In this document: piece after piece, positions 1 to 64,000 of the stretch
Numbering within the stretch: the first letter of the stretch is position 1
How the letters are laid out: every line of letters starts with the position of its first letter
Assembly: GCF_004216915.1 (NCBI RefSeq)
Contig: NZ_SGXD01000001.1
Coordinates: 124,001-188,000 of the forward strand
DNA: 64,000 bases
Direction: 5' to 3'
DNA from: Motilibacter rhizosphaerae
GTDB taxonomy: Bacteria > Actinomycetota > Actinomycetes > Motilibacterales > Motilibacteraceae
Program-made: the position numbers and the translations under genes
Notes under the pieces: generated by a model
What the model was told of the DNA's origin: nothing
The model's input: only the letters and a program-made list of their open reading frames with translations
The model's database searches: none

Positions 1-794
1 CCCCCGGACCAGGAGACGGGGACGGCCTCGCCCTGCGCGAAGCCCAGCCGGCGGCGCGTGGCCTCGACGAGCTCGACCAGCTCGTCCGCTGCGTCGGACA
101 GGATCGCGGCGGCCGCGGCGTCCCCCTCCTCCGCCGCGGCCACCACCTCGCGGGAGAGCGCAGCGACCTCGCGCCGGTCGCGCTGCCAGCGGTTGAGCAC
201 CACGTCGACGAGGTCGAGGTCCGTGCCCAGGCCCAGCCGCGCGCGCAGCACGTCCAGCAGCGGACCGGGCGGCAGGCGCCCGTCCGCCATCTTCGTGAAC
301 GCCTGCAGGCCCCGGACCGCCACCCAGTGCCCCGAGCCCTCGTCCCCGAACGCCTCGCCCCACCCTCCGACGCGCACGCCGCGCCCCGCGCGCTCGCCGT
401 ACGTGATGGACCCGGTGCCGCTGACGACGTTGATGCCGTCCGCGCCGGCGAGGGAGCCGGCCCACGCGCAGACGGTGTCGTTGGCGACGGCGTACCGCGC
501 ATGCCCGAGCGCGGCGCCGACCGCCGCGTCGACCGCGGGCACGTCCCTGCTCACCTCGCCGTGGGCGGGGAGCCCGGCGAACACGTACGCGACGGCGTCG
601 ACCGCCATGCCGGCGGCAGCGCACACCTCGGGCACCGCCACCCCGAGCACCCGCTCGACCAGTGCGGGGCCCTCCGGGGAGAACAGGTAGTAGCAGCTGG
701 GCGCCACCGTGCTCGCGAGCACCTCACCCTCGTCGCTCAGCACGCACAGCGCGGTCTTGGTGCCGCCCCCGTCGATCCCGAGGTACGCGCTCAA
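1..794 (-). CDS. N-acetylhexosamine kinase, BadF/NAGK type (3' end outside window)
   Basis: Partial gene of about 264 visible codons, still open at the left edge. It looks like a cytosolic ASKHA-fold amino-sugar kinase. An N-terminal phosphate loop LGIDGGGTKT lies at residues 5-14, a second loop SGTGSITYG near residue 122, and the NAGK-like signature GGWGEAFGDEGSGHW near residue 140. The TTG start at 794 overlaps the stop of the SIS gene (TTGA), implying translational coupling as the last visible gene of the ABC importer operon. By context I infer it phosphorylates N-acetylgalactosamine, galactosamine or GlcNAc after uptake; the substrate cannot be read from sequence. The C-terminus is not visible. 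Confidence 0.75.
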   Translation of the reverse strand, partial: MSAYLGIDGGGTKTALCVLSDEGEVLASTVAPSCYYLFSPEGPALVERVLGVAVPEVCAAAGMAVDAVAYVFAGLPAHGEVSRDVPAVDAAVGAALGHARYAVANDTVCAWAGSLAGADGINVVSGTGSITYGERAGRGVRVGGWGEAFGDEGSGHWVAVRGLQAFTKMADGRLPPGPLLDVLRARLGLGTDLDLVDVVLNRWQRDRREVAALSREVVAAAEEGDAAAAAILSDAADELVELVEATRRRLGFAQGEAVPVSWSG

Positions 795-1936
795 GCTCCC
801 GCCCCGCCGAGCGGGTGCACGGTGACGCCCTGCACGACCCGGTTGACCTCGCCCGACGGGAACGGGTTGTCCGGGGTCAGCCCGAGCGCCAGCGACGTGT
901 GCAGCGCGAGCAGCTGGGCCACCACGACGTACGCGAGCCCGGCGACGACGTCGCTCGCACCGGCGAGCTCCGGCAGCTCCCACGTCTGCGGCGCCTGGAG
1001 CCGCGACGGGCTGCCGGCGCTGATGACGAGGACGTCCTTCGGGTCGAGCGCGCGCAGCAGCTCCGCGGCGATGTCCTCGTCGTACTGCCGGGTGTACGCG
1101 TCGGTGGAGACCAGCACGACGGTGAGCGTCTCGTCGTCGAGCACCGACTTCGGCCCGTGGCGGAAGCCGAGGGCCGAGTCGAACCACGCGACGACCGAGC
1201 CGGCCGTGAGCTCGAGCATCTTCAGCGCCGACTCCTGGGCGAGCGCCGTGAGCGGGCCCGAGCCGAGGTAGACGACGCGGGTGTAGCCGCGCGCCGCGAG
1301 GGCGGCGAGGTCGTCCTCGTGCTCGGCGAGGAGGCGCTCGGCCGCCGCGGCCGCACTCCCGACTCCCGGGTCGCCGCCCGCCAGCCGCAGCCACGTCGCC
1401 AGCACCATGCAGGTGAAGCTGCTCGTCATCGCGAAGCCCTCGTCGTGCGCCGCCTCCGGCATCTGCAGGACGAGGGAGCGCTCCGCGCCGGCCATCTCCT
1501 TGGCGAGCCGGCCCTCCGGGTTGCACGTCACCACCAGGTGGTGGACCGAGCTGAGGCACTGCTCGGCGAGCGCCGTCGCCGCGACGCTCTCCGGGCTGTC
1601 GCCCGAGCGCGCGAACGAGACCAGCAGCGTCGGCACGTCCTCGGCGAACACCTCGGCCGGGTTCGACACGACGTCCGTCGTGGGCACCGCCTCGACCCGC
1701 CGGCGCAGGGTGCGGGCGAGGGCCGGGGCGATGAGGCCGCCGGCGAAGGCGGAGGTCCCGGCGCCGGTGAGCACGATCCGCAGGTCGGGCTGCGCGAGCA
1801 GGGGCTGGAGGAAGGCGTCGGTCCGCGCACGGTCGCGCTCCGCGTCCTGCGCCACCTCGCGCCACAACCGGGGCTGCTGCGCGATCTCGCGGGCGGTGGC
1901 GGCGGCCCCGCGGGCAGTCCAGTCGACGGTGGTCAC
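791..1936 (-). CDS. agaS: AgaS-type SIS-domain sugar-phosphate deaminase/isomerase
   Basis: 381 aa with two SIS (phosphosugar isomerase) domains, roughly residues 40-190 and 210-350. Visible motifs include LTGAGTSAFAG, TDVVSNP and VSFARSGDSPES in the first domain and VYLGSGPLTALAQESALK in the second, as in AgaS and the isomerase half of GlmS. There is no N-terminal glutaminase domain, so it is not a GlmS. AgaS converts galactosamine-6-P to tagatose-6-P plus ammonia, which fits the nearby tagatose-type kinase and aldolase. The start is GTG at 1936 with AGGAG upstream. It sits 31 bases after the permease and overlaps the kinase start by 4 bases. Glucosamine-6-P specificity is the alternative. 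Confidence 0.78.
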   Translation of the reverse strand: MTTVDWTARGAAATAREIAQQPRLWREVAQDAERDRARTDAFLQPLLAQPDLRIVLTGAGTSAFAGGLIAPALARTLRRRVEAVPTTDVVSNPAEVFAEDVPTLLVSFARSGDSPESVAATALAEQCLSSVHHLVVTCNPEGRLAKEMAGAERSLVLQMPEAAHDEGFAMTSSFTCMVLATWLRLAGGDPGVGSAAAAAERLLAEHEDDLAALAARGYTRVVYLGSGPLTALAQESALKMLELTAGSVVAWFDSALGFRHGPKSVLDDETLTVVLVSTDAYTRQYDEDIAAELLRALDPKDVLVISAGSPSRLQAPQTWELPELAGASDVVAGLAYVVVAQLLALHTSLALGLTPDNPFPSGEVNRVVQGVTVHPLGGAGA

Positions 1937-1967
1937 GAGGAGCTCCTGGGCGGTCGAGAGGGAGAGG

Positions 1968-2801
1968 TCACTTGGTACTACCCGCCAGGAGGCCGCTCAC
2001 GATGTAGCGGTTGAAGGCGAGCGCCAGGGCCGCGGGTACGGCGATCGCGAGGACGCCCGCCGCGTTGAGCAGCGTGCTCGGCACGACGTGCCGGCCCTGC
2101 AGCGAGGCGATCGTCACCGTCAGCGGCTGGGTGCTGATGTCGGTGGACAGCACGAGCGGGAAGAGGAACTGCGCCCACGCGAAGAGGAACGTGATGAGCG
2201 CGGTGGAGATGATCCCGGGCCGGGCGAGCGGCAGCAGCACGTGCCACAGCACCTGCAGCCGGTTGGCCCCGTCGACCAGCCCGGCCTCCTCGATGCTCAC
2301 CGGCAGGCTCGCGAAGTAGTTGTGCAGCACCCAGGTCGCCAGCGGGAGGAAGCCGGAGACGTAGACGAGGACGATCCCGGTGTACGTGTTGACCAGCCCG
2401 AGGTCGGTCATGATCCGGTAGAGCGGGATCAGCGTCGTGTAGGACGGGAACGCCATCGTCGCGAGCACGCTGTAGAACAGCAGGTTCCGCCCGCGGAACG
2501 GCATGCGGGCGAAGGCGTACGCCGCGAGCGTCGCGAGCAGCACCGTGACGATCGTCGCCGCACCGCACTCGACGACGATGTTCACCGAGGATCGGCGGAT
2601 CTGCTGGGCGACGTCCCCACTGCCCGTCAGCAGCGCCCGGTAGTTGCCGAGGGTCGGGGTCGGGGGGAGGTAGTGGCTGGGCTTCGAGCGGGCCTGGGAC
2701 TCCTTCTGCAGGGAGATGTTGATCGCCCAGTAGATCGGGATGAGCGACCAGACGAGGATGAGCCCGACCGAGACGCGGCGGAGCAGCTGGGACCGCTTCA
2801 C
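1968..2801 (-). CDS. Carbohydrate ABC transporter permease (MalG-like)
   Basis: 277 aa inner-membrane permease of the CUT1 family with six predicted membrane segments. The EAA loop that contacts the ATPase is visible near residues 185-205 (EEAGLVDGANRLQVLWHVLLP). The GTG start at 2801 overlaps the TGA of the first permease (GTGA). An in-frame upstream extension would cover the first permease in another frame and is rejected. It pairs with the permease at 2798-3745 and the lipoprotein at 3742-5064. No ATPase gene lies in the cluster, so a shared MsiK-like ATPase elsewhere is likely, as is common in actinobacteria. Confidence 0.9.
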   Translation of the reverse strand: MKRSQLLRRVSVGLILVWSLIPIYWAINISLQKESQARSKPSHYLPPTPTLGNYRALLTGSGDVAQQIRRSSVNIVVECGAATIVTVLLATLAAYAFARMPFRGRNLLFYSVLATMAFPSYTTLIPLYRIMTDLGLVNTYTGIVLVYVSGFLPLATWVLHNYFASLPVSIEEAGLVDGANRLQVLWHVLLPLARPGIISTALITFLFAWAQFLFPLVLSTDISTQPLTVTIASLQGRHVVPSTLLNAAGVLAIAVPAALALAFNRYIVSGLLAGSTK

Positions 2802-3745
2802 AGCTCGACCCTCCGGTAGACGAACCGCACGACGAGGACGGAGAACAGCAGCGTCACCAGCGTGATGAGCAGGCTGAGGGCGTAGCCCGTGCCGAAGTCG
2901 AGGTTCTCGAAGCTGATGAAGTAGGTCTGCATGGTCAGCGACGCGCCCGTCGAGGCGGCGCCGTTGAGCACGTACGGCTGGTCGAAGACGTTGAGCGTCG
3001 CGATCACCGCCTGCACCATCGCCACCGCGACCCCGGGCCGGGCGAGCGGCAGGGTGATGCGGAGGAAGGACTTCCAGGGCGACGCCCCGTCGATCTCGGC
3101 GGCCTCGTAGAGCTCGCCGGGGATGAGCTGCAGCGCCGCGAGGACCAGCAGGGCCGAGAGCGGCGTGATCTGCCAGACCTGCACGAGCTCGATGAGGGCG
3201 ATGGTGAGCAGGCGGTCCTGCCCCAGCAGCACGTGGTAGTCGCTCGTGAGGTGCAGCGAGGTGAGCACGCTGTTGAGCAGGCCCGCGTTCGGGTCGAAGA
3301 TCCCCGTCCAGAGGATCCCCTCGACGATGCCCGGCAGCGCCCACGGCAGGATCAGGACGGCGATCACCATGCTGCGGCCGCGGAACGGCCGCTGCAGCGT
3401 CACCGCCATCGCGATCCCCAGCACGGTCGAGAGCGCGACGCCGACCAGGACGTACAGCAGGGTGTTCTCGGTGCTGCTCACGACGGCGCTGTCGTGGAAG
3501 AGCGAGGTGAAGTTCCCGAAGCCGACGAAGCGCTCCGGCGGGTCGAGCTCGTCGACGCGGTAGAAGGACTTCACCACCGTGAACACCGCGGGGACGATCG
3601 CGAGGCAGACGATGAAGGCGGCGACCGGCGCCACCAGCACGTACGGCAGCAGGTCCGGGCCGCGCCGGCGGCGTCGCCGCGCCGGTGGTGGGGGCTCCTC
3701 GGTCGCGGTCGCCACCGGCGTCTCCGCCCCGGCCGACGACGTCAC
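2798..3745 (-). CDS. Carbohydrate ABC transporter permease (MalF-like)
   Basis: 315 aa CUT1-family permease. It has a cytoplasmic N-terminus rich in Pro and Arg (PPPARRRRRRG), a first membrane segment near residues 33-58, and the EAA-loop motif GELYEAAEIDGASPWKSFLR near residue 210. It forms the transmembrane channel with the following permease. The GTG start at 3745 overlaps the stop of the binding-protein gene by 4 bases, so the importer genes are translationally coupled. The substrate is inferred from context to be an amino sugar or galactoside. Confidence 0.9.
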   Translation of the reverse strand: MTSSAGAETPVATATEEPPPPARRRRRRGPDLLPYVLVAPVAAFIVCLAIVPAVFTVVKSFYRVDELDPPERFVGFGNFTSLFHDSAVVSSTENTLLYVLVGVALSTVLGIAMAVTLQRPFRGRSMVIAVLILPWALPGIVEGILWTGIFDPNAGLLNSVLTSLHLTSDYHVLLGQDRLLTIALIELVQVWQITPLSALLVLAALQLIPGELYEAAEIDGASPWKSFLRITLPLARPGVAVAMVQAVIATLNVFDQPYVLNGAASTGASLTMQTYFISFENLDFGTGYALSLLITLVTLLFSVLVVRFVYRRVEL

Positions 3746-5064
3746 GAGCCGCCTGCCCGCGCCGTGGCGAGGGCGGCGATCGCCTTGATCGCCTCGGCCA
3801 CGGACTTCGACCCGGTCGCCGCGTCATGGAGGTTGGTGTAGACCGCGTTGGAGAACTCCGGGTACCACGCGGGGGCGCCGCCCGGGAAGACCGGCTTCGA
3901 GTCCTTCAGCAGGGTGCTGAGCACGTCGCCGCCGATGAGCGTGCCCTTCGCGGTGATCCGCTGCACCGCGCTCAGGTGGGAGGGCATCGCGTAGCCGGAG
4001 AGCGCCTTGTCCGGCCCGTTGGCGCCGGAGAAGTCGACCTGGTTCGCGGGGTCGGTGAACCACGAGATGAACTTCGCCGCGGCCGCGGGGTACTTCGCCT
4101 GCTTGGGGATGCCGATGCCGTCGGGGTTGCTGAGGTTCGGGCCGACGCCGGTCGCGCCGGGCGTGGGGATGTAGGTCACCTTCTTGACCACGGACGAGGA
4201 CGCCGGGAGGTCGTAGAGGCTGCCGACGTTGCCGGAGTAGTCGGAGAAGGTGCTCACCACCTGGCCCTTGGCCATGAGCGTCTGCTGGCTCTGGCTGTCG
4301 AGGACGTTGATGTTCCCGGGCGGCACCAGCCCCTTCTTCAGCGCGTCGACCATCCACTGGGCGGCCTTGTAGCCGGCGGACGAGGGGTCGGTGAACTGCG
4401 GCTTGCCCTGCGCGTCGAGGATCGCGCCGCCGAAGGCGCCGGTGGTCTGGTACCAGTACGTCGACAGTCCCTCGGCCGCGGCGAAGGGGATGTTGAGCGG
4501 GTACTGCACGACGCCCTTCGCCTTCGCCTGCTCCATCGCGGCGGTGAACTGGCCGATCGTGGTCGGCGTGCTCGTGACCCCGGCCTTCTTCAGCAGCTCG
4601 GTGTTCACCGTCGTCACCATGAAGGACGCGTCGTACGGGATGCCGACGACGTGCCCGCCCTCGGTGAACGACGCGAGCTGCGGGACGTCCGCGGCCATCC
4701 CCTTGGTGTCGAGGTACTTCTCCATCGGGAGGAACCAGCCGAGCTTGCCCAGCTGCCCGACGCGCGACCAGTCGACGTCTGTCGCGTCCGCGAAGTACGT
4801 GTGGGCTGTCGCGGCGGCCGAGATCTTCGTCTGCAGGCTGTCCCAGTCGATGTTGGCCCACTTGACCTTGATGCCGGTCTGCGCCGTGAACGCGTCGAGG
4901 GTCGCCTTGGGCGGCGGGTCGACGGCGAGGACGACCGTGATCGTCACGTCCTTGGTGGCGGTCGAGGCCGAGGAGCTGCCGCCTCCCCCTCCGCAGGCCG
5001 CCACGGTCAGGAGGAGGGCGGCTCCCGCCGCGCCGGCGTACCTCGGACTGCGCCTCTGGGCCAT
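3742..5064 (-). CDS. Sugar ABC transporter solute-binding lipoprotein
   Basis: 440 aa extracellular substrate receptor of the SBP_bac_1 family. It has a lipoprotein signal peptide with lipobox LTVAAC ending at Cys24 and a Gly/Ser-rich linker. The binding fold follows, with typical features such as FTAQTGIKVKW and a C-terminal aromatic segment FPGGAPAWYPEFSNAVY. The ATG at 5064 has a strong GGAAGGA site upstream. It is the first gene of the leftward operon and diverges from the DeoR regulator across a 191-base gap holding repeated GTTGCGC motifs, so it is probably repressed until the sugar is present. Confidence 0.9.
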   Translation of the reverse strand: MAQRRSPRYAGAAGAALLLTVAACGGGGGSSSASTATKDVTITVVLAVDPPPKATLDAFTAQTGIKVKWANIDWDSLQTKISAAATAHTYFADATDVDWSRVGQLGKLGWFLPMEKYLDTKGMAADVPQLASFTEGGHVVGIPYDASFMVTTVNTELLKKAGVTSTPTTIGQFTAAMEQAKAKGVVQYPLNIPFAAAEGLSTYWYQTTGAFGGAILDAQGKPQFTDPSSAGYKAAQWMVDALKKGLVPPGNINVLDSQSQQTLMAKGQVVSTFSDYSGNVGSLYDLPASSSVVKKVTYIPTPGATGVGPNLSNPDGIGIPKQAKYPAAAAKFISWFTDPANQVDFSGANGPDKALSGYAMPSHLSAVQRITAKGTLIGGDVLSTLLKDSKPVFPGGAPAWYPEFSNAVYTNLHDAATGSKSVAEAIKAIAALATARAGGS

Positions 5065-5128
5065 CTCGATCGTCCTTCCTGGGAGCCGGCACGTGTGCAG
5101 AGCTGCGGCGCGAGGTGCTGAGCGATCC

Positions 5129-5255
5129 TGCGCGATGTTGCGCGACGGTAGACCCGGCCGTAGCGCTGGTCAAGGGCTGCGCCCGGAAATGGCCCGACCC
5201 GCACAGCGGTGTTGCGCGATTGCTCGTCCCTGTTGCGCAGATGTAACGTCAGCCC
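5129..5255. promoter_or_regulatory. Divergent control region with GTTGCGC repeats (putative DeoR operators)
   Basis: The gap between the importer operon and the DeoR gene carries GTTGCGC at 5137-5143, 5211-5217 and 5232-5238. A TGCGCG half lies just before the first copy, at 5129-5134. The second and third copies are 21 bases apart, two helical turns, as expected for a DeoR oligomer. A fourth copy lies in the short gap before the GH4 gene. That DeoR binds here is an inference; no footprint or known consensus supports it directly. Confidence 0.5.
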
Positions 5256-6011
5256 GTGCGCCGCGCCGAACGCCTCAGTGCCATCCTCGACCAGGTCAGC
5301 GCGTCCGGGAGCGTGGACGTCGTCGCGCTCGCCGACGCGATGGGCGTCTCCGGCGCGACGATCCGCCGCGACCTGCAGTCCCTCAGCGCCTCGCGCCTGC
5401 TCGTGCGCACGCACGGCGGCGCGCTGGCCAACGAGGTCGGCGAGGAGCTCCCCGTCCGGGTCAAGGCCGCCCAGCGCCAGCCCGAGAAGCGCCGCATCGG
5501 CCAGGCCGCAGCGGCGCTCGTCGAGGACGGTGCGGTCATCGGCCTGAGCGGGGGCAGCACGTCCATGGAGCTCGCGCGCTCACTGGGTGAGCGCCGGGGG
5601 ATCACCGTCGTCACCAACGCCATCAACATCGCTGCCGAGCTCGCGGGACGTCCCGGCCTGCGGCTGGTCGTCGTCGGTGGCATCGTGCGGCAGAGCTTCG
5701 AGATGGTGGGGCCGGCCGCCGAGGCGATGCTCGCCAACTACCACCTCGACATCGCCTTCATCGGCGTCGACGGGCTGAGCCCGGAGGAGGGCTGCACGAC
5801 GCACGACGAGATGGAGGCGCAGACCGACCGCGCCTTCGTGCACCGCGCGCACCGGACCGTCGTCATCGCCGACAGCTCGAAGATCGGCCGGGTGACCTTC
5901 GCCCGGATCAGCCCGCTGTCGGGCGTCCACGACGTCGTCACCGACCGCGCGGCCGACCCCGAGCAGCTGCGGCGGCTCAAGGAGGCCGGCGTCCAGGTCG
6001 TGACCGTCTAG
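5256..6011 (+). CDS. DeoR-family transcriptional regulator of the amino-sugar locus
   Basis: 251 aa. The N-terminal DeoR helix-turn-helix spans about residues 6-58, with recognition segment VSGATIRRDLQSLSASRLL and the typical THGGA end. A C-terminal sugar-phosphate sensor domain follows (DeoRC, ISOCOT fold) with GLSGGSTSMELARSL and the ending VADSSKIGRVTFARI. Such proteins repress sugar genes and release DNA on binding a phosphosugar, here plausibly a tagatose or galactosamine phosphate. The GTG at 5256 is the start. It heads the rightward arm and diverges from the importer, so it probably controls both arms. Confidence 0.88.
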   Translation: MRRAERLSAILDQVSASGSVDVVALADAMGVSGATIRRDLQSLSASRLLVRTHGGALANEVGEELPVRVKAAQRQPEKRRIGQAAAALVEDGAVIGLSGGSTSMELARSLGERRGITVVTNAINIAAELAGRPGLRLVVVGGIVRQSFEMVGPAAEAMLANYHLDIAFIGVDGLSPEEGCTTHDEMEAQTDRAFVHRAHRTVVIADSSKIGRVTFARISPLSGVHDVVTDRAADPEQLRRLKEAGVQVVTV

Positions 6012-6063
6012 TCGTGCGCACTTCTGCGCGTTTGTTGCGCGCTTCGTCGAGGCGTTCCACAGT
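6012..6063 (+). promoter_or_regulatory. Second GTTGCGC operator candidate before the GH4 gene
   Basis: The 52-base gap after the DeoR stop contains TGCGCG at 6025-6030 followed by GTTGCGC at 6034-6040. This is the same pair as at 5129-5143 with one extra spacer base. It may allow separate repression of the catabolic genes downstream of the regulator. Inferred from repetition only. Confidence 0.4.
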
Positions 6064-7377
6064 GTGCGCGTGACGACCATCTGCTTCCTCGGTGCCGGCA
6101 GCGTCGTGTTCACCCGCGACCTGCTGAGCGACCTGTTCGCCTACGACGACCTCGGCGACCTGCGCGTGGTGCTCCACGACATCGACCCCGAGCGGCTCGC
6201 GACGGCCGAGGCCCTCGCCCAGCGCGTGTCCGCCGACCGCCCCGGGACGAAGGTGGTGGCCGAGGCCGACCGCCGCAGCGCCCTGCAGGGCGCGGACTTC
6301 GTCGTGAACTCCATCCAGGTGGGGATGTTCGACGCGACGCTGCGCGACTTCGAGGTCCCCGAGCGCTTCGGGCTGCGGCAGACCATCGCCGACACCGTCG
6401 GCATCGGCGGGATCTTCCGCGGCCTGCGCACGTTCCCGGTCCTCGAGGGGATCGCGCGCGACATGCTCGAGGTCTGCCCGGACGCCTGGCTGCTCAACTA
6501 CACCAACCCCATGGCGATGAACGTCGCCTACCTGCACGCCGTGGCCCCGCAGCTGAAGGTCCTCGGGCTGTGCCACTCGGTCCACTGGACCGTGCACGGG
6601 CTCTGCGAGCTCGTCGGCGTGCCCATGGCCGAGACGTCGTTCCGCAGCGCCGGTGTCAACCACCAGGCCTGGCTGCTCGAGTGGACGCACCAGGGCGAGA
6701 GCCTCTACCCGCGCCTCGACGAGCTCATCGCCCGCGACGCCGAGCTCCGCCGCCGCGTCCGCGTCGACATGTACCGGCGCATCGGGTTCTACCCGACCGA
6801 GACCAGCGAGCACTCGGCGGAGTACCTGCCGTGGTACCTGCACGACGACGACGAGGTCGAGCGGCTGCGCATCCCGGTGGGCGCCTACGTCGGCATCTCG
6901 CGCGAGAACCTCGAGGAGTACGCCGCCACCCGCCGCGCGCTCGCCGCAGGGGAGGCGCTGCCCGGCGAGGAGCGCACCGCGACGGAGTACGCGCCGCAGG
7001 TGGTCCACAGCATCGTCACCGGGCAGCACCGCGAGATCGTGGCGAACGTGCCCAACCTCGGCCTCATCGACAACCTGCCCGCCGGCTTCACCATCGAGGT
7101 GCCCGCGGACGTCGACGCGACAGGTGTGCGACCACGGCCCGCAGGTGCGCTGCCCACGCAGTGCGCGGCGGTGAACGCGGCGTACTGCAGCACGGGGATG
7201 CTCACCGTCGAGGCCGCCGTCACCGGTGACCCGCGCAAGGTCCGTCAGGCCGCGATGGTCGACGCCAACACCAGTGCCTCGCTGACCGTGGACCGCATCT
7301 GGGCGCTGTGCGACGCGCTGGTGGCAGCGCACGGGGACCTGCTCCCCGAGCCGCTGCGCGTCCCGGTGGCGCTGTGA
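6064..7377 (+). CDS. GH4 family alpha-galactosidase (MelA-like)
   Basis: 437 aa, the usual length for the NAD- and Mn-dependent GH4 family. The N-terminal Rossmann motif FLGAGSVVFTRDLLSD is followed by NYTNPMAMN, then the metal ligands Cys170 in CHSV and His200 in VNHQAW. The CHSV form is typical of alpha-galactosidases rather than alpha-glucosidases (CHxP) or phospho-beta-glucosidases. It works inside the cell by a redox-assisted elimination. I place the start at GTG 6064, with GAGG about 11 bases upstream; GTG 6070 is an alternative. Its stop overlaps the next start (GTGA). It probably frees galactose or an amino-galactose from an imported alpha-linked saccharide. Confidence 0.88.
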   Translation: MRVTTICFLGAGSVVFTRDLLSDLFAYDDLGDLRVVLHDIDPERLATAEALAQRVSADRPGTKVVAEADRRSALQGADFVVNSIQVGMFDATLRDFEVPERFGLRQTIADTVGIGGIFRGLRTFPVLEGIARDMLEVCPDAWLLNYTNPMAMNVAYLHAVAPQLKVLGLCHSVHWTVHGLCELVGVPMAETSFRSAGVNHQAWLLEWTHQGESLYPRLDELIARDAELRRRVRVDMYRRIGFYPTETSEHSAEYLPWYLHDDDEVERLRIPVGAYVGISRENLEEYAATRRALAAGEALPGEERTATEYAPQVVHSIVTGQHREIVANVPNLGLIDNLPAGFTIEVPADVDATGVRPRPAGALPTQCAAVNAAYCSTGMLTVEAAVTGDPRKVRQAAMVDANTSASLTVDRIWALCDALVAAHGDLLPEPLRVPVAL

Positions 7378-8720
7378 AGCGGCTCGCCGCCGGTGCGGCG
7401 GTGGCCCTGGTCCTCGGCGCCGCACCCGCCGCCAGCGCGGCCGGCCCGCGGGTCGTCGTCGTCCCCGCCGGCGGCTCGGTCCAGGCCGCGGTCGACCAGC
7501 TCCACGGGCACGGGACGGTGGTGCTGCGGGGTGGCACCTTCACCGGACGTGTCGTCGTCGACGGCGCCCACGGCCTGACCCTGCGCGCCTACCCGGGCGA
7601 GCACCCGGTCCTCTCCGGTGCGGGGCTCTCCCCCTCCCCCGGGATCACCGGCCTGCTCGAGATCACCCGCAGCAGCAAGGTGACCGTCAGCGGTCTCGAC
7701 ATCACGGCGTACCGCAGCAGGTCGCTCGGCGTGACCCCGGCCGGCATCTACGTCCACGGGCACGACAGCCGCGTCGTCCTGCGCGGCAACCACGTGCACG
7801 ACCTGGGCAACGAGGCCGGCGTCCTCGGCAGCTTCGACTTCGGCGCGCACGGCATCGCGGCGTACGGCGACGACCCGGCGCAGCCGATCACCGGCCTGGT
7901 CATCGCGGGCAACACGGTCGACCACCTGAAGCTCGGAGCCAGCGAGTCCGTCGTGGTCAACGGCAACGTCACCCACTGGTCCGTCGTGCGGAACCACATC
8001 TACGACAACGACAACATCGGCATCGACGCCATCGGCTTCGAGCCGACGCTCCCGGAGCCCTACCGCTACACCGACACCAACCGCGCCCGCGACGGCGTCA
8101 TCGCCGACAACACCGTGGCGCGCATCCGCTCCGAGGGGAACCCGTCCTACTGGTCCGACGGCGCGTGGTGCAACTGCGCGGACGGGATCTACGTCGACGG
8201 CGGCACCCGCATCGTCATCCGCGGCAACACGGTGCAGGACAACGACATCGGCATCGAGGTCGCGGCGGAGAACGCCCGTGGCTCCGCGGACCACGTCCTG
8301 GTGACCCGGAACTCCATCAGCGGCAGCCGCTACGTCGGCATCGCCACGGGCGGCTACTGCAACGGGGCCGAGGCCTGCGGGGGCGTCGAGACCGGGACTT
8401 CCCACGACAACACCTTCACCCGCAACGTGCTCCGCGGCGACAACCAGCTCGACGACGGGTCCCCTGAGGTGCTGGTGCAGTACCACGCGTCGCACGACAC
8501 GTTCACCCGCAATGACATCGTGGCGAGCAACAGCGACCACGTCGTCTACGGCACGGTCCCGGACTCCGACAGCCACGACAACCGCAGCGACCACAACGTC
8601 TTCTCGGCGACGGGAGCGACCGCGGCCGAGGCCGTGTTCGGGTGGCTGGACCGCACGTGGACGGGGTTCGACGCGTACCGCAGCGCCACGGGCCAGGACC
8701 GGCACTCGAGGTTCCGCTGA
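7374..8720 (+). CDS. Secreted right-handed parallel beta-helix protein
   Basis: 448 aa with a Sec signal peptide (MKRLAAGAAVALVLGAAPAASA). Repeated beta-helix rungs follow, such as LRGNHVHDLGNEAG, IAGNTVDHLKLG, VRNHIYDNDNIGIDAIG, IRGNTVQDNDIGIEVA and TRNSISGSRYVGIATG, typical of PbH1/pectate-lyase-like folds. The GTG start at 7374 overlaps the GH4 stop, so it is co-translated with an intracellular glycosidase. Carbohydrate lyases and glycosidases use this fold, so an exported polysaccharide-cleaving enzyme acting on a galactosamine-containing polymer is plausible. I cannot assign catalytic residues or a CAZy family. Confidence 0.8.
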   Translation: MKRLAAGAAVALVLGAAPAASAAGPRVVVVPAGGSVQAAVDQLHGHGTVVLRGGTFTGRVVVDGAHGLTLRAYPGEHPVLSGAGLSPSPGITGLLEITRSSKVTVSGLDITAYRSRSLGVTPAGIYVHGHDSRVVLRGNHVHDLGNEAGVLGSFDFGAHGIAAYGDDPAQPITGLVIAGNTVDHLKLGASESVVVNGNVTHWSVVRNHIYDNDNIGIDAIGFEPTLPEPYRYTDTNRARDGVIADNTVARIRSEGNPSYWSDGAWCNCADGIYVDGGTRIVIRGNTVQDNDIGIEVAAENARGSADHVLVTRNSISGSRYVGIATGGYCNGAEACGGVETGTSHDNTFTRNVLRGDNQLDDGSPEVLVQYHASHDTFTRNDIVASNSDHVVYGTVPDSDSHDNRSDHNVFSATGATAAEAVFGWLDRTWTGFDAYRSATGQDRHSRFR

Positions 8721-8721
8721 C

Positions 8722-9660
8722 GTGCCGATGATCCTGACCGTCACCCTCAACCCCGCGTGGGACGTGACGTACGTCGTCGACCGGCTGCTGCCGGGGGGCA
8801 CCAACCGGGTGACCTCGGCGAGCGGCCGCGCCGGGGGGAAGGGCGTCAACGTCGGCCGGGTGCTGCAGCAGATGGGCGCCGAGGTGCTCGTCTCCGGCGT
8901 CGTCGGTGGTGCCACCGGCAGCCTGCTGCTCGCCGAGCTTTCCGCGTCGTCGGTGCCGCACGCGATGCTCGAGGAGGCGCCGGAGACGCGGCGCACCGTC
9001 ACCGTGATGGAGGCCGACGGTTCCGCCACGGTGCTCAACGAGGCGGGGGCGGCGGGAGAGCCCGCGCTGTGGACGCGGTGGCTGCGGCACTACGACCGGC
9101 TGGTGGGAGACGCGGCCGTCGTCGTGCTCTCCGGAAGCCTGCCGCCCTGGGCACCCGCCCGCGCGTACGCCGAGCTGACCGCGCACGCGCACGCGGCCGG
9201 GGCGCTCGTCGTCCTGGACACGAGCGGCCCGCCGCTCGTCGCGGCGCTGCCTGCCCGTCCCGACCTCGTGAAGCCCAACGAGGAGGAGGTGCTGCACGCG
9301 ACGGGCGCACCCGACGTCCTGGCTGCTGCGTCAGGGATGTTCGCGGCGGGCGTCCCCCGGGTCGTCGTGTCCCGCGGCGCCGAGGGGCTGCTCGCGGTCG
9401 ACGCGGACGGTCCGCTCACGGTCGTGCCGCCGACGCTCGTCCCGGTGAACCCGACGGGTGCGGGAGACGCCCTGGCGGCGGGACTGGCGCTCGGGCTGGT
9501 CTCGGCCGAGCCGTGGCCGGACGTCCTGCGCCGCGCCGTCGCCTGGTCCGCCGCCGCCGTCCTGCACCCGAGCGCCGGGACCCTCGCCGTGGAGGCGCTC
9601 GACGACATCGCCGCAGGCACCATGGTGCGAGCGGCGCTCCCCGCCCCGAACCCCCGCTGA
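8722..9660 (+). CDS. PfkB-family 1-phosphofructokinase/tagatose-6-phosphate kinase
   Basis: 312 aa. It begins ILTVTLNPAWDVTY and has the substrate motif GRAGGKGVNVGRVL near residue 38 and the PfkB signature with anion hole NPTGAGDALAAGLALGL near residue 245. This is the LacC/FruK branch, which phosphorylates ketohexose phosphates to the 1,6-bisphosphate. Next to AgaS and an aldolase, tagatose-6-P is the likeliest substrate; fructose-1-P is the alternative. GTG 8722 has CGAGG 10 bases upstream and is preferred over ATG 8728. It follows the beta-helix gene by one base. Confidence 0.85.
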   Translation: MPMILTVTLNPAWDVTYVVDRLLPGGTNRVTSASGRAGGKGVNVGRVLQQMGAEVLVSGVVGGATGSLLLAELSASSVPHAMLEEAPETRRTVTVMEADGSATVLNEAGAAGEPALWTRWLRHYDRLVGDAAVVVLSGSLPPWAPARAYAELTAHAHAAGALVVLDTSGPPLVAALPARPDLVKPNEEEVLHATGAPDVLAAASGMFAAGVPRVVVSRGAEGLLAVDADGPLTVVPPTLVPVNPTGAGDALAAGLALGLVSAEPWPDVLRRAVAWSAAAVLHPSAGTLAVEALDDIAAGTMVRAALPAPNPR

Positions 9661-9670
9661 GGACCTGACG

Positions 9671-10507
9671 ATGCTCACCACCACCGCCGACCTGATCTCC
9701 GCGGCGCGCGAGTCCCGCGCACCGGTCCTGGCCTTCAACGTCATCACCCTCGAGCACGTCGAGGCCGTCGCCGACGCGGCGGCAGAGGTCGGCGTGGGCG
9801 TCATCGTGCAGGTGAGCGAGAACGCCGTGCGCTACCACCGCGGCGCGCGACCGCTGACCGCTGCGGTGCTCGCCACCGCCGAGACGCACGAGGCGCGGCT
9901 CTCGCTGCACCTCGACCACGTCGAGGACCTGGAGCTGCTGCACTCGGCGGTCGACCTGGGCGCCAGCTCGTTCATGGTCGACGCCAGCCGGCTGCCCGAC
10001 GACGAGAACACCGCGGTGACGCGGAAGGCGGCGGAGTGGGGCCACGAGCACGGCCTGCTCGTCGAGGCCGAGCTCGGAGCCGTCGGCGGGAAGGGCGGCG
10101 CGCACACGCCGGGCGTGCGCACGGACCCGGACGAGGCCGCGGCCTTCGTCGCCGCCACAGGGGTCGACGCCCTCGCGGTGGCGGTCGGCAGCGAGCACGC
10201 GCGGACACAGCGGACGAGCTCGCTGGACCAGGAGCTCATCCACCGGCTGGCCGCCGCCGTCCCGGTCCCCCTGGTGCTGCACGGGTCCTCGGGCGTGGAC
10301 GAGCCGACGCTGCGCGACGCTGCCGCCAACGGCATCGTCAAGATCAACGTAGGCACGCTGCTCAACGTCGCCTTCACCTCCGCGGTGCGGGAGCAGCTCG
10401 CGGCCGACCCGTCGGGCGTCGACCCGCGTCGGTATCTCGCCGCGGCGCGGGCTGCTGCCGCGGCCGCCGCCGCGGGCACGCTGAGGGCACTGGCCGTCCC
10501 CGCCTAG
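9671..10507 (+). CDS. Class II tagatose/fructose-bisphosphate aldolase (GatY/KbaY-like)
   Basis: 278 aa, the short length of GatY/AgaY aldolases; the housekeeping Fba at 33216-34241 has 341 aa. The zinc motif LHLDHV lies near residue 79, VEAELGAVGGK near 130, LHGSSGVDE near 204 and KINVGT near 224. It would split tagatose-1,6-bisphosphate into dihydroxyacetone phosphate and glyceraldehyde-3-phosphate, the last step of the locus. The C-terminus is Ala-rich. ATG 9671 lies 10 bases after the kinase stop. Confidence 0.85.
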   Translation: MLTTTADLISAARESRAPVLAFNVITLEHVEAVADAAAEVGVGVIVQVSENAVRYHRGARPLTAAVLATAETHEARLSLHLDHVEDLELLHSAVDLGASSFMVDASRLPDDENTAVTRKAAEWGHEHGLLVEAELGAVGGKGGAHTPGVRTDPDEAAAFVAATGVDALAVAVGSEHARTQRTSSLDQELIHRLAAAVPVPLVLHGSSGVDEPTLRDAAANGIVKINVGTLLNVAFTSAVREQLAADPSGVDPRRYLAAARAAAAAAAAGTLRALAVPA

Positions 10508-10523
10508 GGACTACGATGCGCCG

Positions 10524-12677
10524 GTGGCCGCCAGCGGGGAGCTCGCCGTACCGACCCTCCCGGCGGGCGTACGGGCCGGCCGGCAGTACGTCGAGCGCGA
10601 GGTCATGGCGCGGGGCGCGCAGGCCGTCGCCGACGACGCCGCCCTCGTCGCCGCCGAGCTGCTCGCCAACGCCATCCAGCACGGCCTCCCCCCGGTCTAC
10701 GTCCGGGTCGCGGGCGACGCCGACTGCATCCGCGTCGAGGTGCGCGACGCCGACCCGCGCTCGCCCGTCCGGCCGGCGCCGAGCACGAGCAACATGACGG
10801 GGCGCGGCCTCGCGCTGGTCGAGGCCGTGTCGGCCCGGTGGGGCGTCGAGCGCGGCGGCGAGGGCGGCAAGGTCGTGTGGGCCGAGCTGCGCAGCGGGGC
10901 CGCCGCGCACGAGGACGCGCTCGACGTCGACGCGCTGCTCGCCTCCTGGCAGGACGACCAGGCCGCCGCCGGCCAGCGCAGCACCGTCGTGCTCGGCGAC
11001 GTCCCGACCGACCTGCTCATCGCCGCGAAGGCGCACATCGACAACCTCGTCCGCGAGTTCAGCCTCGCCGCCCGGGCGCGGCAGGGCGACGCCGTCCCCG
11101 AGGACCTCGCCCGGCTCATCGAGACCGTGGTGCACGGGTTCGCCGAGGCGCGGGACGCCATCAAGCGCCAGGCGCTGGCGGCCGCGCGGCGGGGGGAGCC
11201 GCGTACGCGCCTGGCGCTGGACCTCCCGGTCTCGGCGGCTGCTGCGGGCGAGGCCTACCTCGCCGCGCTGGACGAGGCCGACACGTACTCCCGCGCCGCC
11301 CGGCTGCTCACGCTGGAGACGCCGCCCTCGCACCGGCTGTTCCGGCGCTGGTACGTCGAGGCCGTCGTGCACCAGCTGCAGGAGCTCGCGCACGGCCTGC
11401 GGCCCGAGCCGGTCACGCCGTTCGAGAGCGTGCTCGTCGACGAGGTCGAGCGGCTCGCCGGGCTGCAGCGGGTGACCGGCGACGCCGCGCGGCTGCAAAG
11501 GGTCACTGCCGCGCTCGCCCGGGCGCGGACGCCGGAGGACGTCGCGGACGTCGTCGTCTCCGAGGGCGTCGCCGCGCTCGGGGCCTCCGGCGGCGGCCTG
11601 CTCGTCCGGGCCGCAGACGGGGAGCACCTCGCCGTCCCCGGCACGGTCGGCTACGGCGCGGAGCTGGTGGACACGCTGCGCGAGGAGCGCGTCGACGCAC
11701 CGCTGCCGGCCGCCACGGCGCTGCGGACGGGCCACCCCGTGTGGCTCGAGTCCCGCCGGGAGCGTGACGACCGCTTCCCCGCCCTGCAGGGGTTCGAGGC
11801 CGGCACGGTGTCGATGTGCGCGGTCCCGCTCATCGTCGGCGACCGCGTCCTCGGCGCGCTGCGCTTCAGCTTCGCGTCACGCCGGCTGTTCGGCGAGCAG
11901 GAGCGAGCCTTCGTGCTGGCGCTGGCCTCGCTGACCGCCGCGACGCTGCTGCGCACCGAGCTGTACGCCGCAGAGCGCGCCGCCGCCCTCGACCTGCAGC
12001 GCGCGCTGCTCCCCGAGCGCATCCCGGACGTCAAGGGGTGGAGCGTCGTCTCGCACTACAGCCCGGCCGGGGGCGAGGGGGCCGGCGGGGACTTCTACGA
12101 CGTGCTCACCCTCGTCGACGGCCGCGTGGTCGCGCTCGTCGGCGACGTGATGGGCCGCGGGGTCGAGGCGGCCGCCGCGATGGCGCAGGTCCGCACGGTC
12201 CTGCGGGCGTACGCCATCGCCGACCCCGACCCGGTCGCGGTGTTCGACAAGGTGGACCACTTCTTCGCCGTCGCCGACCTCTCCCAGCTGGTCACCGTGC
12301 TCTACCTGCTGGTCGACCCCGGCACCGGCCGCGTGGAGGTCGGCAACGCCGGTCACCTGCCACCGGTCCTCGTCGACGACAGCGGCAGCCACCTGGTCGA
12401 CACCAGGCGGGGCACACCCTTCGGCGTGGACGACCCGGAGCGGGCCAGCTCGGCGCTCGAGCTCCCGCCGGGCAGCGCCCTGGTCCTCGTCACCGACGGG
12501 CTCGTCGAGCGCCGCGGCGAGGACATCGACCGCGGCATCGGGCGCGCGCTCGGCGCCGTACCCGGCCCGGGCGGCCGCCTCCCCGGCGCCCTGCTCGCCG
12601 ACCTGCTCGCGGCCTGCGCGGAGCCCGCCGGCCACGACGACGACGTGACCGTGCTGGTGCTCGGCCGGGAGGGCTGA
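10524..12677 (+). CDS. RsbW-like ATPase / GAF / SpoIIE (PP2C) phosphatase fusion
   Basis: 717 aa cytosolic switch protein. Residues about 10-125 form a GHKL anti-sigma-type ATPase with N-box ELLANAIQHG and G-box GRGLALVEAVSARWGVE. Residues 130-330 are a helical linker. Residues about 335-475 look like a GAF sensor (MCAVPLIVGDRVLGALRF). Residues 500-715 are a SpoIIE/PP2C phosphatase with metal motifs GGEGAGGDFYDV, LVGDVMGRGVEAA, VTDGLVERRGE and DDVTVL. Such proteins dephosphorylate anti-anti-sigma factors and may also bind a sigma factor. No partner is adjacent, but an RsbW-like gene lies at 32674. GTG 10524 has a weak ribosome site. It converges on purD with a 25-base gap. Confidence 0.85.
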   Translation: MAASGELAVPTLPAGVRAGRQYVEREVMARGAQAVADDAALVAAELLANAIQHGLPPVYVRVAGDADCIRVEVRDADPRSPVRPAPSTSNMTGRGLALVEAVSARWGVERGGEGGKVVWAELRSGAAAHEDALDVDALLASWQDDQAAAGQRSTVVLGDVPTDLLIAAKAHIDNLVREFSLAARARQGDAVPEDLARLIETVVHGFAEARDAIKRQALAAARRGEPRTRLALDLPVSAAAAGEAYLAALDEADTYSRAARLLTLETPPSHRLFRRWYVEAVVHQLQELAHGLRPEPVTPFESVLVDEVERLAGLQRVTGDAARLQRVTAALARARTPEDVADVVVSEGVAALGASGGGLLVRAADGEHLAVPGTVGYGAELVDTLREERVDAPLPAATALRTGHPVWLESRRERDDRFPALQGFEAGTVSMCAVPLIVGDRVLGALRFSFASRRLFGEQERAFVLALASLTAATLLRTELYAAERAAALDLQRALLPERIPDVKGWSVVSHYSPAGGEGAGGDFYDVLTLVDGRVVALVGDVMGRGVEAAAAMAQVRTVLRAYAIADPDPVAVFDKVDHFFAVADLSQLVTVLYLLVDPGTGRVEVGNAGHLPPVLVDDSGSHLVDTRRGTPFGVDDPERASSALELPPGSALVLVTDGLVERRGEDIDRGIGRALGAVPGPGGRLPGALLADLLAACAEPAGHDDDVTVLVLGREG

Positions 12678-12702
12678 GCGCCGGTCCGTGCTGACGGGCC
12701 GG

Positions 12703-13974
12703 CTACTCCGGCTGCGGCGGGACGACGACCTCTCCCTGGGCGGCGGCACGGGCGATGTCGCTGCGGGTGTGCGAGCCGCGCAGCCGGACGGCGCGCACCC
12801 CGGCGTACGCGGCCTCGCGGGCGCGGCCGAGGTCCTCGCCGGTCGCGACGACGGAGAGCACCCGGCCGCCCGCGGACACGAGCGCGCCCGAGGGGTCGAG
12901 CGCGGTCCCGGCGTGCAGGACGTACGCGGGGGCGGGCACCTCGTCGAGGCCGCTCAGCTCGTCGCCGTTCGTGACCGCGGCGGGGTAGCCCTCGGCGGCG
13001 ACGACGACGACGACCGCGGCGCCGGCGTCCCACACGAGCGGCTCCACGTCGTGCAGGCGCCCGGTCGCGGCGGCGAGGAGCAGGCCGCCGAGCGGGGTGC
13101 GCAGCCGGGCGAGCACGGCCTGCGTCTCCGGGTCGCCGAAGCGGGCGTTGAACTCGATGACGCGCAACCCGCGGGAGGTGAGCGCGAGCCCGGCGTAGAC
13201 GACGCCGACGAAGGGCGTGCCGCGCCGGCGGAGCTCGTCGACGGTCGGCTGGACCACCCGCTCGACGACCTCGTCGACCAGGTCGGCGGGCGCCCACGGC
13301 AGCGGCGAGTACGCCCCCATGCCGCCGGTGTTGGGACCGGCGTCGCCGTCGCCCACGCGCTTGAAGTCCTGCGCGGGCTGGAGCGGGACGACCGTGGTGC
13401 CGTCGCTGAGCGCGAACAGCGAGACCTCGGGCCCGTCGAGGTACTCCTCGATGACGACCGCCCCGGAGCACGCGGCGGCGTGGGCGAGCGCCTCGTCCCG
13501 CGACGTGGTGACGACGACGCCCTTGCCGGCGGCGAGCCCGTCGTCCTTGACGACGTACGGCGGACCGAACGCGTCGAGCGCGGCGGCGACCTCCTCCGGC
13601 GTCGTGCAGACATGGGCCATCGCCGTCGGCACCTGCGCGGCGGCCATGACCTCCTTGGCGAAGGCCTTGGACCCCTCGAGGCGCGCCGCCTCCGCGGACG
13701 GGCCGAAGCAGGGGACGCCGGCGGCGCGGACCGCGTCGGCGACGCCCGCGACGAGCGGCGCCTCCGGGCCGACCACGACGAGGTCGGCGCCCTCGGCCAG
13801 GGCCAGCGCCGCGACGGCCTCCCCGGAGGCGGCGTCGACGGGGACGGTGCGCCCGAGCTCGGCCGTGCCGGGGTTGCCCGGTGCGGTGACGATGCCGGTG
13901 ACGGCGGAGTCGGCGGCCAGGGCGCGGGCGAGCGCGTGCTCGCGGGCGCCGGACCCGATGAGGAGGACCTTCAT
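12703..13974 (-). CDS. purD: Phosphoribosylamine-glycine ligase
   Basis: 423 aa, normal GARS length. It catalyses ATP-dependent joining of 5-phosphoribosylamine and glycine in purine synthesis. The N-terminal dinucleotide-like motif MKVLLIGSGAREHALA, the ATP-grasp loop VKDDGLAAGKGVVVT near residue 141, the signature NTGGMGAYSPLPW near 218, and EFNARFGDPETQ near 283 are intact. ATG 13974 is the start. It follows the aldo/keto reductase by 29 bases on the same strand. Confidence 0.96.
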   Translation of the reverse strand: MKVLLIGSGAREHALARALAADSAVTGIVTAPGNPGTAELGRTVPVDAASGEAVAALALAEGADLVVVGPEAPLVAGVADAVRAAGVPCFGPSAEAARLEGSKAFAKEVMAAAQVPTAMAHVCTTPEEVAAALDAFGPPYVVKDDGLAAGKGVVVTTSRDEALAHAAACSGAVVIEEYLDGPEVSLFALSDGTTVVPLQPAQDFKRVGDGDAGPNTGGMGAYSPLPWAPADLVDEVVERVVQPTVDELRRRGTPFVGVVYAGLALTSRGLRVIEFNARFGDPETQAVLARLRTPLGGLLLAAATGRLHDVEPLVWDAGAAVVVVVAAEGYPAAVTNGDELSGLDEVPAPAYVLHAGTALDPSGALVSAGGRVLSVVATGEDLGRAREAAYAGVRAVRLRGSHTRSDIARAAAQGEVVVPPQPE

Positions 13975-14003
13975 GGCGCGGGCAGACTACCGGTGGACGC
14001 CGC

Positions 14004-15002
14004 TCAGCCGCCCGCGCCGCCGAGGATGCGCTCGATCTCCGCCAGCTCGTCGTCGCTGAAGTCCAGCGTGCGCGCGGCAGCGACGTTGTCCTCGAGCTGG
14101 CGCACGCTGCTCGCGCCGACGAGCGCCGAGGTGACCCGGCCCCCGCGCAGGATCCACGCCACGGCCATCTGCGCCAGGCTCTGGCCACGGCGCCGCGCGA
14201 CGTCGTCGAGCGCCCGGATCACGGCGAGCTTGTCCTCGGTGATCTTCTCCGCGGTGAGGAACGGGCTGCTGCCCGCGGCCCGCGAGCCCTCGGGGATGCC
14301 GTGGAGGTAGCGGTCGGTCAGCAGGCCCTGCTCCAGCGGCGAGAACGCGATCGACCCGGCGCCGACCTCCTCGAGGGTGTCGAGCAGGCCGCCCTCGACC
14401 CAGCGGTCGAGCATCGAGTAGCGCGGCTGGTGGATGAGCAGCGGCGTCCCGAGCCCGGCGAGGATCCGCGCCGCCTCCGCGGTCTGCTCCGCGGAGTAGT
14501 TGCTGATCCCGACGTAGAGAGCCTTGCCCTGCTGCACCGCGGAGTGCAGCGCCCCCATGGTCTCCTCGAGCGGGGTCTCGGGGTCGGGGCGGTGGGAGTA
14601 GAAGATGTCGACGTAGTCGAGGCGCAGCCGGGAGAGCGACTGGTCGAGGCTCGACAGGAGGTACTTGCGCGAGCCCCACTCGCCGTACGGGCCCGGCCAC
14701 ATGAGGTAGCCCGCCTTCGTCGAGACGATGATCTCGTCGCGGTGGGGGCGGAGGTCGCGCTCGAAGAGCTCGCCGAAGTTGGCCTCGGCCGCCCCGGGCG
14801 GCGGGCCGTAGTTGTTGGCCAGGTCGAAGTGCGTCACGCCGAGGTCGAACGCGCGGCGCAGGATCGCGCGCTGCGTCTCGAGCCCCCGCTCGTCGCCGAA
14901 GTTGTGCCACAGCCCGAGCGAGATCGCGGGCAGCCGCAGCCCGCTCCGCCCGACGCGGCGGTAGGGCATCGTGTCGTAGCGGTCCTCGGCGGCGAGGTAC
15001 AT
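14004..15002 (-). CDS. Aldo/keto reductase, YghZ/Gpr-like
   Basis: 332 aa NADPH-dependent (alpha/beta)8 oxidoreductase. It reads THFDLANNYGPPPGAAE (catalytic Asp and Tyr), STKAGYLMWPGPYGEWGSRK (catalytic Lys) and YSHRPDPETPLEETMGAL, with an NADP-binding end LVGASSVRQLEDN. The GYxMWPGPYG segment matches the L-glyceraldehyde-3-phosphate reductase branch (YghZ), which detoxifies methylglyoxal and related carbonyls. The start is ATG 15002 with GGAAGGA upstream. It precedes purD on the same strand. Confidence 0.88.
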   Translation of the reverse strand: MYLAAEDRYDTMPYRRVGRSGLRLPAISLGLWHNFGDERGLETQRAILRRAFDLGVTHFDLANNYGPPPGAAEANFGELFERDLRPHRDEIIVSTKAGYLMWPGPYGEWGSRKYLLSSLDQSLSRLRLDYVDIFYSHRPDPETPLEETMGALHSAVQQGKALYVGISNYSAEQTAEAARILAGLGTPLLIHQPRYSMLDRWVEGGLLDTLEEVGAGSIAFSPLEQGLLTDRYLHGIPEGSRAAGSSPFLTAEKITEDKLAVIRALDDVARRRGQSLAQMAVAWILRGGRVTSALVGASSVRQLEDNVAAARTLDFSDDELAEIERILGGAGG

Positions 15003-15072
15003 CGGGGGGTCCTTCCTCCGGCAGCGGGCGCTCGCACCCTACGCGGGACGGCCAGGCCCGTGAGGGCCGGGC

Positions 15073-15738
15073 TCAGCCGCCGAGGATGCTGCGGTCGAGC
15101 CCGTCGAGGAGCTCGTCGAGCGACTCCCAGACCTCGACCGCGCCCGCCTCCCGCAGCTCGTCGACGCCGAAGCCGCCGTTGCGCACGCACACCGTGGGGA
15201 TGCCGAGCTGCTGCGCGGCCTTCACGTCCCACACCGAGTCCCCGACCATCACCGGCTTGGCGGCGCCGGCGCGCCCCACCGCCACCTCGACGATGTCCGG
15301 AGCGGGCTTGCTCTGCTCGGCGTCCTTGGAGGAGGTCCAGAGCGTGGCGATGCCACGCACGCCGAGGATGTCGACGAAGTGCTCGACGTCGTCCTCCTTG
15401 CCGGAGCTGGCGAGGACCACCTCCAGCCCGCGCTCCTTGACCCGCTGCAGCAGGTCCTGCGCGGGTCCGAAGGGCTGGATCTCGTCGCGCACCGGCGAGA
15501 ACTCCTCCGCGTACGCGTCGCGCAGGTCGTCCCCGTGCTGCCGCTCCACGTCGTCACCGGCGAGGTAGCCGACGATCTGGTCCCCGCCCTGCCCCGTCGC
15601 CCGGTGGATCCGCCAGCACGGGATGGTGAGGCCGAAGCGGCGGAAGGCGCGGTACCACGCGAGCACGTGGTGGTAGTTGCTGTCGACCAGCGTCCCGTCG
15701 ACGTCGAAGACCGCGGTGTCGTAGGCCTGATCGCTCAT
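15073..15738 (-). CDS. HAD-superfamily phosphatase (Gph-like)
   Basis: 221 aa. HAD motif I FDVDGTLVDSNY, motif II LASSGK, motif III lysine in SKPAPDI and motif IV MVGDSVWDVKAA are all present. An alpha-helical cap after motif I places it in the phosphoglycolate phosphatase/beta-phosphoglucomutase class; the substrate is unknown. ATG 15738 overlaps the symporter stop (ATGA), so it is translationally coupled to it. No direct metabolic link to dicarboxylate import is obvious. Confidence 0.85.
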   Translation of the reverse strand: MSDQAYDTAVFDVDGTLVDSNYHHVLAWYRAFRRFGLTIPCWRIHRATGQGGDQIVGYLAGDDVERQHGDDLRDAYAEEFSPVRDEIQPFGPAQDLLQRVKERGLEVVLASSGKEDDVEHFVDILGVRGIATLWTSSKDAEQSKPAPDIVEVAVGRAGAAKPVMVGDSVWDVKAAQQLGIPTVCVRNGGFGVDELREAGAVEVWESLDELLDGLDRSILGG

Positions 15739-17135
15739 GGCCGCGGGCCTACCCCCGTCGGCTCGGTCGCACGCGCCGACGACTCGCGCAGGTCGACGCT
15801 GTCGTGCGTGTCGTCGAGGAGCCGCTCGTCGAACGGCAGCCGCCCGTGCAGGACCTCGTGCATGCGCGCGGTGTCGACCTCGTGCGTCCACGACCCCACC
15901 ACGACCGTCGCGATGGCGTTGCCCGCGAAGTTGGTGAGCGCGCGCGCCTCGGACATGAAGCGGTCGATGCCGACGATGAGCCCGACGCCGTCGAGCAGCT
16001 CGGGCCGGTGCGACTGCAGGCCACCGGCGAGGGTCGCGAGTCCCGCGCCCGTCACGCCTGCCGCGCCCTTGGAGGCCACGACCATGAACAGCAGCAGCCC
16101 GATCTGCTCGCCGATGGACAGCGGCTTGTCGAGCGCCTGCGAGATGAAGATGGAGGCCATCGTGAGGTAGATCGCCGTGCCGTCGAGGTTGAACGAGTAG
16201 CCGGTCGGCACGACGACGCCCACGACGGGCCGGGAGACGCCCGCGTGCTCCATCTTGGCGATCAGCCGCGGCAGCGCCGTCTCGGACGAGGAGGTGCTGA
16301 GGATGAGGAGGAACTCGCGCCCGAGGTAGGCCAGCAGGCGGAGGACGGAGATGCGTGCCGTCAGCCACAGGACCAGACCGAGCACGCCGAACACGAAGAC
16401 CGCGCAGGTGAGGTAGAAGCCGACCATGATGACCGCCAGGCTGCGGAGTGCCTGCCCACCAGCGCTCCCCACGACCGCGGCCATGGCGCCGAAGGCGCCG
16501 ACCGGAGCCAGCCACATGACCATGGCCAGCACCTTGAACACGACCTTCTGCAGCACTGCCACCGCGCGCAGGGCGGGTTCGCCGGCCGTGCCGAGCGGCT
16601 GGATGGCGAAGCCCACCAGCAGGGCGACGAGCAGCGTCTGCAGCACCTGCCCGGCGGTGAGGGCGGAGACCAGCGTCGTCGGGATGATCCCGAGGAGGAA
16701 CTCCTGCGTACCCTCCGCGCCGGTGCCCGCCTGCTTCGCCCCCGCACCACGGAGCTCCTCGGTGAGGTGCAGGCCCGCGCCGGGGTGCAGCAGGTTGCCG
16801 ATGACGAGCCCGACCGCGAGGGCGACGGTGGACATCACGAGGAAGTACGAGAGGGCGAGCCCGCCGGCCCGCCCCACCTGGGCTGCCCGGCGGACGGAGC
16901 CGATGCCCAGCACGATGGTGCAGAAGATGACGGGGCTGATCATCATCTTGATGAGGTTGACGAAGGCCGTGCCCAGCGGCTTGAGCTGCTGCGCCTGCGA
17001 CGGCGCCACGAGGCCCACGACGATGCCGAGGCCCACGGCGGCGAGCACGGCGAGGTAGAGGTAGTGCGTGCGGTCCCGCGAGCGGGAGGGCGCCGCGAGC
17101 CCTCCGCCCTGGCTTCCCTGCGCTCGTGCGTCCAC
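15735..17135 (-). CDS. Dicarboxylate/amino acid:cation symporter (SDF/DctA family)
   Basis: 466 aa inner-membrane secondary transporter of the DAACS family. Eight helices and two re-entrant loops are expected. The serine-rich loop LSTSSSETALPRLI and the motif VVPTGYSFNLDGTAIYLTMAS are clear, typical of DctA/GltP. It imports C4-dicarboxylates or glutamate with protons or sodium. The GTG at 17135 is chosen because a perfect AGGAGGAGG lies just upstream; an in-frame extension to 17156 would place that site inside the coding region. A GC-rich inverted repeat at 17162-17189 sits in its leader. Confidence 0.9.
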   Translation of the reverse strand: MDARAQGSQGGGLAAPSRSRDRTHYLYLAVLAAVGLGIVVGLVAPSQAQQLKPLGTAFVNLIKMMISPVIFCTIVLGIGSVRRAAQVGRAGGLALSYFLVMSTVALAVGLVIGNLLHPGAGLHLTEELRGAGAKQAGTGAEGTQEFLLGIIPTTLVSALTAGQVLQTLLVALLVGFAIQPLGTAGEPALRAVAVLQKVVFKVLAMVMWLAPVGAFGAMAAVVGSAGGQALRSLAVIMVGFYLTCAVFVFGVLGLVLWLTARISVLRLLAYLGREFLLILSTSSSETALPRLIAKMEHAGVSRPVVGVVVPTGYSFNLDGTAIYLTMASIFISQALDKPLSIGEQIGLLLFMVVASKGAAGVTGAGLATLAGGLQSHRPELLDGVGLIVGIDRFMSEARALTNFAGNAIATVVVGSWTHEVDTARMHEVLHGRLPFDERLLDDTHDSVDLRESSARATEPTGVGPRP

Positions 17136-17363
17136 GGGACCTCCTCCTCGAGGCACGGGAGCAGCCCCGCCTGCTCCTCGCCGGGGCTGTTCCCCCTGGC
17201 GGGCGCGGGTACGCGCACTCGACGACGGCGCGGGGTTTGGTGCTGCAGAGCGGGGGAGAGCACGTCCACAGGCGCGCGTACGGGCGTGGCGGGGGCGGAG
17301 CCGCCACCTCTAGCATGGCGCGGCGCTCCAGACCGGAGCGGACGGAGACGGGGGAAGCGGGAC
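17136..17363. promoter_or_regulatory. Divergent intergenic region with two inverted repeats
   Basis: 228 bases between the symporter (leftward) and a lipoprotein gene (rightward). CAGCCCCG at 17162-17169 pairs with CGGGGCTG at 17182-17189 in the symporter leader. GTGGCGG at 17286-17292 pairs with CCGCCAC at 17301-17307 just before a possible -10 hexamer TAGCAT at 17311-17316 for the lipoprotein gene. The promoter reading is weak and no -35 is convincing. Confidence 0.3.
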
Positions 17364-18497
17364 ATGAGGACGACGGACCGACGGGTCAAGGTGGCCGGCG
17401 CCGGAGCGGTGGCGAGCCTCGCGGTGGCGGGGCTCCTGGGCGGCTGCGCCCAGACCAGTGCGAAGCTCTCCGCGCACGACGCGGTCGAGAACCTCAAGAA
17501 GGCCAAGGCGGCGTCGTTCACGCTGCACATCGCCGACCCCGACGGCGAGCTGCAGAAGAGCTCGACGTCGGCGAGCGACAAGCGCGACGCGCAGATCGTC
17601 GCCGACAGCAGCCTCGTCGTCACGGTCGACCCCGAGGGCGACCAGACGCTCGGTCAGGCGGGCACGGCGACGAGCGCGCCGAGCGCCAGCACCGACCCGG
17701 CGAAGTCCCTCGCGCACAGCGGGACCTTCGCGATGGTGTGGAAGCACGGCGGCAAGGACGTGGCGACGCTGCGCTCGATCGAGGGCGTGCTCTACGCGAA
17801 GCTCGACCCCGCGGCGTACCAGGAGGCGACGGGCACCGCGCTGCCGCTGGACGCCGAGTCGGCAGCGATGTTCTCCTCGGTCGTCGAGGGGATCAAGGCC
17901 GGCAAGTGGCTGCGCCTCGACCTGACGAGCGTCTACTCCAAGCTGCAGGCCGCCGGGCTGAACAAGTCCTCCCCGCTCGGCACGACGCAGCCCGACCCCG
18001 CGGTCGCCCGCCGCCTCGCCTCCGAGCTGCTCGGTGCCGCGTCGGTCGCGACCACGGTGTCGAAGGACGGCGGCACGACGAAGGTGGACTGGAGCGCCGA
18101 CGTCCGCAAGACGCTGGACGCGTGGCTGGAGATCCTGCAGAAGCCGGAGTACGCCAAGCTGTTCGGCGCCGCGTCGAGCTCGATCACCGCGCAGAAGAGC
18201 ACGATCGACCAGCTGCCCGGCACTCCCGTCACCGGCACGCTCACGGTGAAGGACAAGCACCTGACCCAGGCCACGCTGGACCTCTCCAGCGTCGTCGCGC
18301 TGAGCAAGGACCCCGAGTCCATCGCCCACGTGAAGACGTCGAAGCTCGTCGTCGACATCGACGACTCCCCCGCGGCCGTCACGGCGCCCTCGGCGGACGA
18401 CGTGGTCCAGCTCGACCAGCTCGTCGACCTGGCCCTGGGCGGGCTCAAGCAGTTCGGCTCGGCCGCGGCGCCGTCGTCGGGTGCGGTCACGGACTGA
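17364..18497 (+). CDS. LppX/LprG-like lipoprotein, function unknown
   Basis: 377 aa. It starts at ATG 17364 with GGGGAAG upstream. The signal peptide ends in lipobox LLGGC (Cys25), so it is a membrane-anchored extracellular lipoprotein. The rest is Lys/Ser/Thr-rich with repeated short beta segments (AKAASFTLHIADPDG, SGTFAMVWKHGGKDVA, GTLTVKDKHLTQATLDL), resembling actinobacterial LolA-like lipid-carrier or LppX folds. That resemblance is a judgement from pattern, not a clear motif. It stands alone and converges on purA across the repeat element at 18540-18699. Confidence 0.7.
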   Translation: MRTTDRRVKVAGAGAVASLAVAGLLGGCAQTSAKLSAHDAVENLKKAKAASFTLHIADPDGELQKSSTSASDKRDAQIVADSSLVVTVDPEGDQTLGQAGTATSAPSASTDPAKSLAHSGTFAMVWKHGGKDVATLRSIEGVLYAKLDPAAYQEATGTALPLDAESAAMFSSVVEGIKAGKWLRLDLTSVYSKLQAAGLNKSSPLGTTQPDPAVARRLASELLGAASVATTVSKDGGTTKVDWSADVRKTLDAWLEILQKPEYAKLFGAASSSITAQKSTIDQLPGTPVTGTLTVKDKHLTQATLDLSSVVALSKDPESIAHVKTSKLVVDIDDSPAAVTAPSADDVVQLDQLVDLALGGLKQFGSAAAPSSGAVTD

Positions 18498-18539
18498 CCC
18501 GCGCTGCGGGCGAGCCAGCCCGCCGCGGCCGGCCTGGAA

Positions 18540-18699
18540 GTTGATCAGGCTGCCCGATCAAGGACGAGCCCGACCGCACGGAGTGGTCGCCACCAGGACG
18601 AGATCTCGTCCGTACGGCGTGCACTCCGTGCGGCCGGTCGTTCGAGGAGCGGCAGCTCGACAGGCGGCGCCGGGAACTCGATCGGGCTGCCTGATCAAC
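18540..18699. repeat. Palindromic intergenic repeat element, copy 1
   Basis: Both ends carry the same 23-base core in inverted orientation, at 18540-18562 and 18677-18699. The core is itself close to a palindrome (arms GTTGATCAGGC and GCCTGATCAAC around one base). Between them is a nested hairpin: CCGCACGGAGTG near 18574 pairs with CACTCCGTGCGG near 18622 around the perfect palindrome GGACGAGATCTCGTCC. On the minus strand its middle part matches the two units of the 48.3-48.6 kb element (shared CACGCCGTACGGACGAG). It lies between the converging ends of the lipoprotein gene and purA, so it may act as a two-way terminator. No protein is encoded. Confidence 0.75.
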
Positions 18700-18727
18700 G
18701 TCGCCGCGCGGGCGAGCCCACCTGCGC

Positions 18728-20645
<1,918 letters not shown>

Positions 20646-20649
<4 letters not shown>

Positions 20650-22034
20650 CCCTCGGCGTCCGCGCGGCCGGGCACGCCCACCCAGCTGACCACCGCCCCG
20701 AGGGCCACGAGCCCGGCGCAGAGCAGCATCGCCGTCCGGTACGCCGGGTGCAGGACGCGCGGGTCGGCGTAGTCGTCGCCCCCGAGGCCGACGACCACCG
20801 GCAGCGCCGCGACCGCGACGAGCGAGGCGGTGCGCGCGACCGCGTTGTTGACGCCCGACGCCAGGCCGGCGTGCTCGTCGCCCACGCTCGCGAGCACGGT
20901 CGCGGTGAGCGGCGCGACGAGCACCGCCATGCCGAGCCCGAGCAGGGCCGCGCCGACGAGGGCGACGAGCCAGGAGAGCCCGCCCTCGGGGAGCGTGGCG
21001 AGCACCAGCACCGAGACCGCGACGATGACCGGGCCCACGGTCATGGGCAGCCGCGCGCCGGTGCGCGTGGCCAGCGCCCCGGAGTGCGACGACAGCAGCA
21101 GCATCATGGCGGTGATCGGCAGCAGCAGGCTGCCGGACACCAGCGGCGAGAACCCGGACGCCACCTGCAGGTCGAGCACGAGCAGGAAGGTGACGCCGGC
21201 GAGTCCCCCGTAGACCACGAAGGTCGCGACGTTGGCGGCGCTGAACGCCCGCGAGCGGAAGATCCCGAGGGGCAGCATCGGCGCGAGCGCCACCCGCTGC
21301 CAGCCGAGGAACGCGACGGCGCTGGCGACGCCGACGACGAGGGCGGCCCAGGCAGCGGGCGAGCCCCACGACACCAGCGCGTACGTCGAGCCGCCGAGCG
21401 CGAGGGCCGCGAGCAGGGCCCCCAGCGGGTCGAGCCTGGGCACGGCGGTGGAGCGGCTCTCCGGGACGCAGCGCAGGGCGATCGTGACGACGACGACCGC
21501 CAGCGGCAGGTTGAGCAGGAAGGCCCAGCGCCACGACAGCGCCGAGACCAGCCACCCGCCGACGAGCGGCCCCGCGGCGGAGGACAGCCCGGCCAGCCCG
21601 GACCAGGCGCCGATCGCCCGCGCCCGGTCCTCGTGCCGCAGCGAGGTCTGCAGGATCGCCAGGCTCCCGGGCGTGAGCAGCGCCCCGCCCACCCCCTGGA
21701 GGACGCGCGCCGCGACGAGCACGGCACCGGTGGGGGCCAGCCCGCAGAGCAGCGAGCCGACCGCGAACCACACCGTGCCGACGACGAACACCCGGCGCCG
21801 GCCGAACCTGTCCCCGAGCGACCCGCCGAGGAGGATCAGGGCGGCGAGCGCGAGCGTGTAGCCGTTGACCACCCACTGGAGCACCGCGAGGTCGGCGTCG
21901 AGGGCCTTGCCGATGGGGCGCAGCGCGACGTTGGCGACGGTGCTGTCGAGGAAGACCATCCCCGAGCCGAGGACGGTCGCGGCGAGGACGCCGCGGCCGG
22001 CCGGTGAGGCGTAGGCGACGCCCTCCTCGCTCAT
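20646..22034 (-). CDS. MFS drug exporter, DHA2 (EmrB/QacA) family
   Basis: 462 aa with 14 expected membrane helices. The N-terminal motif FLDSTVANVALRPIG, motif A GGSLGDRFGRRRVFV after helix 2 and a long hydrophobic C-terminal half fit proton-driven export of drugs or metabolites. ATG 22034 overlaps the stop of the amine-oxidase gene (ATGA). It is the last gene of a leftward overlapping run starting at mscR. Confidence 0.88.
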
Positions 22035-23011
22035 CCCAGCCGGCGCAGCAGCTCGTCGGCGAGCGCGCGGCCCGAGGCGTACGCCGACTCGACCCGCGCC
22101 GGCGCGTGCCAGCCGTCGCCGCACAGCCCGACCATCGCGTCACCGAGGAAGAACGGCTCCTCGCGCGGCTCGACCGGGCGGGCGAGCGACCAGCGCTTGG
22201 TGTGGACCTCGACCGGGTCGTCCGGCAGCTGCAGGATGCGGCGCACCGCGCCGACGAGCTGCGGGAGCGCTGCGGAGACGTCGTCGAGGTGCTCCTCGGC
22301 GAGCTCGGCCGTGGAGTGCAGCACGAGGACGGGCGCCCCGTCGCCGCGCCGGTCGCCGTCGTCGGCGATCCAGGCGAGCTCCGCCGAGCCGTTGACGAAC
22401 ACGCCGTGCAGGTCGGCGTCCCAGCTGCGCTCCGGGAAGCGCAGCGCGACGCTCAGCGCCGGCGCCCACTCGCGCTCGGCCACCTGCTCGAGCTCGGCGT
22501 CGAGCGAGTCGGCCAGCAGGTCCGCTGCCTGCGGGTCGGGCATCGCGAGCACGACGGCGTCGGCCAGCTCCTCGCGGCCGTCGCGGGCCTGCACCAGCGG
22601 GCCGGGGCCGACGGCCTCGACCTCGCACTCCTGGCGCACCGCCACCCCGCGCTGCAGGTCGGCCACGAGGGTGTGCAGGCCGCCGGTGGCGGCCCAGCGC
22701 AGCGGCCCGCTCCGGGTGCCCGTCAGCGTCTCGCCGTCGCTCACCGCGAAGGTGTCGGTCCACCGGCGGGCGAGGCCCGCCGACTCCCAGCGCTCGACCT
22801 GCGCGACGAGCGCGTCACCGGAGACCGTGAGGTACGACGCGCCGAGGTCGACGATCCGGCCGCCCCGGTCGTAGCCCGCCATGCGCCCGCCCGGCCGGTG
22901 GGCGCGGTCCAGCAGCTGGACCCGGGCGCCGGCGGCCTGGAGCGCGGCGGCGCAGGCGCTCCCGCTGATCCCGCCCCCGACGACCACGACGGACATGGCG
23001 CGGCTCGTCAC
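22031..23011 (-). CDS. FAD-dependent amine oxidase/renalase-like oxidoreductase
   Basis: 326 aa. A clear FAD-binding Rossmann motif VVVVGGGISGSACAAALQAAG is followed by LLDRAHRPGGRM, the GG-R-M signature of NAD(P)/FAD amine oxidases. The short length and the lack of a full monoamine-oxidase substrate domain suggest the renalase-like group. The C-terminal VGLCGDGWHAPARVESAYASG is the FAD-contacting end. GTG 23011 overlaps the DUF3151 stop by 4 bases; ATG 22996 is an alternative start. The substrate is unknown. Confidence 0.82.
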   Translation of the reverse strand: MTSRAMSVVVVGGGISGSACAAALQAAGARVQLLDRAHRPGGRMAGYDRGGRIVDLGASYLTVSGDALVAQVERWESAGLARRWTDTFAVSDGETLTGTRSGPLRWAATGGLHTLVADLQRGVAVRQECEVEAVGPGPLVQARDGREELADAVVLAMPDPQAADLLADSLDAELEQVAEREWAPALSVALRFPERSWDADLHGVFVNGSAELAWIADDGDRRGDGAPVLVLHSTAELAEEHLDDVSAALPQLVGAVRRILQLPDDPVEVHTKRWSLARPVEPREEPFFLGDAMVGLCGDGWHAPARVESAYASGRALADELLRRLG

Positions 23012-23433
23012 CAGGTCGGCAGAGCGGCTGCTGCGGACTCGCTGCTGTCATGGAGGAACTCGCGGCAGCGGTCGGCCTCCGGCGCCTCCCCGATCGCGGC
23101 GGCGGCACGGCCGAGGGCCGCCAGCGCGCGCAGGAAGCCGCGGTTCGGCTCGTGCTCCCACGGCACCGGGCCCGTGCCGCGCCAGCCGGAGCGGCGCAGG
23201 GCGTCGAGACCACGGTGGTAGCCGGTCCGCGCGAACGCGTACGCCGTCACCGCGTCGCCGCCGTCGAGCGCCTGCTCGGCGAGCACGGCCCAGGCCAGGC
23301 TGTACGCCGGGTGCTCCGCCGCGGCCGGCCGCACGTCGCTCCCGGAGGCGAGCAGGCCCGCGAGCTGGTCGCGCGCGGCCTCGTCCTCGGGCAGGTGGGT
23401 GGGCGGCGGCCCGGCGATGAGGTTCTGCGGCAT
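23008..23433 (-). CDS. DUF3151 family protein
   Basis: 141 aa soluble protein typical of actinobacteria, opening PQNLIAGPPPTHLPED and containing HPAYSLAWAVLAEQALD and AYAFARTGYHRGLDALRRSGW. It looks all-helical and TPR-like. The family often lies near fba and purA in actinobacterial genomes, and both are within 11 kb here. Its function is unknown. I choose ATG 23433, which has GGCAGG nine bases upstream, over ATG 23442, where that motif would touch the start codon. The palindrome at 23450-23463 lies just upstream. Confidence 0.85.
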   Translation of the reverse strand: MPQNLIAGPPPTHLPEDEAARDQLAGLLASGSDVRPAAAEHPAYSLAWAVLAEQALDGGDAVTAYAFARTGYHRGLDALRRSGWRGTGPVPWEHEPNRGFLRALAALGRAAAAIGEAPEADRCREFLHDSSESAAAALPTW

Positions 23434-23449
23434 GGGCGACATCCTGCCA

Positions 23450-23463
23450 AGGGAGCGCTCCCT
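23450..23463. promoter_or_regulatory. 14-base perfect palindrome upstream of DUF3151
   Basis: AGGGAGCGCTCCCT lies in the 56-base gap between the alpha/beta hydrolase stop and the DUF3151 start. It is the only non-overlapping junction in this leftward run. It could be an operator for an internal promoter or part of a weak processing or terminator hairpin; it has no loop bases of its own. Confidence 0.3.
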
Positions 23464-23489
23464 GCGCAGCGGTGGGCCCGTACACCGGC

Positions 23490-24290
23490 TCAGCGCGGCG
23501 CCGCGAGCGCCGCGAGCACCGCCTCCGGCGCCTCCTCGGGCAGGAAGTGGCCGGCACCCGGGAGCACGGTGGTGGCCTGCCGGCCGCGCAGCAGGAACTC
23601 GGGCCGGATGACCGGGTCCGCGCCGCCCAGCAGCAGCCTCCACGGCACGGCAGGCCCGCCGCGGTGCGCGCCCGCGCGGCTCTGTGCGAGCTCCCGGACG
23701 AGGAAGGTGCGGTAGAGCAGGGAGGACGCGCGGGCGTAGCGGCGCTGCCGCAGGACCTCGGCGAAGCTGCCGTCGCGCCGGGCCGCGACGCCGCGGACGA
23801 GCAGCGGGCCGAGCACGGGAGCGGCGACGAGGGGCTGGTAGCCGAAGCGCCACGCCTGCCGGGGCGGCACGTGCACCGGCAGGAACGGCGGCAGGATCGA
23901 GACCAGCAGCAGGTCGGTGACCCGCTCCGGGTGCCGCTGCGCGAGCAGCCCCGCGACCCAGCCGCCCCAATCGTGGCCCACCAGCCGGGTGCGCTCGACG
24001 CCGAGCGTGTCCAGGACGCCCACGACGTCCGCGGCGAGCTGCTCCTTGTCGTAGCCCGAGGCGGGGACGTCGCTCCACCCGCAGCCGCGCAGGTCCACGG
24101 CGAGCACCCGGTGGTCGCGCGCGAGCGGGGGGATGACGTGCCGCCAGCACCACCAGTGCTGCGGCCAGCCGTGCAGCAGCACGACCGGGGGCGCGTCCTC
24201 CGGGCCGGCGGCGGCGACGTGCAGCATGAGGTCGTCACCGGCGCGTACCCAGCTGTGGCGGACGCCGTCGAGCTGCGGGACGTCGGGCAC
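23490..24290 (-). CDS. Alpha/beta-hydrolase (epoxide hydrolase/haloalkane dehalogenase-like)
   Basis: 266 aa. HGWPQHWWCWRHVIPPLA (oxyanion region), nucleophile elbow VGHDWGGWVAG with Asp as nucleophile, and the C-terminal catalytic His in PGAGHFLPEEAP are seen. An Asp nucleophile in GHDWGG points to the epoxide hydrolase or dehalogenase class rather than a Ser esterase. GTG 24290 overlaps the last base of the MBL gene stop (TAGTG). It is part of the mscR-led operon, so a role in handling reactive electrophiles is plausible. Confidence 0.85.
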   Translation of the reverse strand: MPDVPQLDGVRHSWVRAGDDLMLHVAAAGPEDAPPVVLLHGWPQHWWCWRHVIPPLARDHRVLAVDLRGCGWSDVPASGYDKEQLAADVVGVLDTLGVERTRLVGHDWGGWVAGLLAQRHPERVTDLLLVSILPPFLPVHVPPRQAWRFGYQPLVAAPVLGPLLVRGVAARRDGSFAEVLRQRRYARASSLLYRTFLVRELAQSRAGAHRGGPAVPWRLLLGGADPVIRPEFLLRGRQATTVLPGAGHFLPEEAPEAVLAALAAPR

Positions 24291-24952
24291 TACTCCGCCG
24301 TCTCGTCCTCGTCCCACCCGCGCGAGCCGGCCCGCTCGGCCTCGATCGTCGTCTCCTCGCCGTGCCCGGTGAGCACGCGCGTGTCGTCGCTGAGGTCGAG
24401 CAGCTTGCGGCGGATCGAGCGGACGATGAGGTCGCGGTCGGAGTACTTCCGGCCCGTCGCCCCGGGCCCGCCGTTGAACAGCGTGTCGCCCGTGAAGACG
24501 ACGTCGATGTCGCTGGCGTGCAGGCAGACCGCGCCGGGCGAGTGCCCCGGGGTGTGCAGCACGGTGAGCTCGAGGTCCGCCACGGTGATGCCGCCCTGGT
24601 CGGCGAGGTCGACGTCCCAGCGGAGGTCGGCGCCGTACTCCTCCTGCCAGAGCATCCCGTCCTTGGGATGCAGGGCGATCTCCGCGTCCTTCTCGGCGGC
24701 GACCTCGACAGCGGCGTTGATGTGGTCGTTGTGGCCGTGGGTGCACACGACGAGGAGCAGCTCGCGCTCCCCCACCGCGGCGAGGATCGCCTCGGGGTCG
24801 TGCGCCGGGTCGATGACGACGACCTCGGCGTCGTTGCCGATGAGCCAGACGTTGTTCTCGACCTCCCACGAGCCGCCGTCGAGCTCGAAGGTGCCCGCGG
24901 TGACGACGCGCTCGATGCGCAGCCCCTGCGGGAACTCCGCGTAGGCGGTCAC
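24290..24952 (-). CDS. Metallo-beta-lactamase-fold hydrolase (partner of MscR)
   Basis: 220 aa glyoxalase II-like hydrolase. Metal-binding motif [26 protein letters not shown] and the final His in LTGHGEET are all present. GTG 24952 overlaps the mscR stop (GTGA). This gene pair is recurrent in mycothiol-producing bacteria, where the hydrolase is thought to cleave S-formylmycothiol to formate and free mycothiol. The assignment rests on family and adjacency. Confidence 0.88.
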
Positions 24953-26043
24953 GGGAACACCACCACGGAGCGCAGGACCTCGCCACGGTGCATCTTGTCG
25001 AACGCCTCCTCGACGTCGCCCACGCCGATCTCCTCGGAGACGAAGCGGTCGAGCGGGAGCCGGCCCTGCTGGAAGAGGTCGAGCAGCATCGGGAAGTCGC
25101 GCGAGGGCAGGCAGTCGCCGTACCAGCTGGACTTGAGGGCGCCGCCGCGGCCGAAGACGTCGAGGAGCGGCAGCTCCAGGGTCATCTCCGGCGACGGGAC
25201 GCCGACGAGCACGACCGTCCCGGCGAGGTCGCGCGCGTAGAACGCCTGCTTCCACGTCTCCGGACGCCCGACCGCGTCGATGACGACGTCGGCGCCGAAG
25301 CCGTCGGTCAGCGAGCGGACGGCCTCGACGACGTCGTGCTGCTTGGCGTCGACGGTGTGGGTGGCCCCGAAGTCGCGTGCCCACTGCAGCTTCTGCTCGT
25401 CCACGTCGACGGCGATGATCGTGCGCGCACCGGCCAGAGACGAGCCGAGGACGGCTGCGTCGCCCACCCCGCCGCAGCCGATGACGGCGACCGTGTCGCC
25501 GCGACCGACGCCGCCGGTGTTGATCGCCGCACCGATGCCGGCCATGACGCCGCAGCCGAGGAGTCCCGCCACCGCAGGGGGTACGGACGGGTCGACCTTG
25601 GTGCACTGGCCCGCCGCGACGAGCGTCAGCTCGGCGAACGCGCCGATGCCGAGCGCCGGCGAGAGCTCGGTGCCGTCCTCGAGGGTCATCCGCTGCGTGG
25701 CGTTGTGCGTGTCGAAGCAGTACCACGGCCGGCCGCGGCGGCAGGCCCGGCACTGGCCGCAGACCGCCCGCCAGTTGAGCACGACGGTGTCGCCGGGAGC
25801 GACCTCGGTCACGTCGGGGCCGACGGACTCGACGACGCCGGCCGCCTCGTGCCCGAGCAGGAACGGGAAGCCGTCGCCGATCGCGCCGAGCTTGTAGTGC
25901 AGGTCGGTGTGGCACACGCCGCACGCCTTGACGCGCACGCGCGCCTCGCCCGGTCCGGGCGCCGGCACGACGATCGTCTCGAGCGCCACGGGCGCACCCT
26001 TCGCGCGCGCCACCACGCCGCGTACGCGCTCCGCCTCTGCCAT
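24949..26043 (-). CDS. mscR: S-(hydroxymethyl)mycothiol dehydrogenase
   Basis: 364 aa zinc alcohol dehydrogenase. Catalytic zinc site [11 protein letters not shown] and [12 protein letters not shown], structural zinc cysteines in [15 protein letters not shown], then NAD site [14 protein letters not shown]. The segment [27 protein letters not shown] and the ending [16 protein letters not shown] match the class III-like mycothiol enzyme that oxidises the formaldehyde-mycothiol adduct. ATG 26043 has GAGGAG upstream. It heads the six-gene leftward run. Confidence 0.9.
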
Positions 26044-26137
26044 CGACCGCTCCTCTGCGTCCCGGGCTCCTGCTCCCGACCCTAGCCGGGGCGGGCGCGG
26101 CCGGGCGTCCGGGGAGCGCAGGGCGGATACTCCTCCG

Positions 26138-26920
26138 GTGCTCATCCTGCTGCCGCCGAGCGAGGCGAAGACCCCCGGCGGCGACGGGCCCGCGGTCGAC
26201 CTCGAGGGGCTCGCCGCCCCTCGCCTGGCCGGGACGCGCCGGCGGGTGGTCGACGCGGTGGCCGGGCTCGCGCAGGACCAGCCGGAGCGGGCCGCCGAGG
26301 TGCTCAAGCTCCCGCCCGCGGCGCGGGAGGCGGCGCTCGCGGCCGACGCCGCCGCCGCGACGAGCGCGACGCTCCCCGCCCTCGACCGGTACGCCGGGGT
26401 GGTCTACCAGGGCCTCGACGTCGCCTCGATGACGCCCGCCGTCCGCCGCCGGGCGGAGCAGGGCTGCCTCGTGCTCTCCGGCCTGCTCGGCATCGTCCGG
26501 GGCAGCGACCGGGTGCCGGACTACCGCGTCCCCGTCTCCGCGGTCCTGCCGGACCTCGGAGGGCTGACGCCGCTGTGGCGGGCGGCGCTGCGCGACACCG
26601 TGCCCGCGCTGCTGGGGCGGTCGTTCTGCGTCGACCTGCGCTCCACGGACTACGCCGGGATGTGGCCGCCGACGGGCCCGCTGCGCCACCAGGTGCTGCC
26701 CGTCCGCGTGCTCTCGCCGCGGCCCAAGGGCGAGCCGCGCGTCATCAGCCACTTCTCCAAGCACGGCAAGGGCGTCCTGGCGCGCGCGCTGCTCGAGCAG
26801 GCGACCGGCGCGCGCTCCGCGGACGACGTGGCGGACGTCGCCCGCGGGCTCGGCTGGGGGACGGCGCTGCGGCACACGCAGGGCGGCGTCCCCGCGCTCG
26901 ACGTCGTGCTCCCGGCCTGA
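26138..26920 (+). CDS. yaaA: YaaA/DUF328 family peroxide-stress protein
   Basis: 260 aa. The opening [47 protein letters not shown] and the end [19 protein letters not shown] are hallmarks of YaaA, a DNA-binding protein that limits intracellular free iron under peroxide stress in E. coli. GTG 26138 is the family-typical start. It diverges from mscR with a 94-base gap and so may share a stress-responsive control region. Confidence 0.9.
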
Positions 26921-26924
26921 GCTG

Positions 26925-27047
26925 CTAGCGGCGGGGGCGCGCGCTCCAGTCGGTCCCGTCCCGCCACTGGCGCGGTTCACGGGAGTCGGCGCCGAAGCGC
27001 GCGGCGAGCAGGGCAACGAGGACGATCAGGGCCAGCATGACGAGCAT
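26925..27047 (-). CDS. 40-residue single-span membrane peptide
   Basis: A tiny gene. ATG 27047 is preceded by GAGGAG with good spacing. The peptide has one hydrophobic helix (residues 2-19, LVMLALIVLVALLAARFG) and then a charged, Trp-containing tail (SREPRQWRDGTDWSARPRR). It lies 4 bases beyond yaaA on the opposite strand and diverges from the LysR gene. The strong ribosome site and coherent topology argue it is real; the function is unknown. Confidence 0.55.
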   Translation of the reverse strand: MLVMLALIVLVALLAARFGADSREPRQWRDGTDWSARPRR

Positions 27048-27160
27048 CGGGAGCTCCTCGGGAGTCCGTGGGGGAGGTGGGACTGGGACGTGCGGCTGGC
27101 CGGCCACCTCCTACTGTCATGGCACGAGGGGCGCAGGACCAGCGAATAGTGCTGGACCTC

Positions 27161-27179
27161 CGTGAAGCGCTGCTTCACG
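27161..27179 (+). promoter_or_regulatory. Inverted repeat before the LysR gene (putative autoregulatory site)
   Basis: Arms CGTGAAGC and GCTTCACG, separated by GCT, form a 19-base dyad ending 8 bases before the GTG start of the LysR gene. LysR regulators bind interrupted dyads with T-N11-A geometry, and TGAAGC...GCTTCA fits. It overlaps the expected ribosome-site region, so it could also form a leader hairpin. Confidence 0.45.
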
Positions 27180-27187
27180 ATGGAGGG

Positions 27188-28123
27188 GTGCTCGACATCC
27201 GCCGCCTGCGCGTGCTGAAGACCGTGGTGGACACCGGTTCGGTCACGGCCGCCGCGGGGGTGCTGAGCTACACGCCCTCGGCCGTCAGCCAGCAGCTCGC
27301 CGTGCTGGAGCGCGAGGCGGGCACCCCGCTGCTCGAGCGCGTGGGGCGCGGGCTGCGCCCGACGGCGGCGGGGCTGCTGCTGGCCGAGCACGCCGCGGCC
27401 CTGCTCGAGCGCGTCGCGGAGGCGGAGGCCGCGCTCGCCGCCCTGCGCGAGGGGCGCGCCGGGTCGCTGCGGGTCGTCGCCTTCCAGACCGCCGGGGTCG
27501 GGCTCGTCCCCGCCGTGGTCGGGGCCTTCCAGCGGCGCAGCCCCGACGTGCGGCTCGACGTCACGGTCGCCGACCCGCCGGAGTCGATCGACGCCGTACG
27601 CGCCGGCACCGCCGACATCGCCCTCGCCGTCGAGCCCGGCTACGACCTGCCCTCCGCCGAGGACGCGGTGCTGGTGCGCCGGCACCTGCTCGACGACGCG
27701 TACCGCGTCGTGCTGCCGCGCACGCACCGGCTCGCGGGCCGGCGCGCTGTCGCCCTCGAGGACCTGGCCGACGACCCCTGGGTGATGACCTCCTCGTGCC
27801 CCGGCACCTGCGAGGCGCCGATGCTCGAGGCCTGCGCGGGAGCGGGGTTCAAGCCGCGGGTCGCGGTCTCTGCCGAGGACTACTTCGCGCTGCAGGGCTA
27901 CGTCGAGGTCGGGCTCGGGGTCGCGCTGGTCCCGCTGCTCGCCCTGCGCGCGGTCCGCGAGGGCGTCGTCGTCCGGCCCGTACGCGGGCGGGAGCCCGTC
28001 CGCCGCGTGTTCGCCGTGACCCGGCGGGCGATCGCCGACGACGGCGCCGTCCGCGCGTTCCTCCAGGTGGCGCAGGAGGTCGCCACCGGGGCCGGCGTCC
28101 ACCCCGCGGCGCTCACCGCCTGA
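27188..28123 (+). CDS. LysR-family transcriptional regulator
   Basis: 311 aa. The N-terminal winged helix (LDIRRLRVLKTVVDTGSVTA, then LSYTPSAVSQQLAVLEREAG) is followed by a periplasmic-binding-like sensor domain from about residue 90. GTG 27188 gives the family-typical start, although GGAGGG directly abuts it, an unusually short spacing. An upstream GTG at 27149 is in frame but reads through the inverted repeat. The target genes are unknown. It converges with the GGDEF-EAL gene, overlapping its end by 11 bases. Confidence 0.88.
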   Translation: MLDIRRLRVLKTVVDTGSVTAAAGVLSYTPSAVSQQLAVLEREAGTPLLERVGRGLRPTAAGLLLAEHAAALLERVAEAEAALAALREGRAGSLRVVAFQTAGVGLVPAVVGAFQRRSPDVRLDVTVADPPESIDAVRAGTADIALAVEPGYDLPSAEDAVLVRRHLLDDAYRVVLPRTHRLAGRRAVALEDLADDPWVMTSSCPGTCEAPMLEACAGAGFKPRVAVSAEDYFALQGYVEVGLGVALVPLLALRAVREGVVVRPVRGREPVRRVFAVTRRAIADDGAVRAFLQVAQEVATGAGVHPAALTA

Positions 28124-30221
28124 CGGGCAGCTCCTCCGCGGGCGGGAGCACCACCTCCAGCGCGGCCTCGGGGGCGGGCACGGCGAGCAGGTAGCCCTGC
28201 GCGAAGCCGCAGCCGAGCTCGGTCACGGCCGTGAGCTGGTCGTGGGTCTCGATCCCCTCGGCGACGGTCGCGATGTCGAGCTCGGCCGCGAGCATGGCGA
28301 GCGCGCCGACGATGGCGGCCTCGTTGCGCCCGGGGAGCCCCGCCACCAGGCACCGGTCGAGCTTGAGCACGTCGATCGGCAGCGTCTGCAGCCAGGAGAT
28401 GGAGGTGCTGCCGGCGCCGAAGTCGTCGAGCGCGATCCCGACCCCGCGCGAGCGCACCTCGGCGAGCAGCCCCGCCACCGGGGCGGGGTCGGAGACGAGC
28501 AGCCGCTCGCTCACCTCGAGCTCCAGCGCGTGCGCCGGCAGGCCCGCGGTCTCCAGCAGCTCGTCCAGCTCGTCGAGGAAGCCCGGCGCGTTGAGCTGGC
28601 GGTGGGCGACGTTGAGGCAGAGCACCGGCGCGCGGCCGCCCCACCGCTCGACCCAGCTGCGGGCCTGGCCCACCCCGAGCTGCAGGACGCGGCGGCCGAG
28701 GTCGACGACCAGCCCGGTGTGCTCCGCGACCGAGAGGAACTCGCCCGGCAGCGCGAGGCCCCCGTCCGGCTGGCGCCAGCGCAGCAGGGCCTCCACCCGG
28801 GCGGTACGGCCGGTCGCCAGCTCGACGATCGGCTGGAAGTGCAGCTCGAGCTCGTCCTGGCCGAGAGCGCGGCGCAGCCCCGCCTCGGAGCGCAGCCGCT
28901 GGTCCAGCTCGTCGCGGAGACCGCGGTCGAACACCTCGATGCGCCCGCGGCCCTTGCGCTTCGCGGCGTACAGCGCGGCGTCGGCCTCGCTCAGCGCGGT
29001 CGGTCCGCTGCCGGCGCCGGGCCGCAGCGTCGTCAGCCCGATGCTCACCGTCGCGTGCGTGACCGCGCCCGCCAGCGCGTACTGCCCGCACAGCGCGTCC
29101 TGCACCCGCTCGGCGACGCCGAGCGCCTCCCGGGCGTCGCCCAGCGACTCGCAGACGACGACGAACTCGTCGCCGCCGAAGCGCGCGACGACGTCGCCCG
29201 GGCGCAGCACCTGGCGGAGCCGGCGGGCGACCTCGGCGAGCAGCTCGTCCCCGGCGGCGTGGCCGCGCGTGTCGTTGACGAGCTTGAAGTCGTCGACGTC
29301 GCAGAAGAGCACAGCCGCGGTCGCCCCCCGCCGGCTCGCGCCGGAGACGGCGCGCTCGAGCAGCTCGCCGAGCAGCCGGCGGTTGGGCAGTCCCGTCAGC
29401 GGGTCGTGCGAGGCCTCGTGCGCCAGCCTGACCTCGAGCTCGCGGCGCTCGGTGACGTCGCGCCAGTTGACGACGATGCCGGCCACCGCGGGGTCGTCCA
29501 GCCGGTTCGTCGCGCTCACCTGCGCCCAGCGGGTGCTCCCGCTCGCGTGGCGCACCCCGAGGTCGAGCCGCACCCGGGCGCCCGGGCCGTCGACCAGGAG
29601 CTGCTCGAACGCCGCCACGGCGCGCGGCCGGTCCTCCTCGGCGACCAGCGCCGTGTAGGAGAGCTCCGCGACCTCGTCGGCGGGGTGCCCGAGGATGCGC
29701 TCGATGGCCGGGCTGACGTACGTCGTCCGGCCCTCGCCGTCGAACACGTGGATGACATCGGTCGCCTGCTCGACCAGCGCGCGGAAGGCGCGCTCACGGG
29801 CGGCGGCACCCCGGTGCGCGTTGCGCACGGCGGTGACGTCGCGGAAGAGCATGACGACGAGCCCCTCCTCCGCGCAGGTGTGGATCTGGAAGACGCGCCC
29901 GGCCAGGTGGTCGGCGGCGACGCTCGGCTCGGACTCGTGGAGCCGCGGGCCACCGCCGTCGGCGACGGCGACGCAGGCGTCCCACGACACCGAGCCGACC
30001 GCCCAGGGGAAGACCTCGCGCATCGTCCGGCCGAGCAGCGAGCCCGCCCCGAGCAGGGAGACGACACCCGCGTTCTCGTAGACGTAGCGGAAGTCGACGA
30101 CGACGCCGTCCGCGTCCCGCAGCGGGTCGGCGACGAGCAGGCCGTCCACCTCGTTGTCCGCGACCGCGGCGAGCACGGCGGCCTCCACGCGCGGGTCGCG
30201 CTCGGCCGCCCCGTCGTCCAT
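28113..30221 (-). CDS. PAS-GGDEF-EAL cyclic-di-GMP enzyme
   Basis: 702 aa cytosolic protein. A PAS-like domain covers about residues 10-125, a second PAS 140-260, GGDEF 270-425 and EAL 440-690. The cyclase motif RFGGDEF is intact, with an inhibitory-site RPGD five residues before it. The EAL half keeps EALLRW, the Asn in LNVAHRQL, the Glu in LEVSERLL, DDFGAG, LKLDR and VAEGIET. Both synthesis and breakdown of c-di-GMP are therefore possible. ATG 30221 is chosen for the GGAGG just upstream. No membrane segment is seen. Confidence 0.9.
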   Translation of the reverse strand: MDDGAAERDPRVEAAVLAAVADNEVDGLLVADPLRDADGVVVDFRYVYENAGVVSLLGAGSLLGRTMREVFPWAVGSVSWDACVAVADGGGPRLHESEPSVAADHLAGRVFQIHTCAEEGLVVMLFRDVTAVRNAHRGAAARERAFRALVEQATDVIHVFDGEGRTTYVSPAIERILGHPADEVAELSYTALVAEEDRPRAVAAFEQLLVDGPGARVRLDLGVRHASGSTRWAQVSATNRLDDPAVAGIVVNWRDVTERRELEVRLAHEASHDPLTGLPNRRLLGELLERAVSGASRRGATAAVLFCDVDDFKLVNDTRGHAAGDELLAEVARRLRQVLRPGDVVARFGGDEFVVVCESLGDAREALGVAERVQDALCGQYALAGAVTHATVSIGLTTLRPGAGSGPTALSEADAALYAAKRKGRGRIEVFDRGLRDELDQRLRSEAGLRRALGQDELELHFQPIVELATGRTARVEALLRWRQPDGGLALPGEFLSVAEHTGLVVDLGRRVLQLGVGQARSWVERWGGRAPVLCLNVAHRQLNAPGFLDELDELLETAGLPAHALELEVSERLLVSDPAPVAGLLAEVRSRGVGIALDDFGAGSTSISWLQTLPIDVLKLDRCLVAGLPGRNEAAIVGALAMLAAELDIATVAEGIETHDQLTAVTELGCGFAQGYLLAVPAPEAALEVVLPPAEELPVRR

Positions 30222-30337
30222 GTGCCTCCGTCCCCCGGCGGTCTGCTGGAGACGTGGTACCACGAGCGGGGCCCGGCGTGGAGGCCCGTCAGGGCATCTG
30301 GCGGAATCCGGAGCGGGCTCGCGCCGTTGCCGAGAGC

Positions 30338-30979
30338 ATGAGCGACACCCTCCGCATCGACGTCTGGTCCGACGTGGCGTGCCCCTGGTGCTACATCGGG
30401 AAGCACCGCCTCGAGCGTGCCCTGGCGGCGTACGACGGGGAGGTGGAGGTGGTCTCGCACGCCTTCCTGCTCGACCCCTCCGCGCCCGCCGAGGCGCGCC
30501 CGCTCGACGAGCACCTGGCCGAGCGGTTCGGCGCCGACCGGGTGCCGGGCATGCAGGCCCACGTCACCGGCATCGCCGCAGCGGAGGGGCTGGAGCTCCA
30601 CCTGGACCGGGCGCTCGCGGTGAGCACCCGGGACGCGCACCGCCTGCTGGCGCTCGGCCGCCACGAGGGCGTCCAGCCCGAGGTGCAGGAGCGGCTCTTC
30701 CGGGCGTACTTCACCGAGGGCCGCGACCTCGGGGACCTGTTCGTCCTCGCCGAGATCGGGGTCGAGGCCGGACTCGACGGCGCCCGCGTCCGGGAGTGGC
30801 TGGCCGGCGACCACGGCGCGGAGGAGGTCGAGGAGGAGCTGGCGACCGCCCGCGACCTCGGGATCACCGCGGTGCCGACCTTCGTCATCGACCGGCGCTA
30901 CGCGGTGCAGGGCGCCCAGGAGCCGGCGACGCTGCTGCGCGTGCTCGAGCAGGTCTCGCGGGAGCGGCGCCCGGCGTAG
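30338..30979 (+). CDS. DsbA-family oxidoreductase (FrnE-like)
   Basis: 213 aa thioredoxin-fold protein with an inserted helical domain. The active site CPWC is at residues 15-18 (DVACPWCYIGKHRLE) and the cis-proline loop is GITAVPTFVIDRRYAVQGAQ near the end. There is no signal peptide, so it is a cytosolic FrnE-type disulfide oxidoreductase/isomerase, a class linked to oxidative stress. ATG 30338 is the start. It diverges from the GGDEF-EAL gene. Confidence 0.88.
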   Translation: MSDTLRIDVWSDVACPWCYIGKHRLERALAAYDGEVEVVSHAFLLDPSAPAEARPLDEHLAERFGADRVPGMQAHVTGIAAAEGLELHLDRALAVSTRDAHRLLALGRHEGVQPEVQERLFRAYFTEGRDLGDLFVLAEIGVEAGLDGARVREWLAGDHGAEEVEEELATARDLGITAVPTFVIDRRYAVQGAQEPATLLRVLEQVSRERRPA

Positions 30980-31022
30980 TGCCGGGCGGCCGCTCCCGCG
31001 GTCCCTTCGAAGGGCGCTCTCG

Positions 31023-32066
31023 CTAGAGGGTCTTCGCGTCGATGACGAACCGGTAGCGCACGTCGCTCGCGACGACCCGGTCCCACGCCTCGGGGATCCG
31101 GTCGGCGGGGATGACCTCGACCTGAGCACCGAGGCCGTGCTCGGCGCAGAAGTCGAGCATCTCCTGGGTCTCGGGGATGCCGCCGATGCCCGAGCCGGCG
31201 AGCGAGCGGCGCCCGCCCATGAGCGAGCCGAGCGAGACCGAGACCGGCTCCGGCGGCGCGCCGACCTGCACCATCACGCCGTTGGTGCGCAGCAGGCCGA
31301 GGTAGTCGTCCATCGGCAGCGGCGCGGAGACGGTGTTGACGATGAGGTCGAAGCTGCCCTTGAGCGCCTCGAACGTGTCGGGGTCGCTCGTCGCGTAGTA
31401 CGCGGAGGCGCCGAGCCGCAGCCCGTCCTCCTGCTTCTTGAGCGACTGGCTCAAGACGGTGACGCGCGCGCCCAGGGCGGCAGCGATCTGCACGCCCATG
31501 TGGCCGAGCCCGCCGAGGCCGACGATCGCGACCTCCTTGCCCGGGCCCGCGCCCCAGTGGTGCAGCGGGGAGTAGAGCGTGATGCCGGCGCACAGCAGCG
31601 GCGCGGCCACGTCGAGGGAGAGCGCATCCGGGATCTTGAGGGCGAAGTCCTCGGTGACCACGATCGAGGCGGAGTAGCCGCCAGCGGTGGGCTTGCCGTC
31701 GCGGCCGGTGCTCGCGTACGTGCCGATGTTGCCGTTCAGGCAGTACTGCTCGAGGCCCTGCTGGCAGTTCGCGCACTCGCGGCACGAGTCGACCATGCAG
31801 CCGACCCCGACGCGGTCGCCCACGGCGTGCTTGGTGACGGCGGAGCCGACCTCCTCGACGACGCCGGCGATCTCGTGGCCGACGACGATCGGGTACGTGA
31901 CGGGGCCCCACTCGCCGCGCGCGGTGTGGATGTCCGAGTGGCAGATGCCGGCGTACGCGATGGCGATGCGGACCTCGTGGGGGCCGACGTCGCGCCGCTC
32001 GATCGTGGTCGGCTGCGGGGGCTGGTCGGCGCTGGGGGCGGCGTAGGCCTTGGCGGTGGTGGGCAT
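31023..32066 (-). CDS. NADP-dependent alcohol dehydrogenase (AdhC/YahK-like)
   Basis: 347 aa medium-chain zinc dehydrogenase of the cinnamyl-alcohol-dehydrogenase branch. Catalytic zinc residues lie in [17 protein letters not shown] and [13 protein letters not shown], the structural zinc lobe in [15 protein letters not shown], and the cofactor site in [14 protein letters not shown]. It likely reduces aldehydes with broad specificity. ATG 32066 is the start and no operon partner is obvious. It converges with the DsbA-like gene. Confidence 0.9.
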
Positions 32067-32146
32067 GCAGGGGTCCTCTGGCGCGGAGTGGCGCTCGCGC
32101 GTGGTGGTGCGTCGAGCGGGGGGACCCTACCCCGTGACCCGCCGGC

Positions 32147-32542
32147 CTACTGCTGCTCCGCCTGCTGCTGGTCGTCTCCGGGGCGGTCGCCGAGCAGGGC
32201 GGCGACGCGCTGGCGGGTCACGCCGTACATCGTCGCGATGCGCTGGTGGCTCAGCCCCTCGTCGGCCAGCGCCCGGGCCTGCGAGCGGCGGAAGCGCGCA
32301 CTGGCGTCGGTGACCCGGTCGCGCAGCGTCGTCACGGCCTCGACGATCAGCGGGCGGTCCTCCGCCTCGACGACGTCGCGCCACGCGGGGACCCGCTCCT
32401 TCTCGACGGCGAGCTCGCGGCAGCGCTGCGCGAGCGAGCGGTAGTCGCCGGCCGCCTGCTCGAGCACCTCGGCCAGGTCGCGCAGCGCGTCGAGCGCGGC
32501 GTCGTGCTCGAGTTCGGGGCGGGGAGGGGCGGCGCGGTCCAC
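32147..32542 (-). CDS. Small helix-turn-helix protein with helical N-terminus
   Basis: 131 aa. Residues 10-90 are predicted helical and coiled-coil-like (LRDLAEVLEQAAGDYRSLAQ). Residues about 85-118 form a helix-turn-helix (ADEGLSHQRIATMYGVTRQRV), and the tail is Gln/Glu-rich. GTG 32542 is the start. It diverges from an RsbW-like gene across a gap with two CGCAAC-N4-GTTGCG palindromes, which it may bind. I do not recognise a named family. Confidence 0.7.
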   Translation of the reverse strand: MDRAAPPRPELEHDAALDALRDLAEVLEQAAGDYRSLAQRCRELAVEKERVPAWRDVVEAEDRPLIVEAVTTLRDRVTDASARFRRSQARALADEGLSHQRIATMYGVTRQRVAALLGDRPGDDQQQAEQQ

Positions 32543-32572
32543 AGGAACCTCCCAGAGGCTCAGGTCGCGCTA

Positions 32573-32616
32573 CGCAACGACCGTTGCGCAACGTGGTGCC
32601 GCAACCACCGTTGCGG
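32573..32616. promoter_or_regulatory. Paired CGCAAC-N4-GTTGCG palindromes (putative operators)
   Basis: CGCAAC-GACC-GTTGCG spans 32573-32588 and CCGCAAC-CACC-GTTGCGG spans 32599-32616 (arms of seven). The centres are 27 bases apart, with a further palindrome GTTGCGCAAC at 32583-32592. They sit in the 131-base gap between the HTH gene (leftward) and the RsbW-like gene (rightward), the position expected for a regulator controlling both. Binding is inferred. Confidence 0.55.
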
Positions 32617-32673
32617 CGACGACATCGTACGGGTCGCACCCCGCCCAGCCCGAGAAGAGGACGAACCCGCTCC

Positions 32674-33066
32674 ATGACCGCAGGCCAGCGCCTCACGCTC
32701 GCGCTCGACCTCCCGCTCGGCCCGGAGGCCTGCGCGGTCGCCCGGCGCACCGTCCGCGACGCGCTCTCCGCCTGGGGCGTGGGCGGGGAGGGCCTGGCGT
32801 ACGACGCGACGCTGGTGGTCACCGAACTGGTGAGCAACGGCGTCCGGCACGGCGGGGACGCCGTGCGCCTCGAGCTCGCGACGGAGGCCGGCTGCCTGGA
32901 GGTGGCCGTCGTGGACGGCTCCGCCGTGCTGCCGGAGGCGCGCGGCTCCGACGGCGAGAGCGAGGGCGGCCGCGGCGTCGCGATCATCGAGGCGGTGTCC
33001 CGGCGCTGGGGCGTCCAGGCGCTGGGTGAGGGCAAGCGGGTCTGGGCCGAGATCGCGCGGGGCTGA
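32674..33066 (+). CDS. RsbW-like anti-sigma factor / ATP-binding protein
   Basis: 130 aa GHKL-fold ATPase alone. N-box VTELVSNGVRHGG and G-box GRGVAIIEAVSRRWGVQ are clear, nearly the same as those in the SpoIIE fusion protein at 10524. Such small actinobacterial proteins act as anti-sigma kinases or ATP-binding regulators. ATG 32674 is the start, with GAAGAGG about 14 bases upstream. The stop codon lies inside the first unit of a 16-base tandem repeat. Confidence 0.82.
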   Translation: MTAGQRLTLALDLPLGPEACAVARRTVRDALSAWGVGGEGLAYDATLVVTELVSNGVRHGGDAVRLELATEAGCLEVAVVDGSAVLPEARGSDGESEGGRGVAIIEAVSRRWGVQALGEGKRVWAEIARG

Positions 33067-33124
33067 GGTCGCGCTGGGCTGAGGTCGCCCTGGGCTGAGG
33101 TCGCCCTGGGCTGAGGTCGCGTTG
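33061..33124. repeat. 16-base tandem repeat, four units
   Basis: Four head-to-tail copies of GGCTGAGGTCGCSCTG lie at 33061-33076, 33077-33092, 33093-33108 and 33109-33124. The two middle copies are identical and the outer ones differ by one or two bases. The array begins with the last Gly codon and the TGA of the RsbW-like gene, so every unit carries a stop codon in that frame. It probably arose by slippage and directly precedes a strong hairpin. Confidence 0.85.
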
Positions 33125-33143
33125 CGCTCCCCCCGCCAGATGC

Positions 33144-33192
33144 GAACGGGGGCACCCAGTGGGCTCCGGAGAGCCACTGGGTGCCCCCGTTC
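33144..33192. terminator. Two-way terminator hairpin, 19-bp stem
   Basis: Positions 33144-33162 pair perfectly with 33174-33192 around an 11-base loop. It lies between the converging ends of the RsbW-like gene and fba, where a bidirectional terminator is expected. No U-tract follows on either side, so it may act with Rho or as a 3'-end stabiliser. Confidence 0.75.
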
Positions 33193-33215
33193 ACTCGAGC
33201 GGGGAGCGCCGAGCG

Positions 33216-34241
<1,026 letters not shown>

Positions 34242-34308
34242 GGGCGATCCTCGGGGGCTCGGGTGGGCGTCGTACTCCGTCGTAGTCTCCCACGGCAGGA
34301 TGGGTGCC

Positions 34309-35196
34309 GTGGACCTGCCTCCGACCGCGCTGCTCGCCGGTCTGGCCACGGTCGACCTCGTCCACGTGGTGAGACGCTTCCCCGCCCCGGACGAGAAGGT
34401 GCGCGCCGAGTCGCAGGAGCTCGCCGCCGGCGGGCCCGCGGCCAACGCCGCCGTCGCGTACGCCGCGCTGGGCGGCCGCGCCCGGCTGCTGACCGCGCTG
34501 GGGAGCAGCGCGCTCGCCGCCGTCGCGCACGAGGACCTGCGGACGCACGGGGTGGAGGTCGTCGACCTCGCCGCCGGCTCCCCCGAGCCGCCTCCGGTCG
34601 CGGCGTGCGCGGTCGACGAGCACGGCGCGCGGACCGTCGTCTCGGTCGGGGCAGCCGCCAGCGCGGTCACGCTCGCCTCCGTCGACCTCGAGGACGCCTC
34701 CGTGGTGCTCCTCGACGGGCACCACCCGCTGGTCGCGCTCGAGGTCGCGCGTGCTGCCAGGGCTTCCGGCGTCCCGGTCGTGCTCGACGCGGGGTCCTGG
34801 AAGCCCGTGCTGGCCGACCTGCTCCCCCTGGTCGACGTGGCGGTGTGCAGCGCCGGGTTCCGCGTGCCGGGCTCGTCGGGCGACCTCGAGGACGTGCTGG
34901 CAGCAGGGGCTTCGTCGGTGGCCGTGACGGCTGGCGGAGGCCCGGTCCGCTGGCACGACGGGAGATCTGCAGGTGAGGTCCCCGTCGCCGCCGTCCCCGT
35001 GGTCGACACGCTCGGCGCGGGCGACGCCTTCCACGGCGCCTTCGCCTGGGCCACCGCCACGCGGCCGGGGCGCGCACTGCCGGAGCGGCTCGGCTTCGCG
35101 GCGGCGGTCGCCGGCGTACGCGTCGGTGTGGCTGGCGCGCGCGCCTGGCTGGCGGACCCGTCACTCGCGCGAGCGGTCGAGGAGTGGTTGCGGTGA
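34309..35196 (+). CDS. PfkB-family carbohydrate kinase (ribokinase-like)
   Basis: 295 aa. It has the N-terminal motif GLATVDLVHVVRRFP, the substrate loop AAGGPAANAAVAYAALGG and the catalytic signature DTLGAGDAFHGAFAWA near residue 240. It phosphorylates a sugar or nucleoside with ATP; the substrate is unknown. GTG 34309 is preferred because GGCAGG lies nine bases upstream; ATG 34300 is too close to it. Its stop overlaps the next kinase (GTGA). Confidence 0.82.
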   Translation: MDLPPTALLAGLATVDLVHVVRRFPAPDEKVRAESQELAAGGPAANAAVAYAALGGRARLLTALGSSALAAVAHEDLRTHGVEVVDLAAGSPEPPPVAACAVDEHGARTVVSVGAAASAVTLASVDLEDASVVLLDGHHPLVALEVARAARASGVPVVLDAGSWKPVLADLLPLVDVAVCSAGFRVPGSSGDLEDVLAAGASSVAVTAGGGPVRWHDGRSAGEVPVAAVPVVDTLGAGDAFHGAFAWATATRPGRALPERLGFAAAVAGVRVGVAGARAWLADPSLARAVEEWLR

Positions 35197-35801
35197 AGGA
35201 GGACCTGCTCGCCCGGGCGCGTGCGCTCAGCACCGCCGGGGGCCGCCGGCTGCTCGGGCTCACCGGTCCGCCCGGCGCCGGGAAGTCCACGCTCGCCGGC
35301 GAGCTCGTCACCGCGCTCGGTGACGCCGCGGCGCTCGTGCCCATGGACGGCTTCCACCTCGCCGACGACGTGCTGGTGCGCCTCGGGCGGCGCGGCCGCA
35401 AGGGCGCGCCCGACACCTTCGACGCGTCCGGCTGGGTCGCCCTGCTGCGGCGGCTGCGGGCGGCCGACGAGGAGTGCGTGTGGGCGCCGGAGTTCCGCCG
35501 GGAGGTCGAGGACGCCGTCGCCGGCGCGATCGGGGTGCCGCGCGACGTGCCGCTGGTCGTCGTCGAGGGCAACTACCTGCTGCTGGACGAGGGTCCGTGG
35601 GCGCAGGTCCGGGACCTGCTCGACGAGGTCTGGTACGTCGCTCCCCCTGACGACCTCCGGGTCGAGCGGCTCGTCGCCCGCCATGTCGCCTTCGGCAAGG
35701 ACCCCGAGGAGGCCCGGTCGTGGGTGCTCGGCAGCGACGAGCGCAACGCCGCGCTCGTCGCTGCCACGCGGGACCGGGCTGACCTCGTGGTGGAGCCGTA
35801 G
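35193..35801 (+). CDS. P-loop kinase of the uridine kinase/PanK/PRK-like family
   Basis: 202 aa. The Walker A loop is GLTGPPGAGKSTLAGEL near residue 25. VPMDGFHLADDVL follows, the typical Asp-Gly-Phe-His of this family, with VVVEGNYLLLDEGPW as the Walker B strand. It transfers phosphate to a nucleoside, pantothenate or sugar; related actinobacterial genes are annotated as nucleoside or fructose-linked kinases. GTG 35193 overlaps the PfkB stop and has GAGGAG upstream, so the two kinases are coupled. Confidence 0.8.
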   Translation: MKEDLLARARALSTAGGRRLLGLTGPPGAGKSTLAGELVTALGDAAALVPMDGFHLADDVLVRLGRRGRKGAPDTFDASGWVALLRRLRAADEECVWAPEFRREVEDAVAGAIGVPRDVPLVVVEGNYLLLDEGPWAQVRDLLDEVWYVAPPDDLRVERLVARHVAFGKDPEEARSWVLGSDERNAALVAATRDRADLVVEP

Positions 35802-35805
35802 GCGC

Positions 35806-36273
35806 TCAGCCGGCGATGGAGCGCTGGTCCGCCGGGGGCTGCGGGACTCCGCGTACCTCCACGCGGCGGGGCTGGGCGGAGGCGAGCACCGGCACGCGGA
35901 GCGCGAGCACGCCGTGCTCCCAGCTGGCCTCGAGCGCCTCGAGGTCGAGCCCGTCGGGGAAGGTGATCTGCTGGCGGAACTCGCCGGTGAAGCGGCCGCG
36001 GGCGTAGACGACGCTGCCCTCCGGCTCGACCGGCTGGCGCTTCGCGCTCACCGTCACGGCGCGGCCCTCGACGCGGACGTCGAGGTCCGACCAATCGGCG
36101 CCCGGCATGTCGAACTCGAGGACGAGGGCGTCGCCCCGGCGGACGACGTCGAAGGGGATGCCGCTCACGGGAGCCGCGGCTCGGGGCGTCGCCGACGCGC
36201 CGAGGACCCGCTGGGCGAGCCGGTCGAAGTCGGCGAGGAAGGGGTCGAGCCCACGGGTGTCGAACAGCTGCAT
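35806..36273 (-). CDS. Hsp20 small heat-shock protein
   Basis: 155 aa. The alpha-crystallin domain spans about residues 40-140 (VVRRGDALVLEFDMPGADWS, then RGRFTGEFRQQITFPDGLD and ASWEHGVLALRVPVL). It is an ATP-independent holdase that keeps unfolding proteins soluble. ATG 36273 is set by AAGGAGG eight bases upstream. It diverges from a MerR-type regulator, probably its heat-shock repressor. Confidence 0.93.
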   Translation of the reverse strand: MQLFDTRGLDPFLADFDRLAQRVLGASATPRAAAPVSGIPFDVVRRGDALVLEFDMPGADWSDLDVRVEGRAVTVSAKRQPVEPEGSVVYARGRFTGEFRQQITFPDGLDLEALEASWEHGVLALRVPVLASAQPRRVEVRGVPQPPADQRSIAG

Positions 36274-36363
36274 GGTGCGTGCCTCCTTGTCGTGGTGCAG
36301 CTGACTGGTGCAGCCGCCTCCTACCCGAGTCGGCGGTAACCTCAAACACCAGGCGCAGGTTTG

Positions 36364-36386
36364 CTCCTCTCCAGCCTGGAGAGGAG
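36364..36386. promoter_or_regulatory. 23-base perfect palindrome covering the merR ribosome site
   Basis: Arms CTCCTCTCCAG (36364-36374) and CTGGAGAGGAG (36376-36386) flank a single C. The right arm contains the GAGGAG ribosome site for the MerR start at 36393. As DNA it suits a MerR dimer; as RNA it would fold a hairpin that hides the ribosome site. Either would give feedback on the regulator. Confidence 0.55.
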
Positions 36387-36392
36387 GGAGCC

Positions 36393-36689
36393 GTGAGCCC
36401 CCTGCCCTTCGACGACCCCGCAGCGCCGCTCTACTCCGTGGGCCAGGTGGCGGGGATGCTCGCCGTCCAGCCGGCCTTCCTGCGCCGGCTCGACACGCAC
36501 GCGGTCGTCAGCCCGGCGCGCTCCGACGGCGGCCAGCGGCGCTACAGCCGGCACCAGGTCGAGCAGCTGCAGCAGGTCTGCGCGCTCGTCGACGAGGGGG
36601 TGACCCTCCCCGGGGTCCGCCACGTGCTGGGACTCCGTGCGCGCGTCGCCGAGCTCGAGGCGGAGGTGGCACGGCTGCGCCGGCGGTGA
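36393..36689 (+). CDS. MerR-family regulator, HspR-like
   Basis: 98 aa. The winged HTH reads YSVGQVAGMLAVQPAFLRRL with the wing ARSDGGQRRYSRHQVEQL, then a dimerising coil (LRARVAELEAEVARLRRR). There is no effector domain, as in HspR, the repressor of actinobacterial heat-shock genes. It diverges from hsp20, which supports that role. GTG 36393 follows GAGGAGGGAG. No classic HspR HAIR site (CTTGAGT-N7-ACTCAAG) is seen in the gap, so its operator may differ. Confidence 0.8.
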   Translation: MSPLPFDDPAAPLYSVGQVAGMLAVQPAFLRRLDTHAVVSPARSDGGQRRYSRHQVEQLQQVCALVDEGVTLPGVRHVLGLRARVAELEAEVARLRRR

Positions 36690-36710
36690 CCGGAGCGGCA
36701 GACTGCCGTC

Positions 36711-37316
36711 ATGGACCTCGTGCGCGGCGAGCTCGTGGCGCTGCTGGACCACGCCCACGACCGGCTCGAGCAGCGGCTCGAGGGGATGACGGACGACGAG
36801 CTGCGCTGGACCCCGACCGACGACGACCGCATCGGCATCGCCTGGCGGCTCCAGCACCTCACCCGGCTGTTCACCGAGCCGCGGGCCTGGACCTGGCTCG
36901 GAGCCGAGCCGCCCGCGCCCCGGGGCGGTCCCGAGCAGGTCACGGTGGCGTCCGTACGGGCCGCTCTGCGCGCGGCCTTCGCCCGCTGGCGCGACCTCGT
37001 CGCCGAGGTCGACGACCTCGCGCTGCCCGTCGGGCCGGCGGCCGGCGCGTACGCCTCGGCGACGCGGCTCGCCTTCGTGCTCCACGTCGTCGACGAGCTC
37101 GTCCACCACGCGGCCGAGGCCGCGCTGCTCCGGGACCTCTACGCCCGGCAGGTGCGGCTGGCCGGCTGCTCGTGCCGGCCCGAGGCCGAGCTGACGCGGT
37201 ACGTCCGGACCTGCGACCACTGCGACACCGAGCACAGCAGCCCGCACTGCGTGCACGACCAGCGCCAGGCCCCGTGCCCGGAGTGCGACGTCGTGCCGGT
37301 GCCGCAGCTGGGCTGA
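36711..37316 (+). CDS. DinB-superfamily protein with cysteine-rich C-terminal tail
   Basis: 201 aa. Residues 1-150 look like a DinB/YfiT four-helix bundle (LVALLDHAHDRLEQRLEGMT, a His in RLQHLTRLF, and HVVDELVHHAAEAALLRDLY near residue 130 supplying metal-binding histidines). The last 50 residues are unusual: CSC, then CDHCDTEH, HC, and CPEC, about eight cysteines with several histidines, suggesting an added zinc-binding knuckle. Some DinB proteins are thiol (mycothiol or bacillithiol) transferases. ATG 36711 is the start. It follows the MerR gene by 21 bases. Confidence 0.75.
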   Translation: MDLVRGELVALLDHAHDRLEQRLEGMTDDELRWTPTDDDRIGIAWRLQHLTRLFTEPRAWTWLGAEPPAPRGGPEQVTVASVRAALRAAFARWRDLVAEVDDLALPVGPAAGAYASATRLAFVLHVVDELVHHAAEAALLRDLYARQVRLAGCSCRPEAELTRYVRTCDHCDTEHSSPHCVHDQRQAPCPECDVVPVPQLG

Positions 37317-37326
37317 ACGCGCGCTG

Positions 37327-38376
37327 CTACGGGCGCAGCAGCACCTTCACCGCACGGCGCTCGTCCATGGCGGCGTACCCCTCGGCGACCTGGTCCAGCG
37401 GCAGCTCGAGGTCGAAGACCCGGCCCGGGCGCAGGCGGCCGGCGAGGACGTCACGCAGCAGCTCGGGGATGTAGTGCCGCACCGGCGCGACCCCGCCGCC
37501 GACCGCGATGTTGCGGCTGAACAGCGGCCGGACCGGCAGCGAGGGGTTCTCGGCGGGCACGCCGACGTAGCCGATGCGGCCGCCGTCGCGGACGGCGCCG
37601 ATCGCCTGCTGCCACGAGCCCTCGGTGCCGACGCACTCGAGCACCGCGTCCGGGCCGATGCCGCCGAGCAGGTCGCGCACCGCGGCGACGCCCTCGTCGC
37701 CGCGCTCGGTCACGACGTCGGTGGCGCCGAAGGCCCGGGCGAGCTCCTGGCGCGCCGGGTTGCGCGACATGATGACGACGCGGTCGGCGCCGAGGCGGCG
37801 GGCGGCGAGCACGGCGCAGAGGCCCACGGCACCGTCGCCCACGACGACGACGCTGGTCCCGGTCTGCACGTGCGCGGCGACGGCGGCGTGGTGGCCGGTG
37901 CCCATGACGTCGGAGAGCGCGAGCAGGTCGGGCACGAGCGCGGGGTCGGGCTGCTCGGACAGCGCGACCAGGGTGCCGTCGGCCAGGGGGACGCGGACGT
38001 ACTCGCCCTGGCCGGCGTCGACGAACTGCCCGTCGCGGTCGGTCTCGCCCCACCAGCCGCCGTTGAGGCAGGAGGTCTGGACACCGCGCTGGCACATCGC
38101 GCAGACGCCGCAGCTGCGGGCGAACGGCGCGATGACGAAGTCCCCGGCGGCGACGGTCGCGACGTCGGCACCGACCTCCTCGACCACGCCGACGAACTCG
38201 TGGCCGATGCGGTGCGGCTCGTCCGTGGGGGCGATGCCGCGGTACGGCCAGAGGTCCGAGCCGCAGATGCAGGACGCGACGACGCGCACCAGCGCGTCGC
38301 CCGGCAGCACGACCCGGGGGTCGGCCACCTCCTCGAGCCGGATGTCGCGGGCAGCGTGGATCAGGGTCGCCTTCAC
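37327..38376 (-). CDS. Zinc-dependent alcohol dehydrogenase family protein
   Basis: 349 aa medium-chain dehydrogenase. Zinc motif CICGSDLWPYRG and HRIGHEFVGVVEEVG, structural zinc cysteines in CGVCAMCQRGVQTSC, cofactor loop VVGDGAVGLCAVLAARRLG and substrate-side MGTGHHAAVAA. It differs from mscR and AdhC and resembles YdjJ/TDH-like sugar or alcohol dehydrogenases; the substrate is unknown. GTG 38376 is the likely start; the ribosome site is weak. The gene diverges from a secreted protein gene. Confidence 0.86.
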   Translation of the reverse strand: MKATLIHAARDIRLEEVADPRVVLPGDALVRVVASCICGSDLWPYRGIAPTDEPHRIGHEFVGVVEEVGADVATVAAGDFVIAPFARSCGVCAMCQRGVQTSCLNGGWWGETDRDGQFVDAGQGEYVRVPLADGTLVALSEQPDPALVPDLLALSDVMGTGHHAAVAAHVQTGTSVVVVGDGAVGLCAVLAARRLGADRVVIMSRNPARQELARAFGATDVVTERGDEGVAAVRDLLGGIGPDAVLECVGTEGSWQQAIGAVRDGGRIGYVGVPAENPSLPVRPLFSRNIAVGGGVAPVRHYIPELLRDVLAGRLRPGRVFDLELPLDQVAEGYAAMDERRAVKVLLRP

Positions 38377-38509
38377 CTCGGCATCGTAGGCACGACGTGG
38401 AGATGTCGGTGATCGGCACCCGTCCGTTTGAACGACGGCTCCGAAGGGATCACTGACGAGGCGCCCCCCGCGCCTCCAGGACCAGGGCAGATGCCCAGAA
38501 GGAGCTCCC

Positions 38510-39184
38510 GTGAAGACTTCGCGCACAGCTCGTACGCTCGGTGCCCTCGGCGCCACCGCGGCCCTCGCGCTCGCAGCCACCAGTGCGGCTCCCGCCCACG
38601 CGGCCTCGTCGGCCAAGGGCTCCGGCGCAGCGTCCTACGGCATGACCAAGGCGTTCTACGGCGGCAAGGCCCTGAGCTTCACCTACAGCAAGGGCTACAA
38701 GTGCGACACCGGCATCAAGGCCGCGTCGACGACCGGCTGCGAGGTCGGCGCCGCGTGGAACCACGCCCCGTCGCGCCAGCACGACGTCCTCTACATCACG
38801 GTCCCGCTCGGCTTCACGCCGAAGCCCATGCAGGACTGCCCCGCGGGCATCACCTGCGTCGACCACCCGATGACGGTCGACCTCACCCGCCTCGAGCCGG
38901 CCCTCAAGCCGCTCTACCCGAAGCTCACCGACGCGCAGCTCACCGACGCGCTCAAGGACTTCATGACGCCCGGCCACGACCACTTCATCACCGACACCAA
39001 CCACGGCAAGGCCGAGTGGTGGGACGTCCAGGTCGTCGGCGTGACCAGCTCGAAGACCTACGACGCGATCCACTCGCACCAGTCGTTCGCGTACATCCAG
39101 AAGCTCATCAAGGCCAAGGACAAGACCGTCGTCGGCCCGATCCCGAGCAACATCTTCCTCTACTTCTCGGTCGCCGCGAAGTAG
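38510..39184 (+). CDS. Secreted protein of unknown function
   Basis: 224 aa. GTG 38510 follows AAGGAG. A Sec signal peptide (MKTSRTARTLGALGATAALA, ending AHA near residue 31) precedes a mature domain of about 190 residues with four cysteines (CDTG, GCEVG, DCPAG, TCVDH), which could form two disulfides. The His/Asp-rich stretch TPGHDHFITDTNHGKAEWWD might bind metal. Codon use matches its neighbours. I do not recognise the family. Confidence 0.75.
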   Translation: MKTSRTARTLGALGATAALALAATSAAPAHAASSAKGSGAASYGMTKAFYGGKALSFTYSKGYKCDTGIKAASTTGCEVGAAWNHAPSRQHDVLYITVPLGFTPKPMQDCPAGITCVDHPMTVDLTRLEPALKPLYPKLTDAQLTDALKDFMTPGHDHFITDTNHGKAEWWDVQVVGVTSSKTYDAIHSHQSFAYIQKLIKAKDKTVVGPIPSNIFLYFSVAAK

Positions 39185-39220
39185 TCGAGCCGCTCCAGCT
39201 CCACCCGCGCCGGCACGCCC

Positions 39221-39862
39221 TCAGCTCAGGCCGAGGGCGTGCCGGCGCACCCATGCGTGCATGGCGATCCCCGCCGCCACTCCGGCGTTGACCGACCTCG
39301 TCGAGCCGAACATCGCGATCGAGCAGACCAGGTCGCACGCCTCGTGCACCGCGGCCGACAGGCCCGGCCCCTCCTGGCCGAAGACCAGCACGCAGCGCCG
39401 TGGGAGCTCGGCCGTCTCGAGCGGCACCGACCCCGGCAGGTTGTCGATCCCCACCAGCGGCAGCCCCTCCGCGCGCGCCCACGCCACGAGGTCCTCGACC
39501 GTCGCGTGGTGGCGCAGGTGCTGGTAGCGGTCGGTGACCATCGCCCCGCGCCGGTTCCACCGCCGGTTGCCGACGATGTGCACCTCCGCGGCGAGGAACG
39601 CGTTCGCCGTGCGCACGACCGTCCCGATGTTGAGGTCGTGCTTCCAGTTCTCGATGGCCACGTGGAAGTCGTGCCGCCGCGCGTCCAGGTCCGCGACGAC
39701 CGCGTCCACGGTCCAGTACCGGTAGCGGTCGACGACGTTGCGGCGGTCGCCGTGGGCCAGCAACTCGGGGTCGAGCCGCGGGTCGTCCGGCCAGGGCAGC
39801 GGGTGCGGGCCGACACCCACCTCGTCGCCGCCGCTCTCCGCCTCGTCCGCGATGTCCCTCAC
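39221..39862 (-). CDS. TrmH/SpoU-family RNA 2'-O-methyltransferase
   Basis: 213 aa SPOUT methyltransferase. Motif 1 NWKHDLNIGTVVRTANAF, motif 2 LVFGQEGPGLS and motif 3 FGSTRSVNAGVAAGIAMHAW are intact, forming the knotted SAM site. It modifies a tRNA or rRNA ribose. I place the start at GTG 39862, with GGCAGG eight bases upstream; an open extension to 39946 crosses a copy of a GTGATCATGCA repeat arm and is less likely coding. Genes of this type are often near fba and DUF3151 in actinobacteria. Confidence 0.86.
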   Translation of the reverse strand: MRDIADEAESGGDEVGVGPHPLPWPDDPRLDPELLAHGDRRNVVDRYRYWTVDAVVADLDARRHDFHVAIENWKHDLNIGTVVRTANAFLAAEVHIVGNRRWNRRGAMVTDRYQHLRHHATVEDLVAWARAEGLPLVGIDNLPGSVPLETAELPRRCVLVFGQEGPGLSAAVHEACDLVCSIAMFGSTRSVNAGVAAGIAMHAWVRRHALGLS

Positions 39863-40027
39863 GCGCGCAGCCTGCCACCGCGGCGCCAGGACGTGCATGA
39901 TCACGAGGAGGAAGGGCGCATCGGACCCGCGTGATCCGACGCTCAAGCCTCCGCGGCGTTGCGCCGAATGGGTGTGTCAAGGGTCCGTACGACGCGTACG
40001 GGCCGGCCACTCGAGGAGGCGACCGCG

Positions 40028-41362
40028 ATGCGCGTGTCGGTGTTCGGTCTCGGCAAGCTCGGCGCGCCGCTGGCCGCGGTCTTCGCCGCTAGCGGCCACG
40101 ACGTCGTCGCCGTCGACGTCAGCCCGTCGGTCGTCGACCTCGTCAACGCCGGGACCGCGCCCGTCAGCGAGCCGGGCCTGCAGGACCTCATGGACGCCGG
40201 CCGTGTGCGGCTGCGCGCGACGCTCGACCCGGTCGAGGCCGTGCACGCGAGCGACGCGACCTTCGTCATCGTGCCCACGCCGAGCGCCCCCGAGGGCGGC
40301 TTCACCAACGCGTACCTCCTCGACGCGCTGCGCCGGATCGGCGCCGCCGTCGCGACGAAGTCCGGCTACCACGCGGTCAACGTCACGAGCACGGTCATGC
40401 CGGGGTCGTGCGACGGCGAGCTGCGCGCGGCCCTCGAGGAGGCCTCCGGCCGGACCGTGGGCGTCGACCTGGGCCTGACCTACAGCCCGGAGTTCATCGC
40501 GCTCGGCAGCGTCGTGCACGACATGCTCTACCCGGACGTGCTGCTGCTGGGCGAGTCCGACCCCCGGGCCGGCGACCTCGTCAGCGCGATCGCGACGAGC
40601 TCGGTCCGCAACGACCCCGCCCTGCGCCGCATGAGCCTCGTCAACGCCGAGCTCGTGAAGATCAGCGTCAACACCTACGTCACCACGAAGATCTCCTTCG
40701 CCAACATGCTCGGCGAGATCTGCGACCGCCTCCCCGGCGCCGACGCCGACGTGGTGACCGCCGCGATCGGCTGCGACAGCCGCATCGGGCGCAAGTACCT
40801 CTCCGCCGCGACGGGCTACGGCGGTCCGTGCTTTCCCCGTGACAACAGGGCCTTCGCGCTCCTCGCGTCGCAGTTGGGCGTCGAGGCGACCCTCGCCAAG
40901 GCGACCGACGTGGTGAACAAGCGGCAGACCGAGCGGCTCCACGAGCTCGTCGGCATGCTCGCCTCCCCCGGCGACGTCGTCGCCGTCCTCGGGCTGTCCT
41001 ACAAGCCCGGCACGTGGTTCTCCGAGGAGAGCGCAGGCCTGGACCTGCTGCGCACCTTGGTGTCCGCGGGCCACGAGGTCCTCGGCCACGACCCGCTCGC
41101 CCTCGACGGCCCGGTACCGCTCGTGGAGCCGGGCGGGACGCTCAGCAGCGATCTCGCGGACGTCCTCGCCCGCGCCGACGTCGTCGTCATCGCCACCGCC
41201 CACCCCGAGTACGCGACGCTCTCCCGGCTGCGCGCGCACACGGTCCTCGACTGCTGGGGAACCACCGACGCCGCAGCGCTTCCTGCGGACACCTCGTACG
41301 TCCGCCTGGGCCGCGCCGCGGCGACCCGCGCCGTGCGCCAGCCCGCCTCCGCGGCCGCCTGA
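40028..41362 (+). CDS. UDP-glucose/GDP-mannose-type nucleotide-sugar dehydrogenase
   Basis: 444 aa NAD-dependent dehydrogenase. N-terminal Rossmann VFGLGKLGAPLAAVFAASGH, IVPTPSAPEGGFTN, the dimer-helix lysine region VNAELVKISVNTYVTTKIS, catalytic Cys268 in GYGGPCFPRDNRAF, and the C-terminal UDP-binding domain with VLGLSYKPGT. It oxidises a sugar C6 to a uronate. ATG 40028 follows GAGGAGG. First gene of a four-gene rightward glycan operon; the next start is 17 bases on. Confidence 0.88.
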   Translation: MRVSVFGLGKLGAPLAAVFAASGHDVVAVDVSPSVVDLVNAGTAPVSEPGLQDLMDAGRVRLRATLDPVEAVHASDATFVIVPTPSAPEGGFTNAYLLDALRRIGAAVATKSGYHAVNVTSTVMPGSCDGELRAALEEASGRTVGVDLGLTYSPEFIALGSVVHDMLYPDVLLLGESDPRAGDLVSAIATSSVRNDPALRRMSLVNAELVKISVNTYVTTKISFANMLGEICDRLPGADADVVTAAIGCDSRIGRKYLSAATGYGGPCFPRDNRAFALLASQLGVEATLAKATDVVNKRQTERLHELVGMLASPGDVVAVLGLSYKPGTWFSEESAGLDLLRTLVSAGHEVLGHDPLALDGPVPLVEPGGTLSSDLADVLARADVVVIATAHPEYATLSRLRAHTVLDCWGTTDAAALPADTSYVRLGRAAATRAVRQPASAAA

Positions 41363-41379
41363 GCAGAGAGGCCAGACGC

Positions 41380-42444
41380 ATGCCCACTCCCGCTTTCCTC
41401 GGCAGCCTGCCGGGTCCCCGCTTCGAGGGTACGGACCCCGACCTCCCCGTCGTCGTCACGGGAGCCGGTGGCTTCATCGGCGGCTGGCTCGTGCGCGACC
41501 TGCTGCGGCAGGGCGTGAAGACCGTGCGCGCCGTCGACATCAAGCCCTTCGACGAGTGGCAGCAGCGCTTCGACGACGCCGAGAACCTCCAGCTCGACCT
41601 CAACAACCTCGTCGCGTGCCGGCGGGCGACCGAGGGCATGGCCGTCGTCTACAACCTCGCCGCCGACATGGGCGGCATGGGCTTCATCGAGACGCACAAG
41701 GCCGAGTGCATGCTCTCGGTGCTCATCAGCACGCACATGCTGGTTGCCGCGAAGGACGCCGGCGTGCAGCGGTTCTTCTACTCCTCCTCGGCCTGCGTCT
41801 ACAACGCCGACAAGCAGGAGGACGCGGACGTCACCGCGCTGGTCGAGGCCGACGCGTACCCCGCGATGCCGGAGGACGGCTACGGCTGGGAGAAGCTCTT
41901 CAGCGAGCGGATGTGCCGCCACTTCCGCGAGGACTACGGCCTCGAGACCCGAGTCGCGCGCTTCCACAACGTCTACGGCCCGCTCGGCACCTGGAAGGGC
42001 GGCCGCGAGAAGGCTCCCGCGGCCCTGAGCCGGAAGGTCGCGGAGGCCGTGCTCAACGCCGACCCGCGCATCGACATCTGGGGCGACGGCGAGCAGACGC
42101 GGTCATTCATGTTCATCAGCGACTGCGTCTACGGCATCCAGCGCATCATGTGGAGCGACGTCGTCGAGCCGCTGAACCTCGGCTCCGACGAGCTCGTCTC
42201 GATCAACCAGCTCGTCGCGCTGCTAGAGGACATGGCGTACGTCCGCCTGCGCCGCAGCCACGACCTCGGCGCGCCGAAGGGCGTGCGGGGCCGCAACAGC
42301 GACAACCGCCTGATCCGCCGGCTGCTCGGCTGGGAGCCGGGCACCTCGCTGCGCGAGGGCATGGCCGTGACGTACGCCTGGGTCCGCGAGCAGGTCGCCG
42401 CAGACCTCGCAGCTGAGGCCGCGCTCGCGGCCGTGGAGGGGTAG
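41380..42444 (+). CDS. GDP-mannose 3,5-epimerase-like NDP-sugar epimerase
   Basis: 354 aa extended SDR enzyme. NAD motif VTGAGGFIGGWLV, then the plant-type GME signatures: FFYSSSACVYN with Cys139, DGYGWEK with Tyr168 and Lys172, FHNVYGPLGTWKGGREKAPA with Lys206, WGDGEQTRSFMFI and VRGRNSDNRLI. The Cys-Tyr spacing (29) equals that of the plant enzyme that makes GDP-L-galactose and GDP-L-gulose. An L-hexose or related precursor is likely its product, feeding the following transferases. Confidence 0.82.
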   Translation: MPTPAFLGSLPGPRFEGTDPDLPVVVTGAGGFIGGWLVRDLLRQGVKTVRAVDIKPFDEWQQRFDDAENLQLDLNNLVACRRATEGMAVVYNLAADMGGMGFIETHKAECMLSVLISTHMLVAAKDAGVQRFFYSSSACVYNADKQEDADVTALVEADAYPAMPEDGYGWEKLFSERMCRHFREDYGLETRVARFHNVYGPLGTWKGGREKAPAALSRKVAEAVLNADPRIDIWGDGEQTRSFMFISDCVYGIQRIMWSDVVEPLNLGSDELVSINQLVALLEDMAYVRLRRSHDLGAPKGVRGRNSDNRLIRRLLGWEPGTSLREGMAVTYAWVREQVAADLAAEAALAAVEG

Positions 42445-42448
42445 ACCC

Positions 42449-44905
42449 GTGCTCTCGGTGATCGTGTACGGCCGGAACGACAGCTACGGCTACCGGCTGG
42501 AGAAGCGCGCCGCACTGGCGCTGAACTCGTGGGGCGAGATGCTCGACCCCGCCCGCGGGGACGAGATCGTCTTCTGCGACTACAACACCCCGGACGAGCT
42601 GCCGACGTTCCCGGAGACGATCGCCGACACGCTCACCCCGGTGACGCGCGAGCTGCTGCAGGTCGTCCGCGTACGCCCCCGGCACCACGCCCGCTGGGCC
42701 GAGCGCACTCACCTCGTCGCGCTCGAGCCGCAGGGCCGCAATGCCGCGCTCCGCCGCACGAACCCGGCCAACCGCTGGGTGCTCTCCACCAACACCGACA
42801 TGGTCTTCCTCGTCGAGGGCGGCCGGCTGGCCGACCGGCTCGAGACGCTCGAGGACGGCTTCTACCAGCTGCCGCGGTTCGAGCTGCCCGAGTCGCTGTG
42901 GTCGGAGTGGGAGCGCAGCGACCCGCAGGGCTTCCACGCCGAGCTCGCCCGGCTCGCGGGGCCGCTGGGGCTCGACCGCGTGCTGCTCTCCCCCGACTGC
43001 GTCGTGGACGGGCCGGGTGACTTCCAGCTCGCGCTGCGCGAGGACCTGTTCGCCATCGCCGGCTTCGACGAGGCCATGCTCAACGGCTGGCACGTCGACG
43101 GGAACCTCCAGCTGCGCCTGGACCTCCACCGCCGCGAGAAGACCCGGCTGCTCCCGCTGCCCGTCCGCGGCTACCACTGCGACCACACCCTCGCGCCGAC
43201 CGCCATGCACGCCGGCGCCGCGGTGCACAACAGCTGGCAGCAGTTCCTCACCCGGGTGCAGACCGCCGACCTCCACGGCCAGCAGCCCCACTGGGGCCTG
43301 GGCGACGTCGAGCTCGAGCACTTCAGCCTGCGCAGCCGGGCCGGGCGCATCGCCCGCCTGACCGAGAGCGCCGCCCGCGCCGCGGTCTCCGTCGAGGGTG
43401 CCCGCCTGCCGAGCGACCAGGTCGCCGAGTACGGCACTGAGCAGTGGGTCGACGCCCCGGTCGAGCTGCTGGTCGCGCACGCCACCAGCCTGTTCGCGGC
43501 CTTCGAGGCCGGCGCGAGCATCGCCTGGTCGGGCTCCAGCCCCGACGTGCTGCTCCCCCTGCGCGCGGTGCTGGCCGGGGAGGGGCGCACGGGCACGTGG
43601 TACCTCGACAGCGACTGCGACCTCGTCACCCGCTGCCCGGAGCTGCTCGACGCCCCTGACGTCGAGCTCTGCGACATCACCTCGCTCGAGCAGCTGCGCC
43701 CCGACGTCGTGGTCGTCGAGTCCGTGCTCCCCGCGACCGTCGCCCCCGGCGGCGAGCGGGAGCGCGAGGACCGCATGGCGCAGGCCCAGCGAACGCTCCG
43801 CCACACGGCCCTCACCGGGGAGACCTGCCCCGGCTGGGACCCGATGGTCATCGCCGTCGGCGCCGGTGGCACCGCGCTCCAGGAGCTCGTGGACCGCCTG
43901 TTCGTCACCGCCAGCGCGCCGATGGGCACGGGGATCCGGCTCGGGCGCGTACGCCGTGCCGCTCCCACGGGCACGTCGTTCAAGGACCTCGCCCTGCGCG
44001 TCACCCGTGCGGTCGGTGCTGCGGCGCCGCTGCGGGCGGGGGAGTTCGCCCACCTCGTCGACGCGACCCGCGACGCGGCGCAGGGGCGGCCGAGCGACCT
44101 GCAGGCCAGCGAGCTGCCGTGGGTGCGCGCCCTGTGCGCCGACGCGGCCGCCCCGGACTACCTCGGCGTCACCCGTGCGTCGCTCGACGCCCTGCTGCGC
44201 CAGCTGCCCGAGCTGGCCGCCGAGCCGGTCGCCGAGCCGGGGGCGCTGCGCCAGCCGGACGGCGGGGACCTGCGCGACGAGCTGTGGCGCAGCACCGCCC
44301 GCGCGGTCATCGACGAGGTGCCGCCGAGCATCGTCGGCCGCGAGAACGAGTGGCTCCTGCCGACGCTGGTGCAGGAGCTGCGCGCGAGCGCCGGCCGCCG
44401 GCCGCGCGTCGCCCTGGTCAGCAACAGCCCCGAGATCCTCGCGGCGTACCTCGGCCCGTGGTGCGAGCAGCTCGTCGTCGTGGGCGCCGAGCCCGAGCCG
44501 CGCAGCAGCCTGCAGCTGCCCGGGCGCCTGGTGCTCGACTCCCGCCGCCTCGCGACCTCGCTCGACGACGCCGAGTGGGACGCGTGCGTCGTCGACCTCG
44601 CCGCCGTGCGCGACGTCTCGCTGCTCGGGGCGCTGGCCCGCGAGCTGCGGGTGACGCGGCTGCTGCTGGGCTACCAGCTCGACCCCGCGGTCGTGCTGCC
44701 GATGGCCGTGCAGCCGAGCGGCGCGCTCGCGCCGCTGCGGACGCAGGCCCCTGCTCCCGCCCCCGCTCCGCTCCGGGCCGTGCCTGCGCAGAGCGCGCCG
44801 ACCGTGCCTGCCGCTCCCGCTCCTGTTGCGGCCGCGGCGGCGCCGCTCACCGTGCCCCTCGCCCTGGCCGCCCCGACCACCGGAGCCCGCTATGCCCGCG
44901 TGTGA
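42449..44905 (+). CDS. Large glycosyltransferase (GT-A N-terminal domain) with unknown C-terminal region
   Basis: 818 aa. Residues 1-300 resemble a GT-A transferase: LSVIVYGRNDSYGYRLEKR, a DxD-like NTDM in RWVLSTNTDMVFL near residue 115, and a base-region NGWHVDGNLQLRLDLHRREK near 210. Residues 300-730 include Rossmann-like stretches (VALVSNSPEILAAYLGPWCE) but no family I recognise. The last 80 residues are a Pro/Ala-rich disordered tail. GTG 42449 follows the epimerase by 4 bases, and its end overlaps the next gene by 14 bases. Probably cytosolic; no membrane segment. Confidence 0.7.
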   Translation: MLSVIVYGRNDSYGYRLEKRAALALNSWGEMLDPARGDEIVFCDYNTPDELPTFPETIADTLTPVTRELLQVVRVRPRHHARWAERTHLVALEPQGRNAALRRTNPANRWVLSTNTDMVFLVEGGRLADRLETLEDGFYQLPRFELPESLWSEWERSDPQGFHAELARLAGPLGLDRVLLSPDCVVDGPGDFQLALREDLFAIAGFDEAMLNGWHVDGNLQLRLDLHRREKTRLLPLPVRGYHCDHTLAPTAMHAGAAVHNSWQQFLTRVQTADLHGQQPHWGLGDVELEHFSLRSRAGRIARLTESAARAAVSVEGARLPSDQVAEYGTEQWVDAPVELLVAHATSLFAAFEAGASIAWSGSSPDVLLPLRAVLAGEGRTGTWYLDSDCDLVTRCPELLDAPDVELCDITSLEQLRPDVVVVESVLPATVAPGGEREREDRMAQAQRTLRHTALTGETCPGWDPMVIAVGAGGTALQELVDRLFVTASAPMGTGIRLGRVRRAAPTGTSFKDLALRVTRAVGAAAPLRAGEFAHLVDATRDAAQGRPSDLQASELPWVRALCADAAAPDYLGVTRASLDALLRQLPELAAEPVAEPGALRQPDGGDLRDELWRSTARAVIDEVPPSIVGRENEWLLPTLVQELRASAGRRPRVALVSNSPEILAAYLGPWCEQLVVVGAEPEPRSSLQLPGRLVLDSRRLATSLDDAEWDACVVDLAAVRDVSLLGALARELRVTRLLLGYQLDPAVVLPMAVQPSGALAPLRTQAPAPAPAPLRAVPAQSAPTVPAAPAPVAAAAAPLTVPLALAAPTTGARYARV

Positions 44906-46151
44906 CCTCGAGCCGCTGCGCAACCCCGGAGCCGCCTTCGCCGCGCCGCCCTTCGGCGCCCCCGAGTCCGGTCCCTGGGTCGTGACGGCCACCTGGCCGT
45001 ACGGCGAGGTGCCCTCGACGTGGGCGCTGCGGGCGCGGCTGGCCGACGAGGTATGGGCGCCCAGCACCAGCGCGGCCGCCGGCTGGACCGACGCGGGGCT
45101 GCCGCGGGCACGCGTCCGCGTGCTGCCCGCCGGGGTGGACACGTCGCTCGTCACCCCCGAGGGCCGCTCCGACCGCACGGTGCGGGGGCTCGGCTCGTTC
45201 GTGGTCCTCGCCGCGGGCGGCACCAGCCTGGCCGCAGGTCCCGACCTCGCGCTCCGCGCGGTGCGCGAGGCCTTCCCCGGCCGCAGCGACGTCGCCCTGG
45301 TCCTGCTCGGCGGCAGCGCGGAGGAGCACGACGCGCTCACCCCGGACGTCCAGGACGAGCTGTCGCGCGCCGCTTCGGGCGGCGGCCCCCGCGTCGTGGT
45401 CCTGCGCACCCCGGCCGACGAGGCCGGCCTCGCCCGCCTGCTCCGGTCCTGCGACGTCGTGCTGCTGCCGACCCGCGCCTCGGCGAGCGGCACCCGCGTG
45501 GCCCAGGCCATGGCGGCGGGCGTCCCCGTCGTCGGCGCCGGCGCCGTGGCGGCCGAGCTGCTCGGCGCCGCGTCACCCGCGGCCGCCGCGCGCACGGAGG
45601 CCGTCCGGCTCTCGGGCGTCCAGCCGCTGCACCGGCCGTTCACCTGGGGCGAGCCGGACGTCAGCGAGCTGGTGGCGGCGCTGCGCGAGGCGGAGGGCAC
45701 CGGCTCCGAGCAGCTGCGGACGTGGCTGCGCGCCCGCGCCGTCCGCGACCTCTCGAGCGAGCGCGCGGACCGCCTGCGCGCCGCGCGGCTCTCCGCCCTC
45801 GAGCAGCGCACTCCCGTGCGCGAGGGCGGGGTCCCGGTCGCCCCCCACGGCGTCGCCGGGTCGCTGGGCCAGCAGGTCCTCGTCACCGTGACCGACCGCG
45901 CCCAGGCCGAGGCCGTCGCGGCGGGCTTCGCCGCGGCGTACGTGCCGACGGACTGCGTCGAGCTGCTGCTCCTGCCGGCGACCGGCCCGCTCGGCGAGGT
46001 GCCGGGCGCGCGGGCGCTGCCCGTCCTCCCGACCGACGTGCAGGCGGACCTCGCCGCGACGGTCGACGTGGTGGTCGGGGCCGGCCAGGCGCCGACCACC
46101 CCCGAGGAGTGGTACGCGCTGGTGCCGCCGCTGCCGCGGCTGCGCGGGTAG
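44892..46151 (+). CDS. Group 1 (GT4-like) glycosyltransferase
   Basis: 419 aa GT-B protein. The N-half has ATWPYGEVPSTWALRARLAD and LPAGVDTSLVTPEGRS, where the VDT/VD-x-F-type segment begins the donor site. The C-half has FVVLAAGGTSLAAGPDLALRA, RTPADEAGLARLLRSCDVVLLPTR and GTRVAQAMAAGVPVVG, the nucleotide-sugar-binding region. The N-terminal acceptor domain looks short for the family and the last 110 residues are atypical. ATG 44892 lies inside the end of the previous gene. It likely acts on the same glycan. Confidence 0.75.
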   Translation: MPACDLEPLRNPGAAFAAPPFGAPESGPWVVTATWPYGEVPSTWALRARLADEVWAPSTSAAAGWTDAGLPRARVRVLPAGVDTSLVTPEGRSDRTVRGLGSFVVLAAGGTSLAAGPDLALRAVREAFPGRSDVALVLLGGSAEEHDALTPDVQDELSRAASGGGPRVVVLRTPADEAGLARLLRSCDVVLLPTRASASGTRVAQAMAAGVPVVGAGAVAAELLGAASPAAAARTEAVRLSGVQPLHRPFTWGEPDVSELVAALREAEGTGSEQLRTWLRARAVRDLSSERADRLRAARLSALEQRTPVREGGVPVAPHGVAGSLGQQVLVTVTDRAQAEAVAAGFAAAYVPTDCVELLLLPATGPLGEVPGARALPVLPTDVQADLAATVDVVVGAGQAPTTPEEWYALVPPLPRLRG

Positions 46152-46180
46152 CCTCCCGGGCTGCGCCGTAGGGTCGGAGC

Positions 46181-46942
46181 ATGGCGCGCATCCTCGTCAC
46201 CGGCTCGGCGCAGGGCATCGGGCGGCAGACGGCCGCGGACCTCGTCGGCCTGGGGCACGAGGTCGTCGTGCACGGGCGGGACGACGCACGGGGCCGCGCA
46301 GCGCTCGACGCCGTGCCCGGCGCGGCCGGCGTGGTCGTGGGCGACCTCTCCTCGCTGGCCTCGACGCGCGCGCTCGCGCAGAGCGCCGGCGCGTACGACG
46401 TCGTCGTGCACAACGCCGGGGTCGGAGGCGACGGGAAGCGCGAGACGACGGTCGACGGGCTGTCGCGGATCTTCCAGGTCAACGTGCTGGCGCCGTACGT
46501 CCTCACCGCCCTGCTGCCGGCACCGCAGCGCGCGATCTACCTCTCGAGCGGGCTGCAGGCCAGCGGCCGGCTGGACCTCGACGACCCGCAGTGGGAGCGG
46601 CGGCGCTGGGACGGGATGCAGGCGTACTGCGACTCGAAGCTCGCCGACGTCCTGCTGGCCCTGTGGGTCGCCCGCCGGTCGCCCGGCACGGTGAGCAACG
46701 CGGTCGACCCGGGCTGGATCAGGACGGCGATGGGCGGGCGCGGCGCCCCGGGCAGCCCCGAGGAGGGCGCGGACACCCAGGTCTGGCTCGCGACGAGCGA
46801 CGAGCCCGCCGCGGTCGCCAGCGGGCGCTACCTGAAGGGCCGGCGCGAGCAGCAGCCGAACCCCGCCGCGCGCGACGAGCGGCTGCAGGACAGGCTGGTC
46901 GAGCTCTGCGCGCGGCTCAGCGGCGTCGCCCCGGCCGCGTAG
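46181..46942 (+). CDS. Short-chain dehydrogenase/reductase
   Basis: 253 aa classical SDR. Cofactor motif VTGSAQGIGRQTA, structural NAG in HNAGVG, active-site Ser in YLSSGLQ and YxxxK as YCDSK, then NAVDPGWIRTAMGG. The Asp/Glu-poor position after strand 2 (VVHGRDDARG) favours NADP. The substrate is unknown. ATG 46181 starts 29 bases after the transferase, and the DedA gene begins 3 bases after its stop. Confidence 0.85.
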   Translation: MARILVTGSAQGIGRQTAADLVGLGHEVVVHGRDDARGRAALDAVPGAAGVVVGDLSSLASTRALAQSAGAYDVVVHNAGVGGDGKRETTVDGLSRIFQVNVLAPYVLTALLPAPQRAIYLSSGLQASGRLDLDDPQWERRRWDGMQAYCDSKLADVLLALWVARRSPGTVSNAVDPGWIRTAMGGRGAPGSPEEGADTQVWLATSDEPAAVASGRYLKGRREQQPNPAARDERLQDRLVELCARLSGVAPAA

Positions 46943-46945
46943 CCC

Positions 46946-47542
46946 GTGGACCTGCTGCCCGACCTGGGCTCGGTCGGGACCCTCGGCGCGTACGCGCTGG
47001 TCGGCGCACTCGTGTTCGTCGAGTCGGGGCTGCTGCTGGGCTTCCTGCTCCCGGGCGACACCGTGCTGTTCGGGGCCGGCCTGCTCGCCGGGGACCCGGG
47101 CTCCGGCGTCGAGCTGGGGGTGCTGCTGCCGCTCGTGCTGGTCACCGCGGTGGCCGGCGAGGCGCTCGGCTACGCGATCGGGCGCAGGCTCGGGCGACCC
47201 TGGCTCGAGCGGCGCATGCAGTCGGGCCGGCTCGACCCGCGCCACCTCGCCCGCGCCGAGGCCTTCACGCAGCGCTTCGGCTGGTGGGCGGTGGTGGCGG
47301 CGCGCTGGGTGCCGTGGATGCGGACGTTCGTGCCGCTGCTGGCCGGCGTCTCGGGGATGGGGCAGCGCAGCTTCACGACCGCCAACGTCGTCGGGGCGGC
47401 GAGCTGGGGCGGGGTGCTCGTGCTCGCCGGGTACGCCGCGGCGGGCGACCCGCGGCTGCGCACCGCCGCCCTCGTCGTGGGGGCGGTCGCGGTGGTCGGC
47501 TCGCTGTGCGCGGGTGCGGTCCTGCACAGACGGCGCCGGTAG
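46946..47542 (+). CDS. DedA-family membrane protein (first of two)
   Basis: 198 aa inner-membrane protein with about five hydrophobic helices. The DedA signatures are FVESGLLLGFLLPGDTVLF (conserved Glu and PGD) and ARWVPWMRTFVPLLAGVSGM (conserved Arg, Pro and Arg). DedA proteins flip phospholipids or the lipid carrier undecaprenyl phosphate. GTG 46946 is the start. A paralogue follows 9 bases later; carrier recycling would fit the adjacent glycan operon. Confidence 0.88.
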   Translation: MDLLPDLGSVGTLGAYALVGALVFVESGLLLGFLLPGDTVLFGAGLLAGDPGSGVELGVLLPLVLVTAVAGEALGYAIGRRLGRPWLERRMQSGRLDPRHLARAEAFTQRFGWWAVVAARWVPWMRTFVPLLAGVSGMGQRSFTTANVVGAASWGGVLVLAGYAAAGDPRLRTAALVVGAVAVVGSLCAGAVLHRRRR

Positions 47543-47551
47543 CCTCGCTGC

Positions 47552-48226
47552 GTGCCCCTCGCGACAGCAGCTGCCGCCACCACGACCGCCCTCGGCCCCT
47601 CCTGGATGCACCCGACCGAGCTCGTCTCGACGTTCGGGGCGTACGCGCTCGTCGCCGTGCTCGTCATCGTCTTCGCCGAGTGCGGCCTGCTCGTCGGGTT
47701 CTTCCTGCCGGGCGACTCGCTGCTGTTCATGACCGGGCTGTTCATCGCCGACGGTTCGATCCGCACGCCGCTGTGGCTGGCGTGCGTCCTGGTCGCCGCG
47801 GCCGCGGTGCTCGGCAACGCCGTCGGGTACGCGATCGGCTGGCGGCTCGGTCCCTCGGTGTTCGACAAGCCGGAGTCGCGGCTGTTCCGCCCGAAGCACG
47901 TGGCGCGCACGCACGAGTTCTTCGAGAAGTACGGCACCCGCGCCATCTTCCTCGCGCGCTTCGTGCCGATCGTGCGGACCTTCATCACCGTCATGGCGGG
48001 CGTGGGCCGGATGGACCGGCGCGCGTACTTCACCGCGTCGACCATCGGCGGCATCGTCTGGGGCGCCGGCGTCGTGCTGCTCGGCCACGCGCTGGGCGGC
48101 GTGGACGCGGTCAAGGACAACATCGAGCTCGCGCTCGTCGGGATCGTGCTGCTGAGCGTGATCCCCATCGGCCTCGAGTGGCTCCGGGCGCGGCGGGAGA
48201 GCGGGTCGGTCGGCTCGGCGGGGTGA
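47552..48226 (+). CDS. DedA-family membrane protein (second of two)
   Basis: 224 aa. It has the same signatures as its neighbour: FAECGLLVGFFLPGDSLLF and ARFVPIVRTFITVMAGVGRM, plus YFTASTIGGIVWGAGVVLLG. It is longer at the N-terminus and closer to typical DedA proteins than the upstream copy, so the pair probably arose by old duplication. GTG 47552 is the start. The gene ends just before the large repeat element. Confidence 0.9.
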   Translation: MPLATAAAATTTALGPSWMHPTELVSTFGAYALVAVLVIVFAECGLLVGFFLPGDSLLFMTGLFIADGSIRTPLWLACVLVAAAAVLGNAVGYAIGWRLGPSVFDKPESRLFRPKHVARTHEFFEKYGTRAIFLARFVPIVRTFITVMAGVGRMDRRAYFTASTIGGIVWGAGVVLLGHALGGVDAVKDNIELALVGIVLLSVIPIGLEWLRARRESGSVGSAG

Positions 48227-48257
48227 GCGGTGGCGCGCGGCGCGGTGGCGCCGGGAA

Positions 48258-48561
48258 GTTGATCAGGTTGCCTGATCATGTGCGCGCCAGACCGCACGAG
48301 GTGCACGCCGTACGGACGAGTTCTCGTGCTGCCGGCAGCCAGTTCGTGCTGCCGGGCGCTGGGGCACTGCGGCCGGGCGGCTAGCGGCGTGTGGACCGCC
48401 GTCGGGGCCAGGCCGCGGACGCCGTCGGGGCCAGGCCGTGCGCTGGACGGAGCCCGCACGGGCCCGACCGCACCAGGTGTGCGCCGTACGCACGAGATCC
48501 CGTACTGCCGGCGCCCAGTCCGTGCTGCTGGGCGCGAAGTCGATCGGGCGACCTGATCAAC
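48258..48561. repeat. Palindromic intergenic repeat element, copy 2 (double unit)
   Basis: The 370-base gap between the DedA gene and a converging small gene is almost filled by this element. Its ends carry the same 23-base core seen at 18.5 kb, inverted, at 48258-48280 and 48539-48561. Inside are two direct units of about 71 bases, 48291-48361 and 48467-48538, sharing CGCCGTACG, CACGAG and CTGCCGGC segments. Between the units an 18-base sequence is repeated at 48398-48415 and 48421-48438. No convincing gene lies here. Position suggests a two-way terminator or a small non-autonomous mobile element. Confidence 0.75.
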
Positions 48562-48596
48562 TTCCCGGCCGGTCGGTCCGGTCGGGCGCGGCGCGC

Positions 48597-48857
48597 CTAC
48601 CAGGTCGTCGGGTCGTCCCGCAGGTCCAGGTGCTGGCCGGTGAGCCCCGCGGCCCGGCGGCGGATGGCGTCGAGCGCCTGGCGGGCGGCGTCCTCGCTGG
48701 CGTAGCGGCCCAGGCCCAGCACGGTGTTGGCCGGGCCGGCGACGACCTCGGCACGCACGCCCCAGGGCGCGTCGCCGCCGACCTGCTCGAGGTAGACGCT
48801 GACGCACAGGTCGAGGTTGACCAGGTTGCCGCGGGCGGTCGTGACCCAGGTGGACAT
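48597..48857 (-). CDS. Small conserved-looking protein, function unknown
   Basis: 86 aa. ATG 48857 follows GGAGGAAG with good spacing. The N-terminal half (TWVTTARGNLVNLDLCVSVYLEQVG) reads as beta strands; the C-terminal half has one helix (SEDAARQALDAIRRRAAGL). It looks like short actinobacterial proteins whose beta hairpin contains LVNLD. There is no signal or membrane segment. It diverges from the ROK regulator. Confidence 0.65.
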   Translation of the reverse strand: MSTWVTTARGNLVNLDLCVSVYLEQVGGDAPWGVRAEVVAGPANTVLGLGRYASEDAARQALDAIRRRAAGLTGQHLDLRDDPTTW

Positions 48858-49011
48858 TCCGCTTCCTCCTCCGAGGCTCCCGGGCGCGCACCCGGAGCCG
48901 CGCGCGACGCTACCGCCTCCCCCACCAGCGCGTACGCACGGGCGCCCTCCGCGCGCGCTCCGCTGTGGTTGGATGAGGCGGAACGGCGGGGGCGCGACGA
49001 GGGCGGGCAGC

Positions 49012-50253
49012 ATGCGGGGGCGGGAGTCCAGCACGGTCCGCGACCTGCGCCGCAGCAACCGGGCTCGGGTCCTCTGGGAGCTCTACCACCAGGGCACGCT
49101 GAGCCGGCAGGAGATCGCCGTGGCCGCCGGCGTCAGCGCCGGCACGGTCAGCAACGTCGTCACCGAGCTCGTGGACCAGGGCGTCGTCGTCGAGGCCGGC
49201 CAGGAGGACTCCGACGGCGGACGCCCGCGGGGCCTGCTCCAGGTGGCCTCCGGCTACGGCTACGTCATCGGCGTCGACATCGGTGAGACCTCGATCGGCG
49301 TGGAGCTGTTCGACCTCTCCATGCGGGTCCTGGCGGCGCGCACGGTCACCCCCTCCGAGCGCCGCCTCGACGTCGACGAGGTCGTCCGCGTCGTCCTCGA
49401 CGGCATGGCCGCGGTGCTCGCGGAGTCCGGTGTCGCGCAGGAGCGGGTGCTCGGGGTCGGGGTCGGCGTACCCGGCCTCGTCGAGCACGGCGGGGACGGC
49501 GTCGTGCACGGGCCCACCGTCGGGTGGGACGCCGTCCCCCTGGGGCGCCTGCTCGCAGCCGGTACGGACCTCCCCCTGCTCGTGGAGAACGGCGCCAAGA
49601 CCCTGGGCCAGGCCGAGATGTGGTTCGGCGCGGGCCGCGGGGCGGACAACGCCGTCATCCTCCTGCTGGGCACGGGTGTCGGGACGAGCATCGTGCTCGG
49701 TGGCGCGCTGTACCGCGGTGCGGGGAGCAGCGCCGGCGAGTGGGGGCACACGACCGTCGTCACCGGGGGTCGGCTGTGCCGGTGCGGGGCGACCGGCTGC
49801 CTCGAGGCGTACGTCGGGGCGGGCGCGCTGCTGCGGCGCTACGAGGAGCTCACCGGCACCTCCGGCAGCGGCAGCCTCGAGGAGCGGACGGCGGACCTGC
49901 TCGCCAGCGACGACGCGGCGGCCCGCCAGGTGCGCGCCGAGACCGCGGAGTACCTCGGCGCGGGCGTCGGCAGCCTGGTCAACCTGTTCAACCCGGAGCG
50001 CATCGTCGTCGGCGGGTGGGTCGGGCGGCTGCTCGGCGAGGCGTTCCTGCCGGTGCTGCGCGAGCAGGTCGCGTCGCACGCGCTGGCGCTGCCGTTCAGC
50101 CAGACCTCGCTCGTCCTGGCCGAGCTCGGCCGCGACGCCATCGCCCTGGGCGCGGCGACGCAGCCCGTGGAGCGGCTGCTGACCTCGGGCGCGATGCCGC
50201 AGCAGCCCCCGCGCTCGGCCCGCCGCCCGAGCGACGCGGTTGGACGGCGCTAG
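49012..50253 (+). CDS. ROK-family transcriptional regulator (NagC/XylR type)
   Basis: 413 aa. The N-terminal winged HTH spans about residues 12-65 (LSRQEIAVAAGVSAGTVSNV), followed by a ROK sugar-kinase-like domain. That domain has the ATP motif GVDIGETSIGVELFD, VENGAKTLGQAEMWFG, LLGTGVGTSIVLGG, AGEWGHT and the zinc site CRCGATGCLEAYVG. It probably senses a sugar and controls the glucoamylase 89 bases downstream. ATG 49012 is the start, with GGGCGGGCAG upstream. Confidence 0.88.
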   Translation: MRGRESSTVRDLRRSNRARVLWELYHQGTLSRQEIAVAAGVSAGTVSNVVTELVDQGVVVEAGQEDSDGGRPRGLLQVASGYGYVIGVDIGETSIGVELFDLSMRVLAARTVTPSERRLDVDEVVRVVLDGMAAVLAESGVAQERVLGVGVGVPGLVEHGGDGVVHGPTVGWDAVPLGRLLAAGTDLPLLVENGAKTLGQAEMWFGAGRGADNAVILLLGTGVGTSIVLGGALYRGAGSSAGEWGHTTVVTGGRLCRCGATGCLEAYVGAGALLRRYEELTGTSGSGSLEERTADLLASDDAAARQVRAETAEYLGAGVGSLVNLFNPERIVVGGWVGRLLGEAFLPVLREQVASHALALPFSQTSLVLAELGRDAIALGAATQPVERLLTSGAMPQQPPRSARRPSDAVGRR

Positions 50254-50342
50254 AGCGGGTAGCGCGCACGTAGCCCCGGCCCCTGGCCGCCAGCCGGCCC
50301 GGCGACGGCCCGGGCGGAGCCGCTGCCAACGGGGAGGCGCGC

Positions 50343-52571
50343 GTGTCCAGCCGTCCATCCAGTCGCCCAGCCGGCGACGCGGTCCTGCGCCGCGCTCTCG
50401 CCGCCGGTGTCCCGCTCGCCCTGGGCGCCGCGGTCGTCGGGCCCAGCGCCCCCGCAGTCGCGGCGTCGAGCGGAGCCGCGCCCGGCGGCCCCGGCACCCA
50501 CGCGACGTGGGAGCCGGCCGACAAGCACGGCTTCGGCACCGCGATCGGCACCGGCACCCACAGCCCGGTGTGGTTCACCCTGCGCCAGGGCGGCCTGTCC
50601 GAGGTCTTCTACCCCGACCTCGGCACGCCCGCGCTCCGCTCGCTCCACTTCGTGGTGACCGACGCGCGCACCGGCACCGCCAGCACCGCCGTGCCGACGA
50701 CGACGCGGCAGGCCGACAGCCGCAGCCTGCGCTACACCCAGGTCTCGACCTCGGCCGGCCACTGGCGCCTGACGACGCAGTACGTGACGGACGCCGCCCG
50801 CGCCTCGGTCGTCGTCTCGCTGCGCCTCGACTCCCTGGACCGGCGGACGTACTCGGTCTTCGCGGTGGCCGATCCCGCCCTGGGCGACGATGGGGACGAC
50901 GACAGCGCGCGCGTCGGCGGCGGGAGCCTGACGGCGTACGACTCCTCGTCGGCGCTCGCGCTCGAGGCGAGCGGCGGCTTCTCCGCGCGCACCGCCGGCT
51001 ACGCCGGGACCCGCAGCGACGGAGCGCTCGACCTCGCCGACGGACGGCTCGACTCGGCGTACGCGACGGCGGGGAAGGGCGACGTCGCCGTCACCGGCCG
51101 GCTGCACGTCGACGGGCGCAGCCGGCGTACGGCGACGCTCGCGCTCGGCTTCGGCGCGACCCGCAGTGCCGCCCTCGCGGTGGCCGGACGCTCGCTGGCC
51201 CAGGGCTTCGCCGCGGCGGCCACGGCGTACGACCGGGGCTGGCACGCGTACCTCTCGGGCCTGTCCGGCGTCCCGGCTGCGGCGAGCAGCCTGCGCAACG
51301 AGTACCTCACCTCGGTGATGGTGCTCGCGGCCAGCGAGGACAAGGAGCACCCCGGCGCGTTCGTGGCCTCGCCGACCGCGCCGTGGGCGTGGGGGCTCGG
51401 CATCAAGGGGCTGTCGCAGCCGTCCGAGGCGTACCACCTCGTCTGGTCGCGCGACCTCTACCAGATCGCGACCGCGCTGCTCGCGGCCGGCGACAAGGCA
51501 GCGGCCGGTCGGGCACTGGACTTCCTGCTGTCCACGCAGCAGAAGAGCGACGGGTCGTTCCCGCAGAACTCCCGCGTGGACGGCACTCCGGAGTGGGGCG
51601 GCCTGCAGCTCGACGAGATCGGGCTCCCGCTCGTGCTGGCCTGGCAGCTCGGCCGCACCGACGCGCGCACGATGGCGAAGGTCAAGGCGGCGGCGGACTT
51701 CCTGCTGTCCTACAAGGACAAGGACACCGGCCTCGCCGCTCCCTGGTCGCCGCAGGAGCGCTGGGAGAACCAGGCCGGGTACTCGCCCGCGACGATCGCC
51801 GCGGAGGTCGCGGGGCTGGTCTGCGCGGCGGACCTCGCCCGTCGCGCGGGCGACACCGCCGACGCGGACCGCTGGATGGCGACGGCGAAGTCCTGGCAGG
51901 CCGCGCTCGCGGGCTGGACCGTGACGACGACCGGCCCGTACTCCTCGCAGGCGTACTTCCTGCGGCTCACCAAGGACGGCAAGCCCGACGCCGGCACGAC
52001 CTACAACGTCGGTGACGGTGGCCCCACGCTCGACCAGCGCGCGGTCGTCGACCCGAGCTTCCTCGACGTGGTCCGCCTCGGCCTCGTCAGCGCGAGCGAC
52101 CCCGTCGTGCAGAACACCGTCAAGGTCGTCGACGACCGGCTCGCGGTCTCGACGCCGTACGGCCTGCTGTGGCACCGCTTCACCGGGGACGGCTACGGCG
52201 AGACGCGGACCGGCGGCCCGTGGACGATCACGAAGCCGCGGACGGGCACGACGTCCGGCCGCGCGTGGCCGATCTTCGCCGGCGAGCGCGGCGAGTACGA
52301 GCTGCTGGCGGGCGACCCCAAGCGCGCGGCGCAGCGGCTGCGGACCATGGCCGACACCGCGAACGACGGTGGCCTCATCGCCGAGCAGGTCTGGGACGGG
52401 CGCGCCCCCTCGGGCACGGGCGGTCGGCGGACCGGTGAGGGCACGACGTCAGCGACGCCGCTCGTCTGGTCGCACGCGCAGTTCGTCCGGCTCGCCGTCT
52501 CCCTGCAGGCCGGTACGCCGGTGGAGCGACCGTCCGTCGTGTCGTGCACCTTCCTGCAGCAGGGCTGCTGA
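50343..52571 (+). CDS. Secreted GH15 glucoamylase/glucodextranase-like
   Basis: 742 aa with a signal peptide ending near AVAASS (residue 42). Residues 50-310 form the N-terminal beta-sandwich of bacterial glucoamylases (GIGTGTHSPVWFTLRQGGLSE without the first residue, EVFYPDLGTPALRSLHFV). Residues 330-730 form an (alpha/alpha)6 barrel with HLVWSRDLYQIATALLAAGD, SFPQNSRVDG, SPQERWENQAGYSPAT (general acid among Glu472/475) and GLIAEQVWDG (likely base Glu681). It releases glucose from starch-like glucans outside the cell. GTG 50343 follows GGGGAGG. Confidence 0.9.
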   Translation: MSSRPSSRPAGDAVLRRALAAGVPLALGAAVVGPSAPAVAASSGAAPGGPGTHATWEPADKHGFGTAIGTGTHSPVWFTLRQGGLSEVFYPDLGTPALRSLHFVVTDARTGTASTAVPTTTRQADSRSLRYTQVSTSAGHWRLTTQYVTDAARASVVVSLRLDSLDRRTYSVFAVADPALGDDGDDDSARVGGGSLTAYDSSSALALEASGGFSARTAGYAGTRSDGALDLADGRLDSAYATAGKGDVAVTGRLHVDGRSRRTATLALGFGATRSAALAVAGRSLAQGFAAAATAYDRGWHAYLSGLSGVPAAASSLRNEYLTSVMVLAASEDKEHPGAFVASPTAPWAWGLGIKGLSQPSEAYHLVWSRDLYQIATALLAAGDKAAAGRALDFLLSTQQKSDGSFPQNSRVDGTPEWGGLQLDEIGLPLVLAWQLGRTDARTMAKVKAAADFLLSYKDKDTGLAAPWSPQERWENQAGYSPATIAAEVAGLVCAADLARRAGDTADADRWMATAKSWQAALAGWTVTTTGPYSSQAYFLRLTKDGKPDAGTTYNVGDGGPTLDQRAVVDPSFLDVVRLGLVSASDPVVQNTVKVVDDRLAVSTPYGLLWHRFTGDGYGETRTGGPWTITKPRTGTTSGRAWPIFAGERGEYELLAGDPKRAAQRLRTMADTANDGGLIAEQVWDGRAPSGTGGRRTGEGTTSATPLVWSHAQFVRLAVSLQAGTPVERPSVVSCTFLQQGC

Positions 52572-52628
52572 GGCACGCGTCACTCCCCGCACGGGAAGAA
52601 GCCCCGGGCGGCTCGGGTTGCCGCCCGC

Positions 52629-53693
52629 ATGAGCCGTCTGTTCTCCCCGTTGACCCTGCGCGGCACGACCTTCCGCAACCGCGCGTGGGTCGCGCCGATG
52701 TGCCAGTACACCTCCGTCGACGGGTTCCCGACCGACTGGCACCTCGTGCACCTGGGGTCGCTGGCGCGCGGCGGGGCCGGCCTCGTCATCGCCGAGGCCA
52801 CCGCGGTGACGCCCGAGGGCCGGATCACGCCGGCGGACGCGGGCATCTGGAGCGACGAGCAGGCAGCGGCGTACGCGCCCATCGTCGACTTCGTGCACAG
52901 CCAGGGCGCGGCCGCGGGCATCCAGCTCGCGCACGCCGGGCGCAAGGCGTCGACCAAGCGGCCGTGGGACGGCGATGGCTACGTCGAGCCCGCCGACGGC
53001 GGGTGGCAGACGGTGGGAGCCTCCCCGCTGGGCTTCGCCGACTGGCCCGCCCCGCGCGAGCTGACGGTCCCGGAGATCGGCGACGTCGTCCGCGCGTTCG
53101 CTGACGCTGCGGTGCGCGCTGATGCGGCCGGCTACGACGTCGTCGAGCTGCACGCGGCGCACGGCTACCTGCTGCACCAGTTCCTCTCGCCGCTGACCAA
53201 CCAGCGCACCGACGCGTACGGCGGCGACTTCGCGGGGCGCACCCGGCTCACGGTCGAGGTCGTGGACGCGGTGCGCGCGGTGTGGCCGGAGCACAAGCCG
53301 CTGTTCGTCCGCTTCTCGGCGACGGACTGGGTCGAGGGCGGCTGGACCGTCGAGGAGACCGGCGAGCTCACGCGCATCCTCAAGGCCCACGGGGTGGACC
53401 TCGTCGACGTGTCGAGCGGCGGTCTGGTGCCCGACGCGAAGATCGAGGTCGGCCCGGGCTACCAGGTCCCGTTCGCCCGCGCGGTCCGCGAGGCCAGCGG
53501 CGTCCCGACCGCTGCGGTCGGCCTCATCAACGACCCGAAGCAGGCCGAGGAGGTGCTGGCCGACGGCTCCGCGGACGCCGTGCTGCTCGCCCGCGCGCTG
53601 CTCCGCGAGCCGCACTGGCCGCTGCGCGCGGCCTTCGAGCTCGGCGACAGCGTGGACTGGCCGGTGCAGTACCAGCGCGCCGCGTGGCGCTAG
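52629..53693 (+). CDS. NADH:flavin oxidoreductase, old yellow enzyme (YqjM/NamA-like)
   Basis: 354 aa FMN-binding TIM barrel. The opening FSPLTLRGTTFRNRAWVAPM with Cys25 in PMCQY is typical of the YqjM/thermophilic-like class, where Cys tunes the flavin. IQLAHAGRKAS gives the His pair region, and ELHAAHGYLLHQFLSPLTN and RTDAYGGDFAGRTRL are hallmarks. It reduces activated alkenes or electrophiles with NADPH. ATG 52629 is the start. The gene converges with pyrE. Confidence 0.92.
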   Translation: MSRLFSPLTLRGTTFRNRAWVAPMCQYTSVDGFPTDWHLVHLGSLARGGAGLVIAEATAVTPEGRITPADAGIWSDEQAAAYAPIVDFVHSQGAAAGIQLAHAGRKASTKRPWDGDGYVEPADGGWQTVGASPLGFADWPAPRELTVPEIGDVVRAFADAAVRADAAGYDVVELHAAHGYLLHQFLSPLTNQRTDAYGGDFAGRTRLTVEVVDAVRAVWPEHKPLFVRFSATDWVEGGWTVEETGELTRILKAHGVDLVDVSSGGLVPDAKIEVGPGYQVPFARAVREASGVPTAAVGLINDPKQAEEVLADGSADAVLLARALLREPHWPLRAAFELGDSVDWPVQYQRAAWR

Positions 53694-53706
53694 GGACCGG
53701 CAGGTC

Positions 53707-54240
53707 TCAGAGGCCGAGGTCGGACAGCTCGTACGCCGCGAGGTAGGGCAGGCCGGCCTCGGTCACCTTCGGGCGCGCGCCGCGCTCGACGATGACAGCG
53801 ACGCCCACGACCTCGGCGCCCGCCTCGCGCAGCGCCTCGACCGCCGTGAGGACCGAGCCGCCGGTCGTCGAGGTGTCCTCCACCGCGAGCACGCGCCGGC
53901 CGGCGACGTCGGGCCCCTCGATGCGCCGCTGCAGCCCGTGCTGCTTCTCGGCCTTGCGCACGACGAAGGCGTCCAGCGTGCGCCCCTGCTGGCCGGCCGC
54001 GTGGAGCATCGCGGTCGCGACCGGGTCGGCGCCGAGCGTCAGCCCGCCGACCGCGTCGAACTCCAGGTCCTGCGTCAGGTCCAGCATCACGCGACCGACC
54101 AGGGGCGCGGCCTGCGCGTCCAGGGTGACCCGGCGCAGGTCGACGTAGTAGTCGGCCTCCTTGCCGCTGCTGAGGACGACCTTGCCGTGCACCACGGCCT
54201 TGTCGAGGATCTGCTGGCGGAGTTCGTCGCGGTCGGTCAC
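53707..54240 (-). CDS. pyrE: Orotate phosphoribosyltransferase
   Basis: 177 aa, standard length. It converts orotate and PRPP to OMP in pyrimidine synthesis. SSGKEADYYVDLRRVTLDA opens the domain, GLTLGADPVATAML contacts the base, VVRKAEKQHG is the flexible loop and VLAVEDTSTTGGSVLTAVEA is the PRPP-binding motif. GTG 54240 is the start; longer open frames upstream run antisense to nothing recognisable and are rejected. Confidence 0.95.
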   Translation of the reverse strand: MTDRDELRQQILDKAVVHGKVVLSSGKEADYYVDLRRVTLDAQAAPLVGRVMLDLTQDLEFDAVGGLTLGADPVATAMLHAAGQQGRTLDAFVVRKAEKQHGLQRRIEGPDVAGRRVLAVEDTSTTGGSVLTAVEALREAGAEVVGVAVIVERGARPKVTEAGLPYLAAYELSDLGL

Positions 54241-54263
54241 GGGGGCAGCGTACGGGGCGGTGC

Positions 54264-55862
54264 TCAGCTCAGCCGCAGGCCCACGGTGTCGATGCGGCCG
54301 AACACGTCGACGGGAACGGTCCGGACGCGCGGGTGCCAGACGGTGACCTCCTGGCGCACGTAGACCGGCAGGACCGGCACGTCGGTCGCGAGGACGTCGT
54401 CGGCGGCGCGGTACGCGCGCAGCTGTGCAGCAGGAGCCCGGGCGGCACGACCCTGGGCGAGGAGCGCATCGAAACCGGGGTCGGAGTACCCGCCGTAGTT
54501 CGAGAGCCCGGTCGAGGAGTACAGCGGCTCGAGGAAGTCGAGGGCTGAGGGGTAGTCCATCAACCAGCCCAGCCGCAGTGGGCCGAAGCCGCTGCCCGAC
54601 TTCCTGGCGGCGTCGGCATCGTTCACCAGCGTCGGGAAGTCGGGCGTCGCCCGCCCGGTGCACGGCACTCCGAGAGCCTGCGTGACCTGTCCGCACACGG
54701 CAGCGATCCACGGCTTGTGGCCGCCGTCGGCGTTGTAGTTCAGCACGACCGTGCTCGGGCGGCTCGCCGCTGCGGCCCACTCGGCGGCCGCGGACGCCGG
54801 GTCGTGGGTGCACGCGCTCCCGCACCCGCCGGAGCGGTAGCCCGGGACGGCCGCCGTGACGAAGTCGTCGGCCGGCCGGGCCCGGTCGGTGCCGAAGATG
54901 TCGCGCACGAGCGCCTGCCGGTCGATCGCCATCCCGATCGCACGGCGGACATGGACATCGGCGTAGGCGGGGTCGAACGCCGGGAACGCGAGGAACCCGT
55001 AGGTCCCGCTGCGGGTCGTGCGGTGGCGGGCGTCGAACGTCGTGCTGATGTCGGCGACGGCACTGGTCACCCCGCTGCTGACGACGTCGGCCGAGAGGTC
55101 CGTGAAGCGCCCTGAGCTCGGGAAGGTGAACACGATGCGGGCGATCGTCGGCTTCGCCTTCCCGCGGTAGTGCGGGTTCCGCACCACGGTCAGGCTGGTG
55201 CTCGTCCCGGTCAGGTGGCCCTGCAGCTGGAACGGTCCGTCGCCGACCGGGGCCACCGCCCACTGCGCCGGGTGCGCGAGCGCGACCTGCGGCATGGGGT
55301 CGAACGCGGCGGCGCCGAGGGCCGAGACGAACGAGCTGTCGGGACGGGTCAGCGTGACCGTGAAGCTCAGCGGTCCCGTACGCCGCAGCCCGGACATCGC
55401 GCTCGCCGGGTGCGCGCTCATCAGGCGGTCCGCGCCGACGATCTCAGCGAACTCGTACGCGTCCTGCTGCTCGTGCGGTCCGAACGCGACGTAGTTCCAG
55501 CCGTCGATGAAGGACTGCGCCGTCACCGGCTCGCCGTTGCTGAAGGTCCACCCCGGCCGCAGGCGGATGGTCCATGTCCGCTCGTCAGTCGTGGTGATGC
55601 TCTGCGCCAGGTCGGTCTTCACGGGCCGACCGGCGGCGTCGTAGCGCACGAGCCCCGTGAACAGGCTCGCCACGAGGTCGCTCTCGTCGTCCCGGACGTT
55701 GCCCGGAGCGAGATCGATCTCCGGCCGCGGGACGGCGATCGACACCGTCGGCACGGCTGCGGCGGCGCTGCCCTGTGCCGTCACGACGGCGGCGGGCGCC
55801 GCCAGGGCGAGCGCGGACACGGCCAGCACGACGTGGTGTGCGGGACGGCGGAGCAGCGGCAT
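54264..55862 (-). CDS. Peptide/oligomer solute-binding protein (SBP_bac_5), non-lipoprotein
   Basis: 532 aa. The Sec signal peptide (about residues 1-32) ends in an Ala-rich cleavage site; no lipobox Cys is present, which is unusual for a Gram-positive binding protein. The mature part follows the OppA/DppA plan: DESDLVASLFTGLVRYDA, WTIRLRPGWTFSNGEPVTAQ, RRAIGMAIDRQALVRDIFG and NYGGYSDPGFDALLAQG. No permease or ATPase lies nearby. ATG 55862 is the start, diverging from the P450 gene across 113 bases. Confidence 0.85.
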   Translation of the reverse strand: MPLLRRPAHHVVLAVSALALAAPAAVVTAQGSAAAAVPTVSIAVPRPEIDLAPGNVRDDESDLVASLFTGLVRYDAAGRPVKTDLAQSITTTDERTWTIRLRPGWTFSNGEPVTAQSFIDGWNYVAFGPHEQQDAYEFAEIVGADRLMSAHPASAMSGLRRTGPLSFTVTLTRPDSSFVSALGAAAFDPMPQVALAHPAQWAVAPVGDGPFQLQGHLTGTSTSLTVVRNPHYRGKAKPTIARIVFTFPSSGRFTDLSADVVSSGVTSAVADISTTFDARHRTTRSGTYGFLAFPAFDPAYADVHVRRAIGMAIDRQALVRDIFGTDRARPADDFVTAAVPGYRSGGCGSACTHDPASAAAEWAAAASRPSTVVLNYNADGGHKPWIAAVCGQVTQALGVPCTGRATPDFPTLVNDADAARKSGSGFGPLRLGWLMDYPSALDFLEPLYSSTGLSNYGGYSDPGFDALLAQGRAARAPAAQLRAYRAADDVLATDVPVLPVYVRQEVTVWHPRVRTVPVDVFGRIDTVGLRLS

Positions 55863-55975
55863 GATCCCCCCGAGGACTGGATGGCCCGTCACCGTAGCGG
55901 GCCCGCTCGTCCGCGGTCCGTGCGATGCTCGACTCGTCATCTGCACGACCACAGACGTTTCCCCAGGAGGCGTGG

Positions 55976-57322
55976 ATGACCGCCACCCGCACGCCCGTAC
56001 GCGCCGGCGGCCTGCCGGTGATCGGCTCGACGCTCGACCTGCGCCGCGACTACCTCGGCACGATCCTGCGCGCGTCCCGCGAGCTCGGGCCGGTCGTCCG
56101 GTTCGACGTCGGGGTGCCGGGTCTGCGCATGGCCCTCTACTCGATCACCGGTCCGGAGGGCTGCGAGCGGGTGATGAGCGACCCGGTGGCCTACCGCAAG
56201 GAGACGCGCTCCTACGACGAGGTGCGGCTGACGCTCGGCAACGGCCTGCTGACGAGCCAGGACGAGGACTGGCTGCGCCAGCGCAGGTACGTCGCCCCGG
56301 TCTTCACCCGCAGGCGGATGACGACGAGCTACGCCGCCGTGATGGTGGAGGAGGCGTCGGCCGTCGCACGGCGCTGGGCCGGCAGGGGCACGGTCGACGT
56401 GCACGCCGAGATGACCCGGCTGACCGCGCGGGTCGTGGGCCGGGTGCTGCTCGGGTCCGACGTCGAGGCGGCGCTCCCCCGGATCATGGAGACCTTTGCG
56501 CCGCTGAGCACCCGGCTGCTGCGCCGCGCCGTGTCTCCGCGCCCGATCCCGCCGTGGCTGCCGACGCCGGCGAACCGCGAGTTCCACCGGCACAACCAGG
56601 TCCTGCGCGAGATCGTCGACGACCTGGTCGCGGCGCGGCGGCGCACGGGTGACGACGGTGGTGAGGACCTGCTCGGCCTGCTGCTGCGCGGCGAGGGCGA
56701 GGAGCGGCTGACCGACGCGGAGGTCGTCGACCAGGTGCTCGTCTTCCTGCTCGCCGGCCACGAGACGACCGCCTCGACGCTGGCGTGCGCGCTCGTCGAG
56801 CTCGCCCGCGCGCCGCAGTGGCAGGAGGCGGCGCGCGCGGAGCTCGCGGAGCTCCCTGGTCCGCCCACCGCGGCCGATCTCCCGCGGCTGCCGACGGTCG
56901 ACGCCGTCGTGCGCGAGGCGCTGCGCCTGTACCCGGCCGCGCACTCCGTGGCGCGGCTCTCGTCCGTGGCGACCGAGGTCGACGGATACGCGCTGCCGGC
57001 CCGCGCGAACCTCGTGACCTCGCCGTGGGCGCTGCACCGCCGCGCTGAGCTGTGGCCGGACCCGGACCGCTTCGACCCGGGCCGCTTCCGGCCCGGGTCC
57101 GGGCAGCCGCTGCAGGGTGGCAAGCAGGCGTGGCTGCCCTTCAGCGCCGGGCCCCGGGCCTGCATCGGTGCGCAGTTCGCGATGCTCGAGGCCTCGCTCG
57201 TGCTCGCGGTGCTGCTGGGCGCGTACGAGCTGAGGACCGCGCTGCCCGGCATCCCGCTCGAGGCGGGGATCACGCTGCGCCCCGCGGCTCCGCTGCCGGT
57301 GCAGCTGGTGCCGCGGGGCTAG
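55976..57322 (+). CDS. Cytochrome P450
   Basis: 448 aa soluble heme monooxygenase. The I-helix oxygen motif is AGHETTAS, the K-helix ExxR lies in REALRLYP, and the heme loop is FSAGPRACIG with Cys396. The layout (TRLTARVVGRVLLG, PHRRAELWPDPDRFDPGRF without the first residues) is close to the CYP102/CYP4-like class E fold common in actinobacteria. The substrate is unknown. ATG 55976 is set by AGGAGG eight bases upstream. No ferredoxin gene is adjacent. Confidence 0.92.
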   Translation: MTATRTPVRAGGLPVIGSTLDLRRDYLGTILRASRELGPVVRFDVGVPGLRMALYSITGPEGCERVMSDPVAYRKETRSYDEVRLTLGNGLLTSQDEDWLRQRRYVAPVFTRRRMTTSYAAVMVEEASAVARRWAGRGTVDVHAEMTRLTARVVGRVLLGSDVEAALPRIMETFAPLSTRLLRRAVSPRPIPPWLPTPANREFHRHNQVLREIVDDLVAARRRTGDDGGEDLLGLLLRGEGEERLTDAEVVDQVLVFLLAGHETTASTLACALVELARAPQWQEAARAELAELPGPPTAADLPRLPTVDAVVREALRLYPAAHSVARLSSVATEVDGYALPARANLVTSPWALHRRAELWPDPDRFDPGRFRPGSGQPLQGGKQAWLPFSAGPRACIGAQFAMLEASLVLAVLLGAYELRTALPGIPLEAGITLRPAAPLPVQLVPRG

Positions 57323-57326
57323 CTGC

Positions 57327-58256
57327 TCACCAGGCGGCGCGCAGCGCGGCCGTCTCGTCCTCCTTCAGCTCCAGCGTCAGCGCCGGGAGGATGTCGGCGA
57401 GCTGCTCCGGCGTACGCGCGCTGGCGATCGGCGCGGTGACCGTCGGCTGGGCGCGCAGCCACGCGAGGGCGACGGCGGGGACGGTCGTGCCGTGCGCGTC
57501 GGCGACGGCGTCGAGCGCGGCGTACAGGCCGGGCGTGCGCGGGTCCTCGAGGTAGCGCGCGACGTTGCCGGCGCGGGCGCCCGAGGCCTGGCCGTCGCGG
57601 TACTTGCCGGTGAGGAAGCCTGCCGCCAGCCCGAAGTACGGGAAGCTCGCGAGGCCCTCACGGGCGACGAGGTCGGCGTAGGCCCCCTCGTAGCCGTCGC
57701 GCTCGACGAGGTTGTAGTGGTCCTGCACCGCGGCGTACCGCGCGAGGCCGTGCTCCTCCGAGGTGCGCAGCGCCTCGGCGAGCCGGGGGGCGGAGTAGTT
57801 GGACGCCGCGACGACGCGGACCTTGCCCGCGCGGACGAGCTCGTCGAACGCGCCGAGCGTCTCCTCGAGCGGCACGGACTGGTCGTCCTCGTGCGCGTAG
57901 TAGACGTCGATGTGGTCGGTCTGCAGGCGGCGCAGCGAGTCCTCGGCCGCGGCGCGGACGTTCGCGGCGGAGAGCCCGCGGCGTGTGTCGAGCTTGGCGA
58001 CCTTGGTCGCGATGACGACGTCGTCACGCCGGCCGCGCTTCGCGAGCCAGGTGCCGATCACCGTCTCGGACTCGCCGCCGACGTGGCCCGGCGCCCAGCG
58101 GCTGTACGCGTCGGCCGTGTCGACGAAGCGGCCGCCCGCCGCGACGAAGGCGTCGAGCACGGCGTGCGACTGCTGCTCGTCGGCGCTCCAGCCGAAGACG
58201 TTGCCGCCGAGCACGAGCGCGCCGACCTCGAGGTCAGTTCCAGGGATGTTCGCCAT
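57327..58256 (-). CDS. Aldo/keto reductase
   Basis: 309 aa. GRFVDTADAYSRWAPGHVGG carries catalytic Asp and Tyr, VIATKVAKL the Lys, and IDVYYAHEDDQSVPLEETL the His region. The cofactor end is TAPIASARTPEQLADIL. It reduces carbonyls with NADPH; the substrate is unknown. I choose ATG 58256 with GGAAGG about nine bases upstream; ATG 58265 touches that motif. It converges with the P450 gene, 4 bases apart. Confidence 0.88.
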   Translation of the reverse strand: MANIPGTDLEVGALVLGGNVFGWSADEQQSHAVLDAFVAAGGRFVDTADAYSRWAPGHVGGESETVIGTWLAKRGRRDDVVIATKVAKLDTRRGLSAANVRAAAEDSLRRLQTDHIDVYYAHEDDQSVPLEETLGAFDELVRAGKVRVVAASNYSAPRLAEALRTSEEHGLARYAAVQDHYNLVERDGYEGAYADLVAREGLASFPYFGLAAGFLTGKYRDGQASGARAGNVARYLEDPRTPGLYAALDAVADAHGTTVPAVALAWLRAQPTVTAPIASARTPEQLADILPALTLELKEDETAALRAAW

Positions 58257-58336
58257 GGCAACCATCCTTCCCACCGACGGCCGGGCTGTCGCGTCGAGTG
58301 GCGGACGTCTCACACCTCGGACCCCCTGCCTCCCAC

Positions 58337-58390
58337 CTCCCCGTGATCATGCACATCTCGGGACCTCAGGATCTGCATGATCACGGGGAG
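58337..58390. terminator. Hairpin with 17-bp perfect stem (GTGATCATGCA family)
   Basis: Positions 58337-58353 pair with 58374-58390 around a 20-base loop. It starts 6 bases after the stop of the SDR gene on the minus strand, so it fits that gene's terminator. The stem contains GTGATCATGCA; a similar single arm occurs at 39894-39910. No U-tract is visible. Confidence 0.6.
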
Positions 58391-58395
58391 CAGGG

Positions 58396-59139
58396 TCAGC
58401 GGCGGATGCGGCGCAGCAGGCTCGGGGGGACGGCGCGGGTGAACGCGGGGAGGGCGGCGTACTGCCAGCCGGGGACGCTGACGACGCGGCCGCGACCAAG
58501 GTCGCGCAGCGAGCCCTCGACGACCTGGTCGACGTCGAGCCAGACCCAGCCGGGGATGCGGTCGACGTCGTCGCCGGAGCGGGCGTGGAACTCCGTGCGC
58601 GTCAGTCCCGGGCAGAGCGCCTGCACGCGGACGCCGGTGCCGCGCAGCTCCTCCACGAGCCCCTCGGTGAAGGCCGTCGCGTACGCCTTCGCCGCGGAGT
58701 ACGTGCCGCGCCGCAGGAAGCCGGCCACGCTCGACACGGTCACGACCGTCCCTCCGCCGCGCTCGACCATCCCCGGCAGCGCCGCCTTGGTCAGCACGAC
58801 GACCGCGCGCACGAGCACGTCGAGCAGGCGCTCCTCGTCGCGCACGTCGGTCTCGCCGAACGGCGTCGCCAGCCCGAACCCCGCACCGCTCACCAGCCAG
58901 TCGACCGGGCGCGCCGGGTCGGACAGCCGGACCTCGACCGAGCGCAGCTGCTCGCGGTCGGCGAGGTCGGCGACGAGCACCTCGGTGCCGACGCCGTACA
59001 CCGCGAGCTCCTCCGCGCGTCCCTCCAGCCGCGGCCCGTCGCGCGCCACGAGGACGAGGTCGAAGCCCTGGTGGGCGAGGCGCCGGGCGTAGGCCCAGCC
59101 GATGCCGGACGTGGCGCCGGTGACGAGAGCGGTGGGCAC
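58396..59139 (-). CDS. Short-chain dehydrogenase/reductase (DltE/YqjQ-like)
   Basis: 247 aa. Cofactor motif VTGATSGIGWAYARRLA, then LVARDGPRLEG (NADP-type), the NAG-like position replaced by SGAG in WLVSGAGFGL, Ser in VTVSSVAGF and the YSAAK catalytic pair. The C-terminal part adds LRDLGRGRVVSVPGWQY and a basic tail, common in membrane-associated actinobacterial SDRs. The substrate is unknown. ATG 59139 is the start. Confidence 0.85.
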   Translation of the reverse strand: MPTALVTGATSGIGWAYARRLAHQGFDLVLVARDGPRLEGRAEELAVYGVGTEVLVADLADREQLRSVEVRLSDPARPVDWLVSGAGFGLATPFGETDVRDEERLLDVLVRAVVVLTKAALPGMVERGGGTVVTVSSVAGFLRRGTYSAAKAYATAFTEGLVEELRGTGVRVQALCPGLTRTEFHARSGDDVDRIPGWVWLDVDQVVEGSLRDLGRGRVVSVPGWQYAALPAFTRAVPPSLLRRIRR

Positions 59140-59296
59140 GGACCGGAGCGTACGGGCTCACAGGCCACCGCCCCGGCGCGTGCGGCACGTGTAACGCCGC
59201 CGTCCACCTCGGCGACGCGGCCGCGCAACAGCGCCTGCCTACCGTCGGGACGGACGGAGGACGCCTGCCCGACGGGCCGGCAGCGGAGGAGGCGGG

Positions 59297-62200
59297 ATGA
59301 GCGGCGCGGTCGAGCAGGTCCGCACGGCCTGCTCCTACTGCGGCGTCGGCTGCGGCATCGTCCTCGAGGTCGGCCGGGGTGGCGACGGCACCCGCCGAGC
59401 GCTCAAGGCCGTCGGCGACAAGGCGCACCCCGCCAACGCCGGGCGGCTGTGCACGAAGGGCGCGACGCACGTCGACCTGCTCGCCGCACCGGGGCGGCTG
59501 GCGTCCGCGCTGGTGCGGGGGTCCCGCGGGGCCGTACCCGTCCCGGCTCCCGTCCGTGACGCGGTCCGCGAGGCGGCCGCGCGGATCCGGGACGTCATCG
59601 AGACGCACGGCGCGGACGCCCTCGGCATCTACGTCTCGGGGCAGATGTCCCTGGAGGCGCAGTACCTCGTGACGAAGCTCGCGAAGGGCTTCCTCCGCAC
59701 GCAGTTCCTCGAGTCGAACTCCCGGCTGTGCATGGCGAGCGCGGGAAGCGGCTACAAGCTCTCCCTCGGCGCAGACGGGCCGCCCGGGTCCTACGACGAC
59801 TTCGACACAGCCGACCTGTTCCTCGTCGCCGGCGCCAACATGGCCGACTGCCACCCGATCCTCTTCCTCCGCATGCTCGACCGGGTCAAGGCGGGCGCGA
59901 GGCTCATCGTCGTCGACCCGCGCCGGACGGCCACCGCCGACAAGGCCGACCTCTTCCTGCAGATCCGGCCGGGTACGGACCTCGCGCTGCTCAACGGGAT
60001 CCTCCACCTGCTCGTCGTCAACGGCGACATCGACGAGGAGTTCATCGCGGCGCACACCGAGGGCTTCGCGGCGATGCCGGAGTTCCTCGCGGACTACGCA
60101 CCGGCCGTCGTGGCCGAGGTGACGGGGCTCGCGGAGGACGACATCCGGCTGGCAGCGCAGTGGATCGGCGAGGCCGGCGAGTGGATGAGCTGCTGGACCA
60201 TGGGGCTCAACCAGTCGACGCACGGCACGTGGAACACCAACGCCATCGTCAACCTCCACCTTGCGACCGGCGCGATCTGCCGCCCCGGCTCCGGGCCGTT
60301 CTCGCTGACAGGACAGCCGAACGCCATGGGCGGCCGGGAGATGGGCTACATGGGCCCCGGCCTCCCGGGGCAGCGCGCGGTCCTCTCCGAGGCGGACCGC
60401 TCGTTCGTCGAGCGGGCCTGGGGCGTGGCGCCCGGGACGATCCGGCAGGAGTTCGGGCGCGGCACGATCGACATGTTCGAGCGCATGGCCGCAGGGGACA
60501 TCAAGGCCGCGTGGATCATCTGCACCAACCCGGTGGCCTCGGTGGCGAACCGCTCGACCGTCATCGAGGCGCTGACCCGGGCCGAGGTCGTGGTCGTCCA
60601 GGACGTCTTCGCCGAGACGGAGACCACCGCGTACGCCGATGTGGTGCTGCCGGCGACGCTCTGGTCGGAGTCCGACGGGGTCATGGTGAGCTCGGAGCGG
60701 ACGCTCACCCTCGTTCCCGGCGTCCTCGACGCGCCGGGCGAGGCGACGCCCGACTGGAAGCTCATCTGCCTGGTCGCGGCGGAGCTGGGCTTCGCCGACG
60801 CCTTCTCGTACGCCTCGGCGGAGGAGGTCTTCGCGGAGATCAAGCAGTTCTGGAACCCGGTCACCGGCTGGGACCTGCGCGGCGTGGACTACGAGCGGCT
60901 GCGGCGCGGGCCGGTGCAGTGGCCGGCGGCGCCGGACGGCCCGGACCGCAACCCCGTCCGCTACGTGAACGACGGGGTCAGCGCGACGGTGCGCACCGCC
61001 GACGACGGTACGGTCCCGCGCCTCGCGTTCCCGACCCCGAGCGGACGCGCTGTGTTCTTCGCGCGCCCCCATCTCCCGGCCTCCGAGCTCCCGGACGACG
61101 ACTTCCCGTTCGTGCTCACGACCGGGCGCGTGCAGCACCAGTGGCACACGATGACGAAGACGGGCAAGGTGGCGAAGCTGAACCGGCTGGAGCCGGGACC
61201 GTTCGTCGAGGTCAACCCGGAGGACGCGCTGAGGCTGGGCGTCTCCGCGGGTGACGGCGTCGAGATCGCCTCTCGGCGCGGTCGCGCCGTCCTTCCCGCC
61301 GTCGTGACGGACCGGGTGCGGCCCGGCACGTGCTTCGCGCCGTTCCACTGGAGCGACCTGTTCGGGGAGGAGCTCGCGGTCAACGCCGTGACGAACGACG
61401 CCGTGGACCCGATCTCCTTCCAGCCCGAGCTCAAGGCGTGCGCGGTGACGCTGACCAAGGTGTCGGCGGCCGCTCCCGCTCCTGCTCCTGCCTCCGCCGT
61501 CCCTGCGCAGCGCGCGCTCCCGGAGGTCGACGCCCTCACCCAGCTGCTCGGCCTCGCCCAGGTGTCCACGCCGGAGCTCGAGGACCACGAGAAGCTCTAC
61601 GTGGCAGGAGTGCTGGCGGGGCTGGCGGCGGTTCCGCCGCGTACCTCCGTTCCGGTGCTGCCGGCCTCAGCACCACTCGCTCCCGCTCGGCTCGCCTGGG
61701 TGAACGGCCTGCTGGCAGGGATGTTCTCGCGCTCCGGCGCGGAGATCGTCGAGGCGGCGCCGGCGCGTACGCTCACGCTGGCCTGGGCGTCGCAGACCGG
61801 CAACGCCGAGGAGGTCGCCCAGAAGGTCCGCGCCCGCCTGGCGGAGGACGGCCACGACGTCGCACTGGTCGAGCTCGACGCGGTGACGCCCGCGACGCTG
61901 CGGGGTGATCTCCTGCTCGTCACCAGCACCTTCGGCGACGGGGACGCCCCCGACAACGGGGGCCGCTTCCTCGACGCGTTGGCCGGCGTCGAGAGCCTCC
62001 CGGCGCTGAGGTACGGCGTGCTCGCCCTCGGCGACTCGTCCTACGCGGACTTCTGCGGCTTCGGCCGCCGCGTCGACGAGCGGCTCGGCGCCCTCGGTGC
62101 GACCCGGCTCGTGCCGAGGGTCGACTGCGAGCCGGACTACGAGGAGAGCGCCCTCGGCTGGCTCGAGTCCGTCACGGCGGCCCTGCGGACGACCGCGGCC

Positions 62201-63343
62201 GTCCCGGCTCCGCGGCGCAGCGGCCCGACCAAGGCGCACCCGCACCTCGCCCGCCTCGCCGGCAACCGGCTGCTCAGCGCTCCCGGCTCCGGGAAGGAGG
62301 TGCGCGAGTTCACCTTCGCCGTGGACCCGGCCGAGCTGGCCTACGAGCCGGGGGACGCGCTCGGCGTGTGGCCGACGAACTGCCCGTCGCTCGTCGACGA
62401 GTGGCTTCGCGTGACCGGGCTACGCGCGGACGCGGAGGTCCTGCTCGACGGGCTGGACCCGCTGCCGTTCGCCGAGGCGCTGCGACACCACCTCGACATC
62501 ACCCGCATCTCGCCCGACCTGCTGCGGGCCGTCGCGGCGGCCACCGAGGACCGCGAGCTGAAGCGGCTGCTGCGCCCGGACAACCGCAACGAGCTCGAGA
62601 AGTGGCTGTGGGGACGGCAGAGCGCGGACCTCCTCGCGGAGTTCCCGGTCCGGATGAGCGCGCAGGAGTGGACCGAGCTGCTGAAGCGGCTGCAGCCTCG
62701 GCTGTTCTCGATCTCGTCCACCCCGCTGAGCGACCCGGGCCAGGTGCGGCTCACGGTCTCGGTCGTGCGCTACGAGAGCCCGGCAGGAGCGGTACGCAAG
62801 GGCGTCGCCTCGACGTTCCTCGCGGACGCGGCGCCCGACGCCGAGGTCCGGGTCTTCGTGCAGCGTACGCAGCACTTCCGCCCGCCGGCCGACGCCTCCA
62901 CGCCCGCGATCATGGTCGGGCCCGGCACCGGTGTCGCGCCGTTCCTCGGCTTCCTCCAGCACAGGCGTGCCCTGGCGCACACGGCGCCGAACTGGCTGTT
63001 CTTCGGCGAGCAGCACGCGTCGACCGACCACTACTACCGCGACGAGCTCGACGAGCTGCACCGCGACGGGACGCTGTCGCGGCTGGACCTCGCCTTCTCG
63101 CGGGACCAGCGCGACAAGGTCTACGTGCAGGACCGGCTGCGCGAGCACGGCTCGCAGGTCTGGTCGTGGCTGCAGGAGGGCGCGTCCTTCTTCGTCTGCG
63201 GCGACGCGTCCCGCATGGCCCGCGACGTGGACCGCGCGCTGGTCGAGATCGCCCGGCTGCACGGCCGGCTCGACGAGGAGGCGGCCACCGCGTACGTCAA
63301 GGGGCTGGCGGCGGAGAAGCGGTACGTCCGCGACGTCTACTGA
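59297..63343 (+). CDS. Assimilatory nitrate reductase fused to NADPH-flavodoxin/FAD reductase
   Basis: 1348 aa. Residues 1-720 form a molybdopterin oxidoreductase: [4Fe-4S] cysteines 12, 15, 19 and 52 ([15 protein letters not shown]) and Cys145 in NSRLCMASA as Mo ligand, as in NarB/NasA. Residues 720-820 are a linker. Residues about 822-970 are a flavodoxin domain ([28 protein letters not shown]). Residues 985-1348 are a CysJ/P450-reductase-like FAD-NADPH module ([38 protein letters not shown], ending YVRDVY). Electrons thus flow NADPH-FAD-FMN-FeS-Mo within one chain to reduce nitrate to nitrite. ATG 59297 follows GGAGGAGG. Confidence 0.92.
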
Positions 63344-63344
63344 C

Positions 63345-63401
63345 CCCAACGTTGTGGCCCTGGTTCGGGACCATGGCGCGAACCAGGGCCACAACGTTGG
63401 G
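63345..63401. terminator. Long perfect hairpin after the nitrate reductase gene
   Basis: Positions 63345-63367 pair perfectly over 23 bases with 63379-63401 around an 11-base loop. It begins 2 bases after the stop codon. Without a U-tract it may be a Rho-independent variant typical of GC-rich actinobacteria, or an mRNA stabiliser separating the reductase from the molybdate genes. Confidence 0.7.
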
Positions 63402-63464
63402 TACTGGGGCGCAGGTGCGGCTGATCCTTCGGACAGAGGCCGCAGGTGCGGCTAGGATCGGCGC

Positions 63465-63869
63465 GTGCCGACGTACCGGATGAGGGAGGCCGCCGAGCTG
63501 CTCGGCGTGTCCGACGACACCGTGCGCCGCTGGGCCGACTCGGGGCGGCTGCCCACCCATGACGAGGGCGGCCGCCGCGTCGTCGAGGGCACGGAGCTGG
63601 CGCGCGTCGCCTCGGAGCTGGGCGGGGGCTCCGAGTCGGGCGCGCCGCGGCCGATCGTCGCCGAGTCGGCGCGCAACCGCTTCACCGGCCTCGTGACCCG
63701 CGTCGTCCGCGACACGGTCATGGCCCAGGTCGAGATCCAGAGCGGACCGCACCGGCTCGTCTCGCTGATGAGCCGCGAGGCCGCCGACGAGCTCGGGCTC
63801 GAGCCCGGCGTGCTGGCCGTCGCCGCCGTCAAGTCCACCAACGTCGTCGTGGAGATCCCCGCCAGATGA
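63465..63869 (+). CDS. HTH-TOBE molybdate-responsive regulator
   Basis: 134 aa. Residues 4-50 form a MerR/excisionase-type helix-turn-helix (REAAELLGVSDDTVRRWADS). Residues 65-132 are a TOBE/Mop-like molybdate-binding domain (RNRFTGLVTRVVRDTVMAQV, LVSLMSREAADELGLEPG, VAAVKSTNVVVE). It probably senses molybdate and controls its uptake. GTG 63465 is the start. Its stop overlaps the modA start (ATGA). Confidence 0.88.
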   Translation: MPTYRMREAAELLGVSDDTVRRWADSGRLPTHDEGGRRVVEGTELARVASELGGGSESGAPRPIVAESARNRFTGLVTRVVRDTVMAQVEIQSGPHRLVSLMSREAADELGLEPGVLAVAAVKSTNVVVEIPAR

Positions 63870-64000
63870 AGCGCGCCGTCCTCGTCCTCGCCTCGGCCGC
63901 GGTGCTCGCGGGCTGCGGCTCGTCCTCGGGCTCCCCGTCGTCCGCCCCCGCGCCCACCGGAGCGGGCAGCGCGGCGTCGGGGAAGGTGGCCGGCCGCATC
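63866..64000 (+). CDS. modA: Molybdate ABC transporter binding lipoprotein, N-terminus only
   Basis: 45 codons visible before the right edge. ATG 63866 overlaps the HTH-TOBE stop. The peptide has a lipoprotein signal (MKRAVLVLASAAVLAGC, lipobox LAGC, Cys17) and a Ser/Pro/Ala-rich linker, then VAGRI, where the binding fold would begin. Identity as ModA rests on the coupling to a molybdate-sensing regulator and the adjacent molybdoenzyme; the diagnostic domain lies outside the window. Confidence 0.65.
   Translation, partial: MKRAVLVLASAAVLAGCGSSSGSPSSAPAPTGAGSAASGKVAGRI

Follow-up and report, generated by a model that had tools for sequence, protein, structure and literature searches.

Introduction

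The GDP-mannose 3,5-epimerases (GM35E) are distinguished from GDP-fucose synthase and GalE by a cysteine acid, a lysine base, an arginine that acidifies the cysteine, and the S-Y-K triad; in GDP-fucose synthase, a histidine and a lysine take the place of the Cys/Lys pair of GM35E (PMC8787198). A thermostable bacterial enzyme, MfGM35E from Methylacidiphilum fumariolicum, has been characterised (PMC6678494). Bacterial GM35E enzymes are known, but the uses of the L-sugars that they make are mostly guesswork. To our knowledge, there is no characterised bacterial route to an activated L-hexuronate (GDP-L-galacturonate or GDP-L-guluronate), and a literature search for a route to activated L-galacturonate or L-guluronate found none. 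Here, we describe an operon centred on a GM35E in the high-GC actinobacterium Motilibacter rhizosphaerae; the operon probably serves to add an L-sugar, or the corresponding acid, to a glycan. Positions refer to the window, the stretch of 64,000 nucleotides that was analysed (contig NZ_SGXD01000001.1, 124,001 to 188,000).

Operon Layout and Insertion Site

Four open reading frames lie on the forward strand at 40028–46151 with almost no spacing, forming a tight operon: a nucleotide-sugar 6-dehydrogenase (DH; 40028–41362), the GM35E (41380–42444), an 818-residue protein denoted GTx (42449–44905) and a short GT4-type protein (44892–46151). The gap is 17 bp between the DH and epimerase genes and 4 bp between the epimerase and GTx genes, while the GTx and GT4 genes overlap by 14 bp. 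The original prediction had placed an operon with an epimerase and a nucleotide-sugar dehydrogenase here, and the reading frames are as it stated. Third-position GC in the operon genes is 96–98%, like that of the neighbouring genes or slightly lower at most. Scans for tRNAs, sigma-70, terminators and Rfam families gave no matches.

The operon is contained in an inserted segment of about 7 kb (39947–46945, ends approximate) between a SpoU methylase gene (39221–39946) and a DedA-type gene that starts at 46946. In a genome of the same genus, about 100 bp separate the SpoU gene from the DedA gene, and their order is also kept in two other genera of the same family. No homologue of any of the four operon genes was found in the compared SpoU–DedA stretches of these three genomes, and GM35E (at E 1e-60) and GTx (at E 1e-8) were absent from the same-genus genome and from three genomes of the same family. 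The insertion also includes, 29 bp downstream of the GT4 gene, a forward-strand gene for an SDR-family oxidoreductase (46181–46942; PRK06196/PRK05854-like, below cut-offs), whose best homologue in the same-genus genome sits elsewhere in that genome. Acquisition of the operon by horizontal transfer is the simplest reading of this arrangement, and its loss in several relatives could also account for it. No integrase or repeat was noticed by eye at the ends of the insertion. The GM35E tree did not resolve the position of the window epimerase within the bacterial clade, and a donor lineage was not identified.

Directly after the insertion are two tandem genes that, by eye, look like DedA/VTT genes (46946–48226). 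The segment at 48853–53708, which carries ROK-type regulator/kinase and glucoamylase-like genes, is unmatched in the syntenic region of the same-genus genome, where its flanks are about 100 bp apart, pointing to another insertion or deletion near the operon.

The GDP-Mannose 3,5-Epimerase

The epimerase matched the Arabidopsis GDP-mannose 3,5-epimerase (GME; PDB 2c59) with a phmmer E value of 4e-95, compared to about 1e-27 or weaker for other SDR families in the PDB, and is 47% identical to it over 318 columns. The eight catalytic and binding residues tested, S143, C145, Y174, K178, N203, K217, R243 and R306 in Arabidopsis, correspond to S137, C139, Y168, K172, N197, K211, R241 and R305 in the window epimerase, and are identical in all of the 102 aligned rows. 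The GM35E-defining Cys acid (C139), Lys base (K211) and Cys-acidifying Arg (R305) are all present, as are the S137, Y168, K172 triad and the NAD-binding GxxGxxG/A motif, in the form GAGGFIG. The original prediction had correctly named Cys139, Tyr168, Lys172 and the VRGRNSDN motif, but it took Lys206, the lysine of TWKGG, where the catalytic base is in fact Lys211 of GGREK. It had also described the enzyme as “plant-type”, which is misleading: among 80 bacterial relatives fetched, identity to the window epimerase was 63–71%, and GM35E is a broad, widespread bacterial family with a characterised member (PMC6678494) and no restriction to plants.

The predicted L-hexose product is likely and well supported. 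The sequence comparisons speak strongly for activity on GDP-mannose, and this central enzyme of the operon almost certainly turns GDP-mannose into the rare L-galactose and L-gulose sugars. The host genome encodes a mannose-1-phosphate guanylyltransferase (571 bits; cut-off 440) for the supply of GDP-mannose, and a GDP-mannose 4,6-dehydratase gene is also found elsewhere in the genome. Relatives of the window epimerase with 44–46% identity were seen in cyanophage records (H48–H62), one of which is annotated as a GDP-mannose 3',5'-epimerase.

The Nucleotide-Sugar Dehydrogenase

The DH is a genuine nucleotide-sugar dehydrogenase: it has the three-domain architecture PF03721/PF00984/PF03720 and scored 297 bits against TIGR03026 (cut-off 190), but fell far under all equivalog cut-offs. 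Its best solved relatives are UDP-glucose dehydrogenases (UGD) and GDP-mannose dehydrogenases (GMD), and the catalytic residues E155, K211, N215, C268 and D272 are kept. Three marks, each invariant or almost so, set the subfamily apart: position 159 has Leu in place of Glu, position 271 has Arg in place of Lys, and position 333 has Glu in place of Arg. L159 and E333 replace the Glu of PEFLxEG and the Arg of KPxTDDxRES in the solved UGD/GMD matches, and agreed in 39 of 40 and 42 of 42 subfamily rows, respectively, these rows including overlapping copies of the same genomes. None of the three marks occurs in the UGD/GMD sequences seen here. By sequence, the DH is a superfamily member assigned to neither UGD nor GMD and distinct from the housekeeping-type UDP-glucose dehydrogenase, belonging to a motif-defined, uncharacterised UGD/GMD-like subfamily with its catalytic residues intact. 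The changes at 159, 271 and 333 may shift its substrate choice; its nucleotide preference cannot be read from the sequence. The same genome contains a separate UGD-type gene with 33% identity to the DH, so the DH is specialised. In human UGDH, Arg260 hydrogen-bonds the glucose (PMC3184952); loss of its counterpart in the DH was considered and rejected, as counting back from the catalytic Cys shows that this residue, R252, is kept.

The GTx and GT4 Proteins

GTx had no match in Pfam, NCBIfam or the PDB. Its N-terminal ≈300 residues may form a divergent GT-A-like domain: a profile of this part aligned (E = 1e-4, probability 56) to a GT2 profile over 179 columns that take in the NTD and GFDE motifs, while the controls for this comparison, GM35E and DH, stayed below 1. 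The C-terminal part matched no family and is left unassigned. The N-terminal part is conserved in relatives, whereas the C-terminus is poorly conserved and has an Ala/Pro-rich tail. With moderate confidence, GTx can be regarded as a putative GT-A glycosyltransferase. AlphaFold models of the whole protein alone and of the N-terminal part with a verrucomicrobial relative (locus L075) had pLDDT values of 38 and 34, and were unusable. No relatives of GTx were found in a search of viral contigs. One GTx relative sits in a cluster with genes that, by eye, are GDP-mannose 4,6-dehydratase-, GDP-fucose synthase- and rmlA/C/D-like. On Azospirillum plasmids, genes annotated as hypothetical encode full-length GTx relatives (L183:23788–29203 and L185:12001–14625), the C-terminal part of which looks methyltransferase-like by eye; that such genes carry only this annotation exposes a gap in Pfam.

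The GT4 protein matched PF13692 (Glyco_trans_1_4) in its C-terminal donor-binding domain with 38.9 bits (cut-off 27). In the N-domain, Glyco_transf_4 matched only at profile positions 125–169 of 170, below the cut-off, and roughly 120 residues that a GT-B N-domain normally has are missing. This protein is consequently classed as GT4-like only. Of the two transferases that had been predicted, one has an incomplete N-domain and the other is a putative GT-A protein by profile comparison.

Recurrence of the Gene Set

The DH gene is directly beside a GM35E gene in an alphaproteobacterium (L045), in a member of the Chthoniobacterales (L022) and on an Azospirillum plasmid (L183), where DH, GM35E and GTx all fall within 18 kb. 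At eight loci, almost all of them rhodospirillalean and so not fully independent, DH adjoins GTx or lies within about 6 kb of it, and GTx is near GM35E in a member of the Verrucomicrobiota (L075). Neighbouring gene calls at the high-GC loci L175, L176, L022 and L075 are incomplete. The DH subfamily was found at E 1e-70 in 16 of 49 searched genomes with GM35E, a sample weighted to Reyranella-like bacteria. Among 396 genomes of the same phylum as Motilibacter, 22 had GM35E and four had DH, and only this genome had both: DH was missing from 21 of the 22 GM35E genomes, and GM35E went undetected in three of the four DH genomes. The three DH genomes with no detected epimerase speak against an obligate link between DH and GM35E; what recurs, in part or whole, is a module of DH, GM35E and GTx rather than a fixed pair. 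Elsewhere, relatives of these genes sit in polysaccharide or glycosylation clusters.

In one actinobacterial genome in which GM35E was not detected, the DH subfamily adjoins a different SDR gene (L174:8714–11089; dTDP-glucose dehydratase/GalE-like, below cut-offs). From this arrangement, DH may partner other epimerases.

Proposed Pathway and Alternatives

Taking the evidence as a whole, we lean towards a horizontally acquired cassette for glycan decoration with an L-hexose and/or a uronate. From host GDP-D-mannose, GM35E would form GDP-L-galactose, and GDP-L-gulose (and GDP-D-altrose) would arise beside it as side products; the characterised enzymes likewise make both GDP-L-galactose and GDP-L-gulose. 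Acting after GM35E, or separately, DH would oxidise C6 of a nucleotide-hexose to give an activated hexuronate. Its substrate is most likely a GDP-hexose. This could be GDP-mannose, though the pairing suggests the product of the epimerase, from which a GDP-L-hexuronate would result. The uronate of an L-hexose, also part of the original prediction, is possible, but the DH subfamily is uncharacterised and occurs without the epimerase as well.

The pairing could instead reflect two independent sugars, with DH making an ordinary uronate (UDP-glucuronate or GDP-mannuronate), GM35E separately making GDP-L-galactose, and the two donors grouped for one glycan. We give this reading appreciable weight while stopping short of calling it probable. 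The solved UDP-glucose and GDP-mannose dehydrogenases that are closest to DH, its standard catalytic residues and its occurrence without GM35E all fit such an arrangement, but L159 and E333, invariant or almost so across the subfamily, do not occur in the UGD/GMD sequences seen here, the genome possesses a UGD-type gene besides the DH gene, and direct DH–GM35E pairing recurs in distant bacteria.

In the decoration pathway that we favour, GTx and the GT4 protein would attach the L-hexose, the uronate or both to an acceptor whose synthesis is encoded elsewhere in the genome; this acceptor is most likely a glycan that is secreted or at the surface. The company of the genes, here and in relatives, backs the predicted glycan role, but the surface location is presumptive, with no exporter, polymerase or ligase among the operon genes. 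The product might alternatively be a small secreted, antibiotic-like glycoside, comparable to those of the bleomycin and A201A pathways, in which GM35E-type enzymes occur. For actinobacteria, GM35E-type genes in antibiotic pathways have indeed been described or proposed (PMC6678494), but no polyketide, peptide-synthetase or nucleoside-antibiotic genes were among those called beside the operon and, given that relatives of the gene set accompany polysaccharide or glycosylation genes, we regard this as improbable. Still less likely is that the operon is a remnant in decay, its GT4 broken and its GTx drifting, since the incomplete GT4 N-domain and poorly conserved, Ala/Pro-rich GTx C-terminus are countered by open frames, tight spacing, third-position GC like that of the neighbours and fully intact GM35E and DH catalytic residues.

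More speculatively, the DH subfamily might be dedicated to GM35E products, giving GDP-L-galacturonate or GDP-L-guluronate, with GTx representing a new GT-A family that uses the product and the module having spread between phyla; we put this forward only tentatively. If DH does accept the epimerase product, an activated L-hexuronate would be reached by a new route. As recurring partners, the separate DH subfamily and the GT-A-like family, so far unclassified, offer testable handles on the nucleotide sugar that is made and the enzyme that uses it.

Comparison with Known Systems

The window epimerase resembles Arabidopsis GME (2c59) and MfGM35E in fold family and in the catalytic and binding residues tested, but differs in its setting: its operon partners include GTx and a DH of a distinct subfamily, and there is no ascorbate context. 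The DH shares its domain order and the catalytic Glu, Lys, Asn, Cys and Asp with UGD/GMD (3vtf, 1mfz), and is set apart from them by Leu159 for Glu, Arg271 for Lys and Glu333 for Arg. In the glycan cluster on the Azospirillum brasilense plasmid NZ_CP059454.1, DH (60%) is directly followed by GM35E (66%), with members of the GTx family within 18 kb. Unlike the Motilibacter operon, that cluster is much larger, and includes methyltransferases, radical SAM proteins and a carbamoyltransferase.

Follow-up and report, generated by a model that had tools for sequence, protein, structure and literature searches.

A dispersed, gene-less palindromic repeat in Motilibacter rhizosphaerae that shares its end core with the region upstream of an amplified DUF222-HNH gene family

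Multi-copy genes for DUF222-HNH proteins are familiar from mycobacteria as REP13E12 or 13E12. One account (PMC13061034) describes REP13E12 as repetitive and as a gene-conversion hotspot, gives it no defined function and counts it with the repeat loci that recombine most frequently in M. tuberculosis, and another (PMC10589994) lists it among repetitive elements near insertion sequences. In M. rhizosphaerae, we found a multi-copy DUF222-HNH family together with a short repeat that is present or absent between sister species and whose end core and palindrome are common to the region upstream of the amplified DUF222-HNH genes. Gene-less palindromic satellites carrying such an upstream core do not appear in the descriptions of REP13E12 consulted, the comparison here being one of description. 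Our literature searches returned no description of the repeat and no link of such repeats to DUF222, most subscription papers lying outside their coverage.

The starting point was a 306-bp element without a gene in the window, by which we mean the whole 64-kb stretch of DNA that was analysed. Its ends are palindromic and inverted (AGTTGATCAGG...CCTGATCAACT), the termini being AGTTGATCAGGTTGCCTGATCA, starting at 48257, and CGATCGGGCGACCTGATCAACT, finishing at 48562, each with a palindromic core. The features are as follows.

48257..48562, no strand: the entire element with both units, in a convergent gene interval; missing from the sister species G001
48257..48278, + strand: left end; its palindromic core, GATCAGGTTGCCTGATC, spans 48261-48277
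48283..48359, + strand: first 77-nt unit, imperfect palindrome inside
48397..48415, + strand: 19-nt internal duplication, copy 1, exact
48420..48438, + strand: 19-nt internal duplication, copy 2, exact
48459..48535, + strand: second 77-nt unit, with 83% identity to its partner
48541..48562, - strand: right end; its palindromic core, GATCGGGCGACCTGATC, spans 48542-48558
18539..18700, no strand: the other copy in the window (162 bp), at the purA 3' end; missing from G001
47552..48226, + strand: flanking gene of the 306-bp element (gene finder call), which we take to encode a DedA-type membrane protein
48597..48857, - strand: flanking convergent gene for a small protein of unknown function; orthologous stretch in G001

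The sequence-only reading of this DNA had described inverted cores around two direct 71-base units with an 18-base internal duplication. The arrangement was borne out, but the units measure 77 nt and the duplication 19 nt. The two units lie on the same strand, 176 nt apart from start to start, and are imperfect palindromes, so that both "direct" and "inverted" fit them. As that reading had also noted, the called genes place both window copies where two genes converge. With up to three mismatches, the core pattern matched eight times in the 64-kb window, against a shuffle mean of 0.30. No Rfam family scored above its gathering score for the element, and searches for a plasmid, phage or viral home of the repeat gave no match. 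A sub-threshold match to the Guanidine-II riboswitch (48608-48654, - strand; 20.3 bits vs 32) lies outside the element, inside the flanking gene, and is probably due to chance.

The repeat is a dispersed, gene-less and sharply bounded family. A blastn search gave 55 matches in the 4.3-Mb genome, and the core pattern, with at most one mismatch, matched 43 times on each strand, against none on either strand for the reversed control pattern; 44 distinct end cores were counted. In seven compact copies the end-to-end length is 109 bp, or 110 bp in one of them; the 16-bp inverted ends are perfect in L191, L192 and L200. Conservation around the core is restricted to about -80 to +26, and 26 of the 44 copies align gap-free across 117 columns, a length partly due to the selection of copies. 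The 18 cores left out comprise isolated cores, second ends and the DUF222-linked copies L178, L190, L201 and L210, which carry an extra half-site between unit and core. The earlier suggestion of an undescribed REP/MITE-like element is supported by the number of matches, the inverted-end copies of 109-110 bp and the empty state of both window sites in the sister species.

That species, G001, is the sole same-genus genome found. The genes flanking the 306-bp element are about 21 bp apart in G001 vs 370 in M. rhizosphaerae, the purA site is nearly closed, and at L201 the whole core-plus-gene DUF222 unit is absent, so that all three sites examined (both window copies and one DUF222 unit) are without the element. 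At each site there has been either insertion in M. rhizosphaerae or loss in G001, and the sites differ. Flank identity to G001 is 68-86%, a divergence at which exact junctions and target-site duplications are unreadable; no such duplication was visible at 12 two-ended copies. With at most one mismatch, the core pattern occurs once in G001 and not at all in three further family members. This only core-like site of G001 (L315, position 3911; C13:55713) lies about 1.2 kb after a G001 DUF222 gene.

We found that DUF222 and HNH were the most recurrent families among 65 of the 66 proteins flanking the copies (the set omits an additional call at L193), with 5/65 each and the next family at 2, and that no transposase was present among the 25 families listed of 119. 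The genome has 27 DUF222 matches, and the three proteins scanned, all from linked genes and not from the gene-less window element, each have DUF222 and HNH domains above cut-off. Eight full-length DUF222-HNH genes, 83-100% identical to the type copy, form group A. In all eight, a GATC palindrome precedes the start by about 100 bp, and five (L178, L183, L190, L201 and L203) also have the outer core and palindromic unit there. The 300 bp before DUF222 starts hold nine cores, where 0.083 would be expected. The conserved group-A unit stops at the stop codon, and the sequence beyond looks unrelated between copies. A stop-codon palindrome, CACCAC(N6)GTGGTGA, is exact in three of the eight genes (L179, L180 and L183), occurs as a near variant in L190, L201 and L203, and is missing from L178 and L189. 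A DUF222 gene at C5:205614, 49-53% identical, shares the left end and carries the stop-codon palindrome in its exact form. The left end is common to gene-less copies and DUF222-HNH units; the right end is not.

These data bear on whether the repeat might be the MITE of a classical DDE transposon, with its autonomous copy lost or in an assembly gap and the DUF222 promoters having merely acquired copies. Inverted ends, small fixed size and many gene-less copies would suit such an origin, as would an assembly of 15 contigs that breaks in repeats, contig C11 ending in DUF222 copies on both sides. It leaves the nine cores upstream of DUF222 genes, the palindrome in 8/8 group-A genes, the left end kept in the 49-53% identical relative and the lead of DUF222 and HNH over any transposase among the flanking families listed without a ready account, and we regard it as improbable.

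Other observations concern the DUF222-HNH genes themselves. In 22 of 26 own-genome loci, the motif GTGATCATGCA precedes the DUF222 gene in oriented arrays, with 55 copies along the gene direction and two reversed, and it is absent from 45 Blastococcus/Modestobacter-type loci; three copies in the window (0.01 expected) have no DUF222-HNH gene beside them (39894-39904, -; 58343-58353, +; 58374-58384, -). Two more amplified DUF222-HNH groups (L323-L341; protein ends DRDPGSTTPIW and QPCAA) have no core, and most members have GTGATCATGCA upstream. The stretch CGACTCTGTCAGTGGTGGCTTGTA, just before the group-A start, is kept with 3-6 mismatches of 31 in three G001 genes (L297, L306 and L315) whose protein identity to group A is only 40-44%, and it may be a promoter-like or a functional site. 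An assignment of the DUF222-HNH protein to IscB was rejected, the NCBIfam match being weak (25 bits vs a cut-off of 175) and confined to the HNH stretch. A search of solved structures with the protein gave nothing below E 0.94.

The palindromic unit has 467 of 754 cells in Watson-Crick pairing in register, vs about 183 when slid out of register. When the arms were dealt anew among copies, 474 paired cells were expected, so that each arm is a consensus half-site without compensatory change, and no within-copy covariation of the arms was found in the 26-copy alignment of M. rhizosphaerae. RNAalifold predicts the core stem alone. Individual copies do fold more stably than shuffled sequences (mean z -3.0; 16/26 below -2), as expected of any palindrome. 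A conserved RNA hairpin in this species was accordingly rejected, and the sequence comparison favours recognition of the element as duplex DNA. A consensus palindrome kept in this way, and located upstream of DUF222 starts, is also what might be seen if a DNA-binding regulator used the cores as operators and these had spread through recombination and by hitch-hiking with DUF222 units; most copies, however, are found at the 3' ends of genes or in convergent intervals, where no operator target is obvious, and we think this explanation very improbable.

We found that the 38 clusters of the repeat in M. rhizosphaerae comprise 14 between convergent genes, 16 in tandem and 5 in divergent intervals, two inside a called gene and one at a contig end, whereas element-free junctions of the same loci comprise 29 convergent, 101 tandem and 46 divergent, the gene positions in both sets coming from our own small gene finder, not from standard annotation. 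The convergent excess (14/35 clusters vs 29/176 other junctions, P 0.003) became P 0.0001 without the eight DUF222-upstream clusters. It is a real enrichment and no rule, tandem sites being equally common. The catalogue of copies and gene orientations proposed by the sequence-only reading thus upholds a non-random preference for convergent sites, but not the placement in such sites only.

The same reading had suggested a role in termination. The repeats could be bidirectional transcription terminators, or stabilisers of RNA 3' ends, maintained between convergent genes for such a role, and the convergent excess speaks for it. On the other side, G001 is without the element at the three sites examined; its counterpart of the convergent junction at 48257-48562 consists of 21 bp free of any such element, so that this junction can do without it. 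Five of the 38 clusters are divergent, and tandem copies are equally far from stop and start (medians 142 and 93 nt, n=17). The arms do not covary, and no terminator-like site, that is, a G+C-rich hairpin followed by a T tract, was found in window positions 48150-48650.

Further evidence on this point comes from repeats in Blastococcus and Modestobacter. A scan of named genomes matched at least 120 stretches, and among the 80 loci listed, 23 were from Blastococcus or Modestobacter. Exact cores were found in all six genomes searched of these genera (3-15 per genome) and in only two of 393 sampled genomes of the class, those of M. rhizosphaerae and G395. Two layouts occur: core - arm - arm - core, in which the cores are mostly 63 nt apart, and core - arm - arm - arm. 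The 50 clusters counted, from 45 loci with G395 included, cover 46 of the 57 exact places; 32 are convergent, 15 tandem and 3 divergent (convergent 32/50 vs 18/157, P 1e-12). A gene 3' end is nearest in 47/50, at a median of 14 nt after the stop in the 15 tandem pairs. The core flanks covary: within Blastococcus-type genomes, the first pair matches in 21/29 vs 13.2 expected (P 0.001), by a stricter rule than the overall count, in which three of 72 core rows (L107, L111 and L057) were wrongly oriented. Much of the arm covariation is between-genus difference, as a protein site would also show. Six locus pairs from different species have at least one flanking orthologue in common, three of them both. 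M. rhizosphaerae and these relatives also have three occupied sites in common, located at the 3' end of purA, of GroEL (Cpn60) and of one further gene. Tight placement after stops, covarying flanks and shared 3'-end sites add to the case for termination, against which several relatives' copies (L219, L227 and L252) come after a classical hairpin terminator. In the Blastococcus/Modestobacter lineage, a role at 3' ends or in termination has to be taken seriously; as a general explanation of the repeat, we consider it rather unlikely.

No DUF222 link emerged in these relatives: no core was found in 20 DUF222 loci, other genomes' loci included, DUF222 is not among the 25 families listed of 197 for 93 flanking proteins, and in a further set the cores beside DUF222 were own-genome copies plus two weak sites (L308 and L315). 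Blastococcus-type (L232-L250) and Modestobacter-type genomes (L213-L230) each have their own version of the inner arms, even at shared sites (L236 and L244), a pattern that reads as concerted change. A common origin of these repeats and those of M. rhizosphaerae is suggested by the core, and by the core only. Even if the DUF222 link fails, the literature searched gave no description of a repeat core that occurs in two actinobacterial lineages and, in one, is fixed to the 3' ends of genes.

We prefer to read the element as a MITE-like repeat associated with a mobile unit of the DUF222-HNH (13E12) type; for the full chain, including mobilisation by the unit's protein, we put the probability at about 0.5, and some form of mobility of the element seems likelier than this. 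The DUF222-HNH protein would recognise, in duplex DNA, the half-sites and the core centred on TGATCA and would nick or cut there, and its own DUF222 unit and the gene-less repeats would be moved or gene-converted as a result. Copies would survive chiefly between genes and clear of promoters, which would produce the convergent excess, and the double unit and 19-nt duplication may have been born of recombination between copies. Several findings sit uneasily with a DUF222-HNH mover: gene-less copies are without the right end of the DUF222 unit, DUF222 genes are frequent in genomes without cores (for example, 12 matches in G001), the Blastococcus/Modestobacter-type repeats show no DUF222 neighbour, and no target-site duplication is readable. 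More tentatively, DUF222-HNH (13E12) proteins, which in actinobacteria are multi-copy and have no assigned function, might be the enzymes of a class of mobile element with a TGATCA-centred palindrome as its left end and the gene's own stop-codon palindrome as its right end, which also spreads gene-less palindromic satellites into intergenic DNA. If true, 13E12/DUF222-HNH genes would gain a role and testable DNA sites, and a mobile-repeat system without a classical transposase would be added to those known. With the end core of the repeat in front of its genes, the DUF222-HNH nuclease is a testable candidate for the mover of the repeat.

Among known systems, REP/BIME sequences with TnpA-REP (RAYT) are similar in being intergenic palindromic repeats with single and composite copies, but differ in their enzyme: the Y1 (HUH) transposase (PF01797), named by the sequence-only reading as a possible mobiliser, was found in none of 12 genomes by a search that was positive in 5 of 14 known genomes used as control, and that proposal was dropped. 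The Blastococcus/Modestobacter 3'-end repeats have the same 19-bp core (TGATCRGGYNRCCYGATCA) beside a palindrome, an intergenic location and the convergent excess, but differ in their inner arms (GTCCTGGCTCACC or GTCCYCCCGCACC), in the usual 63-nt spacing, in lying tight to stop codons and in having no DUF222 link found. MITEs are likewise short, gene-less, dispersed and of fixed size, with inverted ends and empty sites in sister species; in the repeat described here, for which no classical transposase partner was found and no target-site duplication was read, the ends are themselves palindromes and the units multiply inside copies.
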